Assembly: GCA_012840385.1 (NCBI GenBank)
Contig: DULK01000085.1
Location: forward strand, 1 to 45,941
Source of the DNA: Syntrophomonadaceae bacterium
GTDB taxonomy: Bacteria > Bacillota > DSM-12270 > Thermacetogeniales > Thermacetogeniaceae
DNA length: 45,941 bases
Reading direction: 5' to 3'
The translations under genes were made by a program, and so were the position numbers. The notes beneath the pieces are model-generated. The model made no database searches. It was not told the origin of the DNA and saw only the letters and a program-made list of their open reading frames with translations. Shown piece by piece: positions 1 to 45,941 of the stretch. How positions within the stretch are numbered: the first letter of the stretch is position 1; each line of letters begins with the position of its first letter.

Positions 1-177
1 CAGCCGACCGGCTCCTATGACGCCATCCATGGCGCAGAGTCGCCTAGCTCAACATCCTGTTTCGCTTCGGCTGCCGTTAGCTGCTCCTTCGTCAAGGGCG
101 AGTAACAACCTCCGTAGGTCGCTGCGCCTGCAAGGATAAACCACAATTTTTATTCTCTCCTGGTGCCACCGGAAACG
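1..177. repeat. Intergenic foldable repeat, copy R1 (cut by the window edge)
   Basis: This is non-coding DNA between the end of cbiL and the window edge. It ends with CAAGGATAAACC at 131-142, followed by an A/T-rich tail and a weak hairpin to about 177. The stretch from about 69 to 142 is nearly identical to 35220-35295 and to the reverse complement of 40272-40345. The first 46 bases match the reverse complement of 40455-40500, so R1 shares both an end and a core module with copy R4 but lacks the middle of R4. No ORF of interest lies inside. It is seen as a dispersed non-autonomous repeat; its origin is unknown. Confidence 0.75.
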
Positions 178-187
178 GCGTTATGGT

Positions 188-910
188 CTAAGGAAGCAAG
201 CGTTTTCCCCGCACCAGGATCAGGGAGAAGTAGTCCCCGGGAAGCTCCCCCGGCCCGGCAAGGTTTTCCTTGAGGAACTGGCCGGGCATGCCGCACCTGC
301 AGACATAGGCCGCCTCCTCCAGGCGTCCCAATTCCTCCAGGAGGTTTATAACTTCTCCCAGCACAGGAGCCACCTTGAGCAGAACCACACAGTCAAAGGC
401 GGCCAGGACCCGCCGGATAAAATCCATACCCCGGGAGGCCGGCACTATCGCCAGGCTTTCCCGGCCGACGGCCAGGGCGCGGTTCAGTACGGCCGCCCCT
501 GCGCTGAAGGAGGATACCCCCGGCACCGTTTCCACTGCCAGGTCCGGCCTGCGGCTCCGGAGGGCCTCATAAAGGTAATAATAAGTGCTGTAGAGGGTGC
601 TGTCCCCCAGGGTCACAAAAACCGCGTCCTTCCCCTTATCCAGCACCGCGATCACCTCTCCGGCGGCCTCTTCCCAGGCCCGCCTTAAAGCCCCGGGCTC
701 CCTGGTCATAGGGAGGGTTATTTCCCTCAGCTCATGGCCGTCTCGCAGAAAGGGGGAGATAATGCTCAGGGCCCGGCTCTTTTCCCCCGTATCCCCCTTC
801 GGCACGAATATCACGGGCGCTTCCCGGATAATCCTGACGGCTTTCAAGGTCAGCAGGTCGGGATCCCCAGGCCCGACACCGATTCCGTACAATCTGCCCT
901 TTTCAGACAT
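188..910 (-). CDS. cbiL: Cobalt-factor II / precorrin-2 C20-methyltransferase CbiL
   Basis: A 240-residue SAM-dependent tetrapyrrole methylase. The family's N-terminal motif GVGPGDPDLLTLKA is at about residues 11-24 and the second SAM loop (VTLGDSTLYSTY) is near residue 95. CbiL methylates C20 of the corrin precursor in cytosolic anaerobic B12 synthesis. The open frame continues upstream, but the start is set at the ATG at 910 (MSEKGRLYG), which matches the family N-terminus and overlaps the end of cbiET by 8 bases. It is the last gene of the corrinoid operon visible here. The repeat R1 follows, so the operon may end at this point. Confidence 0.9.
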   Translation of the reverse strand: MSEKGRLYGIGVGPGDPDLLTLKAVRIIREAPVIFVPKGDTGEKSRALSIISPFLRDGHELREITLPMTREPGALRRAWEEAAGEVIAVLDKGKDAVFVTLGDSTLYSTYYYLYEALRSRRPDLAVETVPGVSSFSAGAAVLNRALAVGRESLAIVPASRGMDFIRRVLAAFDCVVLLKVAPVLGEVINLLEELGRLEEAAYVCRCGMPGQFLKENLAGPGELPGDYFSLILVRGKRLLP

Positions 911-2225
911 CTGCTCGCCCCTCCTCCGCGCGCCGGGCGCGCAGGATAAAGACCGGGTTCTCGCCCTTCCAGATCTGGGCTCCGCCTCGCGGTTCCACAC
1001 GCCCCACATTGATCAGTACCGTTTCACAATCCTCCCAGCCCTCTCCCCGGAGCAGCCTCCAGGCGGTGCTGAAGGTTTCCGGAGTAACCGCCGTGAGCAC
1101 CAGCAGCCCTCCGGGGTGCAGCCACTCCCGGGCCGCAGCCAGGACCTCCTCCAGCCTCCCTCCGCTGCCGCCGATCAAAACCCGGTCCGCCCGGGGAAAA
1201 CCGGCGCAGGCCGATGGGGCTTCACCCTCAACCAGGGTGACGTTGGAGAGCCCGAACCTTTCCACATTCGCCCTCACCAGGGCCGCGGCGGAGGGATCCC
1301 TTTCCACCGCCCATACCCGGCCCGGGGCGATCAGGCGGGCGGCCTCCACCGTCCAGGAACCGGAGCCGGCCCCGATCTCGATCACGGTCATCCCCCGTCC
1401 CAGGCGCGCCTTGCACAGGGTGAGGGCGCGCACCTCCTCCCGGGAGATGGCGGTGCCACCGCGCAAGAAGGCCTCGTCGGGCAGACCCGGAGTCACCACC
1501 CCGGACCAGTCCTGCGGGTTTTCCAGGCCCTCCGGCAATTCCCCAGGACGGGAGGCATCCTTGGCTTCGGGGGAGGCGTCAGCTTGTCCCTCCGCCTCCC
1601 GGAGCAGCAACACGACGCTGTTCCCACGGCCTACCAGCCGGGAGCCCTCCTCCAGGGTTGCGGCGGTCACCAGCTCACCGGGGAGCCCCAGATCCGTAAG
1701 CACCACCACCCGATCGTAGCTGCAGCCCCGTTCCAGAAAGTACCTGCACACCTCCCCCGGCGGATACTGCGGCCCGGTGAGCACGGCCACCCTGGGCCTG
1801 CCGCAGGCCGCCGCCAGCGCCTCACCGCTCCTGCCGTGCACGCTCACCGTATAAAAATCCTGCCAGTTCAAGGCCAGCCTGGCACATGCCAGCTGCAGGG
1901 AACTGATCCCCGGAATCACCCTTAAATTCTCCGCCCCGAACCGCAACCTCAAACGGGGGAGCAGGCTGAAAAAACCGGGATCGCCCGAAAGGAGCACGGC
2001 CACCCGCTTCTCCTGCCTTGCGCCGTCAATAAAATCGAGCACACCGTCCAGGTCGCTCCCGATCAGGCGCCGCTCCCTGCCGTCCTCCGGAAAGAGGGAC
2101 AGGGCGTGCCTCCCTCCCACCAGTACTTCCGCCTCCCGGACGGCTGCGGCAGCCGCCGGAGAGAGGTATTCACCGCTCCCGGGCCCCACTCCCACCACGG
2201 TTACCGGGTAAGCCAAAGCCACCAT
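903..2225 (-). CDS. cbiET: Fused precorrin-6Y methyltransferase/decarboxylase CbiE-CbiT
   Basis: A 440-residue fusion. Residues 1-210 are the CbiE-type tetrapyrrole methylase (VVGVGPGSGEY at 10-20), which methylates C5. Residues about 240-430 are CbiT, a class I SAM methyltransferase (IEIGAGSGSWTVEA at 282-295), which methylates C15 and removes the C12 acetate carboxyl. A variable Ala/Glu/Pro-rich linker (about 210-240) joins them. The same fusion is known as CobL in aerobic pathways and as CbiET in several Firmicutes. It is followed by cbiL with an 8-base overlap and preceded by cbiD after 82 bases without a gene. Confidence 0.92.
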   Translation of the reverse strand: MVALAYPVTVVGVGPGSGEYLSPAAAAAVREAEVLVGGRHALSLFPEDGRERRLIGSDLDGVLDFIDGARQEKRVAVLLSGDPGFFSLLPRLRLRFGAENLRVIPGISSLQLACARLALNWQDFYTVSVHGRSGEALAAACGRPRVAVLTGPQYPPGEVCRYFLERGCSYDRVVVLTDLGLPGELVTAATLEEGSRLVGRGNSVVLLLREAEGQADASPEAKDASRPGELPEGLENPQDWSGVVTPGLPDEAFLRGGTAISREEVRALTLCKARLGRGMTVIEIGAGSGSWTVEAARLIAPGRVWAVERDPSAAALVRANVERFGLSNVTLVEGEAPSACAGFPRADRVLIGGSGGRLEEVLAAAREWLHPGGLLVLTAVTPETFSTAWRLLRGEGWEDCETVLINVGRVEPRGGAQIWKGENPVFILRARRAEEGRADV

Positions 2226-2307
2226 TCCCTTCTATACCCGTTAGTCGATCAATTGCAGGCCGGATCTTTTCCGCAAAAGGATGAAGTCTCCGGCGCCGTA
2301 TGCCACT

Positions 2308-3516
2308 CTAGTCCCCAACCCTCATCGGCACAGCCCCCTGGGACCGGCACCCGCCGAGCGGCCAGCCCGCCTCCGCAAGCAGCCTGACGGCCGCCCGATC
2401 GCAGCCCAGCAGCGTCCCGTCGTAAGAAAAGAGCACGGTGCCCACCTGGAGGCGTCCCCTGCTGTAGAGGGCGGCGCGCCGGCTGGCGCGGCCCGCCAGG
2501 TCGTTCCAGACCTCCTGCAGGCCGGCGTCTTTTAAAACAGCCACCATCGCCTCCACGGTGGGAGCGGCCAGGATCTCGTTGATCAGGTCGGCTCCCGCCC
2601 CCCTGGCCCCGGCCAGGGCGGCCACTGCTTCCGCCCTCCCGTCGGCAATCCGGTTGTGGGTCTGAAAGCTGCCGGCAGCTATTTTCGCCAGCTTGCCGGC
2701 ATGTCCCCAGAGAACCACGCGCCGGAACCCCTGCCGCACGCACTCCTCAAGCATGAAGCCGGCAAAGTTGCTGATCATCACCACCGCCTCGGACGGTGCC
2801 CCCAGGAGCTCCGAAGCGAGCCTCACCCCGCGGCGACCGGGGGTGAGCAGGATCGTTTCGTACCCTGCGCCTCTGGCGATCCGGAGTTGGGGAATGAGGG
2901 CGGCCTTGAACGCCTCTTCGGACATCGGCTCCACGATGCCCGTCGTGCCCAAAATGGAAATACCTCCGACAATGCCCAGCTGGGGATTCATGGTCTGCCG
3001 GGCGAGCTTTTCCCCTTCCGGGACGCTGATGGTGATCTCGGCGCCGCGTCCCGGGGGAAGCACCGCCGCCACGTTCTCCCGGATCATCTGCAGCGGCACC
3101 GGGTTGATGGCCGGCCGGTGGGGGGGCACGGCCAGGCCGGGCTTCGTCACGATCCCCACACCGCGGCCGCCGCGCACCTCGATGCCTTCAGGGATAAAGC
3201 GGGCGGTCGCCTCAATGCGCGCCCCGTGGGTCACATCCGGGTCGTCGCCGGCATCCTTGATCACCCATGCCCTGGCCCGGTCTTCGCAGCGCTCGAAGCC
3301 TTCTACCTTTAAAACCGCAGTCTTTCCACCGGGGAGATCCACACAAACCCTGTCCGGGTTCCGGCCGAGCAGGGCGAGCACCGCGGCCCGTCCCGCCGCA
3401 GCGGCGCAGGTCCCCGTGGTATAGCCGCGGCGCAGGAACCTGCCATCGTGCAGCCTGTAACCGGCTCCTTCCTGCCCTTTCGTCAAGTCCCTATTGCGGT
3501 CGTTTCGAACAGGCAT
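2308..3516 (-). CDS. cbiD: Cobalt-precorrin-5B C1-methyltransferase CbiD
   Basis: A 402-residue CbiD. The diagnostic N-terminal motif RRGYTTGTCAAAA is at about 29-41, and glycine-rich blocks (TTGIVEPMSEEAF, LWGHAGKLAKIAAGSF) follow in family order. It transfers a methyl group to C1 during the anaerobic corrin ring-contraction branch, which fits a strict anaerobe. The ATG at 3516 has a GGAGG ribosome-binding site about 7 bases upstream. A polar N-terminal extension of about 25 residues precedes the conserved core. It lies in the corrinoid operon, 31 bases after cobD. Confidence 0.93.
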   Translation of the reverse strand: MPVRNDRNRDLTKGQEGAGYRLHDGRFLRRGYTTGTCAAAAGRAAVLALLGRNPDRVCVDLPGGKTAVLKVEGFERCEDRARAWVIKDAGDDPDVTHGARIEATARFIPEGIEVRGGRGVGIVTKPGLAVPPHRPAINPVPLQMIRENVAAVLPPGRGAEITISVPEGEKLARQTMNPQLGIVGGISILGTTGIVEPMSEEAFKAALIPQLRIARGAGYETILLTPGRRGVRLASELLGAPSEAVVMISNFAGFMLEECVRQGFRRVVLWGHAGKLAKIAAGSFQTHNRIADGRAEAVAALAGARGAGADLINEILAAPTVEAMVAVLKDAGLQEVWNDLAGRASRRAALYSRGRLQVGTVLFSYDGTLLGCDRAAVRLLAEAGWPLGGCRSQGAVPMRVGD

Positions 3517-3547
3517 CGACGGTCCTCCACCCTTCCTTTAAGTGGCG

Positions 3548-4666
3548 TTATCGCACGGCCGCTGCCAGTTCCTCCAGCAGCTTATTGTTGTTCTCACGAT
3601 CCCTCACCGCAACCCGCACATACCGCTCGTCGAGAAAGGCAAAGTTGCTGCAGTTCCTGATGACGATCCCCCGGCGTCCCAGCCTGTCCGCCAAAAGCGA
3701 TGCCGTCACAGCCCCCTCCAACCGGAGCAGCAGGTAGTTGGCCTCCGACGGGAAAACGGTGATTCCGGGTATTCGCCTCAAGGCGGCGGCCAGCAATTCC
3801 CGTTCCGCCTTTACAAAGGAGCGGGTTTGAGCGGCGTACTCGGTCTGCCCGAGTGCGGCCGCCACGGCGGCCTGGGCAATGCCGTTGACCCGCCAGGGGG
3901 GGAGATAACCGCTCAAAAAGGCGATGGTATCCGGGTGCCCCACACCACAGCCAACCCGCAGCCCCGGTATGGCATAAAACTTGGTCAGGGAGTGCAGCAC
4001 CAGGAGGTTCCGGTTCCGTTCCGCCTGCCGGGTGCAGGTCAGCTCTTCCCGGCGGGGATGAAAGAACAGGAACGACTCGTCGAGCACCACGAAGATGCCT
4101 TCCCCGGCACAAAACCTCAAAAAGGGCTGCAGCACCTCCGCCGGTATCAGGTTCCCGGTGGGGTTGTTCGGGTTGCACAGAAAAACCAGATCCGCTCCCC
4201 GGGCCGCCCGGATCAGCTGCGCAAGGCCGGGCACGAAGTTTTTTCGCGGGGAGAGCCGGAAGTGCCTGATCCGGGCCTGCCAGATCCGGGCGGCAATCTC
4301 GTACTCCCTGAAAGTGGGCCCCGGGATCAGGACGGTTTTGGGGCGCAGAGCCTGCATCACCAGGTAAATAAGCTCGATCGCCCCGTTGGCGAAAACGACC
4401 TGATCGGGGCTTACTCCCAGAAACCCGGCCGCGGCCTCCTGCAGCCCTTCGCAGTAAGGATCCGGGTAAACGGCCGCCAGCCGCAGCCCCTCTGCGAAGA
4501 CCCGGGAGAGCCCCGGCGGGGGTCCCAAAGGGTTCACGTTGACGCTGAAATCGATGAAATCACCCGGTTTCAGACCATACCGCTCCGCCAGGGCGGACAG
4601 ATCCCCCCCGTGCCGGTGCTTCTTTACAGAACGTTCTTTTCCTATCTCCGGTCTTATAGCGGACAT
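3548..4666 (-). CDS. cobD: L-threonine-O-3-phosphate decarboxylase CobD (PLP enzyme)
   Basis: A 372-residue fold-type I aminotransferase-like protein of the HisC/CobD group. The HGGDL motif near the start and DFSVNVNPLGPP at 39-50 are typical of CobD. The NPNNPTG loop is at 165-171 and the PLP lysine is K229 in SLTKFYAIPGLRVG. It makes (R)-1-amino-2-propanol phosphate for the lower corrinoid loop. The start is uncertain: the ATG at 4666 overlaps the end of the kinase gene by 107 bases, and the nearest strong AAGGAGG lies 16 bases upstream. No better in-frame start was seen. HisC is the alternative call, but corrinoid context favours CobD. Confidence 0.88.
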   Translation of the reverse strand: MSAIRPEIGKERSVKKHRHGGDLSALAERYGLKPGDFIDFSVNVNPLGPPPGLSRVFAEGLRLAAVYPDPYCEGLQEAAAGFLGVSPDQVVFANGAIELIYLVMQALRPKTVLIPGPTFREYEIAARIWQARIRHFRLSPRKNFVPGLAQLIRAARGADLVFLCNPNNPTGNLIPAEVLQPFLRFCAGEGIFVVLDESFLFFHPRREELTCTRQAERNRNLLVLHSLTKFYAIPGLRVGCGVGHPDTIAFLSGYLPPWRVNGIAQAAVAAALGQTEYAAQTRSFVKAERELLAAALRRIPGITVFPSEANYLLLRLEGAVTASLLADRLGRRGIVIRNCSNFAFLDERYVRVAVRDRENNNKLLEELAAAVR

Positions 4667-5546
4667 TTCCCGGATAGCGCGGCCCTCCTTCCGTCAAACG
4701 CAGCGGGTAGTGTGCTTTTATTTCGGGAAACCTTTCCCGGACCTGCCCGATTAGATGCGGGTCCCTCTCCCTTCCGGGCGGCAGCAGGATTCCCGCCACG
4801 GTGCCGCTGTGGGCAACGTTGACGCCGTAAGCCCCGATGCGGGTGGCGAAATCGATCAGTTCCTCAAGCCCGGGCTTCGGAAGAATCCTCTGATTGGCCA
4901 GGGCGCTGATGGTCGCCCCCTCTCCCACCGCCCGTGGATCCCCCTTTTCGATGCCGAGCCTGACCAGGGCCAGGGCCTTCGCCAGTTCCGGCTCGTTCAA
5001 GCAGTTCAGGTAGGGGAGGTCCGGGCGCCGGTTGAACTCCAGGGTATCCACCTCCCCACCGAAGTCCACGGCCAGGATCCCCATGGAGGGAGGGCTGCCC
5101 AGCACCTCGAAGACCCGGCCGCGCACATGATCGAACAGGGTAATGCCCGGGGAAAAGGTGCCGTCGGTCGGTTCGATGGACAAAGCGATCTCCGCCACCC
5201 TTTCCGGCTCGGGCCTGCAGCCGAGGGCCGCCGCCACGGCATAGCAGGCGGCGGCTATGTCGGCGGTGCTGCTGGCCATTCCCTTGCCGACCGGGAGACA
5301 CGACGAGACGGTTACCACCGCTCCGAACTCAGGACGGCCCAGAGCATCCAGCATCAGGCGCGCCGCCCGGGCTGCCTTGAAGCAGCCGGGAGGATAAACG
5401 GTGGTTTTTATCCCTCTTTCGATGGAGACGGTCACCCTGCTGTACCAGTTGACCGGGCAGGAGACGAGAAAGTTCCTCCCCGAACAGGTGCCCTGCACGA
5501 TCTCTCCACAGGAGCCCGGCACCAAGGCGGCACCACGCAAGCTCAC
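4560..5546 (-). CDS. GHMP kinase, probable L-threonine kinase (PduX-like)
   Basis: A 328-residue GHMP-family kinase with ATP-binding motif PVGKGMASSTAD at about 85-96 and N-terminal PGSCGEIVQG, both shared with PduX. PduX phosphorylates L-threonine, the substrate of CobD, whose gene follows directly. The frame runs upstream to 5588, but the start is placed at the GTG at 5546: it overlaps the cbiB stop as GTGA and has GGGAGG nine bases upstream. The last about 35 residues are encoded in the overlap with cobD and look unconserved. Function is inferred from family and position between cbiB and cobD. Confidence 0.82.
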   Translation of the reverse strand: MSLRGAALVPGSCGEIVQGTCSGRNFLVSCPVNWYSRVTVSIERGIKTTVYPPGCFKAARAARLMLDALGRPEFGAVVTVSSCLPVGKGMASSTADIAAACYAVAAALGCRPEPERVAEIALSIEPTDGTFSPGITLFDHVRGRVFEVLGSPPSMGILAVDFGGEVDTLEFNRRPDLPYLNCLNEPELAKALALVRLGIEKGDPRAVGEGATISALANQRILPKPGLEELIDFATRIGAYGVNVAHSGTVAGILLPPGRERDPHLIGQVRERFPEIKAHYPLRLTEGGPRYPGNVRYKTGDRKRTFCKEAPARGGSVRPGGAVWSETG

Positions 5547-6526
5547 GGTATCCGGCCTCCCGGGAAGGCCCCATACCAGACAAACCACCCGGCGGTAAAA
5601 AAGGCCAGGAAAATTACCACCGCCCAGTGCATCAGTTCAAGGGCCGCCTTGATGTGGCCGTGTTCCAGGGGGTTGCAGGCATCACCCAGGTACGGCCTTT
5701 GGGAAGGCACCCCCTGGTAGTAATTCGTCCCTCCCAGCCGGACCCCGAGGGCCCCGGCCACCGCCGCTTCCGGGTACCCGCTGTTAGGGCTGGGGTGCTT
5801 CCGGGCATCCCTCAAGATAACCAGGGCCGCCCTCCGCCAGTTAAGGCCGCGCACCAGTGCACCTCCCAGGAGAAGCAGGGCGGTCAGGCGCGCCGGCAGG
5901 TAGTTGGCCAGGTCGTCCAGTCTGGCGGAGAACCACCCGAAATTGAGGTAGCGTTCGTTTTTATAGCCCACCATGGAATCCAGGGTGTTGACGGCCCGGT
6001 AGGCGCAGGCCAGAGGCACTCCCCCGATCAGGAAATAGAAAAGGGGGGCGATGATGCCGTCCGACACATTTTCGGCAATGGTCTCCACCGTCGCCCTGGT
6101 GATTTCCCCCTCATCCAGGTGGTCGGTGTCCCTCCCCACGATTAATCCGAGGTGGAGCCGCGCCCCGGCCAGGTCCCCTTCCTCCAGGAAGGCAAATATC
6201 TCCCGCCCCGCCCGGTCCAGGCTCCGGACGGCAATGGTGCTCCACAGCAGGAAGACGCTCACCGCGGCATAGAGAACGGGAATCCTTTCGAGGGCCCGGA
6301 GGCCGAAGAAGACCACAAGAACCACCGGCAGGATATTCACAAGGGCGAAGCAAACCCCGGCCAGCCGCTGCCGCCACGCCGGAGCATCCTCCCTGTAAAG
6401 CAACCTCTCCCAGCGGGAGATCATCCTCCCCACCAGGGCTACCGGATGGTAGGGGACCCGGGGATCGCCGAGCAGCAGGTCCAGCAGGACCGCCATTATC
6501 AAAATTGCCAGCCTGTTCTGGTACAT
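5543..6526 (-). CDS. cbiB: Adenosylcobinamide-phosphate synthase CbiB
   Basis: A 327-residue membrane protein with several hydrophobic segments. The family signature LLDLLLGDPRVPYHPVALVG is near residues 14-33, and ETIAENVSDGIIAPLFY is central. It attaches aminopropanol (phosphate) to adenosylcobyric acid at the cytoplasmic membrane. Its stop overlaps the GTG of the downstream kinase. It lies 18 bases after cobU, so it belongs to the same transcript. Length and motif order match the family. CbiB and CobD (the decarboxylase) carry conflicting names in the literature; the motif here is clearly the membrane synthase. Confidence 0.94.
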   Translation of the reverse strand: MYQNRLAILIMAVLLDLLLGDPRVPYHPVALVGRMISRWERLLYREDAPAWRQRLAGVCFALVNILPVVLVVFFGLRALERIPVLYAAVSVFLLWSTIAVRSLDRAGREIFAFLEEGDLAGARLHLGLIVGRDTDHLDEGEITRATVETIAENVSDGIIAPLFYFLIGGVPLACAYRAVNTLDSMVGYKNERYLNFGWFSARLDDLANYLPARLTALLLLGGALVRGLNWRRAALVILRDARKHPSPNSGYPEAAVAGALGVRLGGTNYYQGVPSQRPYLGDACNPLEHGHIKAALELMHWAVVIFLAFFTAGWFVWYGAFPGGRIP

Positions 6527-6544
6527 AGATCCCCACCGCCGATT

Positions 6545-7168
6545 TCAAAGGTCGTAACCATGATATCCACCTGCTCCCGGGCGCTGCTGCCCGGCCAGCA
6601 GCCTCCGCACATCCGTATGCAGGGCTTTCAGGTCGAGGGCGAGGCCGGATACCATGAAAATTGCCCTATCGGCTTTGGCCGCCATCCGCTGGTTGGCCCA
6701 ACCGGCGGCATCCCGGTAGAGGCGGCCCTGGGGATAGGGTGGGACGAGCCCCAGCCCCACCTCGTTGGACACCAGGATCACGTGGGCCGCGGAGCCCCAG
6801 GCGGCATCCGCCAGCCGGACCATTTCGGCACGCACCCTCGCCAGGGCGGCCTCATCCGTTTCCGTAACCCCGCCGCCGAAGAGCAGGTTGGAGATCAAAA
6901 GGGTGAGGCAATCGATCAGGATCACCCCAGGCCTCTGCCCGATCTCTTCAACCACCGCCGCCACATTCCTCGGCTCCTCCACCGTGGCCCACTCCGCCGG
7001 CCTTCTCCGGCGGTGCTGCTCGATCCTGGCGGCCATCTCCTCGTCCAGCGGCTCGGCGGTGGCGATGTAGGTCACAGGCCCTCCCAGGGCGGCCGCCAGG
7101 TCTTCGGCATAGTGGCTCTTGCCGCTCCTGGCGCCCCCTGTGATAAAGTAAAACAGGCCGCGCTTCAT
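6545..7168 (-). CDS. cobU: Adenosylcobinamide kinase / guanylyltransferase CobU
   Basis: A 207-residue bifunctional enzyme. The P-loop GGARSGKS is at 11-18, and the His of QHRRRRPAEW (H52) corresponds to the guanylylated histidine region of CobU. It phosphorylates adenosylcobinamide and transfers GMP to give AdoCbi-GDP in nucleotide-loop assembly. Its start overlaps the end of the upstream cobA-hemD gene by 4 bases (ATGA), indicating translational coupling. Size matches the family (about 180-200 residues). Confidence 0.93.
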   Translation of the reverse strand: MKRGLFYFITGGARSGKSHYAEDLAAALGGPVTYIATAEPLDEEMAARIEQHRRRRPAEWATVEEPRNVAAVVEEIGQRPGVILIDCLTLLISNLLFGGGVTETDEAALARVRAEMVRLADAAWGSAAHVILVSNEVGLGLVPPYPQGRLYRDAAGWANQRMAAKADRAIFMVSGLALDLKALHTDVRRLLAGQQRPGAGGYHGYDL

Positions 7169-8706
7169 GGGGTATCCGCCCTCCCCGCTTCCCCGGCAAT
7201 GCTCTTCAGCAGGCCGTCAACGGTATACTCCCGGGCCACGATGTCCACACGCATTCCCAGGGAGCGGGCGGTCCCGGCGGTAACCGGCCCGATACAGGCC
7301 ACCCTGCTTCTCTCCAGCAGACGGTTCAGGTCCTCGTCCGCAAAGAGAGAGGCGAAGTTGCGGACCGAGGAGGAACTGGTAAAGGTGATGAAGTGGATGC
7401 GGCCGTCCCCCAGGAGCTCCCGCACCACGGCTTTATACCCGGCGCCCGCCGGCACCGTTCTGTAAACAGGCACCACATCCACCCGGATCCCCCGGGCCCG
7501 GAGGCCCTCCGGGAGAACCTCTCTGGCCTCGGCGGCCCGGGGGAGCAGCACCCTCCGCCCGGCAGGTATCATCCCGCCCAGTCCCTCCAGCAGGGCTTCC
7601 GCCCGGTACTCCCCGGGCCGGTAGGCCACTTGGAGGCCGAAACGGGATACCGCCTCGGCCGTAGCAGGCCCTATGGCGGCGATCTCTCCCCTGAGCTTCC
7701 TGATGTCTATTTTCAACTCCTGCAGCCTCCGCATGAAGAAGTTCACCCCGTTGGCGCTTGTAAAGACAACCCAGTCGTACTCCGGAAGCCGCACCAGGGC
7801 ATCGTCCAGCGGAGCGTAGTCCTCCGGCGGCACCAAGGCAATGACCGGCAGGCAGACCGGCTCCCCGCCCAGCTGCATGATCTTTCGGGCAAAGCCGTGA
7901 GCCTGTTTCAAGGCCCTGGTGATCAGGATGCGCTTTCCGAACAGGGGCTGCCTTTCACGCCATCCCAGGAGTTTCTTTAAATCCACCACCCTCCCGGCGA
8001 TCAGGATGGAGGGCGGCCCGATTTCCGCCTCCCGGGCGCGCTCCTCGATGTCGGCCAGGGCCCCCGTCACCGCCTTCTGTTCCGCCCTGGTCCCCCAGTA
8101 AACCAGGGCGGCCGGTGTGTCTTTGCTCCACCCCCCCGCCAGCAGGCTGCACACGATGGCCCGGAGGTTTTCGTACCCCATCAGAAAGACTGCCGTACAG
8201 CCCGCCGCCGGAGGGCACGGGCCGCAGGCATCCGCTCCCCCGTCTGCTTCCTTTCGCCTGTGCCCGGTGGCCACCATAAATGCCTGGGCAAAGTCGCGGT
8301 GGGTGACGGGAATTCCGGCGTAAGCCGGTGCCGCCACCGCAGCGGTCACCCCCGGTACGATTTCAAAAGGGATCCCCGCCGCCGCCAGCTCCGCCGCCTC
8401 TTCACCCCCCCGGCCAAAGACGAAGGGGTCCCCTCCCTTCAGCCGACAGACCACCTTCCCGGCCCCGGCCTGTTCCACCAGCAGCCGGTTGATCTCCTCC
8501 TGGGGGAGGGCATGATGGCCGGTGGCCTTCCCCACATAGATCAGCTCGGCGTCCTCCCGGCACAGGGCCAGCAGGTATTCACCGACCAGCCGGTCGTAGA
8601 CGACTACATCGGCCTCCTGCAGGCACCAGAGGCCCTTCAGGGTGAGCAGCGAGGGATCACCAGGCCCTGCTCCTACCAGATAAACCTTTCCCGTTTCAGA
8701 TAACAT
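7165..8706 (-). CDS. cobA-hemD: Fused uroporphyrinogen-III C-methyltransferase / uroporphyrinogen-III synthase
   Basis: A 513-residue fusion. Residues 1 to about 245 are the SAM-dependent methylase that makes precorrin-2 (VGAGPGDPSLLTLKG at 11-25, LKGGDPFVFGRGGEE further on). Residues about 255-510 are HemD, which closes the ring to uroporphyrinogen III (GKRILITRALKQA, then FTSANGVNFFMRRL). The methylase half carries a small Cys/Ala/Gly-rich insert after VATGHRRKE. The frame is open for 38 codons upstream, but the ATG at 8706 fits the family and overlaps the hemC end by 11 bases. The fusion puts ring closure and the first B12-branch step in one polypeptide. Confidence 0.94.
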   Translation of the reverse strand: MLSETGKVYLVGAGPGDPSLLTLKGLWCLQEADVVVYDRLVGEYLLALCREDAELIYVGKATGHHALPQEEINRLLVEQAGAGKVVCRLKGGDPFVFGRGGEEAAELAAAGIPFEIVPGVTAAVAAPAYAGIPVTHRDFAQAFMVATGHRRKEADGGADACGPCPPAAGCTAVFLMGYENLRAIVCSLLAGGWSKDTPAALVYWGTRAEQKAVTGALADIEERAREAEIGPPSILIAGRVVDLKKLLGWRERQPLFGKRILITRALKQAHGFARKIMQLGGEPVCLPVIALVPPEDYAPLDDALVRLPEYDWVVFTSANGVNFFMRRLQELKIDIRKLRGEIAAIGPATAEAVSRFGLQVAYRPGEYRAEALLEGLGGMIPAGRRVLLPRAAEAREVLPEGLRARGIRVDVVPVYRTVPAGAGYKAVVRELLGDGRIHFITFTSSSSVRNFASLFADEDLNRLLERSRVACIGPVTAGTARSLGMRVDIVAREYTVDGLLKSIAGEAGRADTP

Positions 8707-9625
8707 CTGCAAGGATCTCCTTTGCCCCCTTTTCCAGCAACGACTTCGCCAGGGACCTCCCCGCCGCCCGGGGGTCGCCCGGGTCCCCGATGTACACTCC
8801 CCTGGCGAACCTGGTCCCATCGGTGGAGATGACGATTCCCCGGAGTTCGAGCCGGTGGTTTTCCACTACCCCGTAGGCCCCCACGGGCACCTGGCAGCCT
8901 CCGCCCAGAGCCTCCAGGAATGCCCGTTCCGCGGTCACCGCCTGGCGTGTCCGGGAATCGTCCAACGCCCTCTCGCAGAGTTCCCGGAGGAAGACGTCCT
9001 CAGCCCGGATCTCCACCGCCAGGGCGCCCTGGCCGGGCGCCGGCAGGCAGGCATCCGGCGAGAGCAGGGTGTAGTTCACATTCTCCCAGCCCATCCGCTC
9101 CAGCCCCGCCGCCGCCACCACGAGGGCATCCACCCGGCCTTCCTCCAGTTTGCGCAGCCTGGTATCCAGGTTGCCCCTGATGTCGGTTACCAGCAGGTCC
9201 GGCCGCCTGCAACGCAATTGGGCCGCCCGGCGCAGGCTGCTGGTCCCGATCCGGGAGCCCGGCGGCAGGTCCTGCAACTCCTGTTTTTCTTTGGGGGTTA
9301 CCAGGGCGTCCAGGGGGTTGGCCCGAACCGGAATCCCCCCCAGGGCAAGCCCGGCAGGGATTTCCGTGGGGAGGTCCTTCAGGCTGTGGACGGCAAAGTC
9401 GATCTCGCCGTTCAGCAGGGCACCCTCCAGCGCCCGGGTGAAGGTCCCCTTTTCCCCTATTTCAGGAAGTGGTGTCTCGGTATCGAGGTCCCCCCTGGTG
9501 GAGATGATTACCTCCTCGATATCCAGTTCGGGATAAGACTCTCTGATTCTCTCGATGACCCACGACGTCTGCCGCCTCGCCAGGAGGCTCCCGCGGGTTC
9601 CGGCACGGAGGTGCTTGCGTTTCAT
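8696..9625 (-). CDS. hemC: Porphobilinogen deaminase (hydroxymethylbilane synthase)
   Basis: A 309-residue HemC. The dipyrromethane-cofactor cysteine is C244 in GGGCQVPVGAYG. The catalytic aspartate region is HSLKDLP (about 81-87), and the substrate-binding RIGTSSLRRAAQL is present. It polymerises four porphobilinogens to hydroxymethylbilane, the substrate of the following HemD domain. It is the first gene of the operon and lies 49 bases downstream of the intrinsic terminator of the cobalamin riboswitch, so its expression should fall when adenosylcobalamin is plentiful. Confidence 0.95.
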   Translation of the reverse strand: MKRKHLRAGTRGSLLARRQTSWVIERIRESYPELDIEEVIISTRGDLDTETPLPEIGEKGTFTRALEGALLNGEIDFAVHSLKDLPTEIPAGLALGGIPVRANPLDALVTPKEKQELQDLPPGSRIGTSSLRRAAQLRCRRPDLLVTDIRGNLDTRLRKLEEGRVDALVVAAAGLERMGWENVNYTLLSPDACLPAPGQGALAVEIRAEDVFLRELCERALDDSRTRQAVTAERAFLEALGGGCQVPVGAYGVVENHRLELRGIVISTDGTRFARGVYIGDPGDPRAAGRSLAKSLLEKGAKEILADVI

Positions 9626-9673
9626 ACTCTTACCTCGCTTGTACCGGCGGCCGGCCGTATACCGCCGCCTCTA

Positions 9674-9704
9674 AAATAAAAACCCCAGCCTATGCGGACT
9701 GAGG
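9674..9704 (-). terminator. Intrinsic terminator between the B12 riboswitch and hemC
   Basis: On the minus strand CCTCAG and CTGGGG form a stem (with a bulge and two more C-G pairs inside, around the loop GCATA), followed directly by TTTTTATTTT. It stands between the cobalamin aptamer and the hemC start, the position expected for a riboswitch-controlled transcription stop. Confidence 0.8.
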
Positions 9705-9754
9705 TAGATAAAGCCATACATCCCACCCCCTATCGCGCGTAGGGTACCGGTGTG

Positions 9755-9968
9755 GAGGAGCAGGCAGGTCTCCTGGCTCGGGTTCCTCGCCCCTCCTGCT
9801 CCTTCCCACCCGGCACTCAACATTAGCTGAATCCAGCCCACTGGTAATTACGCTTTATTGAGTGCCGGGCAGTGGCACCTGCAGGAGGGCTCCCCCTCAC
9901 AGTGGCGGGACCGCGCCTTTTTCCGGCACTCCACCCAGGATGCCGCCCCTCTCGACACCAGGCAACAC
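9755..9968 (-). promoter_or_regulatory. Cobalamin riboswitch upstream of the hemC-cbi operon
   Basis: On the minus strand the B12 box AGCCAGGAGACCTGCCT is at 9762-9778, and the conserved core GGTCCCGCCACTGTGA lies at about 9896-9911. These are the two hallmark blocks of the AdoCbl riboswitch, in the right order. A 12-bp stem, CCCGGCACTCAA with TTGAGTGCCGGG (9809-9820 and 9858-9869), forms a large peripheral arm between core and B12 box. A second copy of the same motif pairs 9923-9931 with 10010-10018, which may extend the aptamer 5' end to about 10045, where GGGAAGTCCGG resembles the usual 5' strand. The following terminator suggests transcriptional control. Confidence 0.9.
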
Positions 9969-10228
9969 TCCCTGACCCACGTCAAGACAGGACCGGCTGC
10001 TCCTGCCTTGAGTGCCGGATCCGGACTTCCCTTTTCAGCCCTTTCCGGGCCACCTGCCCCTTGATCATTATGCTGTTAAACCACTAAACTTATTTATTCT
10101 TCCCTTCGAGCCATTATCCTTCTTAACCTGAAAAATTATTCTTCTCGCCGCCAAACCTCCTATTCCCAGAAGCCGGCCCCAAGGTGCTTCTAACGGGTGA
10201 CAACCCTGCCTGACCCACCTTTGAAGAG

Positions 10229-10375
10229 TCAGGCGCTGCTTTTGCCGGCCTTCACCGAGACTGCCAGGGCATTAGCCGCCCAGGGAGCGACTTCCTGCCT
10301 GTCGCTGAAGCGGGCCAGTATCTGTGCCGCTTCGCCAGCGCCCATTTCCGCCAACTGGTCCAGCTTGCTAGGGCA
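10229..10375 (-). pseudogene. Remnant of an S-layer homology (SLH) domain gene
   Basis: The last about 48 codons of an 85-codon frame read like the end of an SLH repeat: GAGEAAQILARF, then SDRQEVAPWAANALAVSVKAG. SLH repeats typically contain F-x-D-...-V-x-x-WA-...-A-V-x-x-A-x-x-x-G. The upstream part of the frame runs into the neighbouring small gene and shows no SLH pattern, and there is no credible start or signal peptide. I read it as a leftover fragment, not a functional gene. The stretch 9969-10228, beyond the riboswitch, shows no gene. Confidence 0.5.
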
Positions 10376-10442
10376 CGGACCATCATGGCGCCATTTCCTG
10401 AGTTCAAATCGCCAGGCCGGCGGCCATGGCAATAGAATCTTT

Positions 10443-10718
10443 TTACTGTCCAACCGCCGGTATTTCCGTAATTTGTAAGTTAACACGATAGCCCAACTGA
10501 CGCAGGATGTTTTGAATATCTTCCCAGGTCAGGCCGAAAGCCTTAACGTCGGCCAGACCCAACCGGCCCACTATCTCCCTGATGGTTTCATATTCCTTTT
10601 CATCAAAATCCGATTCCATCATGGACATTTCCGCCCAGTCCACCAGGTCAGCCAGGGTAATGCGGTGGTACAGGTAATCGATTAATTTTTGGGCAAGTTT
10701 ATTACGGGTTAACTTCAT
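10443..10718 (-). CDS. Small acidic protein of unknown function, second gene of an ATGA-coupled pair
   Basis: A 91-residue protein, rich in charged residues and predicted mainly helical (LTRNKLAQKLIDYLYHRI..., then REIVGRLGLADVKAFGL). It has no membrane segment or recognisable catalytic motif. Its ATG overlaps the stop of the upstream 88-residue gene as ATGA, so the two are probably made together. The first part (KLIDYLYHRITLADLVDWAE) looks like a small helical adaptor. I have an impression of similar short proteins in related Clostridia but cannot name a family. The coupling and size would fit an antitoxin/toxin-type module, which is only an inference. Confidence 0.6.
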   Translation of the reverse strand: MKLTRNKLAQKLIDYLYHRITLADLVDWAEMSMMESDFDEKEYETIREIVGRLGLADVKAFGLTWEDIQNILRQLGYRVNLQITEIPAVGQ

Positions 10719-10981
10719 TTTTCTTTCCCCTTTCTCACTTTTCTATGGCCTTTATCTTCCGGGTATTTTTCATGTATCTCAACAAGGTTACCCTGATCAT
10801 TGTATATTTCCTGATAAAATCGCATAGTTTCTTCCCGGTCATTGACCTCTTTTACATATTTCGCCTTCCATCCGTGTTTCCCCGGCACTTCGTAAATGTA
10901 ACGCCGTCCGCCACCCGGGAGTTCATTCCAGTAGTGAAACTTTCTCTCGTTTTCTTTCCGCTTATCTTTCAAAACAAGCAT
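10715..10981 (-). CDS. Small basic protein of unknown function, first gene of an ATGA-coupled pair
   Basis: An 88-residue Lys/Arg/Glu-rich protein. The first visible segment is RRYIYEVPGKHGWKAKYVKEV, followed by EEIYND-type text (QEIYNDQGNLVEIHEKYPED) and a very basic C-terminus. A TTG start two codons upstream is possible, but the ATG at 10981 is preferred. No strong Shine-Dalgarno is seen. It overlaps the next gene by 4 bases. A compact beta-rich nucleic-acid or toxin-like domain is conceivable, but I do not recognise the family. It lies in the accessory island between the corrinoid and pantothenate operons. Confidence 0.6.
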   Translation of the reverse strand: MLVLKDKRKENERKFHYWNELPGGGRRYIYEVPGKHGWKAKYVKEVNDREETMRFYQEIYNDQGNLVEIHEKYPEDKGHRKVRKGKEK

Positions 10982-11047
10982 CCCCAAGAAGGTTTTTATA
11001 TTATTCTAACATAAATGTTTAACCGAAATAATCATAAAGGCAGACGC

Positions 11048-11352
11048 TCAGAAACTCCGCAACGGCGCCCCCGTTCTTTCCGCCTCTACATACATCTTCC
11101 AAAAATCATGGCCCTGATAACCGGTAACAAGGATGTCGATATCAGAACCCTCCGTGAAGCCGCCCCATGCCAGCGAGCCGTAAAGGTAAACCTGCTTACT
11201 CCATATTTTTCTTTAAGAACTGCGGCAATTTCCCTTGCTTTCTTCCGGGCTTGTTCCTCAAGCTTCTGGATTCTCGCAGCCCGTTCCCTTTGGAGAAACC
11301 GGTATTTATCCATAAACTCCGGCGAAAAATCCGGCCTTTTATCATCAGGCAT
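11048..11352 (-). pseudogene. Frameshifted MNT-type nucleotidyltransferase remnant
   Basis: Translation from the ATG at 11352 (GGAGG seven bases upstream) gives MPDDKRPDFSPEF..., a helical lead-in ending in AAVLKEKYGVSR at about 11190. There the frame breaks. In the alternative frame the text continues as VYLYGSLAWGGFTEGSDIDI, the hallmark G-S-x(n)-G-S-D-x-D active-site motif of minimal nucleotidyltransferases, to a stop at 11048. The C-terminal third of the usual domain is absent. One frameshift plus truncation makes a functional product unlikely. Such proteins are antitoxins or AMPylating partners of HEPN toxins; a HEPN remnant lies at 14393-14548. Confidence 0.65.
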
Positions 11353-11539
11353 GGCAGCGCCTCCTCGACCACAGAGGTACTCCTTTCCCCTCGATGTCAA
11401 GTACAATCCGTCTCTCCCGCTCCTTCAGGAATTCAGGAGGTTCTCCGGAGAGTACAAGGGTGGAAAGGGGGATCGGGTACAATTCCTCAACATTATTTAT
11501 TTTACCATTATTTAGAACGCATAAAAACGGATCACACAA
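11345..11539 (-). pseudogene. Short reading frame upstream of the broken nucleotidyltransferase, probably a gene tail
   Basis: A 64-codon frame ending in RIVLDIEGKGVPLWSRRRCHA. Its stop overlaps the ATG of the nucleotidyltransferase remnant by 8 bases, so it once headed the same operon. The last third resembles the C-terminal strand and helix of a nucleotidyltransferase-type protein (a hydrophobic strand followed by EGKGVPLW), but the catalytic half is missing. No signal peptide or domain is recognisable. I treat it as a remnant; a genuine small gene cannot be excluded. Confidence 0.3.
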
Positions 11540-11593
11540 CTTTCAGATCATGGCTACCTGCTTGGCTCGGTAATACGTTTTTTAACCTTTTAA

Positions 11594-14071
11594 CTAGAAT
11601 AAGGTGTTCAATCTAAAGAATCCCCGCGCATCTCCAGATTCTTGAACTTTATACCCCATAGCCTTATAACCCTTGAGACGTTTCTCATACATCCTGGCCA
11701 GTATGGGTACGTTTGCATCAACATAATCGTAGATTTGAACCACCCTTTTGTTGCTGTGCAAGCGATGCAATCTACCGGCGTATTGTTGCAGCGTTCCTCT
11801 CCAGGAGATTGGCATCACAAGAAAGAGGGTATCCAGCCGGGGATCATCAAAACCCTCGCCGATATAGCGACCGGTGGCTATCAGTAATCTTTCTTCTTCA
11901 TCAGGAATGCTGGCAATCTTGTCCGCCAGCGCCTTTCGCTGTTTCTTTCCCATACCACCACGCAGGACGATAACATTCTTCGCAAAGCCTGCAAGTCGCC
12001 GGGCAAAAAATTCAACATGCTCGGTCCGCTCAGTTAATAATATGGGCGAGCGTCCCATATCCAACGCCTTCAGGATGTCGTCAAAGATTAACTTATTGCG
12101 GTTGTCATCTGATATTAATGCTGCGTAGATATCCTGGATACCCGAAATATTCGCGCCTAAAGGGATTTGAAAATCTGTTACTCGTGGTATCACCACGTGT
12201 TCAAATGGCCGTGCTGCTGCCTGTTTTCGAGCATCAACCTTGAAGCGAATGGGACCACATTGCATCATTATGATCGGATGATGTCCGTCTTTGCGAACGG
12301 GAGTAGCGGTCAAACCCAATACATACCTGGCCCTAACCTGCTTGAGTACCTGTTCAAAACTGAATGCGGAAATATGGTGACATTCATCGACTATAACCTG
12401 ACCGTATTCAGCAACGAGGTCTTTCACAACCCCTTTGTGTATCAAACTTTGAATGATTCCTATATCAAGCATACCGCTGCGCTGGTCCTTACCTCCCCCT
12501 ATAAGACCCATTGCTTTTACAGGCATATCTAAAAATGCGGCCAGTCGCTCTTGCCACTGGTCCATCAACTGCCTGCGGTGAACCAAAACCAGCGTATTTA
12601 CTTTGCGAGTTGCTATCAACCAGGCAGCTACTACAGTTTTACCGAACGCAGTGGTTGCAGACAGAATACCGGTATCATATTCCAGGAGGGCTTGAGCTGC
12701 CTGTTTTTGCAAAATATTTAGCTCTCCCCGGAATGTCACGTCAATCTGGTTGCCCGCAAAACGCTCATCTGTTACATCGACATCAACATTATGAGCATCC
12801 AGCAATTCCAACACCTCATCCAGACAACCCCTAGGTAATCCAATGTATTGAGGAAACTCTTCTGCACAACCGATAATCCGTGGTTTTCCGTAAGTCGGCA
12901 GACGCATCGCCTGAGCCTTGTAAAACTCAGGATTCTGAAAAGCGGCTATGCGCATCAAACGATTGATCATGGCTGACGGTAAGCCTTCCTTTTCAACATA
13001 AACCATGTTGCTCCTGATTAACCTCACAACCGGTGGTAGAGGTTCTAAAACAGGCTTTTCATTCCTCTTTTTCGATGGGGGCAATGTCCACGGATCTTCC
13101 TCATCTTCTTCATCAGTAAGACTCCTGCGGATACCAAGTACCCCGCCATAATGAGACGCCTGACGGACAATTGTTTCTATTTCTTCCTGCTGCATCTTTC
13201 TCAGGGTTGAAAGAAACAGCCACTGATCATCGTAGGGCTGAAAATTTTCGTCAATGAAAACACTATTGCCGCTGGCACGGGGAACATGCTGCAGCGGCAA
13301 AGCGATAAGATTTCCGAACCCCCCTTTGGGAACGGTGTCCTGATTGGGAAAGAAACGATCATAAGAGTCCAATCCAAGCAGGTGCCGGCGTTCCATGGCA
13401 AGCGTCAAAATGGCACACCCCAGATTTCGAGCCAGGGAAGCAGGAACCGGCTTTTCAAAGAAAATCCATACATGGCCGCCATTTCCTGAGCGCGAACGTT
13501 CCAGCGCCGCAGGAACATTCATCTCCCGGCACGCCTCAAGAAAGGCGAATGAATCCTCTTGCCAGGTTTTTTTATCAAAATCGGCAGCCAGGAACCAGCA
13601 TCTGGCATCCGGCAAAAGAGGGTAAACTCCTATTGTATGCCTACCTGCCAGATGATCGAAAATCACCTGGTCCGTCACAGGCAAAAAAACGCGATGCTCG
13701 CATTCGCTGCACTTAATTCTCGGCTTTTGGCAAAACTCCCGGTTCCATTCATTACGACATGCCGGAGCATAACCCGACCTTCCGTTTTTATTTTCCCAGC
13801 GCACCGGATATACGTCTTCCCTGCCGCGGAACAAACCCCTGAAAAAAGCAACTTTATCTTGAGACGATGATTTATTTGTAACAATCCTGTTTTGAATTGA
13901 TAAGGAAAGAGACTGTTGGACAGTCTCAGATTGCGGTTTGGCAAATTCGGAAGTAAAACCAAGCAGTGCTCTTAAGCGCTCATTTTCCTCACGGAGGCGT
14001 GCACATTCGATTAAAGCTTGTCGAAGTTGACTTTTTAAGTCTTCATTTTGGTCAAAGATCTTGCCGGACAT
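11594..14071 (-). CDS. Primase-helicase: AEP-type primase domain fused to a DECH-box SF2 helicase
   Basis: An 825-residue protein from the ATG at 14071 (AGGGG 11 bases upstream; the frame opens 13 codons earlier without a binding site). In numbering from this start: residues 8-40 form a leucine-rich coiled coil. Four cysteines around 105-124 (CRNEWNREFC, CSEC) look like a zinc knuckle. Residues about 140-290 carry archaeo-eukaryotic primase signatures, AADFD (D164, D166) and SGNGGHVW (H200). Residues 440-790 are an SF2 helicase: ATTAFGKT (Walker A), VDECHH (motif II), GLTATP (III), QYAGRLHRLHS (VI). The architecture matches proteins annotated as TOTE conflict-system primase-helicases. A role in defence or element maintenance is inferred. 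Confidence 0.85.
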   Translation of the reverse strand: MSGKIFDQNEDLKSQLRQALIECARLREENERLRALLGFTSEFAKPQSETVQQSLSLSIQNRIVTNKSSSQDKVAFFRGLFRGREDVYPVRWENKNGRSGYAPACRNEWNREFCQKPRIKCSECEHRVFLPVTDQVIFDHLAGRHTIGVYPLLPDARCWFLAADFDKKTWQEDSFAFLEACREMNVPAALERSRSGNGGHVWIFFEKPVPASLARNLGCAILTLAMERRHLLGLDSYDRFFPNQDTVPKGGFGNLIALPLQHVPRASGNSVFIDENFQPYDDQWLFLSTLRKMQQEEIETIVRQASHYGGVLGIRRSLTDEEDEEDPWTLPPSKKRNEKPVLEPLPPVVRLIRSNMVYVEKEGLPSAMINRLMRIAAFQNPEFYKAQAMRLPTYGKPRIIGCAEEFPQYIGLPRGCLDEVLELLDAHNVDVDVTDERFAGNQIDVTFRGELNILQKQAAQALLEYDTGILSATTAFGKTVVAAWLIATRKVNTLVLVHRRQLMDQWQERLAAFLDMPVKAMGLIGGGKDQRSGMLDIGIIQSLIHKGVVKDLVAEYGQVIVDECHHISAFSFEQVLKQVRARYVLGLTATPVRKDGHHPIIMMQCGPIRFKVDARKQAAARPFEHVVIPRVTDFQIPLGANISGIQDIYAALISDDNRNKLIFDDILKALDMGRSPILLTERTEHVEFFARRLAGFAKNVIVLRGGMGKKQRKALADKIASIPDEEERLLIATGRYIGEGFDDPRLDTLFLVMPISWRGTLQQYAGRLHRLHSNKRVVQIYDYVDANVPILARMYEKRLKGYKAMGYKVQESGDARGFFRLNTLF

Positions 14072-14150
14072 AGATATCACAGCCCCTGACAAAACTCCCT
14101 GATTACGCATAATTTATTATTTTCCAGATATGTTACCATTCGACAAAAAA

Positions 14151-14175
14151 CAGGTAATACCTGCTCAAATGTCAA
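14151..14175 (-). promoter_or_regulatory. Candidate promoter -35 with overlapping palindrome, upstream of the primase-helicase
   Basis: On the minus strand a perfect TTGACA (14170-14175) is followed by the 13-base palindrome CAGGTATTACCTG (14151-14163) in the spacer. The -10 at the normal distance (TGTTTT) is poor. A repressor site overlapping a weak promoter is plausible, but no regulator gene is adjacent. Confidence 0.35.
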
Positions 14176-14256
14176 TTAATATAGCATTATTCTTATTTTA
14201 TGAAAAAGCATGTCGGTAATCGCCGTGCACTTGCCAAAAAAATTTAAAGATCACTC

Positions 14257-14548
14257 TATGGCGTTAGCATTCCTGTTGATGTTATCGTAGAAACCCCGGA
14301 CAGGTTCGACGAACTCAAGAGAAACCCTCGATTTACAATGAAATTCACAGAACAGGGATGGTGCTCTTTGAAAAAGAAGGATCTCGCATACCGTGATTAC
14401 CGGCCATCCTTGGGAGTACGAACCGGTTGACGAAGGAGAATATAAAGAAGCGCTTGAAATTTCTGAGTTCACCATTCGCTGGGTGGAAAAGAAACCGGGG
14501 GGCGGTCGATACGATACGTTGACCGCCCCTCCTATTATTAAAAGATAA
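14257..14548 (+). pseudogene. Decayed MNT nucleotidyltransferase tail plus HEPN-domain tail
   Basis: This is the only plus-strand gene trace with family resemblance. Frame one from 14257 reads YGVSIPVDVIVETPDRFDEL, the typical C-terminal half of an MNT nucleotidyltransferase. After about 14341 the sense continues in another frame as EIHRTGMVLFEKEGSRIP and a stop. From 14393 a third frame reads GHPWEYEPVDEGEYKEALEI and ends at 14548, which looks like the C-terminal helix of a HEPN protein. The N-terminal active sites of both are gone. I read this as an eroded MNT-HEPN toxin-antitoxin pair lying upstream of, and opposite to, the primase-helicase. Confidence 0.65.
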
Positions 14549-14563
14549 CTGTTAAACGGTAGC

Positions 14564-14926
14564 TTACACTCCCACCGGGGTGACGATCCGGTTCCGCTCG
14601 TCCACGAAGACCACCCTCGGGCGGTGGTTGCGCGCCTCGACATCGGGCAGCTGGACGTAGGAGAGGATGATCAGGAGGTCGCCGGGATGGCCGAGCCTGG
14701 CGGCGGCGCCGTTCAGGCAGACCTTGCCCGAGCCCCGCTCCCCCTCGATGACGTAGGTTTCGAACCGCGCCCCGTTGTTGTTGTTGACCACCTGCACCCG
14801 CTCGAAGGGGAGGATGTCGGCGGCGTCCATCAGGTCCCGGTCGATGGTGATGCTCCCCATGTAGTTCAAATCGGCCTCGGTCAGCACCGCCCGGTGGATC
14901 TTTGACTTCAGCATGGTGCGCAGCAC
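14564..14926 (-). CDS. panD: Aspartate 1-decarboxylase proenzyme PanD
   Basis: A 120-residue pyruvoyl enzyme that makes beta-alanine for pantothenate. The self-cleavage site is G24-S25 in [10 protein letters not shown]; cleavage gives the pyruvoyl-bearing alpha chain. R54 and the region [15 protein letters not shown] match the family core. The start is the GTG at 14926, with GGAGGT six bases upstream, overlapping panC by 19 bases. Last gene of the pan operon. Length is typical (about 115-130 residues). Confidence 0.95.
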
Positions 14927-15777
14927 GGTTCCACCTCCAGGTCGATGTTGTCGATCAGGCGGGTTTTCCCCACGTAAACCGCGGCGGCCAGAAGCACAGG
15001 CCCCTCCAGGACCCCCAGTTCCGACAGGTCCCTCCCGCTGCAGACCTCCACATAGTCAACCCTGACACCGGGAGAACGGTTCAGAGCCTCCAGGATCCTC
15101 TCCCGCACCTTCCGGGGGTCGCGCTCTCCCCTTGTGATCAGTTCCCGCCCCGCCGCCAGGGCACGGGGCAGGGCCAGGGCCTGCCGCCGCTCCTCGGGGC
15201 TGAGGTAGGTATTCCGGGAACTCATGGCCAGGCCGTCCGCCTCCCGCACGATGGGGCAGGTGACGATTTCCAGGGGGAGGTTCAGGTCTGCCACCATCTT
15301 CCGGATGACTACGGCCTGCTGGGCGTCCTTCTGGCCGAAGTAGGCCCGGTGGGGCTGAACGATGTTAAAGAGCTTCAGGACCACGGTGGTCACCCCTCGG
15401 AAGTGCCCTGGCCGCGACCTGGCGCACATCTTCTCCGTTACTTCCCCCAGCACCTCCACGTAGGTGTTGTACCCCTGCGGGTACATCTCCTCCCCGGCCG
15501 GGGCAAAGACGTAATCAACTCCTGCCGATTCGGCCAGCCTGCAGTCCCGCTCCAGGTCCCGAGGGTAGGTGGCGAAGTCCTCCCGCGGGCCGAACTGCAG
15601 GGGGTTGACGAAAATGCTCATCACCACCAGGTCGTTCTCCGCCCGGGCGGCCCGGGCAAGGCTGAGGTGCCCTTCATGCAGGTAGCCCATGGTAGGCACC
15701 AGGCCGATGCTCTTCCCCTCCCGCCGTGCCTGCAGGCAGATCCCCTGCATTTCTCTCACTTTTTTAATGATTTCCAT
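14908..15777 (-). CDS. panC: Pantothenate synthetase PanC
   Basis: A 289-residue ATP-dependent ligase of pantoate and beta-alanine, nucleotidyltransferase superfamily. The HIGH-type signature is HEGH at 34-37 in [22 protein letters not shown] and the [13 protein letters not shown] region (KMSKS equivalent) are present in the usual order. It is encoded in the pan operon 24 bases after panB, and its product meets the beta-alanine from PanD encoded next. Confidence 0.96.
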
Positions 15778-15801
15778 TCAACCGCACCCCTCGACCATCC
15801 G

Positions 15802-16614
15802 TTATTCCTTCGGGAGATTGTAGCAGTGCTCGGGCCCCGGGAAAACACCCTCCTGCACCTCTGCCTTGAAGGCCTTGAGGGCATCCAGCATCATGTCATA
15901 AAGCCGGGCATACTGCTTGACGAATTTGGGCACCTTCTTGCCGGTCAGTCCCATCATGTCGTGGAAGACCAGAACCTGCCCGTCGCAGTACGGGCCGGCC
16001 CCGATCCCCAGGGTGGGGATGTGCAGCTGCTTCGTCACCTCTGCCGCCACGTGGGCCGGGACGGCCTCCAGGACCAGGGAAAAGATCCCGGCATCCTCCA
16101 GAATCCTGGCGTCCTCAAGCAGCCTTTGAGCAGCGGCCTCGCTCTTTCCCTGCACCTTGAAGCCGCCCAGCTGGTGCACCGACTGGGGGGTGAGGCCCAG
16201 GTGGCCCATTACCGGGATACCGGTTTCCACCAGGGCGCGGACCACCTCCGCCCGTTCCCTGCCCCCCTCCAGTTTGACCGCATGGGCTCCCGCCTCTTTC
16301 AGGTAGCGGCCGGCATTGAGCACCGCCTCGGCAACGGTGGTCTGGTAGGAGAGGAAGGGCATGTCCCCCACCACCATCGCCCGCTTCGCCCCCCGGGCCA
16401 CCGCCCTGGTATGGTGCAGGCTCTCCTCCATGGTCACCGGCAGAGTGTTTTCGTACCCCAGGACCACGTTCCCGAGGGAGTCTCCCACCAGCAGGATATC
16501 AATACCCGCCTCGTCCAGCAGGCAGGCGGTGGGGTAGTCATAAGCCGTCAGCAATGTGATTTTTTCACCCTTCTCCTTCATCTCCAGCAGGGTAGTCGTT
16601 GTTACACGCGCCAT
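15802..16614 (-). CDS. panB: 3-methyl-2-oxobutanoate hydroxymethyltransferase PanB
   Basis: A 270-residue PEP-mutase/ICL-fold enzyme that makes ketopantoate from ketoisovalerate and methylene-THF. Family blocks visible: LTAYDYPTACLLDEAGID near residue 23, LVGDSLGNVVLGYENTLPV, GHLGLTPQSVHQLGGFKVQG, and the C-terminal GIGAGPYCDGQVLVFHDMMG. Metal-binding D45 lies in VGDSLG. It is the second gene of the pan operon, 86 bases downstream of the panG-type gene; that gap contains one copy of CCCGGCACTCAA (16650-16661). Confidence 0.96.
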   Translation of the reverse strand: MARVTTTTLLEMKEKGEKITLLTAYDYPTACLLDEAGIDILLVGDSLGNVVLGYENTLPVTMEESLHHTRAVARGAKRAMVVGDMPFLSYQTTVAEAVLNAGRYLKEAGAHAVKLEGGRERAEVVRALVETGIPVMGHLGLTPQSVHQLGGFKVQGKSEAAAQRLLEDARILEDAGIFSLVLEAVPAHVAAEVTKQLHIPTLGIGAGPYCDGQVLVFHDMMGLTGKKVPKFVKQYARLYDMMLDALKAFKAEVQEGVFPGPEHCYNLPKE

Positions 16615-16700
16615 CGTCGCAGCCTCCTGTTATTATGGTTTACCGGTTTCCCGGCACTCAAAGTAACTGCACTCGAATAAGCAAGCCTTCAGTTCATAAT

Positions 16701-17612
16701 TCATTTTGCGCTTGTTTCAGTTAGCGTCGCCGCGTTGCGTGCCGGGTAACTCTCCAGGAGAGACCGCAGCTTTGCCGCCTGCTCCCGGGAGATGGCTCCC
16801 TTGGCAAAGGCGACGTCAACCGTCACAAGGCCGAGGGCAGTGTAAACCGCCTTTTCCACAGGCAGATCTTCCAGAGCCTCCAGGTGCTTCTCCAGGGTGC
16901 CGGTGTCTCCCCTGGCGATGGGCCCTGTCAGAGCGCCGGGGATGCCCAGCGACCTGATATTCTCGAAGGTGCCCGTCACCAGCGGCAGGAAGGCAGGCAT
17001 GCCGACTTCCTCCGGCACTCCTGCCGCCTCCAGCATCCGCATACTGCAGGCCAGGAGACCCACCAGGTAATTGCAGGCCGTCACCGCGGCGGCATGGTAC
17101 AGCACCTTCGCCCCGGAGTCCAGGATGAAGCTGTGTCCTCCCAGATCCTCCACCACCTTTCCGGCGAACCCGTAACCCCGCTCATCCCCCTCGATGCTGA
17201 AGTAGGAACCGGGAAGCAGAGCCACGGCCTTTTCCACGGTGGCAAAGGACTGGATGGGGTGAATGGAGAGGGTTATCGCTCCCTGTGCCGCGGCGGGTTC
17301 CAATGCCCGGGAGGTAAGGGCTCCGCTCATGTGCAGGACAAACTGTCCCGTGTGAAACGCTCCTTCCTCCGCAATTTCGGCAGCGACACCGGCAATGGCG
17401 TCATCAGAGGTGGTTATAAACAGGCCGTCCGCCCGTCTGGAAACCTCTGCCGCCGGAAGCACGGGACAGCCCAGCCGGGATGCCAGCTTCTCCGCCGACG
17501 CCCGGCTGCGGCTGGCGATACCGGCCACCTCGTAGCCGGCCCTCTGCAGCAGCAGGGCGACGGCCGAACCCACTTTTCCCGCCCCAACAAATCCGATCCT
17601 CAAACTTCCCAC
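16701..17612 (-). CDS. panG: Rossmann-like DUF2520 protein, probable PanG-type ketopantoate reductase
   Basis: A 303-residue NAD(P)-binding protein. The N-terminal dinucleotide motif is GFVGAGKVGSA (about 8-18), followed by a Rossmann half (IASRSRASAEKLASRLG, then LHMSGALTSRALEPA). The C-terminal half is helical with HAAAVTACNYLVGLL. This is the DUF2520 architecture. PanG, an alternative ketopantoate reductase, belongs to such a family, and here the gene leads panB-panC-panD with no PanE or IlvC-like gene nearby. The reductase role is therefore inferred from family plus operon. It is preceded by a promoter, leader and terminator. Confidence 0.75.
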   Translation of the reverse strand: MGSLRIGFVGAGKVGSAVALLLQRAGYEVAGIASRSRASAEKLASRLGCPVLPAAEVSRRADGLFITTSDDAIAGVAAEIAEEGAFHTGQFVLHMSGALTSRALEPAAAQGAITLSIHPIQSFATVEKAVALLPGSYFSIEGDERGYGFAGKVVEDLGGHSFILDSGAKVLYHAAAVTACNYLVGLLACSMRMLEAAGVPEEVGMPAFLPLVTGTFENIRSLGIPGALTGPIARGDTGTLEKHLEALEDLPVEKAVYTALGLVTVDVAFAKGAISREQAAKLRSLLESYPARNAATLTETSAK

Positions 17613-17679
17613 CTGCCTTTAATAGAAGTCTAGCAGAAAGCGTTAGACACGGCTTCGCTGCTCTGATCATCCTCCTGCC

Positions 17680-17717
17680 AAAAAATAAATAAAGCCTTCT
17701 GAACATACTCAGAAGGC
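17680..17717 (-). terminator. Intrinsic terminator in the pan operon leader
   Basis: On the minus strand GCCTTCTGA pairs with TCAGAAGGC around a short loop, followed by TTTATTTATTTTTT. It lies 68 bases before the panG-type gene and about 75 bases after a good promoter, so it can either end folK transcripts or act as an attenuator. Upstream CGGAAGG (17736-17742) can pair with CCTTCTG in its 5' arm, a possible antiterminator. Confidence 0.75.
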
Positions 17718-17791
17718 GAGACAAGCCTCTAGTTGCGTTTACCTTCCGTCTCAGTCCTGTTCAGGTACAAGCGGTTGGTTATCGGTTTTCA

Positions 17792-17819
17792 ATTATAATA
17801 AAAGGCCTGCGGCAGCCAA
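17792..17819 (-). promoter_or_regulatory. SigA-type promoter of the pan operon
   Basis: On the minus strand TTGGCT (17814-17819), a 16-base spacer and a perfect TATAAT (17792-17797). Transcription would start near 17785, leaving a leader of about 170 bases before the panG-type gene that contains the terminator at 17680-17717. Confidence 0.6.
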
Positions 17820-17874
17820 CCCGGTATAGCAGCTGGTTCTATCCGGAGCCACCGCGATCAGTATATCACATCCC

Positions 17875-18390
17875 CTACCCCGTCCACAACCTGATTTTTT
17901 CCGGCGGAGCGGTTGCCAGGTACGCCTGCAGATGCTCTGCGGTCGTCCGGCCGTCGGGGTGCCGGTATTCCGGAGCGATTTCGTTCAAAGGGATCAGCAC
18001 AAAATTGCGCTCGTACATGCGCTCATGGGGAACGGTCAGCTCCTCACCGGTCAGAACCAGATCCCCGTAGAGCAGCAGGTCCAGGTCGATTACCCGGGGG
18101 CCCCACCGGATCAGCCGCTTTCTCCCCAGCCTGTTTTCGATCCCCTGGAGCACGCGGAGCAGCTCAAGGGGCGCCAGGGTCGTTTCCACCTCAACCACCC
18201 GGTTGATGAACCAGTCCTGATCGCGGTAGCCCACCGGCTCCGATTCGTAGTAGGACGATGCTTTGACAAGCCTGATTCCAGGCTGCGCGGTGATCTCCCG
18301 AAGCGCTGTCTCCAGGTAAGCCATACGGTCTCCCATGTTGGAGCCCAGCCCGATGAACGCCCGGTTCCCTATCTTCCCGTTACCGGTCAT
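17875..18390 (-). CDS. folK: 6-hydroxymethyl-7,8-dihydropterin pyrophosphokinase FolK
   Basis: A 171-residue HPPK. The diagnostic IGLGSNMGDR is at about 13-22, SSYYESEPVGYRDQDWFINRV is central, and the metal-binding loop RWGPRVIDLDLLLYG and the PHERMYERNFVL block follow. It pyrophosphorylates the pterin before FolP. It follows folB by one base and is the last gene of the fol operon. The order folP-folB-folK equals that in many Firmicutes. Confidence 0.96.
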   Translation of the reverse strand: MTGNGKIGNRAFIGLGSNMGDRMAYLETALREITAQPGIRLVKASSYYESEPVGYRDQDWFINRVVEVETTLAPLELLRVLQGIENRLGRKRLIRWGPRVIDLDLLLYGDLVLTGEELTVPHERMYERNFVLIPLNEIAPEYRHPDGRTTAEHLQAYLATAPPEKIRLWTG

Positions 18391-18391
18391 C

Positions 18392-18766
18392 TCAGAACTG
18401 CCGCCTCCTTGTGATCTCCACCGCCACCCAGGAGAAGACCCCGCCGAGAGGGGCCTGGGGCTTTTTCACCCGAACCAGCACTTCTTCCACTGCAAAGCCC
18501 GCCAGGATCTCTCCGGCAATGCGCTCCGCCAGGGCTTCGATCAGTTTATAAGGCCTTCCGGTGACAATGCCGGCAACCAGATCAAACACCCGGCTGTAGT
18601 CCACGCTCTTGGACAGGTCATCGCTGCGCCCGGCGGCTTCCAGGTCACAGGTCATCTCCACATCCACGATGAAGCGCTGGCCGAGTTCCTGCTCGGCAGG
18701 CAGCACTCCATGGTAGCCGAAAAACTCCATTCCGCTGATAATGATTTTATCCCGGTGCCCCTTCAC
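18392..18766 (-). CDS. folB: Dihydroneopterin aldolase FolB
   Basis: A 124-residue tunnelling-fold aldolase. Conserved text: GMEFFGYHGVLPAEQELGQ near 12-30 (catalytic Glu), SVDYSRVFDLV, YKLIEALAERIAGEIL, and VRVKKPQAPLGG with the catalytic lysine. It cleaves dihydroneopterin to the hydroxymethylpterin used by FolK. It lies between folP and folK, separated by 17 and 1 bases. Confidence 0.95.
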   Translation of the reverse strand: MKGHRDKIIISGMEFFGYHGVLPAEQELGQRFIVDVEMTCDLEAAGRSDDLSKSVDYSRVFDLVAGIVTGRPYKLIEALAERIAGEILAGFAVEEVLVRVKKPQAPLGGVFSWVAVEITRRRQF

Positions 18767-18783
18767 AGCAGGACCGACCGCCT

Positions 18784-20016
18784 TTAGCTGTTGAGAATGG
18801 CGTCGGTCATCCGGGCAACCCGCACCATTTCCTTCACGTCGTGTACCCGGACGATGTCCGCCCCGCAGGCGATCCCCAGGGCCACCGTGGCCGCCGTCCC
18901 CTCCACCCGCTGGTCCGGAGGGAGGTTCAGCGTCCTGCCGATCACCGACTTCCGGGAGGTGCCCAGCAGGATGGGTTTGCCAAGAGAGCGGAACTCCCGC
19001 AGCCTGCGCAGCACCTCAAGGTTCTGCTCCAGGGTTTTTCCGAACCCGATCCCGGGATCGATGATGATCTGCTCCGGCCTTACCCCGGCATCCTCGGCAA
19101 TCTTGATGCTCCGCCGCAGGAAGGCCATGATCTCGCCCATCAGGTCACGGTACTCTGTGCCCTGCCGGTTGTGCATGAGGATCACAGGCACGTCATACTC
19201 GGCAGCCACCTCCGCCAGCCGGGGGTCGTACTGAAAGCCCCATACATCATTAATCATGTGCGCTCCGGCCTGGAGAGCCGCTTTTGCCGTTTCCGCCTTG
19301 TAGGTATCGATGGAAATGGGAACCCTGATTTCCTCCAACAGGCGTTCCAGCACGGGCATAATCCTGCGCAGCTCTTCCTCCACCGGGAGAGGCTCCCACG
19401 ACCAGGGACGGGAGGGGTCTCCGTAAAAGACCGGATTGGCCTGAACCCGGGTCGACTCTCCTCCCAGATCGATAATATCTGCCCCATCCTCCACCATCTG
19501 CCTGGCATGGGAGACGGCGGCCTCCACATCGATGAATTTGCCTCCGTCAGAAAAGGAATCGGGGGTGACGTTGAGGATTCCCATAACCAGGGTGCGCTCA
19601 CCGATGGTGAGGGACAGGTCCCGGCAGCGCAGGGTGAACGGCTTGCGCCTTTCCAGATTATCCAGGACGGTTTTGATCTCCCCGGCAAGCCCGGACAGGC
19701 CGAAGGGCTGCATGCGCAGTTTCTTGCAAACCTCTTCGTACTGCCTGAGGGTACCCATCAGGAGGACGTCTGTCCTTTCAGCCCTGAGCCCTCCTGCCTC
19801 TCTGCTGATGGCCGCCTCCCCGCCTCGGGACAGCATCTCCTGTTTGAGGATGACAGCCGCCCGGAGGGGGAGCCCCTCGACCTTCAAAACCCGGTGAACG
19901 GCCTTGGGAGCCATCCACTTGATTCCTGTGGCGTCGGCACCTACTTCCTTGATGGCAGGGCGCGCCTCGGAGCAGTCGTTGATTTCCACAACCCTGACAT
20001 TATGCCCTAGATCCAT
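18784..20016 (-). CDS. folP: Dihydropteroate synthase FolP with N-terminal extension
   Basis: A 410-residue protein. Residues about 145-405 are the TIM-barrel pterin-binding domain: GILNVTPDSFSDGG, then DIIDLGGESTRV, the HMINDVWGF block, and GTSRKSVIG. It condenses the pterin with para-aminobenzoate. Residues 1 to about 140 form an extra domain also known from several anaerobic Firmicutes homologues; I cannot give its role. It heads folP-folB-folK, 22 bases after an HD-domain gene, so the two are probably co-transcribed. Confidence 0.94.
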   Translation of the reverse strand: MDLGHNVRVVEINDCSEARPAIKEVGADATGIKWMAPKAVHRVLKVEGLPLRAAVILKQEMLSRGGEAAISREAGGLRAERTDVLLMGTLRQYEEVCKKLRMQPFGLSGLAGEIKTVLDNLERRKPFTLRCRDLSLTIGERTLVMGILNVTPDSFSDGGKFIDVEAAVSHARQMVEDGADIIDLGGESTRVQANPVFYGDPSRPWSWEPLPVEEELRRIMPVLERLLEEIRVPISIDTYKAETAKAALQAGAHMINDVWGFQYDPRLAEVAAEYDVPVILMHNRQGTEYRDLMGEIMAFLRRSIKIAEDAGVRPEQIIIDPGIGFGKTLEQNLEVLRRLREFRSLGKPILLGTSRKSVIGRTLNLPPDQRVEGTAATVALGIACGADIVRVHDVKEMVRVARMTDAILNS

Positions 20017-20038
20017 AGCGAAACCACCTTTGGCATGC

Positions 20039-20563
20039 TTAGTAGATCAAAACGAGATTGCCTGTTTCCATTGTGGGAAACTTGTAGCACTTCTGCTGGG
20101 CACTGCACTCGTGACACGCCCGGGAGAGATTATCAGCCCTGTGCAGCAGTTCCCCCAGGGTCGTCATCTGGGTGCTTTGCTCCCGGTGCTCATGGATGGC
20201 GTTGACGATCACCCGTCTTTCGACGGGTGTAAACCCCGTCCTTTCAAGGATTTCCTGAGCGAGGGCCGCCCCGACGGGAGCGTGGTCCTCTCCCGTCTCA
20301 TACTCGCGCCACCTTCCGATATCGTGGAGAATGCCGGTGGCGTAAATGACCTCTTTTGCGGCACGGGGGCCGCTCAAGCCGTTTTCGGCAATGAAACCCG
20401 ACAGATAACCGGATTCCAGGATCAAGATATAAGTGATGCGCGCCACGTCCACAAAGTGCTGCAGGTCGTGTTTGCAGAACTCTCTGTCCCTTTCCGCCGC
20501 TTTGTTTTTCTCCAGACACTCTTGAAACAGGGGATCCCGGACAATCGCGTCAATCCGCTCCAT
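20039..20563 (-). CDS. HD-domain phosphohydrolase family protein
   Basis: A 174-residue HD-superfamily protein. Metal-binding positions are visible as HDLQHFVDVA (about 32-41), the doublet in GILHDIGRWREYE, a distal H in NAIHEHRE, and a final D in LLHRADNLSR. It has a Cys pair near the C-terminus (HECSAQQKCY). HD proteins hydrolyse phosphate esters such as nucleotides or signalling molecules; the substrate cannot be told from sequence. It precedes folP by 22 bases on the same strand, so a link to pterin metabolism is possible but unproven. Confidence 0.85.
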   Translation of the reverse strand: MERIDAIVRDPLFQECLEKNKAAERDREFCKHDLQHFVDVARITYILILESGYLSGFIAENGLSGPRAAKEVIYATGILHDIGRWREYETGEDHAPVGAALAQEILERTGFTPVERRVIVNAIHEHREQSTQMTTLGELLHRADNLSRACHECSAQQKCYKFPTMETGNLVLIY

Positions 20564-20646
20564 ATACCTCTCCTTACCCTTTTGCCAAGTAGTTGATACT
20601 GAATTTATTATAACCCGCTACGGTTTTACACTGCAATGAATAGATG

Positions 20647-20675
20647 AAAAGAGCCCCGATAGCTTGGGGCCCTTT
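20647..20675 (-). terminator. Terminator downstream of fhs
   Basis: GAGCCCCGATAGC pairs with GCTT-GGGGCCC-type sequence at 20651-20672. The minus strand ends in CTCTTTTC and the plus strand in CCCTTTTC, so the hairpin is nearly symmetrical. It sits 20 bases beyond the fhs stop and ahead of the HD gene. Confidence 0.75.
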
Positions 20676-20694
20676 TCTTGCATACAATCTGTAA

Positions 20695-22455
20695 TTAGAA
20701 CAGTCCCATCACCTTGCCGGTCTTGACATCCACATCGATCCTTCTGTAGGCCGGGTCGGAACTGGTACCGGGCATGAGGCTGATGGCACCGGCCATCGGG
20801 CAGAGGAACTTGGCTCCACCGTAGACCAGGATGTCGCGGATCGGGAGTCTCCAGCCCTTGGGCACACCTTTCCAGGTGGGCTCGTGGCTGAGGGACAGGT
20901 GGGTCTTCACCATCATGGTGGCGAAATCGGCATACTTCGGATCGGACTCGAACCTCTTGGCCTTTTCCTCGGCCAGAGGAGCCCAGTCGACACCGTCTGC
21001 TCCGTAGACCTCTTTTGCGATGACCTCAACCCGCTGCCGCAGCGGCATCTCGAGCGGATACAGGTACTTGAAGTCGACCTCTTCCTTGCAGGCATCCATG
21101 ACGGCATCGGCCAGTTCGAGAGCACCTTCGCCGCCCTTGAGCCAGTGCTCGGACACGGCTGCACGGGCGCCGGCCTGCTCGGCAACCCTCTTGACCAGGG
21201 CATGCTCTGCCGGGGTATCGGTGTAGAAGCTGTTGATGCAGACCACCGGCTTGATTCCGGACTTCTTGACCACGTTGATGAGGTGCACCAGGTTCTCGCA
21301 GCCCTTCTCCAGGAGCTCCAGGTTCTCCTTGGTGTACTCTTCCGGAATCGGGCGGCCGGGAACCACAGTCGGTCCACCGCCGTGCATCTTGAGGGCGCGG
21401 ACGGTTGCCACCAGGATGGATACGTTCGGCTTCAGTCCGCTCAGGCGGCACTTCACATTCCAGAATTTCTCGAATCCAATGTCGGCGGCAAATCCGGACT
21501 CAGTGACGTGGTAATCGAACAGCTTCAGGCCGAGACGGTCGGCGATGATGGAGGACTGCCCGATGGCAATGTTCGCAAACGGGCCGGCATGGACGAAAAC
21601 GGGCTGGTGCTCAACGGTGCAGCAGAGGGTCGGGTTGATGGTGTTGCGCATCCAGGCGCACATCGCTCCGTCAACTTCCAGATCTGCCGTTGTGATCGGG
21701 TTGCCCTTCTTGTCATATGCCACAACAATCTTGCTGATACGCTCTCTTAGATCGGCCAGGTCCTTGGCAACCGCCAGAATGGCCATTAACTCGGAGCTAA
21801 CGGTGATGCCGAACTTGGACTGCATCAGGAAACCGTCTTTCTTTCCGCCGAGGCCGATGATGATGTTGCGCAGCCCCTGGGCGGCAAAGTCGATGACCCA
21901 GCCCATTTCCACGTTCTTCGGGTCGATGTCGAGCCTTCTGAGGTTGCGTTTTGCCAGCTCCTCATCCGTATAGTTCGCCTCGTGCTGCATCCTGGCGTTG
22001 AGGGCAACCATCGCCAGGTTGTGGGCGTTAGTGATATCGTTGATATCCCCGGTCAGGCCGAGGGAAAACTCGGTCATCGGAATCAAGAGAGCATTGCCGC
22101 CGCCGGCAGCGGTACCCTTGATGTTCATGGTCGGGCCGCCGGATGGCTGGCGAATGGCCCCGCCAACTCTTTGACCGCGCTTGCCAAGACCTTCCATGAT
22201 ACCCATGGTGGTCGTTGTCTTGCCTTCGCCCAGCGGGGTCGGGGTGATGGCGGTTACTTCGATGTACTTGCCGTCAGGCTTGTCCTTCAGGCGTTCCATC
22301 ACCTTCATGAAGTCGACCCTTGGTGTCCTTCCGTAGGGAATCAGTTCGTCTTTCTCGAGCCCCAGCATCTCCATGTACTTCTCTGGAGTGGGCATATTCT
22401 TTTCTGCTTCTTCAGCGATCTGCCAGTCTTTTAAAACAGTTGGATCCCAAGGCAT
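20695..22455 (-). CDS. fhs: Formate-tetrahydrofolate ligase
   Basis: A 586-residue enzyme that makes 10-formyl-THF from formate, THF and ATP, the entry step of the Wood-Ljungdahl methyl branch. The ATP loop [10 protein letters not shown] is at about 68-77; [22 protein letters not shown] and [15 protein letters not shown] are family blocks. It is some 25-30 residues longer than the usual 556-560, mostly through extra sequence in the C-terminal third (around [19 protein letters not shown]). The start is the ATG at 22455: GGGAG lies nine bases upstream, whereas the ATG at 22464 sits on top of it. Monocistronic with its own terminator and a candidate promoter. Confidence 0.96.
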
Positions 22456-22680
22456 AAACAGCATCTCCCTTCAACTAAAGTATGTTTCTCATTTTCGATC
22501 AGGCTACTTAAAACTAGAATAACTAGGCCCCTATCTCTCCTAAAAAACACCTCCTTAATAACTTATCTAACGGTTGCTACCCCATTTCCTGACATATATT
22601 TTCTTCCGGTTTTACGGTAACCCAAAATGCGTATTTTAGCGCTGCACCTGGTTTATTGTAACTTTGTAGAATTTATAAAA

Positions 22681-22709
22681 TCTATATTCTATATTCGATA
22701 CTAATTCAA
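22681..22709 (-). promoter_or_regulatory. Candidate promoter of fhs
   Basis: On the minus strand TTGAAT (22704-22709), 17 bases, TATAGA (22681-22686), in an AT-rich stretch. It would give a leader of about 220 bases before fhs; apart from this, the gap 22456-22772 shows nothing I can name. Confidence 0.4.
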
Positions 22710-22772
22710 AATTTCCTACTTAATAGTAATATTAATTTTTTGTGACAAGCCAGCCATGGGGTAACTTTAAGA

Positions 22773-22810
22773 GGTAAAAAAGAGCAACTCCAAATCATTT
22801 GGAATTGCTC
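22773..22810 (-). terminator. Terminator downstream of ndk
   Basis: Minus strand: GAGCAATTCCAAA pairs with TTTGGAGTTGCTC, followed by TTTTTTACC. It is a strong rho-independent terminator 25 bases after the ndk stop, separating ftsH-ndk from fhs. Confidence 0.9.
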
Positions 22811-22835
22811 CGGTTGATACCGGTGGATTCAACCA

Positions 22836-23285
22836 CTATTCGTAGATCCAGGACTCCAGAGAAAGCCCGTAATCTAAGAGTTCGGACTCATCAAAGAAAA
22901 GGGAGATCTCCCTGGCGGCGCTTTCCGGCGAATCCGATCCGTGGATGACGTTTCTCCCGATGTCGATGCCGAAGCTTCCGCGTATCGTGCCGGGAGCCGC
23001 CTTGGCCGGGTCGGTGGCGCCCATCATCTGGCGCACAAGGCTGATGCAATTCCGCCCTTCCAGGACCATGGCTACCACCGGGGCCGAGGTGATGTACTCC
23101 ACAAGCCCGTCAAAGAAGGGCTTCCCCTGGTGCTCGGCATAATGCCGGGAGGCGAGCTCCTTCGTGATCCTGAGCATCTTCAAACCGACGATCTTCAAGC
23201 CCCGGCGTTCAAAGGTGCGGATGATTTCACCCACCAGCTGGCGCTGGACGCCGTCCGGTTTGACCATGACAAAAGTTCTTTCCAT
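22836..23285 (-). CDS. ndk: Nucleoside diphosphate kinase
   Basis: A 149-residue [21 protein letters not shown] at 5-22, and the phospho-accepting histidine in [12 protein letters not shown] (about residue 115). It balances NTP pools by ping-pong phosphate transfer. The last ten or so residues ([14 protein letters not shown]) end in the W-I-Y-E tail common in the family. It follows ftsH by 15 bases and ends at a strong terminator, so ftsH-ndk form a unit. Confidence 0.96.
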
Positions 23286-23300
23286 TTTTCGAAATCCTCC

Positions 23301-25118
23301 TTATGCCTGCTGCATCAGAAGCTCGAACTCCTGGCGTTCGATGGTCTCTTTCTCCATCAAAGTCTTCGCTATCAGATGCAGTTTATTCATATTGTTTTCC
23401 AGGATCTCTTTCGCTCTCTGGTAGCACTTCTCGATCATCCGGTGCGCTTCCCTGTCGATGGAGTAGGCGATCTCCTCGCTGTAGTTCCGGTCGCGGGCGA
23501 TGTCCCGCCCCAGGAACACCTGCTCCTCGGGACGGCCGAATGTCATCGGCCCTAACTCCTCGGACATGCCGTACTCGGTGATCATCTGGCGCACGATACC
23601 GGTAGCCCGCTCCAGATCGTTCTTGGCGCCGGTGCTGATATCGTCCAGCACAAGGCTCTCCGATACACGTCCGCCCAGCAGGGTGGTGACCTCGTCGAGC
23701 AGGTGGGACCTGGTCTTGTAGTTTCTGTCCTCGGTCGGCAGCAGCAGGGTGTACCCGCCTGCTCTGCCTCGCGGGATAATCGAGATCTTGTGGACCGGAT
23801 CCGTATGGGGCAGGAGACTCCCCACCACGGCGTGCCCTGCCTCATGGTAGGCCACCAGCCTCTTCTCCTCCTCGCTCATGACCCGGGACTTCTTCTCCGG
23901 CCCGGCGATTACCCGTTCTGTGGCATCCTCCAGGTCCTTCATGGAGATCTTTTTCCGGCCGCGCCTGGCGGCCAGGAGCGCCGCTTCATTCACCATGTTT
24001 GCCAGATCGGCCCCCGTAAAACCGGGGGTGCGGCGTGCCAGCACTTCGATATCGACATCCTCCTCAAAGGACTTGCCGCGGAAGTGCACCTTCAGGATCT
24101 CCGTTCTTCCCTTGATGTCCGGCTTATCAACGACCACATGCCTGTCGAAGCGGCCTGGACGCAGGAGGGCGGGATCGAGAATATCCGGCCTGTTGGTGGC
24201 CGCAATGATAATGATCCCCTCGTTGGCGTTAAAGCCGTCCATCTCCACCAGCAGCTGGTTCAGGGTCTGCTCCCGCTCATCGTGGCCTCCGCCCAGTCCG
24301 GCACCCCGGTGCCTGCCGACGGCGTCAATCTCGTCAACGAAGACGATGCACGGGGCATTCTTCTTCGCCTGCTCGAAAAGGTCCCGCACCCTTGCGGCCC
24401 CAACCCCCACGAACATCTCCACGAAATCGGAGCCGCTGATGCTAAAGAAGGGAACCCCCGCCTCCCCGGCAACGGCGCGCGCCAGGAGGGTCTTACCCGT
24501 ACCGGGAGGGCCGTACAGCAGCACCCCTTTGGGGATCTTCGCCCCGATGTCATTATAACGCTTCGGGTCTTTGAGAAAATCCACCACCTCGTGTAATTCC
24601 TCCACCGCTTCGTCAACCCCGGCAACGTCGGCAAAGGTAACCCTCTTCTTATCGGGTTCCATCAGCCGCGCACGGCTCCGGCCGAACTGCATCACCCGGT
24701 TGCCGCTTCCCTGGGTCTGCTGGAACATAAAAAGCATGAAGCCAACGATCAATAAGATCGGTAAAAAGGTCGAAATCAGTCCCGCCCACCAGGGGGTACC
24801 CTGGCTCGGAACATATTTCACCACCGTCTTGCCGGCACTCATTTTCTCCGCCAGCAGTTTATGCAGGTTCTGATCACTGGCAGGGGCATAAGCGGTAAAC
24901 TTCTCGTTACCTGTGGTCACACCCTCGATGTGGAAGCCCCCTTCACCATCATTCCTCAAAGTTATTTCCTTAATCTTTCCCCCATCAAGTTGTGTATAAA
25001 AATGATCATAAGTCCATTCCTTCGCCTCGGTTTGGGGGGGCATCGCCAGCTTGATGGCAAATACGGCAAATAAGATGACCATTAGATAAATCATGAGATT
25101 TTTCAGGACGCGACTCAT
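23301..25118 (-). CDS. ftsH: Membrane AAA+ zinc metalloprotease FtsH
   Basis: A 605-residue protein. Membrane segments are at about 7-25 and 112-132, with a small extracytoplasmic domain between. The AAA+ domain has Walker A GPPGTGKT (203-210), Walker [13 protein letters not shown], and SRH-type [20 protein letters not shown]. The protease zinc site is HEAGH (425-429). It degrades membrane and regulatory proteins, forming a hexamer. Start ATG at 25118 has AAGGAGGGGGAGG just upstream. In most relatives hpt lies between tilS and ftsH; here an IS element takes that place. Confidence 0.97.
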
Positions 25119-25173
25119 CCTCCCCCTCCTTTCTATTGCATTCTTGCTTTAGATCTGCAGTCCATCCTCTGAA

Positions 25174-25202
25174 TTTTAACATGTTTCAGCAATAAATTTC
25201 AA
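25174..25202 (-). promoter_or_regulatory. Candidate SigA promoter of ftsH-ndk
   Basis: Minus strand: TTGAAA (25197-25202), a 17-base spacer, and TTAAAA (25174-25179), 56 bases before the ftsH start. The rest of 25203-25397 is AT-rich and has no recognisable gene; it includes the unknown left end of the IS. Confidence 0.5.
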
Positions 25203-25397
25203 TTTTTAATAAAATGCAAAGCTTTTTGCGCTGTAAGCATTTTTTAACTTCGGTGTAAACGGCAAACACCAAACACCGCTGTTTTTAAGCAAAAGTGCAG
25301 CACTTTCAATCCAATATTTAACAATATCTCTACAAAAAGAGCATACTTACCCCTTGGTGCATCCATTAGTTTTTTGTTTTTTTAAGAGTACCCAGTA

Positions 25398-26729
25398 TCA
25401 GGCTGCCTTTACCAGGCTCCTCATATTTATTCCTTGTTTTTCCCGTATTCGGCCCACCGCTATCGCCAACATGACGATTAGTGCTAACGCACAGCGCAGC
25501 TTCATTTTTTGCAGGCCCCGGATGAAGTGTTTTTCAAACCCAAAGGCCTCGTCCAGACGGGCGTTCACTCTTTCCACGGCCGTACGCTTTTTGTAGGTTC
25601 TCTCCCATTTGTAGCTGGACCGCGCCAGGGGGGTGAAGATCCGCCGGTCTTCAGCAAGAGGAACACGCACGCCGCAAGTTGCGGGGCAACGCTCCATCCC
25701 CTGACACTCCACCCCGTAGTGCCGGGCCGGGCAGCGATACTTCAAGGTGTTCCGGTCCTTTTCAAACCCCCCGAAGGCCATCTCCCGGCGCTTGTTTGTC
25801 TCGGGACAGTAGCAATAGACCGTGCCTTTATAATCGTAAACGATATTATCCTTCCCAGTTAAAAGCCGTGTGTCTTCACCGTCCCGCCACATATCGCGGA
25901 TATCAATCACCGGCTTGATCTGGTGTTCGTCCCATAGTTTCACGATTAGTTTTGTGTCATCATAGCCTTTATCCGCTGTTAACACCTCACAACGTTCCAT
26001 AATCTCCGGCTGTTGTTTTTCCAGATGAGCAAGCAGCTTATGCCCCTCTTGCACATCGCTGGCAGATGCTTTCGTTACTGAAAAGCTTACGGGCAATTCA
26101 TAGACAGCGTCAACTACAAGATGAAGCTTATAGCCAAACCACGAAACTACTTTTTCCCACAGGGTGCCGTCACGTCTTTGCCCCCGGTATGTTTTTCTGC
26201 CAAAGTCGGCATCGGTGTCCCGGCGCCCATCGGGCTTTTGGGGCTTTTCTTCTTCGTCCTTTTTTTTGCCCCGGGCCAGACTATTTATGGCTTTGCTGTC
26301 TAAAGCCAACACCTGTCCGAAATCCGGCAGCAGCGTGCTCACTTTCTCAACCAGCCGGACAAACATTCTTTCCACTTCACCGGTGTGTCGCATAAGTTTC
26401 TTCAGGAAGCGGCTGTATACGTAAGCCGGTGGAACTGCCCGCTCTCCCAAACACGGATCGAAGCCGCAAATGTCCCGCAGCTGGGCGTTGCGGGCCAGTT
26501 CCCGCCGCAGGCTCTCGATGGACGGGTGCTGGAAGACTACCCCCGCCACTATCGAATTCCAAACCGCACGTATCGGGTAATCATCTCGACCTTTTGCGCG
26601 TTCCTGCTCCAGTTTGCGCATCAACTCTTCATCAGGCAGATGACGGAGTACCAATGCCAGGCGCTCCAGATCGCCCAGTTCATCTACTTCTTGCCACCCA
26701 AAGAGACGTTGTTGTGGTATAATAGCCAT
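25398..26729 (-). mobile_element. IS element transposase, DDE type (IS1182/IS5-like)
   Basis: A 443-residue intact transposase. An N-terminal helical region (NSIVAGVVFQHPSIESLRRE) precedes the RNase H-like DDE domain: first D in LALDSKAINS (about 148), second D in LTADKGYDDTK (about 250), and catalytic E in RTAVERVNARLDEAF near 402. A Cys-rich stretch (CYCPET, CPARHYGVECQG, CPATCGV) is inserted between the second D and the E, as in several IS1182-type proteins. A perfect 10-base inverted repeat (26732-26741 / 26787-26796) lies before the start, but I could not match element ends, so the coordinates cover the gene only. Confidence 0.88.
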
Positions 26730-26809
26730 AAGGGAAACCTCCTTTGGTTCTTTTTTGGGTTATAAAAAAGAATTCGCCAGAAAAGAGAGGTTTCCCTTCT
26801 TATTTCTCG

Positions 26810-26950
26810 TTATTTTTCGCCGTTCCTATGTTTTTCTTCTTTGGGGTCAATTTTGCCAAAACGCCGTTTGCCCATACCCACAAGCAGCATAAAACCTGGC
26901 TCGTGCCGGGGTAAATTATTTTCGCCATTGCCCTCAAACGTCCTATTCAT
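26810..26950 (-). CDS. Short reading frame after tilS, doubtful
   Basis: A 46-codon frame (MNRTFEGNGENNLPRHEPGF..., very basic end KEEKHRNGEK) starting 12 bases after the tilS stop with GGAAG five bases upstream. It sits where hpt would begin in related genomes but shows no phosphoribosyltransferase sequence. It may be a genuine micro-gene, or debris between tilS and the IS insertion. Confidence 0.25.
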   Translation of the reverse strand: MNRTFEGNGENNLPRHEPGFMLLVGMGKRRFGKIDPKEEKHRNGEK

Positions 26951-26962
26951 CTTTACTTCCGG

Positions 26963-28381
26963 TCATCGCAATTGGCTCAAATGCAGCACAAGCACACGCC
27001 TGGTTTCGGGAGTGACGAGAGCCTCCCGGCTTCTCCGGCAGCCCACCGCCCAGTAGATCTCCCCGTCGGAGGCAACAAGGGGTATCTGCTCCCTCTCTTC
27101 CCGGGGAATCTTCAGGTCTCCAAAGAGTTTCTTCAGCTTCTTGCTACCTCCCATACCGAAAGGGCGCATCCGGTCCCCCGGCCGGCGTGTCCGCACGTAA
27201 AGGGGGAGTTTGATTTTATCGTAATCGAAAAATGCCCGGTGGCTCGAGCCGCGCAAATCGAGCAAACAAGGTGCCTGCCCGGGCTCCCGCTCGATAATAG
27301 CGGCGTGCACGGTAACCCCCAACGCAGGCACGGGGGTCTCGCCGGGGACTGCTATCTGCTGCTCTACAAAGGGGTGAGGCGAAAACTCCGGGCCTTTATG
27401 AATGATGAAATCCTGATAGCTCTTCCGCACCCTGACTCCACCCGGCAGGTGCAGCTCCCCTCCCACCGGCCCCCCGGCCAGCAGGTGGAGGCAGTCTTCC
27501 ACGTGCAGGTACCCGAAATCCTTCAGGTTTCCGGCCGCCTCCGACACGGCTGCACGAAGCAGGCGCCGCCGTACCGCAAGGGGGAGGTCGAGAAAACCGG
27601 GGAGGTCGAGTTTGATTTTCCCTGCCCGCCTTTCTTTTACCAGCTTCCTGCCGACCTTCAGGGCGTAATCATTCAAAAAACCATCCTCTTCTCCTATAAT
27701 ATCACCGAGCCGGAGCAATGCCTGCTCCACCCGAGGGTTGAATTCCTTCTTCAGTAAAGGAAGCAGTTGATGCCTGATCTTATTGCGCAGGTAATTCGTT
27801 GACAGGTTGGAGGGATCGGTGCGCCAGGTGAGCCCCGCCCTCCTGCAGTAGTCCTCGATCTCCTCCCTGGTTGCGCAGAGCAGGGGGCGCACCACCGGGC
27901 CGTTTTGCACCGGGATGCCCGATAGGCCCGAGGGCCCCGTCCCGCGCAGGAGGTTCAAAAGAATTGTTTCCACCCGGTCGCCGGCATGGTGCGCCACTGC
28001 GATCCTTTCCGCACCGGCTTTCCGGGCCACATAGTGGAGAAACCGGTAGCGGGCAAACCTGCCGGCGTCCTCAATACCGGTCTTCATGCTTGCAGCAAGC
28101 CGCTTCACGTCGGCGTAACCGATGGTTACAGGGATCCCCCAGCGGTGGGCAAGCCTCTGTACGAAGCGGGCATCATCCCCGGCCTCGGGGCGCAGGAGGT
28201 GGTTGAGATGGGCGATGTGGAGCGACAGGGAGAGGGTGCCCAGCTCCTTTAAAACATGAAGCAGGGCAACCGAATCCGCCCCGCCGGAAACGCCGACCAC
28301 AACCCTCATCCCGGGTCGCAGTAGTTGGTGGCTCTCAATAAATCTTAATATCCTTTCCTGAAAATCCCCTATATCGGACAT
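26963..28381 (-). CDS. tilS: tRNA(Ile)-lysidine synthetase TilS
   Basis: A 472-residue PP-loop ATPase that turns the CAU-anticodon cytidine of tRNA-Ile into lysidine. The ATP motif GVSGGADSVALLH is at about 30-42. HIAHLNHLLR and AVAHHAGDRVETILLNLLRG follow. The C-terminal part has the tilS-type substrate domain (GDRMRPFGMGGSKKLKKLF). Adjacent to spoIIE, as in Bacillus. Its first codons lie in one arm (28353-28406) of an imperfect duplication shared with 28521-28575. Confidence 0.95.
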   Translation of the reverse strand: MSDIGDFQERILRFIESHQLLRPGMRVVVGVSGGADSVALLHVLKELGTLSLSLHIAHLNHLLRPEAGDDARFVQRLAHRWGIPVTIGYADVKRLAASMKTGIEDAGRFARYRFLHYVARKAGAERIAVAHHAGDRVETILLNLLRGTGPSGLSGIPVQNGPVVRPLLCATREEIEDYCRRAGLTWRTDPSNLSTNYLRNKIRHQLLPLLKKEFNPRVEQALLRLGDIIGEEDGFLNDYALKVGRKLVKERRAGKIKLDLPGFLDLPLAVRRRLLRAAVSEAAGNLKDFGYLHVEDCLHLLAGGPVGGELHLPGGVRVRKSYQDFIIHKGPEFSPHPFVEQQIAVPGETPVPALGVTVHAAIIEREPGQAPCLLDLRGSSHRAFFDYDKIKLPLYVRTRRPGDRMRPFGMGGSKKLKKLFGDLKIPREEREQIPLVASDGEIYWAVGCRRSREALVTPETRRVLVLHLSQLR

Positions 28382-28406
28382 TCTCCTTCACCCCAACTCG
28401 CACTGC
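28353..28406. repeat. Arm A of an imperfect 54-bp direct duplication
   Basis: Reads almost the same as 28521-28575 with about five differences and two single-base indels. Arm A contains the tilS start codon plus sequence equivalent to the 3' end of the spoIIE-like gene, showing that the junction spoIIE/tilS was duplicated. Confidence 0.8.
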
Positions 28407-28420
28407 CCTGAAAATGTTCA

Positions 28421-28516
28421 GGTTTATCCTTGCGCTTGCTCCCGTATACTCCGGTTGCGCCTGCAAGGATAACCCACTATTTTCATTCTTTTGATGATGC
28501 CGCTTGGGCGGCATGA
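28421..28516. repeat. Intergenic foldable repeat, copy R2 (short form)
   Basis: Left end GGTTTATCCTTGCGCTTGCT (28421-28440) and right end CTGCAAGGATAACC (28461-28474) are almost joined, with only about 20 bases between. A T-rich tail and the hairpin TGCCGC-TTGG-GCGGCA (28498-28512) follow. It is a deletion form of the longer R3 and R4, placed between the two arms of the 54-bp duplication. Confidence 0.75.
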
Positions 28517-28520
28517 TCGT

Positions 28521-28575
28521 CTTTCCAGAAAATCCCCATATCGGACATTAACCTTCACCCCAATTCGCACTCGCC
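28521..28575. repeat. Arm B of an imperfect 54-bp direct duplication
   Basis: Matches 28353-28406. It contains the real stop of the spoIIE-like gene (28555) and a relic of the tilS start (ATGTCCGATATGGGG on the minus strand) that leads into R2 rather than into tilS. Confidence 0.8.
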
Positions 28576-30171
28576 GCAGAAACGGGCCACCAGGACGGTC
28601 ATATCATCCCGGTTTTGTGAACTGCCGTTTTTCAATGCACGCTTCAGGATCAGATCGGCAACGGCCTGGGGCTCTTCAACGGGAAGCTCCAGAAGAAAGC
28701 CGTAAAGCCAGTCGCCCGGAGTGGTTCCTTCCTGTTCCACCTCGCTTATCCCGTCGGTCACCATGACCAGTATATCTCCCGGCAGGATCTCTCTCTTCAA
28801 CACCTCTGTCTCAAGCCTGTCCAGGATACCTGCCGGCCAGCAGGTAGACCTGACCATCTCCACGCTCCCGTTCCTTTTGATAAAGCTGGGAGGCGCACCT
28901 GCCTTTAAAAAATCCACAGACCCGGCGCTCAGGTCGATCAGGGCGAGATCGATGGTGGCCGCGCTTTCTTCACCGCCCCGCAGATAGAGAGCGGTGTTTA
29001 CAACCCCTGCTGCCACCTCCGGCGGGTTGCCGCTCCCTATTAATTGTTCCATCATTTTTATCACAATCCTGCTTTCCCGCGCGGCATTGATCCCGGCACC
29101 CATTCCGTCGCTCACGACCAGCAAGAAGCGCTGCAGGTCAAGGCGTGCGATCGCAAGGCTGTCCCCGCAGAGGGGTTCGGCGGGCTTGGCCCTCTGGGCA
29201 AAGCCGATCTCCGCCTGGAGTTGTGTTGATTTACCGGACAGTCTGGACTTTTCTTTACCAAGCAGCCGTTCCAGAAAGGGTGAGCATAGCAGGTACAACC
29301 CCGCTGCGAGGCCGCCGGCAAACAGGTGGCCGGCCAGTGCTGCCTGGGTTTCGTAAAAAAAAGAAAACAGGAGACACGCCAGGACAAAACCGACCAGTAC
29401 ACCGGTACGCCCCAGGCTTCTCAGAATACCGGAGCAGAAACCGGTCCCGGCGTAAAAGCCTATCCGGGGAAGCATCTGCCAGAGATCCCCAACCAGCAGG
29501 CCGAGAAGGACTCCCGCCGCCGCACCCGTGGGTGCGCCCCAGCCACCGGCGGTAAGCAACAACAGGCCACGCACCACTACCTCCCGGATTTCCACGGGAC
29601 CTATCCGCAGGCTCCCCAGGCCGCATAAGACCAGGAACAAGAGGAGAAGGGGGCGGGCGAATTCTTTCTTCTCCAGCCTGAAATCTGTTAAAACGTAATA
29701 GAAGGGAAGGGTGAACAGTCCGGCCAGCAGCGATTCGCTCACCAGGCCGGGGAAAACCCCCGTGCCTTGTTTCAAGAATAAGTGAAGGGCCGTCTTGACC
29801 AAAAGATCGACGCATCCGGCGGTCACAGGGAGAACTGCGAGGGGCGCACTGCTGCCGCTTTTCTGCAGCCGGAGGGCCAGGAAAGCCGCAGCCACCGCAG
29901 CCAGGGCGTCCCCCAGAGGATTTATCGATGAATAGGTGTCGCCTCTTGTAAAAATTCCGACCAGCAACCCTCCCAGCAGCGGCCATGCCGGCCGTTCCGG
30001 GAGGAAGGGCGAAACCACCGCCAGAGCGGTTGCAAAGGGGGCGAGTCCTCCCAGAATCGACCGGCCTGCGGCCAAACCCATTACAAAATGGAACAGGTAC
30101 CGGCAGAGGGCCGGGCGCTGTTCCAGAAATCCGTCTATGGCCTGCCGAAACCGGACATAACCTGCATTCAT
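28555..30171 (-). CDS. spoIIE: SpoIIE-type membrane PP2C phosphatase, compact form
   Basis: A 538-residue protein. Residues about 25-310 form roughly ten membrane segments. From about 325 a PP2C-like SpoIIE phosphatase domain begins: CGDSLAIARLDLQRFLLVVSDGMGAG with the metal aspartates, then LALIDLSAGSVDFLKAGAPP, LVMVTDGISE, and NRDDMTVLVARF. SpoIIE dephosphorylates SpoIIAA to release forespore SigF. The Bacillus protein has about 827 residues; here membrane and phosphatase parts are joined with only about 15 residues between, so the central FtsZ-associated/regulatory region is missing. Position beside tilS and tRNA genes matches spoIIE. No frame break is seen. Confidence 0.85.
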   Translation of the reverse strand: MNAGYVRFRQAIDGFLEQRPALCRYLFHFVMGLAAGRSILGGLAPFATALAVVSPFLPERPAWPLLGGLLVGIFTRGDTYSSINPLGDALAAVAAAFLALRLQKSGSSAPLAVLPVTAGCVDLLVKTALHLFLKQGTGVFPGLVSESLLAGLFTLPFYYVLTDFRLEKKEFARPLLLLFLVLCGLGSLRIGPVEIREVVVRGLLLLTAGGWGAPTGAAAGVLLGLLVGDLWQMLPRIGFYAGTGFCSGILRSLGRTGVLVGFVLACLLFSFFYETQAALAGHLFAGGLAAGLYLLCSPFLERLLGKEKSRLSGKSTQLQAEIGFAQRAKPAEPLCGDSLAIARLDLQRFLLVVSDGMGAGINAARESRIVIKMMEQLIGSGNPPEVAAGVVNTALYLRGGEESAATIDLALIDLSAGSVDFLKAGAPPSFIKRNGSVEMVRSTCWPAGILDRLETEVLKREILPGDILVMVTDGISEVEQEGTTPGDWLYGFLLELPVEEPQAVADLILKRALKNGSSQNRDDMTVLVARFCGECELG

Positions 30172-30277
30172 GCGGCTGCTCCTAGCTGGATTATTTTGTC
30201 TCTCAATTTAAATCATTATAATATACGGGGATCCAGAAATAAGCAGTATTCTGGCGGGCAGGATGAAAAAAGGCCGA

Positions 30278-30312
30278 CAAAAAACAACAATCCCCGTCTC
30301 TTACAGACGGGG
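30278..30312 (-). terminator. Terminator downstream of the tRNA cluster
   Basis: Minus strand: CCCCGTCT pairs with AGACGGGG (30292-30312), followed by ATTGTTGTTTTTT. It ends the tRNA transcript just after tRNA-Glu. Confidence 0.85.
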
Positions 30313-30320
30313 AAAATATT

Positions 30321-30396
30321 TGGTGACCCGTAGGGGATTCGAACCCCTGTTACCGGCGTGAAAGGCCGGTGTCTTAGACCGCTTGACTAACGGGCC
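30321..30396 (-). tRNA. tRNA-Glu (UUC anticodon)
   Basis: 76 bases with encoded CCA. Acceptor GGCCCGT pairs with ACGGGTC (one G-U). The anticodon loop CTTTCAC gives UUC; the T-arm GGGGTTCGAATCCCC is canonical. Confidence 0.97.
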
Positions 30397-30410
30397 ACTT
30401 CTTTTCTTTT

Positions 30411-30487
30411 TGGTAGCGGCGGCTGGATTCGAACCAGCGACACTGCGGGTATGAACCGCATGCTCTGACCAGCTGAGCTACGCCGCC
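30411..30487 (-). tRNA. tRNA-Met (elongator, CAU anticodon)
   Basis: 77 bases with encoded CCA. Starts GGCGGCGTAGCTCAG, anticodon loop TTCATAC, T-arm GCTGGTTCGAATCCAGC. The paired first base (G1-C72) and lack of three stacked G-C pairs at the loop distinguish it from the initiator. Confidence 0.96.
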
Positions 30488-30499
30488 GTATTATAAATT

Positions 30500-30575
30500 T
30501 GGTAGCGGGGGCTGGATTCGAACCAGCGACCTTCGGGTTATGAGCCCGACGAGCTGACCGCTGCTCCACCCCGCA
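30500..30575 (-). tRNA. Initiator tRNA-fMet (CAU anticodon)
   Basis: 76 bases with encoded CCA. The anticodon stem has the initiator hallmark GGGCTCATAACCC. The first pair is unpaired, as required for formylation, but it reads U1-U72 rather than the usual C1-A72. Confidence 0.95.
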
Positions 30576-30594
30576 CCGCCTTTCACAGTTATAA

Positions 30595-30623
30595 ATTATG
30601 CCCGAAAAGAATTCTTCTGTCAA
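30595..30623 (-). promoter_or_regulatory. SigA promoter of the tRNA operon
   Basis: Minus strand: consensus TTGACA (30618-30623), a 17-base spacer, CATAAT (30595-30600), starting about 12 bases before tRNA-fMet. It drives fMet-Met-Glu. Confidence 0.85.
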
Positions 30624-30657
30624 GTATCACCCAATACCTAAAATTTTCTTATTCTTT

Positions 30658-31080
30658 TTATTCTTTGACGATCAGCACCGGGCAGTGGGCAAGCCTTGCC
30701 GCCTCAGTAGAAACGCTCCCCAGCAGGTAACGCTTGATCCCGCTCAGCCCCCGGGCACCGAGCACCAGCAAATCGTAACCCTCTTTTTCCGCAAGGCGCG
30801 TCAGGGCATCCGCCGGGTGCCCCACTAAAACCGCCGTGTTCAAGTTCACGCCTTCCTTACCGGCCAACTCCCTCGCCTCCTCGAAGCCCTTTTCAAAAAA
30901 CTTTTTCGCATCTTCAATACTGCCGTCGATTTCATCCCTGGTACCGGCGAAATCGGGCAGGCGGGCCACTGAAGCGGCGGTAAGCTCCGCCCCGTACTTC
31001 TTCGTAAGATCCAATGCCACTATTAAAGCCTTCTTGGCATTTTCGGAACCGTCGTAGCCTACCAGGATTTTCTTAAACAT
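30658..31080 (-). CDS. Universal stress protein UspA family
   Basis: A 140-residue single-domain Usp. KILVGYDGSENAKKAL opens the fold (5-19), and the ATP-binding C-terminal motif is GARGLSGIKRYLLGSVS followed by CPVLIV. Usp proteins bind ATP or serve stress adaptation. It begins 2 bases after the antiporter gene, so the pair is co-transcribed and shares the fluoride-type riboswitch; UspA genes are a known, if less common, part of fluoride regulons. Confidence 0.93.
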   Translation of the reverse strand: MFKKILVGYDGSENAKKALIVALDLTKKYGAELTAASVARLPDFAGTRDEIDGSIEDAKKFFEKGFEEARELAGKEGVNLNTAVLVGHPADALTRLAEKEGYDLLVLGARGLSGIKRYLLGSVSTEAARLAHCPVLIVKE

Positions 31081-31082
31081 TA

Positions 31083-32255
31083 TTAATTACCTCCCTCTTC
31101 AGGTGTGACGCCGGAACTTGCTTCCTGAACAAGTCCTTGCTCCATTTTGGGCATGAAGAATGCCTGGGCAATCAAGGTCGGGACCACCGCGCTCAAGACC
31201 ACCACGGTTACCAGGATGGTGTACTGGGTCTGGTTGATGTATCCGTGGGTAAGGCCAAATAGAGCAGAGATTGATCCGAAGGTGAGCCCCGTGGACATCA
31301 GCAGGGTGGTGTACATACCTTCTCTGGGAACAAAGCGAAAAATCCTCGTGGCCGGCCAGACCCCGATGAATTTGGCCACCACCTTTACGAAGAGCAGCAC
31401 TGCAATCAGCCCCGCCCCTGCGACAATAGCCTTAAGCGAGATAAACAGTCCTGCCTTCAAGAAAAAGAATGGTGTCAACAGGGAAAAGGCCATTGAGCGC
31501 ATCCTGGAGGTAAGGGTCTTTTCTTCGAGGAAAAAACCCGCAACCGCCAGTCCCAGCACGTACGCCGGAAGTACCGCTTCACTGTTGGCCATGGCTGCCA
31601 AACCGCCTAATCCAAATAGCAGGAACAAGAAGTACTTGATCTCCAGCTGGCTCACCCGGCCGCCGTATCTCCCGACGAACCAGCGGCTGAAACGCGGCGC
31701 CAGAGCTATCACCACCGCAGCCACTACAACAAAGAGGAGCATCCATTTGTTAAAGCTCGCAAATATAATTCCCAGGGCCAGGACCGTGCCCAAATCGGTG
31801 ACGAAACAGGCGGCCAGGATGATCTTCCCCAGTTCCGTCTGGTTCAAGCCGGTCTCCACCATAACCGCATAGACGACCGCCACGGAAGTTGTGGAAAGGG
31901 CGATTCCGGCGATTTCCGATGCCTGGAGCGTCCAGCCGGATACGTAGTAGGAGTAGGCAAAAGCACCCAGAAACGGGAAAAGAAACGAGACTACGCCGAT
32001 GGAAATGCTCTCTTTAAACTTGGTTCGCAGGATGACCGGATCAACCTCGCTACCGGCCAGGAAGGTCAGCAATATGCTTCCTACACCGGCGAGAAAGTTG
32101 ACCCAGGTATTTGTATGCAGTCCCAAAAAGTTACCTGCTATGACACCAACAGCTATTTCGATCAGGGAGACGGATATGCCCGTCCAACCGGCGATCAGCC
32201 CGGCGGCAAGGGCCAAACCCACCCATTCCGCAGCTATCAGCCACATGTTCTCCAT
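31083..32255 (-). CDS. CPA2-type cation/proton antiporter
   Basis: A 390-residue integral membrane protein with about 12 hydrophobic segments. It resembles the Kef/NapA type: GLHTNTWVNFLAGVGSILLTFLAGSEVDP carries the substrate-path acidic residue, ALSTTSVAVVYAVMVETG, and CFVTDLGTVLAL with the conserved ion-binding Asp. No C-terminal RCK domain. The start is the ATG at 32255 (GGAAGGAGAG just upstream), not the earlier open frame. Antiporters of this group occur downstream of fluoride riboswitches, which would fit a fluoride/proton or cation-linked toxicity role. Confidence 0.9.
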   Translation of the reverse strand: MENMWLIAAEWVGLALAAGLIAGWTGISVSLIEIAVGVIAGNFLGLHTNTWVNFLAGVGSILLTFLAGSEVDPVILRTKFKESISIGVVSFLFPFLGAFAYSYYVSGWTLQASEIAGIALSTTSVAVVYAVMVETGLNQTELGKIILAACFVTDLGTVLALGIIFASFNKWMLLFVVVAAVVIALAPRFSRWFVGRYGGRVSQLEIKYFLFLLFGLGGLAAMANSEAVLPAYVLGLAVAGFFLEEKTLTSRMRSMAFSLLTPFFFLKAGLFISLKAIVAGAGLIAVLLFVKVVAKFIGVWPATRIFRFVPREGMYTTLLMSTGLTFGSISALFGLTHGYINQTQYTILVTVVVLSAVVPTLIAQAFFMPKMEQGLVQEASSGVTPEEGGN

Positions 32256-32303
32256 AAAGACTCTCCTTCCCAATTGAATGGCACCGGAGGGACTTGTTGA
32301 CAA

Positions 32304-32382
32304 TCAAAAAAGCCCCTACCGATGGTTGCATACATGGTAGGAGCTATTAGCTCAATTGAGCAGTAGACGAGCCCCATCGCCT
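32304..32382 (-). promoter_or_regulatory. Fluoride (crcB-type) riboswitch with terminator, upstream of antiporter-uspA
   Basis: Minus strand from 32381: GGCGATGGGGCTCGTC, CTGCTC-AATT-GAGCTAAT, then AGCTCCTACC. The order matches the fluoride aptamer: GGCG/CGUC stem, GGGGCU pairing with AGCUCC as the pseudoknot, and the small GCUC/GAGC hairpin. The joining segment is about two bases shorter than in the Thermotoga example. AGCTCCTACC (32336-32345) also pairs perfectly, with one G-U, to GGTAGGGGCT (32311-32320), followed by TTTTTT: a terminator sharing the aptamer's last strand. Fluoride binding should therefore switch the operon on. An isolated TATAAT lies upstream at 32448-32453. Confidence 0.8.
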
Positions 32383-32476
32383 TTTTACTTGAAAAAATTT
32401 GGAGATTTTAATCCAGCCAAACACCTCCTCGATCGTGATATATATAAATTATATCCGAAATTTGTAACGATTTAAA

Positions 32477-32590
32477 TCATGCATAAATCTTATTAGCAGG
32501 ACTATTGGTCACAACATCTCCTGGTTCACTATATGCCTCAAGCACCCTTGAAATTTCTTTAAATCTGAAATCAGGCTGTTTTGCGAAATA
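32477..32590 (-). pseudogene. Orphan coding-like fragment after the MFS gene
   Basis: Open frame without a start, directly after the MFS stop: QPDFRFKEISRVLEAY, then SEPGDVVTNSPANKIYA and stop. The amino-acid pattern is protein-like and unlike noise, but I do not recognise it. Probably the end of a lost gene. Confidence 0.3.
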
Positions 32591-33808
32591 TTAAGGCTTT
32601 TCGAAAGCAGTAATTTCAAGTTCCTTATTCCTCCGGGCCAGCTCCTCCCTGCCCGGGAGCAGCATCGTCAGCAGCAGGCCGATCACAGGGAAGATGATCA
32701 TCACATGAAACGCCGCCGGGAGGCCCCAGCGGTCGGCCACCCATCCCAGCAGGGTGGTGCCGACACCCCCCATCCCGATCCCGAAACCCAGGGTCAGGCC
32801 GGAGGCGAGCCCGACATTATGCGGCAGGAGTTCCTGCCCGAATACCACCGTCACCGCAAAGGTGGAAATGATGGTGAAGCCGGTCAGGGCCACTATCAAA
32901 ATCAACCACACACCCCTCAGGTGATCTAACAGGTACAAGAGGGGAACGAGCAGGGCCATGGACAGCATGATCATCGTTTTCAGCCCCCAGCGGTCGGCGA
33001 GGGGACCGCCGACCAGGGTTCCGAAGGCCCCTGCCAGTAGAAACAGCGAGACCACCGCCGCGGCGTAGGTGTGGGTGTGATGCAGGTAGCGGACGTAATA
33101 CTGGGGCAGGAAGGTGACAATCCCCAGATGCGTCCAGGAACGCATGATCACCACCAGAACCAGCAGGAAAACCGGAATAAGCGCCTTCCCGATATCTCCC
33201 GGCGTCTTTTTGGAAAAGGTGTGCCCGACGGCGGCGGCCACGGGCATCCGGTCGGCAGTTTGAGTGCGCACGATGGCCGGGAGATTGATCCAGAGAAGCA
33301 GGGCCATGATCCCGCTCAGTACCAGAAAACCCGCCGTGCCCTGCAGACCCGCCAGTTTATAAAACAACCCGGCCAGTACGGGGCCCGCCGCAAAACCGAA
33401 GTTGCCCCCCACCGAAAAGAGGGACATCCCCGAGGCCTTGCGCTCCCCGCTGGCAAACCTGGCGAACTTGGAACCCTCCGGGTGGTAGGCGGCCACCCCG
33501 AGCCCGCTGATCAGGACGGCCAGAAGCAGGGGGAGATAGCCCCCGGTGAAACCGGTGAAGGCCATCCCCAGCCCGGCAAACAGGCAGCCCAGGGGTATCA
33601 GCCAGGCGGCCCTGAAGCGGTCGCTGAAAATGCCGAAAAGCGGCTGGATCACCGAGGAACTGAGGTTAAAGGCGAGCATTGCCGCTCCCACCTGGAGCTG
33701 GCTGAGGTGGGGAAAGAAGGTCAGGATGACGGTGAGCGCCCCCTGGTTGATGTCGGTAACGGCATGTCCTGTCCCAAGCAGGCCGAGCAGCTTTTTGTTC
33801 ATCTTCAT
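32591..33808 (-). CDS. MFS transporter, Fsr (fosmidomycin resistance)-like
   Basis: A 405-residue, 12-segment major facilitator. GHAVTDINQGALTVILTFF near the start and AAYHPEGSKFA in the middle of the N-half are typical of the Fsr branch; QPLFGIFSDRF and GGPLADRWGLK are the usual loop motifs. Such proteins export small molecules including fosmidomycin; the natural substrate is unknown. The start is set at the ATG at 33808, eight bases after AAGGAG; the frame opens seven codons earlier. It stands alone, between the fluoride-controlled operon and hypB. Confidence 0.85.
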   Translation of the reverse strand: MKMNKKLLGLLGTGHAVTDINQGALTVILTFFPHLSQLQVGAAMLAFNLSSSVIQPLFGIFSDRFRAAWLIPLGCLFAGLGMAFTGFTGGYLPLLLAVLISGLGVAAYHPEGSKFARFASGERKASGMSLFSVGGNFGFAAGPVLAGLFYKLAGLQGTAGFLVLSGIMALLLWINLPAIVRTQTADRMPVAAAVGHTFSKKTPGDIGKALIPVFLLVLVVIMRSWTHLGIVTFLPQYYVRYLHHTHTYAAAVVSLFLLAGAFGTLVGGPLADRWGLKTMIMLSMALLVPLLYLLDHLRGVWLILIVALTGFTIISTFAVTVVFGQELLPHNVGLASGLTLGFGIGMGGVGTTLLGWVADRWGLPAAFHVMIIFPVIGLLLTMLLPGREELARRNKELEITAFEKP

Positions 33809-33916
33809 CGCGGTGACTCCTTGTTTCAATTGATAGATATCTTGGTCAACAGCGCCTGAACGCCATATTCGAGGAAATAATAACAGGGAACCCGGCGAAA
33901 TTTAAGGGAATAAGCA

Positions 33917-33939
33917 CAGGCCTCTATAGCAGAGGCCTG
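33917..33939. terminator. Hairpin after hypB
   Basis: CAGGCCTCT pairs with AGAGGCCTG around a 5-base loop; both strands end with only a few T residues. It may end the hypA-hypB transcript, but it lacks a good U-tract. Confidence 0.4.
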
Positions 33940-33965
33940 CAAAACCCCACCCTTCCCTTTGAGGG

Positions 33966-34643
33966 TTAACCGGCCTGTGGTTCCCCCCGCTTTTTCTCCT
34001 GCACCTTTTTCTGCAGCCACTCTATCCAGGGCCCGAACCCCTCGTCGAGCCGGGCGGATACCCGGAAAAGCTGCAGTTCCGGGTTGATCAGCTTCAGGTC
34101 CTTTTCCAGCTGGGAGATATCGCAGTCGGTGTAGGGGAGCAGGTCCACCTTGTTGATGAGCACCGCCTCCGACTGGCGAAAAACCAGCGGGTACTTCATC
34201 GGTTTGTCGTTTCCCTCGGTAACGCTTAAAACGGCCGCCCGGGCGTCCTCCCCAAGGTCGAACTCCGCCGGGCAGACGAGGTTCCCCACATTTTCAACGA
34301 TAAGGAGGTCGAGAGCGTCCAGGTCGAAATCTTCCAGGGCGGGCCTGATCATCCTGGCGTCCAGGTGGCAGGAGCCTGCCGTATTGATCTGGACCACCGG
34401 GACCCCGTGGGCCTCGATCCTTTCGGCATCCTTTGTGGTGTAAATATCCCCTTCGATGACTCCCATCCTGAGGCGCCCGGCCAGGTGCCCGATGGTGCGT
34501 TCCAGCGTGCTCGTTTTGCCCGAACCGGGCGAACTCATGAGGTTCAGCACAAAAATGCCGTGCTTCCGGAAGCGCTCCCGGTTCTCCCGGGCGACCTCGT
34601 TGTTTTCCTGAAGCACCGGAGTTGCCAGTCTCACCTTGACCAT
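33966..34643 (-). CDS. hypB: Hydrogenase nickel-incorporation GTPase HypB
   Basis: A 225-residue SIMIBI-class GTPase. The P-loop is SSPGSGKTSTLE (about 37-48), the metal-linked block is NTAGSCHLDA, and INKVDLLPY is the guanine-specificity motif. No histidine-rich nickel-storage stretch at the N-terminus. With HypA it delivers Ni to the hydrogenase large subunit encoded nearby. It follows hypA by 4 bases and is the second gene of the unit. Confidence 0.96.
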   Translation of the reverse strand: MVKVRLATPVLQENNEVARENRERFRKHGIFVLNLMSSPGSGKTSTLERTIGHLAGRLRMGVIEGDIYTTKDAERIEAHGVPVVQINTAGSCHLDARMIRPALEDFDLDALDLLIVENVGNLVCPAEFDLGEDARAAVLSVTEGNDKPMKYPLVFRQSEAVLINKVDLLPYTDCDISQLEKDLKLINPELQLFRVSARLDEGFGPWIEWLQKKVQEKKRGEPQAG

Positions 34644-34647
34644 AAGC

Positions 34648-34992
34648 TTAATCCCCTTCGTAAAAATCGATGTAAAGCTCCCGGCCCCCGACTATTTTGA
34701 CATTGGGGCCGGAGCAGGACGGACAGAGGAATTCATAGTTCGGGGCTTCGTAGAGATGCCCGCAGTCTTTGCACTCGCAGCGCACCGGCTCCTCCCTGAT
34801 CTCCAGAACTGCGTCCTTGATGAGTTCATCCTCTTTCTGCAGAACCTCGAAGGCAAACTGCAGGGCGTCCGGCACCGCCATGGTCATTTTACCGACTACC
34901 AGTAAAACCCTGGTTATCTTTTTTATATCGTTTTCCGCAGCGCTGGCGCGGAGCTGCTTGACAACGCTTTCCATAAGAGAAAGCTCGTGCAT
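34648..34992 (-). CDS. hypA: Hydrogenase maturation nickel chaperone HypA
   Basis: A 114-residue HypA. The N-terminal MHELSLMESVV provides the Ni ligand His2. The zinc site is CECKDC ... CPSC (about 68-71 and 85-88). The start is placed at the ATG at 34992 because the MHE N-terminus is required for Ni binding; six extra in-frame codons exist upstream. It partners HypB and is separated from the hydrogenase operon only by repeat R3. Confidence 0.95.
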   Translation of the reverse strand: MHELSLMESVVKQLRASAAENDIKKITRVLLVVGKMTMAVPDALQFAFEVLQKEDELIKDAVLEIREEPVRCECKDCGHLYEAPNYEFLCPSCSGPNVKIVGGRELYIDFYEGD

Positions 34993-35091
34993 GTTCTTCC
35001 CGCCGTTCATCTTTTATCGCCTGTTTTGCCAGGCCTTATAATACAAGTCCATTTTAAGCCATGATTGTGCAGTTAGCAAGCGCAGGATGCC

Positions 35092-35340
35092 GTTTATCCT
35101 TGCGCTTGCTCCCGGACTCCGGTTGAACTCGCCCTACGACTCGTCGCAGACGGCAGCCGACCGCCTCCTACGCTGCATCCATGCATCGGAGTCGGCTACT
35201 TCGGCATCCATGCCTCAGTTCGGCTGCCGTTAGCTGCTCCTTCGTCAAGGGCGAGATAACAACCTCCGTAGGTCGCTGCGCCTGCAAGGATAAACAACTA
35301 TATATTGTTATTCTTCTGATGATACTGCCGGAGACGGTAA
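35092..35340. repeat. Intergenic foldable repeat, copy R3 (full length)
   Basis: Left end GTTTATCCTTGCGCTTGCTC (35092-35111), right end CTGCAAGGATAAAC near 35282-35295, then a T-rich tail with the weak hairpin TACTGCCGGAGACGGTA. Internal inverted halves GGCAGCCGA and TCGGCTGCC are present. The about 75 bases before the right end match R1 and R4; the core with two CATCCATG blocks is unique. It separates hypA from the hydrogenase operon and holds no credible gene. Confidence 0.8.
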
Positions 35341-35390
35341 AAAAGTTGCCGTTTATCCTTGACCTATCTTTACTGCAGGCGGCCGCGCGA

Positions 35391-35422
35391 GAAAAGGAGG
35401 AGCCACGGTTCGGACTCCTCCT
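35391..35422 (-). terminator. Terminator of the hydrogenase operon
   Basis: Minus strand: AGGAGGAG pairs with CTCCTCCT around about 12 bases, then TTTTC. It starts at the stop codon of the maturation protease gene. Confidence 0.7.
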
Positions 35423-35894
35423 ATCCGGCCGGCAGCATTTTTTTGATCTCCTCCAGGATGCGGGCTCTCGCCCGGGGAACTGCGGCCGCCACTGCGGGGG
35501 AGAGTTCCTCCACAAACGCCTCTTCGGTCACAATCTCTACCCCGACGACCAACAACCGCTCCGGCAGTTTACCCAGCTTCTTCCCCAACTCCACCGCGTC
35601 TATGACATTGATCCCGTGGGAGGAGAGGGGCATCACCTCCCGCGGGGGAAGCAGGGATGTGTCGAAGCAGTGAACCGTACCCGGAGGGGCACCGCTCATC
35701 ACCGCATCGACCAGGATCACCCGCTCGACACCATCCCAGAGATCAAGAAGATTGAGGCCGGGACATCCGGCCTCAATCACCTTCACCCCATCGGGGAGTT
35801 TGCACTCCTTGAGAGACCTGACAACATGCAGGCCCACTCCGTCATCCGCCGCCAGCAGGTTCCCGCAGCCGATGACGAGAACTTCCGGTTTCAT
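35421..35894 (-). CDS. [NiFe] hydrogenase maturation endopeptidase (HycI/HybD family)
   Basis: A 157-residue protease. GCGNLLAADDGVGLHVV at about 9-25 supplies the first Ni-sensing acidic residue, and ILVDAVMSGAPPG carries the second. SSHGINVIDAVELGK is the third family block. It removes the C-terminal peptide of the large subunit once nickel is in place. It is encoded directly after the large subunit (no gap), which strongly implies that this is its substrate. Confidence 0.94.
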   Translation of the reverse strand: MKPEVLVIGCGNLLAADDGVGLHVVRSLKECKLPDGVKVIEAGCPGLNLLDLWDGVERVILVDAVMSGAPPGTVHCFDTSLLPPREVMPLSSHGINVIDAVELGKKLGKLPERLLVVGVEIVTEEAFVEELSPAVAAAVPRARARILEEIKKMLPAG

Positions 35895-37208
35895 CTACCG
35901 CTCCCTGTGAAGCCTGACCTTCAGGGAGTGCGTTGCACAGGACTGGCACGGGTCGTAGTTCCGGATCATGATCTCGCACTTCAGGGTCAGTTCCTCATCC
36001 GAGAGGTGGAGAAGCTTCGGAACGAATTCCTGGAAGTCCTTCTCCAGGTTGTAGACGTTCCGTGCAGTCGGAGCAACGATATCCCACTTCTGGACGACGC
36101 CGTCCTTATCGATCCGCCCGCCGTGGCAGCAGATACCGCGAGCAGCCTCGGTGACGGCGTAGGACTCACCGGCCTTGTACTCGAAGGTTGGCTCCTCGAA
36201 CTTAGGCTCTCCGATCCAGTCGATCAGTGTCACGCAGGCATCAAGGGAGTGGACGAGCTCGATGGCGCGTGCCACTATACTCATGAAGGGATTGAAGCAC
36301 GGCACCTTGAAGCCGACTTCCTCGGCGGCCTTCTTGGCGTCCGCCGACAGCTGGTCGAAGTTGTTGTTCACCCGCGCCAGCGGGCCTACCAGGAAGGAGT
36401 CGCGGCCCTTGATGATGGCATGCTTGCAGTTGCAGGCCGGAACGTGCTTCTCGATGATCCAGACCGGATACTCCCAGTCGGGCACATCGAGGCCCTCGGT
36501 GGAGACCAGGCGGCCGTCGTTGATGGCGTACTTCCTGACGTCATGAAGAGCAACGTGCTCGCACTTCCGGACGAGGTCGGGATACGGCGGTTGAGATGCC
36601 AGCTTTGCGGCCAGCTTTACCGTTTCGAAGGCAAAGTCCTTGGCGGCCTTCAGGCGCTCCTTGATCTTCTCGAGATCGGACTTCGCCGGCACCGCGGTAA
36701 AGCCGCCAACCACCGATGTCCTGTTCTGGATCTCGTGGCCGGAAAGCAGCACGATCAGGTCGTTCCCAAGGCGCTTCAGTTCCAGGGCCTTGCCGACCAC
36801 CGGGAGCAGGTCGGGGTTCCCGGCCATGGCGATGACGCTCTCGTAGCCCAGGAAGTCCGGCGCGGCCAGGCAGTATACGTGCAGAGCATGGCTCATGATC
36901 CAGTCGGCATAATGCAGCAGCTCCCGGAGCAGAACCGTCTGCTCGCTGACCTTGACCCCCATCGCCCGCTCCACGGCGCGCACCGCCGCAATGTGGTGGG
37001 CATGCGGGCAGATGCCGCAGATGCGCTGGACGATTTCGGGAACTTCCTCGGCCTTCCGGCCGATCAGGAATGCCTCAAAGAACCGCGGTGGCTCCCAGAC
37101 CTCCCAGCGGGCCTTCTTCAATTCGCCGTTCGGACCGATGACGATGTCAATCGCACCGTCTCCTTCGGTACGGGCTATATAATCAACATAGATTCTCCTG
37201 TCTGTCAT
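35895..37208 (-). CDS. [NiFe] hydrogenase large (alpha) subunit, group 3
   Basis: A 437-residue catalytic subunit. The L1 motif RICGICPHAHH gives C64 and C67. The L2 motif DPCQSCATH near the end gives C421 and C424. Cleavage after H427 would remove the ten-residue tail for maturation. The layout resembles the alpha subunit of the cytosolic bidirectional (sulf)hydrogenases. No membrane-anchor subunit is encoded nearby, so the complex is probably soluble. It overlaps the small-subunit gene by 4 bases. Confidence 0.95.
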   Translation of the reverse strand: MTDRRIYVDYIARTEGDGAIDIVIGPNGELKKARWEVWEPPRFFEAFLIGRKAEEVPEIVQRICGICPHAHHIAAVRAVERAMGVKVSEQTVLLRELLHYADWIMSHALHVYCLAAPDFLGYESVIAMAGNPDLLPVVGKALELKRLGNDLIVLLSGHEIQNRTSVVGGFTAVPAKSDLEKIKERLKAAKDFAFETVKLAAKLASQPPYPDLVRKCEHVALHDVRKYAINDGRLVSTEGLDVPDWEYPVWIIEKHVPACNCKHAIIKGRDSFLVGPLARVNNNFDQLSADAKKAAEEVGFKVPCFNPFMSIVARAIELVHSLDACVTLIDWIGEPKFEEPTFEYKAGESYAVTEAARGICCHGGRIDKDGVVQKWDIVAPTARNVYNLEKDFQEFVPKLLHLSDEELTLKCEIMIRNYDPCQSCATHSLKVRLHRER

Positions 37209-37975
37209 ACGGCCTCAGCTCCTTTACTAAACTCTGGCGTGTTCCCGGCGTACTTGCGGAACTTGCGCACCACGTCAGCCTTAGAAAGACCGAGGTCCTC
37301 AACAAAGGAACGAGCCAGGGAGGCGGCGTTGCAGTCGCTCGCAGGCCCACGGCAGCCTTCACAGGGCCTGTTTAAGCTGGGGCAGAGAGCACCGCAGCCC
37401 GCAGCGGTAACGGATCCCATGCACGGCTTTCCCTTGGTCAGGAAAAGACATACATTCTCCTTCATCTTGCACTCGTTGCAAACGCTGTGGAACCGGAACC
37501 GCGGGTGGATACCTTTCAGGGCGCTCTTGATCAGGGTAACCAGTTCGCCCAGATCAATGGCGCAGCCGCGCAGGTAGTAGTCCACCTTGACATAGTAGTC
37601 GATACCGTAGGCCGGGAAGGACTTCAGGTCCCAAAGTTCGGTGTAGACCTTTTCTTCCAGTTCTTTCTGGGAAAATCCCGAGTAGTTCTTGATGGAGGGG
37701 AGCCCACCGAAGCAGGCGCAGGTCCCCATTGCCACGAGAACGCTGCATTCCTCACGTATTTTCTTCAACTCAAGCAGTTCCTTGGGGGAGGTGACGGCAC
37801 CTTCTACAAAACCGATGTCGTAGGGTCCCTCATGGTTTTCCCGCTTGGCCATCACAAAGTACCTGATATCTATCGCCCCCAGAACATCCAGCAGGACAGG
37901 CTCAATATTCAGGACGGAGAGCTGGCAACCTGCGCAGGAACTGAACTTAAAGAATGCGATTTTCGGCTTCGCCAA
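37205..37975 (-). CDS. [NiFe] hydrogenase small (delta) subunit
   Basis: A 256-residue iron-sulfur subunit. FFKFSSCAGCQLS (C14, C17) begins the proximal cluster site; GTCACFGGLPS and the Cys-rich C-terminal part (CNECKMKENVCLFL, then CMGSVTAAGCGALCP) supply further ligands. No twin-arginine signal, so it is cytoplasmic. This matches the delta subunit of group 3b enzymes. It lies between the fused diaphorase subunit and the large subunit, in the same order as hydB-hydG-hydD-hydA known from Pyrococcus. Confidence 0.93.
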   Translation of the reverse strand: MAKPKIAFFKFSSCAGCQLSVLNIEPVLLDVLGAIDIRYFVMAKRENHEGPYDIGFVEGAVTSPKELLELKKIREECSVLVAMGTCACFGGLPSIKNYSGFSQKELEEKVYTELWDLKSFPAYGIDYYVKVDYYLRGCAIDLGELVTLIKSALKGIHPRFRFHSVCNECKMKENVCLFLTKGKPCMGSVTAAGCGALCPSLNRPCEGCRGPASDCNAASLARSFVEDLGLSKADVVRKFRKYAGNTPEFSKGAEAV

Positions 37976-37988
37976 TTAGCACACCTCC

Positions 37989-39899
37989 TTAAAAGACCCC
38001 GCCGGGAAGGTTCATGATATCCGCATACTTGAATACAGGACCATCCTGGCAGACAAAGACCGGACCCATCTGGCAGTTTCCGCACTTCTTGATACCACAG
38101 CTCATACGGCGCTCAAGGGAAACGTAGAGCTGCTCCGGACTCCAGCCTCTCTTCAGCAGATCCAGCACCACGAATTTCATCATGATATCGGGGCCGCAGG
38201 TGATCATAATGGTGTTTTCCTTGCGGGAGGTCATCTTATCAAACAATGTGGTTACAACCCCGATGTTGTGTCCCCATTCCACACCCGGCGGCACGTAGTC
38301 CACCGTCAGGTACAGCCTGGTGTTCGGGATCTTGCGCCACTCTTCGTATTCATCGGTGAAGAGCATCCCGTCCGGGGTTCTGGAGCCGTACAGGATTTCG
38401 AAGTTGCCAAACTGATCGCGGTTTTTCTGGATAGACTTGATTACACCGCGCAGTGGAGCAAGTCCGATGCCGCCGGCGACCAGGAGCACGTTCTTGCCCT
38501 TCATTTCTTCCATCGGCCAGCCGAAACCGTACGGACCGCGGATACCTACCACATCCCCCACCTGCATCTTGGCAAGGGCCTTGGTGACGTTACCAACTGC
38601 GCGGACGGTGTGGTCAAAGGTACCTGTATTCTCATCGGCGCAGGAGCTGATGGAGATGGCCGACTCACCGATACCGAAGATGCTGATCAGGTTGAACACA
38701 CCGTTGTCGTAGGTGTAAGAATCGCGCACCTGGGGATCGACAAATTCGAAGGTGTAGGTGTTGACATCCGCCGTCTGCTTCTTGATCGCCTTGATAACGG
38801 CTTTCTGCGGCTCCCACGGGTTCACTTCGGTGTGAACGATCTTAACCGGAGGCCTGTAGAGCGTAACTTCCTTGGCCGGCAGCGGATTTTCCTGGATTCG
38901 GTTTATGACATCCACCGGGTCAATATGCTTGACACAGGTGGCCACACAGCGCCCGCATCCCACGCAGCCGGTAGCGTTGAACTGCTGCTGGTAGTAGGTC
39001 AGTTTGTGGTACATGCGTTGTTTCAGACGGGCCGTCCGGTCAGGCATGAAGATGTGATCCAGGGCAACCCGGGAAAATTCGTAGAACATGCAGGAATCCC
39101 ACATCCGGGTCCGTCCGCCCTTTTGCAGGGAAAGGTCAACCATGTCTTTCACGGCAAAGCAGTAGCAGGTCGGGCAAACAGCCGTGCAGCTACCGCAGGC
39201 AAGACATTTTTCCTTCTCTTCCATCCATACCGGGTGATCGAAGTTTTGATGGAGAAATTCTCCTAGATCACCGCCGACATCGATGCGCCTGGTCATATCA
39301 TGCTGGCAGGCGCGCAGTGCCCTCTTGCCGGCCACAAGGTCTTCCTCTGCGGCGGGAGCAAGACCGGCGGCCATTTCTTTTCCCCTGGCAGAGCCGATGA
39401 CTACGACAAACTTATCGCCGATATCCGTCAGGGAAAGATCGAACCCGACGTCCGCTTCCGGGCCTGTGTTGAACGAGGCGCAGAAACCATACTCACAGGG
39501 CTTCACACAGTTCAAGGCAATTACGGCCGTCTTGTCACGCAGTTCCTTGTAATAGGGGTCGGGGTAACTCCCCAGAAATACCTTGTCAAGGCTCAGCAAA
39601 CCGTTCACGTCACAGGGATGAACGCCGAAGAGCACCCGCTTGCCGACCGGTTTTTTTCCCTCTGCCACATCAGCTACTCCGCTGAAGTTCATCAGGTCCT
39701 GTTCCGGCTGATGGAAATATTTCTTCGGCGGCAGGATCGTGGTATCGTAATCGAGCCGCATATCCTCAGCTTTTTCCACAGGACCGAAAACAAATTTTGG
39801 ACCCTTCGCCACAGGGCCGAAGACTTCGTAATCAGCCTTCAATTTGGCTACAAAGCTGCCTAACTCCGACTTCGGGAGCACAAATGCTTCCACTGGCAA
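37989..39899 (-). CDS. Fused beta-gamma subunit of the hydrogenase: Fe-S protein plus FAD/NAD(P) reductase
   Basis: A 636-residue fusion. Residues 1 to about 345 resemble the HydB beta subunit: GVHPCDVNGLL, CVKPCEYGFC, and two 4Fe-4S sets (CLACGSCTAVCPTC, CVGCGRCVATCVKHID). Residues about 360-636 are the HydG-type ferredoxin-NADP reductase module: GESAISISSC, VAGGIGLAPLRG (NAD(P) site), and the Fe-S CGIKKCGNCQMG near the end. In Pyrococcus the two are separate genes. The start is the TTG at 39899 with GGAGG six bases upstream; a GTG at 39893 is possible, and ATG-initiated text upstream runs over the binding site. First gene of the operon. Confidence 0.9.
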   Translation of the reverse strand: MPVEAFVLPKSELGSFVAKLKADYEVFGPVAKGPKFVFGPVEKAEDMRLDYDTTILPPKKYFHQPEQDLMNFSGVADVAEGKKPVGKRVLFGVHPCDVNGLLSLDKVFLGSYPDPYYKELRDKTAVIALNCVKPCEYGFCASFNTGPEADVGFDLSLTDIGDKFVVVIGSARGKEMAAGLAPAAEEDLVAGKRALRACQHDMTRRIDVGGDLGEFLHQNFDHPVWMEEKEKCLACGSCTAVCPTCYCFAVKDMVDLSLQKGGRTRMWDSCMFYEFSRVALDHIFMPDRTARLKQRMYHKLTYYQQQFNATGCVGCGRCVATCVKHIDPVDVINRIQENPLPAKEVTLYRPPVKIVHTEVNPWEPQKAVIKAIKKQTADVNTYTFEFVDPQVRDSYTYDNGVFNLISIFGIGESAISISSCADENTGTFDHTVRAVGNVTKALAKMQVGDVVGIRGPYGFGWPMEEMKGKNVLLVAGGIGLAPLRGVIKSIQKNRDQFGNFEILYGSRTPDGMLFTDEYEEWRKIPNTRLYLTVDYVPPGVEWGHNIGVVTTLFDKMTSRKENTIMITCGPDIMMKFVVLDLLKRGWSPEQLYVSLERRMSCGIKKCGNCQMGPVFVCQDGPVFKYADIMNLPGGVF

Positions 39900-39987
39900 A
39901 AAACACCTCCCATTAAAATTCTCTAACAACCCCCAGTCTCAGATGCAAATACTTTCCTTCCCTGCGATCCCCCCCTTAACCTCAGTC

Positions 39988-40069
39988 GCATACAGTGCCA
40001 TCTGCTGTACACGATAAACCAAATCATGCCTTGACCCACAAAACATATAAAACTGCCGATACAGTGGCA
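39988..40069. promoter_or_regulatory. Paired ATACAGTG repeats upstream of the hydrogenase operon
   Basis: CATACAGTGCCA (39989-40000) and GATACAGTGGCA (40058-40069) are near-identical direct repeats in the leader of the hydrogenase operon. They could be activator or repressor sites. No clear promoter is seen; a hairpin TTTTTCAC-CTCA-GTGAAAAA lies further upstream at 40146-40165. The rest of 39900-40227 is AT-rich with nothing recognised. Confidence 0.3.
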
Positions 40070-40227
40070 TTGAGATAAAGCGACTGTTAGATTTTTTTAT
40101 TCTACATGCTGAAAAAAAATCCTTTTCAAAGGAAAAAATAAATCATTTTTTCACCTCAGTGAAAAACGGCTACTAAATTGGCCTGCCTGACTGTTCAAAA
40201 TAAAATATATGTGCCATTATCAAGGAA

Positions 40228-40562
40228 GACCATCATGCCGCCTCCGGCGGCACCTACAGATGAACGAAAAACGGTTTATCCTTGCTGGCGCAGCGACCTA
40301 CGGAGGTTGTTACTCGCCCTTGACGAAGGAGCAGCTAACGGCAGCCGAATCGACCCCGCACTCAAAGGGAATTCTGCCCTTTAACGTTCATTTAGAACCG
40401 GTCGTTATTAATTATCCCGTTACCGAGAGAAAGGGCCGTTGAGTGCGGGGGAGATAGGCGACTCTGCGCCATGGATGGCGTCATAGGAGCCGGTCGGCTG
40501 CCGTCTGCGACGCGTTATAAGCGAGTTAAACCGGAGTCCGGAAGCAAGCGCAAGGATAAACC
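40228..40562. repeat. Intergenic foldable repeat, copy R4 (full length, inverted)
   Basis: Inverted relative to R1-R3. From the right: GGTTTATCCTTGCGCTTGC end at 40544-40562, matching end at 40272-40283, and the tail hairpin TGCCGCC-TCC-GGCGGCA (40235-40252). The core is unique: CCCCGCACTCAA (40354-40365) and TTGAGTGCGGGG (40439-40450) form a 12-bp stem around about 70 bases. 40455-40500 recurs as the first bases of the window. No protein-coding frame of interest. Confidence 0.8.
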
Positions 40563-40650
40563 GAAACGTATTTCCAGGGCAGATATTTTTCTTATGCCTC
40601 CGCAACACGGGATCAATTGCAATGGGGGGCTAAAGCCCCCTGCTATGCAG

Positions 40651-40685
40651 AAAAAATTAAAAGCCTCCGGTTTTCCCTGAAGGCT
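40651..40685 (-). terminator. Terminator downstream of the YdcZ-type gene
   Basis: Minus strand: AGCCTTC pairs with GGAGGCT, then TTTTAATTTTTT. It stops transcripts from divIC-ppx-ydcZ before R4. Confidence 0.8.
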
Positions 40686-40735
40686 CATGTCTAATGATCT
40701 ACTGACAGCCTATTGGCAGTACAGGCTAAAGCTCC

Positions 40736-41176
40736 TCAGTTCAGCATCAGCTTCGCTCCTGTGGCCAGGAAGATCAGGCCGAGCAGCTTCCACCAGGTGA
40801 AGGGAATCTCCCGGAGCCCGAACAGCCCGAAGTGATCGATCAGGAGGGCGGTTGACACCTGGCCAACAACTATTGCGGTGGTGGCGATGGCCACTCCCAG
40901 CTTAGAGATGCTGGCCTGCACCAGATAAATGATCGCCACACCCAGGATGCCGCCAAGGTAAGCGTACCAGGGCGCCTGGGCATAGCGAGCCAGGCTTCCC
41001 TGCCCCAACCCGAACCACAGCAGGGCAACGAGCGCGGCCGTTCCTATCACATGAACAAAAAAAGTGGCCTCGAGCAGCCCGACGACCTTACCCAGGACGG
41101 TGTTCAGAGAACCCTGGAGGGCCATCGTGATACCTGCCGCGAGGGCTAACAACAGGGGAATAAGGGCAAGATGCAT
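40736..41176 (-). CDS. YdcZ-type (DMT-like) small membrane protein
   Basis: A 146-residue protein with about five hydrophobic segments. It fits the DUF606/YdcZ family: LALAAGITMALQGSLN at the start, then LVQASISKLGVAIATTAIVVGQ in the middle and a C-terminal FLATGAKLML. Some members act in pairs as small transporters; the substrate is unknown and only one copy is present here. It lies 19 bases after the ppx/gppA gene and ends at a good terminator. Confidence 0.82.
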   Translation of the reverse strand: MHLALIPLLLALAAGITMALQGSLNTVLGKVVGLLEATFFVHVIGTAALVALLWFGLGQGSLARYAQAPWYAYLGGILGVAIIYLVQASISKLGVAIATTAIVVGQVSTALLIDHFGLFGLREIPFTWWKLLGLIFLATGAKLMLN

Positions 41177-41195
41177 GAGAGGTCTCCTTCCACGG

Positions 41196-42095
41196 TTAGC
41201 TTAATTCAAGGATGATCCCGTGCAGAATATCGGCCTCGCTGACCGTTATTCCCGGCGCTGCGAGGTAGCCCAGGATCGCCCAGAGAATGGTGGTCCCTGC
41301 CACGATAATGTCCGCCCGCTCGGGCTGAAGGCCGGGCACCTCTCTCCTTTCCCCTGTAGTCTTTGCAGCGAGGGAGAACAATATTCTCTCCACCGCAGCC
41401 TGCGACAGGTAGTAGCCGTGGACCCGCTCCCAGTCGTAAACTGCCAGGGATTGATCCACCGCCGCCAGGGTCGTAACCGTCCCCCCCACCCCGATAATGT
41501 TATCTATTCGAAGATCCTTGATTTCGTCCAGAACTTCTTTCATTAAGGCAAGAAGGTCGTTAAGCAAAAGCGGCCGCTCGGTCAGCCGGACGGCTCCAAC
41601 AGGTATGCTGCGGCACCGCAGCGCCTTTTCCCGGCCTTCGCCGGGGCCGCGGTAGGTAAACTCCGTACTGCCCCCTCCGATGTCCAGCACCACGCCGCCG
41701 TCGATTCCCGGCAGGGCACGGCAGGCACCGATGTAACTCAAATAGGCCTCTTCCTCGCCGCCGATCACGTCGAGCCGCAGGCCGGTTTCCTGCCGCACCC
41801 TTGCAGCGAATTCCGCAGCATTGGAAGCCTCACGGACGGCGCTGGTAGCCACCACCCGCCAGCGGGTAACCCCGTGCTGCCCGATCAAGCGGGCAAACTC
41901 CTGCAGTGCCCGGATCGTCCGATCCACCGGTTCCGGCAGGAGCCCTTCCCCTTTCACCATCCCTTCTCCCACACGGCTCATCCGCAAAGCGGCCAGCTTT
42001 GGGTGCACCTTACCATCTTTCACTTCGGCGATCAGCAGCCGGGTGGAATTGGTACCTATATCTATTGCCGCATATGTATTGCCGGGTTGGGACAT
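41196..42095 (-). CDS. Exopolyphosphatase / guanosine pentaphosphatase (Ppx/GppA family)
   Basis: A 299-residue ASKHA-fold phosphatase. AAIDIGTNSTRLLIAEV near the start is the phosphate 1 loop, EEEAYLSYIGA carries the catalytic Glu region, and VVLDIGGGSTEF is the phosphate 2 loop. It hydrolyses polyphosphate or pppGpp. Only the catalytic N-terminal domain pair is present; the C-terminal HD-like extension of the long form is missing. The start is the ATG at 42095 (AAGGTG six bases upstream), with a GTG three codons earlier as alternative. Next gene upstream is divIC. Confidence 0.92.
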   Translation of the reverse strand: MSQPGNTYAAIDIGTNSTRLLIAEVKDGKVHPKLAALRMSRVGEGMVKGEGLLPEPVDRTIRALQEFARLIGQHGVTRWRVVATSAVREASNAAEFAARVRQETGLRLDVIGGEEEAYLSYIGACRALPGIDGGVVLDIGGGSTEFTYRGPGEGREKALRCRSIPVGAVRLTERPLLLNDLLALMKEVLDEIKDLRIDNIIGVGGTVTTLAAVDQSLAVYDWERVHGYYLSQAAVERILFSLAAKTTGERREVPGLQPERADIIVAGTTILWAILGYLAAPGITVSEADILHGIILELS

Positions 42096-42116
42096 GGGTG
42101 ACACCTTGCCTTTATT

Positions 42117-42458
42117 CTAGTCGCCGTAAGGCGAGTTGCTCATTTTCTTCGGAGGCGGCTGGACCTTTCCGGGAACTGCGGGCAGAACAAGGACCTCTCC
42201 CGGTTTTACAAGCCCCAGGTCCCTCCTGGCCGCTTCCTCGACATAGGCATCGCTCGAATAAAAACGGATCTTTTCTTTAAATTCCTGTTGCTTCTGCAGG
42301 AGCGCCCTTTCTTCCCTCTGGAGCTGCCTCAGTTCTCCCTGCATCCTCAGGATTTTGGCCTCGGTCGGAAGAAACAGGGCGCATAAAGCGAGCCCCAAAA
42401 GACTAAAGGCGAGCAACCGTCGTTTATTGAAGCAGCCTCTCCTATGCCTGCGCGCCAT
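42117..42458 (-). CDS. divIC: Septum-formation initiator DivIC/FtsB family
   Basis: A 113-residue bitopic protein. A basic cytoplasmic tail (about 1-14), one membrane helix (AFSLLGLALCALFLP), then a leucine/glutamine-rich coiled coil (ELRQLQREERALLQKQQEF) and the DivIC-type SSDAYVEEAARRDLGLVKPGE block. It acts in the divisome with FtsL and DivIB. The location after yabP-yabQ is the same as in Bacillus. The last 20 residues are Pro/Lys-rich and variable. Confidence 0.9.
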   Translation of the reverse strand: MARRHRRGCFNKRRLLAFSLLGLALCALFLPTEAKILRMQGELRQLQREERALLQKQQEFKEKIRFYSSDAYVEEAARRDLGLVKPGEVLVLPAVPGKVQPPPKKMSNSPYGD

Positions 42459-42461
42459 ATC

Positions 42462-42689
42462 TCAGGCCTCCTCCTCACCGTCCACCCCAAACAATCCGAG
42501 CGTGGTCGGGATAACGATCACAACCTCATAGCCCTTGGCCCGCGCCCGGTTAAGCAGGGTTGCCACCGTTGTGGCGTTGACACCCATTCTTTTTGCGATC
42601 TCCTCATTACTGTTTCCCATTTCTTTCAGTACTACAGCCTGTTTTTCCCGAAAACTGAGCTTTTCCGCCCCGCGTATTTCCAGGTGCAC
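42462..42689 (-). CDS. Small helix-turn-helix protein (sigma-70 region 4-like)
   Basis: A 75-residue protein. KLSFREKQAVVLKEMGNSNE followed by IAKRMGVNATTVATLLNRAR is a clear HTH of the region 4/LuxR type. It reads GTG at 42689 with GGCGGGG five bases upstream. No other domain; the C-terminus (YEVVIVIPTTLGLFG) is hydrophobic. A DNA-binding regulator or partner of sporulation or division genes is likely, given that it sits between yabQ and divIC. The DnaA-box-like cluster just upstream could be its own target. Confidence 0.75.
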   Translation of the reverse strand: MHLEIRGAEKLSFREKQAVVLKEMGNSNEEIAKRMGVNATTVATLLNRARAKGYEVVIVIPTTLGLFGVDGEEEA

Positions 42690-42701
42690 GTATTCCCCGC
42701 C

Positions 42702-42733
42702 TTATCCACATATTGTGGACATTTTGTGGATAT
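42702..42733. promoter_or_regulatory. Cluster of three DnaA-box-like sites upstream of the HTH gene
   Basis: TTATCCACA (42702-42710) is a perfect consensus DnaA box. TTGTGGACA (42713-42721) and TGTGGATAT (42725-42733) are its reverse complements with one or two differences. TCCACA-TAT-TGTGGA also makes a perfect inverted repeat. The cluster is 13 bases from the GTG of the HTH gene, so it could be a DnaA-controlled promoter region or an operator for the HTH protein. The remainder up to 42843 holds a weak hairpin only. Confidence 0.45.
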
Positions 42734-42843
42734 ATTTTGTACAAAACAATTTCTCCAACGGAATAAAAAATCCTTCTTCAGACGGGAGAAATTTCAATAA
42801 GATAGCCCTTCCCCGCCTAAAAGATTAGGCGAGTACGGGCAGG

Positions 42844-43383
42844 TCAGGCAGGCGGGGTTTGAGGCGGCCGGCGGTTCCTTATAAGCCTCCAGAACTCCCG
42901 GAACTTGCGCCGCAGCCGGCGCAGCAGCAGCCGAAGGGGCAGAAGAAAAAGGCGAAGCAAACCAAGCATGGTTTGAAACACGAAGACAAACGCATACTTG
43001 AGAAACCTGAAGGGAAGCAGGATCAGCCACCAACAAAACAGAAGGACCCGCAGGCAGCCCCGAAAGAATCTTCCCAGCAGGAAAAAGAACTGGTAAAGCT
43101 GCCTCCGCACCCGGTGGCTGACCAACTTTAAATACAGGGCCATCCCGACCGGGATGATGAGGAGTGTGGTTAAACGCACTTCCCCTTCCATCAGGGAAAA
43201 GTAAAGGCCAAAGACAAGCCCGGCACAGACTACCCAAAACAATAAGTCGGTCACCTGGGTCAAAAACCAGCCGGGCCGGGTATAATTGCGCAGGAAGCGA
43301 TAGCCATCAAAAATAACCCCGATCCCCATTCCGATGATCAGGTTTAAAAACAGGGCAATAAATTCCCGGGCTACTCCGCTCAT
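42844..43383 (-). CDS. yabQ: Spore cortex biosynthesis protein YabQ
   Basis: A 179-residue membrane protein with four to five hydrophobic segments at about 5-125 and a very basic C-terminal tail (RRLRRKFREFWRLIRNRR). GMGIGVIFDGYRFLRNYTRP is the family's N-terminal signature. YabQ is localised to the forespore membrane and is needed for cortex formation. Its ATG overlaps the yabP stop by 4 bases, so they are a unit, probably transcribed by SigE. Confidence 0.88.
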   Translation of the reverse strand: MSGVAREFIALFLNLIIGMGIGVIFDGYRFLRNYTRPGWFLTQVTDLLFWVVCAGLVFGLYFSLMEGEVRLTTLLIIPVGMALYLKLVSHRVRRQLYQFFFLLGRFFRGCLRVLLFCWWLILLPFRFLKYAFVFVFQTMLGLLRLFLLPLRLLLRRLRRKFREFWRLIRNRRPPQTPPA

Positions 43384-43658
43384 TTGAGAAGGCGGTCGAG
43401 GATGTTCTTACCCTTTGCTTTCAGTTTTTTACCCCTGTCCTCGCTGTATTCCAAAGAGGTAAGCAGCCCCTGCACCACAAGCTCGCCGGCCCCCAGATCC
43501 AGATGGGTTATGCTCATTCCCTCCCCCTTTAAAACCAGAACCCCAATCTGCGTTTCCAGGACGATCTCCCTGTCATCAAAACTGACAACCTGCTGCACAC
43601 CCGTCGCCTCTAGCTTTTCCCGGTTTGAGAGCATCAACTGCTGTCCCGTTTGCGGCAT
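43380..43658 (-). CDS. yabP: Sporulation protein YabP
   Basis: A 92-residue YabP/YqfC-family protein. LMLSNREKLEATGVQQVVSFD and ETQIGVLVLKGEGMSITHLD match the conserved beta-rich core. It is produced in the mother cell and takes part in coat or cortex assembly. GGGGAGGGG just upstream is a strong binding site. The tail GKKLKAKGKNILDRLLK is basic. The pair with yabQ corresponds to the Bacillus arrangement. Confidence 0.92.
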   Translation of the reverse strand: MPQTGQQLMLSNREKLEATGVQQVVSFDDREIVLETQIGVLVLKGEGMSITHLDLGAGELVVQGLLTSLEYSEDRGKKLKAKGKNILDRLLK

Positions 43659-43690
43659 CTCTTCCCCTCCCCCCGTGCGTCCTTATTCCA

Positions 43691-43719
43691 TAACTATGAC
43701 CCTGTGCAGTTATTTATAC
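43691..43719 (-). promoter_or_regulatory. Candidate SigE promoter of yabP-yabQ
   Basis: Minus strand: GTATAAA (43713-43719), a 14-base spacer, CATAGTTA (43691-43698), close to the SigE pattern (GxATATT / CATACAxT). yabP and yabQ are SigE genes in Bacillus, which supports the call. Confidence 0.5.
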
Positions 43720-43812
43720 TTTAGCGGGTTCCTTCGTTTCTTCACTGCTGACGGTAAATAACACTACTGGCAATTACTATAAAATATGTTATTGTTTCCA
43801 CTGGTGTTCACG

Positions 43813-43844
43813 CAAATATAAACCCCGGACCGAGCAATCCGGGG
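43813..43844 (-). terminator. Terminator downstream of the SLH-protein gene
   Basis: Minus strand: CCCCGGA pairs with TCCGGGG around ttgctcgg, then TTTATATTT. It isolates the SLH-protein gene from yabP. Confidence 0.8.
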
Positions 43845-43869
43845 CTCCGCTTCTCTGGTGAGAAAGATG

Positions 43870-45432
43870 CTAGATCTTTTTGAGTTTTTTCAGCAAACGA
43901 TAGGCAAGGCTGATGGCTTCAGCCCTTGAAAGGGGATCATCTGGTTTGAAGACCATTTTTTGGGAATCGGGGTCCGGCATTCCGACGATCAGCTTCGCCT
44001 TTTGTGCAGCATACACAGAGGGCGCTGCCCAGGAAGCGATGGCGCCGGAATCTCCAAAGGTCCTCTGCAGGTCCTGTACCGTCTTTTGGTCATCATCCGG
44101 CAATTTCAACCCTGCTACGCGCGCCAGGATCACCGCTGCTTCCTGGCGCGTCAGAGATCTCATTGGGCCAAAAGTGCCGTCGGGGTACCCGGAGACAATA
44201 CCGTTCCTTGCCGCTGTTTCCACGTACTGAACGAGGGAAGGCTTATAGTAATTGGAGCCGGGGTAGTACTGCCCGAAGTAATTGCTGTCGGAGGGTTCGT
44301 CCCAGCTGCGAACATCCCTGAAAACCTCCTCGTACCGTCCCGGCTTTTCCAGGAGTGGGAATCCGAGGCCTTTAACCATCATGGTAGCAAATTCCAGCCG
44401 AGTTACGCTCTTCTGGGTATTATCGTCATTTTTCAGTCCAAACCAGCCTGCAGAGATTACTTTTTTCCTATTCCTTTCGAGAGGTACCGGCCCCTGGTCG
44501 TTCGGCTCGGCGATTCCTTTTGCGTACAGGCACACAACCGGTGAGTAAGCCCAGGACATGGCACTCCCGACCGGGTCGGTAAATTCCAGAAATTCCCGCT
44601 GGGATAGAAACACAGCATAATAGCCATCCCACTCCCCACCAAGCGGTAAGGAAGCTGTCACCGTATGTTTACCGGGGTCGGTGTATCCACCCAGGTTGAC
44701 ATTGTCACTATCGTTCCAGTCGTTGTCCGGACTGTACCAGATGGCCAGGCGATCCGCCTGGGTGGCACTGATATTTTGGTCGTAAGGCAGAGTGAGCTGG
44801 CCGGGCCGGACGAACCTGGCGTCAGGGTCCTCGGGTTGGATCCGCAGCACGTAGGGAAAATTCGGGCTGGCCAGGAGGTGATAGCCGTCCGGCCGGCGTT
44901 CGTCCGGGTCCGAGGGAGCGCTGCAGATCTCAAAATCGACACCCTGATCGTCCACAATATCCCCATCCTCATCAACCAGGACACTGCTCGAATAGGTCAG
45001 CACAAAAGCCTTGTTCAGTCCTTCCAACTTCCCGGATGCGGGGAGCGAAGGGACGTGATAGCTTAACCCGGGCACCGGGGTGTCGGCGCGCTTGACGTAA
45101 AAAGTGAACTCCTCGGAGGAGCCCCCGCTCCATTTGGCCTCGATTGCAATCTTATTGACTCCGGGGACAAGTGAGATATTCTTGCTCCAGGTATAAACCT
45201 TTCCCGCTACTGTCGCTGCGGTTTTTCCATTGATCAAGAGACTGTTCGTCTCACCATCCTGGTCATAAACAGAAACGTTCACCGTTTTCTCGCTGACCAA
45301 AAGATCATCGCCGTCATCAACCCTGTCTCCGTTGCACGTTACCTCAAGGTCAGGCGCTCCCAAAGCCGCCCCGGCAGAAAAAAGAACCAGGGCGAAGACC
45401 ACCAGAACGGTAAATCCACATAATCTCTTCAT
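43870..45432 (-). CDS. Secreted protein with C-terminal SLH domains
   Basis: A 520-residue cell-surface protein. A signal peptide is visible (VVFALVLFSAGAALGA, cleavage near 25). Residues about 30-320 form a beta-rich region with Ig-like text (VNVSVYDQDGETNSLLINGK). SLH repeats begin near 335: TRLEFATMMVKGLGFPL, NGIVSGYPDGTFGPMRSLTRQEAAVIL, and FKPDDPLSRAEAISLAYRLL. SLH domains bind pyruvylated secondary wall polymer. It follows the FlgJ-like gene by 6 bases, which could mean it shares a transcript with the flagellar gene. The ligand of the N-terminal region is unknown. Confidence 0.88.
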   Translation of the reverse strand: MKRLCGFTVLVVFALVLFSAGAALGAPDLEVTCNGDRVDDGDDLLVSEKTVNVSVYDQDGETNSLLINGKTAATVAGKVYTWSKNISLVPGVNKIAIEAKWSGGSSEEFTFYVKRADTPVPGLSYHVPSLPASGKLEGLNKAFVLTYSSSVLVDEDGDIVDDQGVDFEICSAPSDPDERRPDGYHLLASPNFPYVLRIQPEDPDARFVRPGQLTLPYDQNISATQADRLAIWYSPDNDWNDSDNVNLGGYTDPGKHTVTASLPLGGEWDGYYAVFLSQREFLEFTDPVGSAMSWAYSPVVCLYAKGIAEPNDQGPVPLERNRKKVISAGWFGLKNDDNTQKSVTRLEFATMMVKGLGFPLLEKPGRYEEVFRDVRSWDEPSDSNYFGQYYPGSNYYKPSLVQYVETAARNGIVSGYPDGTFGPMRSLTRQEAAVILARVAGLKLPDDDQKTVQDLQRTFGDSGAIASWAAPSVYAAQKAKLIVGMPDPDSQKMVFKPDDPLSRAEAISLAYRLLKKLKKI

Positions 45433-45438
45433 AAATAA

Positions 45439-45765
45439 CTATCCTCTCCCGCGCAGCTGTTCGTAGAGGATCCTGCCGATCCCGGCCTTATCCTGCCCGG
45501 CCAGCAGCATGGCATACTGTTCGTCCAGCAGGTCCTGGTAGATCCTCTCCTCGGAACTCTGGCCGAGGAACCCACCGTCCGGTATCGTCTTCCGCATCGA
45601 CCTCAACAGCAGGTGCCAGAAAACGCCCTCAAGCTGCTGGCACGCTTCTCTAAGCCTTTTGTCTTCCAGTTCCCTGTTTTTATCCGCAGGCACCCCCATC
45701 TTCTCTCCGGCACCCGCCGGGGCACCTGTAATCCCGGTAACAGGCAGTCCTGCAACACCCAACAT
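45439..45765 (-). CDS. Flagellar rod-binding protein (FlgJ N-terminal type)
   Basis: A 108-residue protein matching the rod-binding domain: REACQQLEGVFWHLLLRSMR near 45-64, then the conserved SSEERIYQDLLDEQYAMLLAGQDKAGIGRILYEQL stretch. It helps rod assembly in the periplasm or wall. No muramidase domain, as in Gram-positive FlgJ-like proteins. The start is the ATG at 45765, with GGAGGTG about 8 bases upstream; earlier ATGs precede this binding site. A flagellar operon probably continues to the right beyond the window; 45766-45941 shows no confident gene. Confidence 0.82.
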   Translation of the reverse strand: MLGVAGLPVTGITGAPAGAGEKMGVPADKNRELEDKRLREACQQLEGVFWHLLLRSMRKTIPDGGFLGQSSEERIYQDLLDEQYAMLLAGQDKAGIGRILYEQLRGRG

Positions 45766-45941
45766 AAAAACGGTCACCTCCCCGCTGCCCTGAAAATACA
45801 TCGAATACACCCGTCGGTCTACCGCTCGACTCCCGATTCCAGGCCGGACAGGACGACGGCTCGCTTCGGGACAGCTCTGGGATGCTGCGTAACAAGTTGC
45901 GAACTGCTTCTGTCAAACGCCGCGTTTGGCCTCGCTGCAAA

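Follow-up and report, generated by a model that had tools for sequence, protein, structure and literature searches.

Our analysis of the window, the whole 45.9-kb stretch of DNA under study, argued for a two-gene fluoride-stress operon that is probably controlled by a transcriptional fluoride ON-riboswitch, with a NapA-like antiporter most likely acting as a Na+/H+ exchanger that would offset the disturbance caused by HF. The proposal is based on the following: (i) the sequence, (ii) compensatory pairing in the leader, (iii) conservation of the operon, (iv) the predicted fold of the antiporter, and (v) the absence of Fluc and CLC-F-like matches from the genome.

Table 1. Features of the leader and of the two genes behind it
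Feature	Positions	Strand	Remarks
Candidate sigma-70-type promoter, TTTAAA, 17 nt, TATAAT	32448..32476	(-)	10/12 consensus matches; weak
Fluoride riboswitch aptamer (RF01734)	32331..32390	(-)	38.5 bits, gathering 34; P1 4/4, pseudoknot 6/6, P2 4 bp
Intrinsic terminator hairpin, then TTTTTT	32311..32345	(-)	10/10 arm pairing; 5' arm overlaps pseudoknot 3' strand
CPA2 (NapA-like) cation/proton antiporter, 390 aa	31083..32255	(-)	ATG at 32255; PF00999 129 bits
UspA universal stress protein, 140 aa	30658..31080	(-)	PF00582 121 bits; start 2 nt past antiporter stop codon

The leader and its two genes

A sequence-only reading of this DNA had recognized a fluoride-type aptamer ahead of the genes for a CPA2 antiporter and a UspA protein, and these assignments were borne out by the covariance score, which lies above the threshold, by the presence of P1, P2, and the pseudoknot, and by the Pfam matches of both genes (Table 1). 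In the scan of the window with all of Rfam, the full fluoride model (positions 1 to 64) was aligned to the leader with an E value of 2.9e-07, and this match, of modest score for RF01734, is the only one in the 2.70-Mb, 98.8%-complete genome. The helices P1 (GGCG/CGUC) and P2 (GCUC/GAGC) and the 6-bp pseudoknot (GGGGCU/AGCUCC) are all present. Judged against the core positions that we take to be those of the Thermotoga petrophila structure (A6, U7, G8, U38, A40, U41, and U48), the conserved core is kept: AUG opens the loop, the tail reads U-A-A-U, and a U follows CUCC. The joining segment J1/2, already described as slightly short, has three model positions deleted relative to the Rfam consensus. 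The leader (32281-32400) is identical to that of a sister species of the same genus (G001) at 119 of 120 positions, compared with about 159 of 200 in the DNA upstream (32401-32600). A chance match was ruled out by the score, the pairing, the terminator, and the conservation across species and genera.

The last strand of the aptamer is shared with a terminator, as had been proposed for an ON-switch: the 5' arm of a 10-bp hairpin is the 3' strand of the pseudoknot, AGCUCCUACC pairing at all 10 positions with GGUAGGGGCU, and the T run comes next. The segment 32304-32350 folds at -18.3 kcal/mol (z = -3.8), a value equalled in none of 200 shuffles. The hairpin is absent from a consensus terminator scan because its loop exceeds the limit of 8 set in that scan, and the terminator was judged instead by arm pairing and folding. 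Such a transcription ON-switch anatomy has been predicted for the fluoride riboswitch class in general (Weinberg et al. 2010, PMC2864571). The promoter candidate is graded weak because four promoter-like sites were found in the region, compared with 2.1 expected in shuffles.

We judge the leader very likely to be a working fluoride ON switch, for which fluoride binding and the direction of switching in the cell are inferred. In the model that we propose, the nascent AGCUCCUACC strand would pair with GGUAGGGGCU in the absence of fluoride, and the terminator would form ahead of the genes. Upon binding of Mg2+-fluoride, the same strand would be held in the pseudoknot of the aptamer, the terminator would be blocked, and RNA polymerase would continue into the antiporter and UspA genes. 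The antiporter would then offset the proton and cation disturbance resulting from HF entry and dissociation, with UspA as a general stress partner.

The operon is followed by tRNA genes, and the gene ahead of the leader encodes an MFS transporter (32591-33829). In the sister species G001 (L025/L065), the riboswitch and UspA are intact, and a single base disrupts the reading frame of the antiporter, which reflects either a pseudogene or a mistake in the assembly. Two other RNA families were matched on the minus strand of the window: the TwoAYGGAY orphan RNA (RF01731) at 35114-35271 (46.3 bits, cut-off 43), flanked by minus-strand genes which, by sequence reading, are hydrogenase maturation protease-like (35421-35894) and HypA-like (34648-35010), and a Cobalamin riboswitch (RF00174) at 9746-10072 (71.6 bits).

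A riboswitch-linked antiporter clade

When 398 genomes of the phylum were searched at the protein level, homologues of the antiporter (E ≤ 1e-60) turned up in 30 genomes from 23 genera. All 30 carriers have a fluoride riboswitch, compared with 125 of the 368 other genomes (Fisher 8e-14, the genomes of these 23 genera not being independent). The linkage is also positional: of the 32 antiporter copies, 26 have a riboswitch on the same strand no more than 500 nt upstream, and 30 have one within 1.4 kb. The exceptions are a short second copy in G195 and the copy of G020, where the antiporter starts at contig base 110 and the riboswitch lies at the edge of another contig. Among the other PF00999 genes of the same genomes, none of 13 has a riboswitch within 500 nt or 3 kb. 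Of 30 loci, 27 have UspA behind the antiporter, two of them as partial hits. Hence, the suggestion of a fluoride response distinct to this lineage found no support in that form, and a lineage-specific oddity is ruled out, since 23 genera of the sampled phylum carry the riboswitch-antiporter arrangement, mostly with UspA.

The leaders of the clade share the same architecture. P1 is complete (4/4) in all 30 antiporter-linked aptamers and the pseudoknot (6/6) in 29, counts that are biased toward pairing as our aptamer parser takes the best-pairing placement. Changes on both sides of a pair are seen at P1 pair 3 (CG/TA), at P1 pair 1 (GC/AT/TA), and at pseudoknot pairs 4 to 6. The 5' arm of the terminator overlaps the pseudoknot strand in 30 of 30, with at least 8 of 10 pairs. 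Among the 30 aptamers examined, 26 have a parsable P2, and J1/2 is 4 nt long in 12 of these; the short joining segment is therefore ordinary for the clade. These data bear on the idea of a decaying riboswitch that has lost its fluoride response, as the low bit score and the shortened J1/2 might suggest. We consider it highly improbable, given the near identity of the leader between sister species whose upstream DNA differs by ~20%, the intact pairs, and a short J1/2 common to the clade.

Several loci of the clade are more elaborate. A tandem pair of riboswitch matches precedes a single antiporter gene at L046 (G389:C33:15557-15616 and 15688-15747). The antiporter regions L100-L119 often contain several fluoride riboswitches, with up to 10 matches in one genome (G162), and their neighbors include DUF6062, HEAT-repeat, MFS, paired MutS_V, and enolase genes, forming what we call "fluoride islands."

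Exporter absence and antiporter function

No match to CrcB/Fluc (PF02537) was found in the whole genome (98.8% complete), in agreement with the earlier statement that the operon does without crcB. The genome encodes one CLC protein, which was rejected as a CLC-F: it is devoid of the GNNLI/GMGLI signature given for CLC-F in a 2024 review (PMC11139923) and is unmatched by a CLC-F query at 1e-20. Among the 30 carriers, CrcB is found in 11 and a strong CLC-F match in none. Strong CLC-F matches occur in 29 of the 398 genomes (E ≤ 5.6e-56), the next weaker match being at 8.8e-28, a gap that we read as the border with Cl--type CLCs. Both exporter families are missing from 19 of the 30 carriers, compared with 193 of the 368 non-carriers (p = 0.26) and with 42 of the 125 riboswitch-bearing non-carriers (Fisher p = 0.0036), shared ancestry being ignored in both comparisons. 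Exporter replacement was thus rejected as a strong statistical claim, which fails against all genomes and holds against the riboswitch-bearing ones; the absence of exporters among carriers is suggestive of replacement and no proof of it. Another genome of this genus, G002 (85% complete), contains two matches to crcB, and the antiporter search at 1e-60 found nothing in it.

The antiporter belongs to CPA2 by both its family (PF00999) and its NhaA/NapA fold. It scores 106 bits against TIGR00932 (CPA2), below the curated cut-off of 238, and is a divergent member of the superfamily, outside this NCBIfam model. An AlphaFold2 model, whose input included 26 homologues, has a mean pLDDT of 86.5, and among solved structures it comes closest to NapA (5bz2, Z 41.5, rmsd 3.8, 369 aligned), which is also the closest by sequence. 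In comparison with TtNapA (4bwz/5bz2), the fold extends over nearly the whole protein and the ion-site Asp and the equivalent of K305 are kept. The two proteins differ in that they are only 22-24% identical, the DD of NapA is T-D or N-D here, the equivalents of R331 and E333 are G and T, and K267 and K291 are extra.

With regard to the CPA motif (Masrati et al. 2018), Glu is absent from position 5, position 7 is D, and position 8 is K. TM5 reads ILAACFVTDLG, and K295 aligns to K305 of NapA. Among the 26 homologues, 15 have T and 11 have N at residue 153 (motif position 6), 25 have D and 1 has N at residue 154 (position 7), and all have K at residue 295 (position 8, the TM10/11 Lys). Under the rules of Masrati et al. 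2018 (PMC6181914), exchange is expected to be electroneutral when position 6 is neutral and position 8 is K, and electroneutral transport is therefore predicted here. Moreover, the TM4 residues T-S-V agree with NapA, unlike the S-A-T of K+-selective CPA2s (same source). We favor electroneutral Na+/H+ exchange as the most likely activity of the antiporter, whose ion specificity, stoichiometry, and role in the cell are inferred.

Two lysines set the clade apart. K291 is K in 26 of 26 clade homologues and K267 is kept as lysine, with R in at least one member (L047), and neither position holds K in any of the 18 exchangers compared (12 paralogues and 6 antiporters of a second riboswitch-linked clade); R stands at 291 in two of the 12 paralogues. 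In one riboswitch-linked homologue with an intact frame (L051, in G370), the essential ion-binding D154 is replaced by N. Both features count against our main explanation, as a plain Na+/H+ exchanger needs no such lysines, and they make a non-standard substrate conceivable.

The antiporter itself could export fluoride, F- moving with or against H+, in place of Fluc/CLC-F. This would fit the lack of matches to both exporter families in this genome and in 18 other carriers, their more frequent absence from carriers than from the other riboswitch-bearing genomes, the clade-specific K267 and K291, the neutral residue at motif position 6, and the homologue without the cation-binding Asp. We nevertheless judge it unlikely: against all genomes of the phylum the lack of exporters is unremarkable, Fluc also occurs in 11 of the 30 carriers, the Asp is kept in 25 of 26 homologues, all 26 retain the TM10/11 Lys of cation exchangers, and we know of no CPA member that moves fluoride. 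Likewise improbable, in our view, is its extension to the whole clade as a third, so far undescribed fluoride-clearance transporter with a NapA fold and a lysine-rich core, which would remove F- (or HF) and stand in for Fluc/CLC-F.

A further hypothesis, which we rate as rather unlikely, is that the antiporter admits protons in return for cations moving out and thereby shrinks the membrane pH difference, so that fluoride would leave as HF and not be trapped inside. It agrees with the account in PMC11139923 of fluoride entering as HF and being trapped by the pH gradient, and of fluoride-adapted yeast resisting through intracellular acidification, independently of export. An electroneutral exchanger can run in both directions, and carriers missing both known exporters also speak for it. 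Against it, we saw no direct evidence in bacteria in the literature, and the same review puts antiporters under pH homeostasis. Offsetting the HF disturbance by Na+/H+ exchange remains our preferred explanation.

Other riboswitch-linked genes and known systems

The first genes at 30 riboswitch loci of relatives, assigned by mutual BLAST and sequence reading (with Pfam only for family representatives elsewhere), are crcB in 11, CLC-F in 2, this antiporter clade in 3, a second antiporter clade in 7, a dynamin-like GTPase in 3, and UspA, a HEAT protein, a BcrAD ATPase, and a MoxR-like ATPase in 1 each. The second antiporter clade differs by its DD motif in 6 of 7 loci (SD in L017) and is unmatched by BLASTP with this antiporter as query. 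The dynamin-like GTPase lies directly behind the riboswitch at L006 (G002), L007 (G096), and L030 (G061), and its family, identified as Dynamin_N by Pfam for one representative, is found in 11 of 21 regions (the 20 antiporter regions L100-L119 and this locus); our literature search found no report of a fluoride riboswitch together with dynamin.

The locus shares with the fluoride riboswitch class (crcB motif, RF01734) P1, P2, the pseudoknot, the conserved core, and a terminator overlapping the aptamer (PMC2864571). It differs from this class by a J1/2 three positions below the Rfam consensus and by its genes, antiporter and uspA and not crcB or eriC-F. According to PMC11139923, Na+/H+ antiporters rank second to exporters among the gene classes found behind fluoride riboswitches (Baker et al. 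2012, cited therein); as here, an exchanger-family gene lies behind the riboswitch, and the review explains these antiporters by general pH homeostasis only. An NhaP-type antiporter also lies behind a fluoride riboswitch in Clostridioides difficile (CD0656-7), where, unlike here, a CLC protein shares the operon (PMC11477304). As for uspA, it is induced ~120-fold by fluoride in the riboswitch operon ppaC-uspA-eno-gpmA-crcB-orf5249 of Enterobacter cloacae FRM, which differs in having crcB and fluoride-inhibited enzymes and no antiporter (PMC5533749). The arrangement is therefore of a known kind, antiporters and uspA having already been reported with fluoride riboswitches. The clade-specific linkage itself was not described in the literature searched, whose coverage is incomplete and does not prove absence. 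Our study sheds light on a little-studied clade that sits behind the switch almost every time, has UspA as its partner, and is frequently encoded in genomes devoid of known exporters, and that offers a clean handle on whether antiporters protect by pH, by HF release, or by moving fluoride. Compared with the systems already reported, the added interest lies in a dedicated antiporter clade, in its unusual lysine-rich core, and in the 19 of 30 carriers that do without both exporter families.
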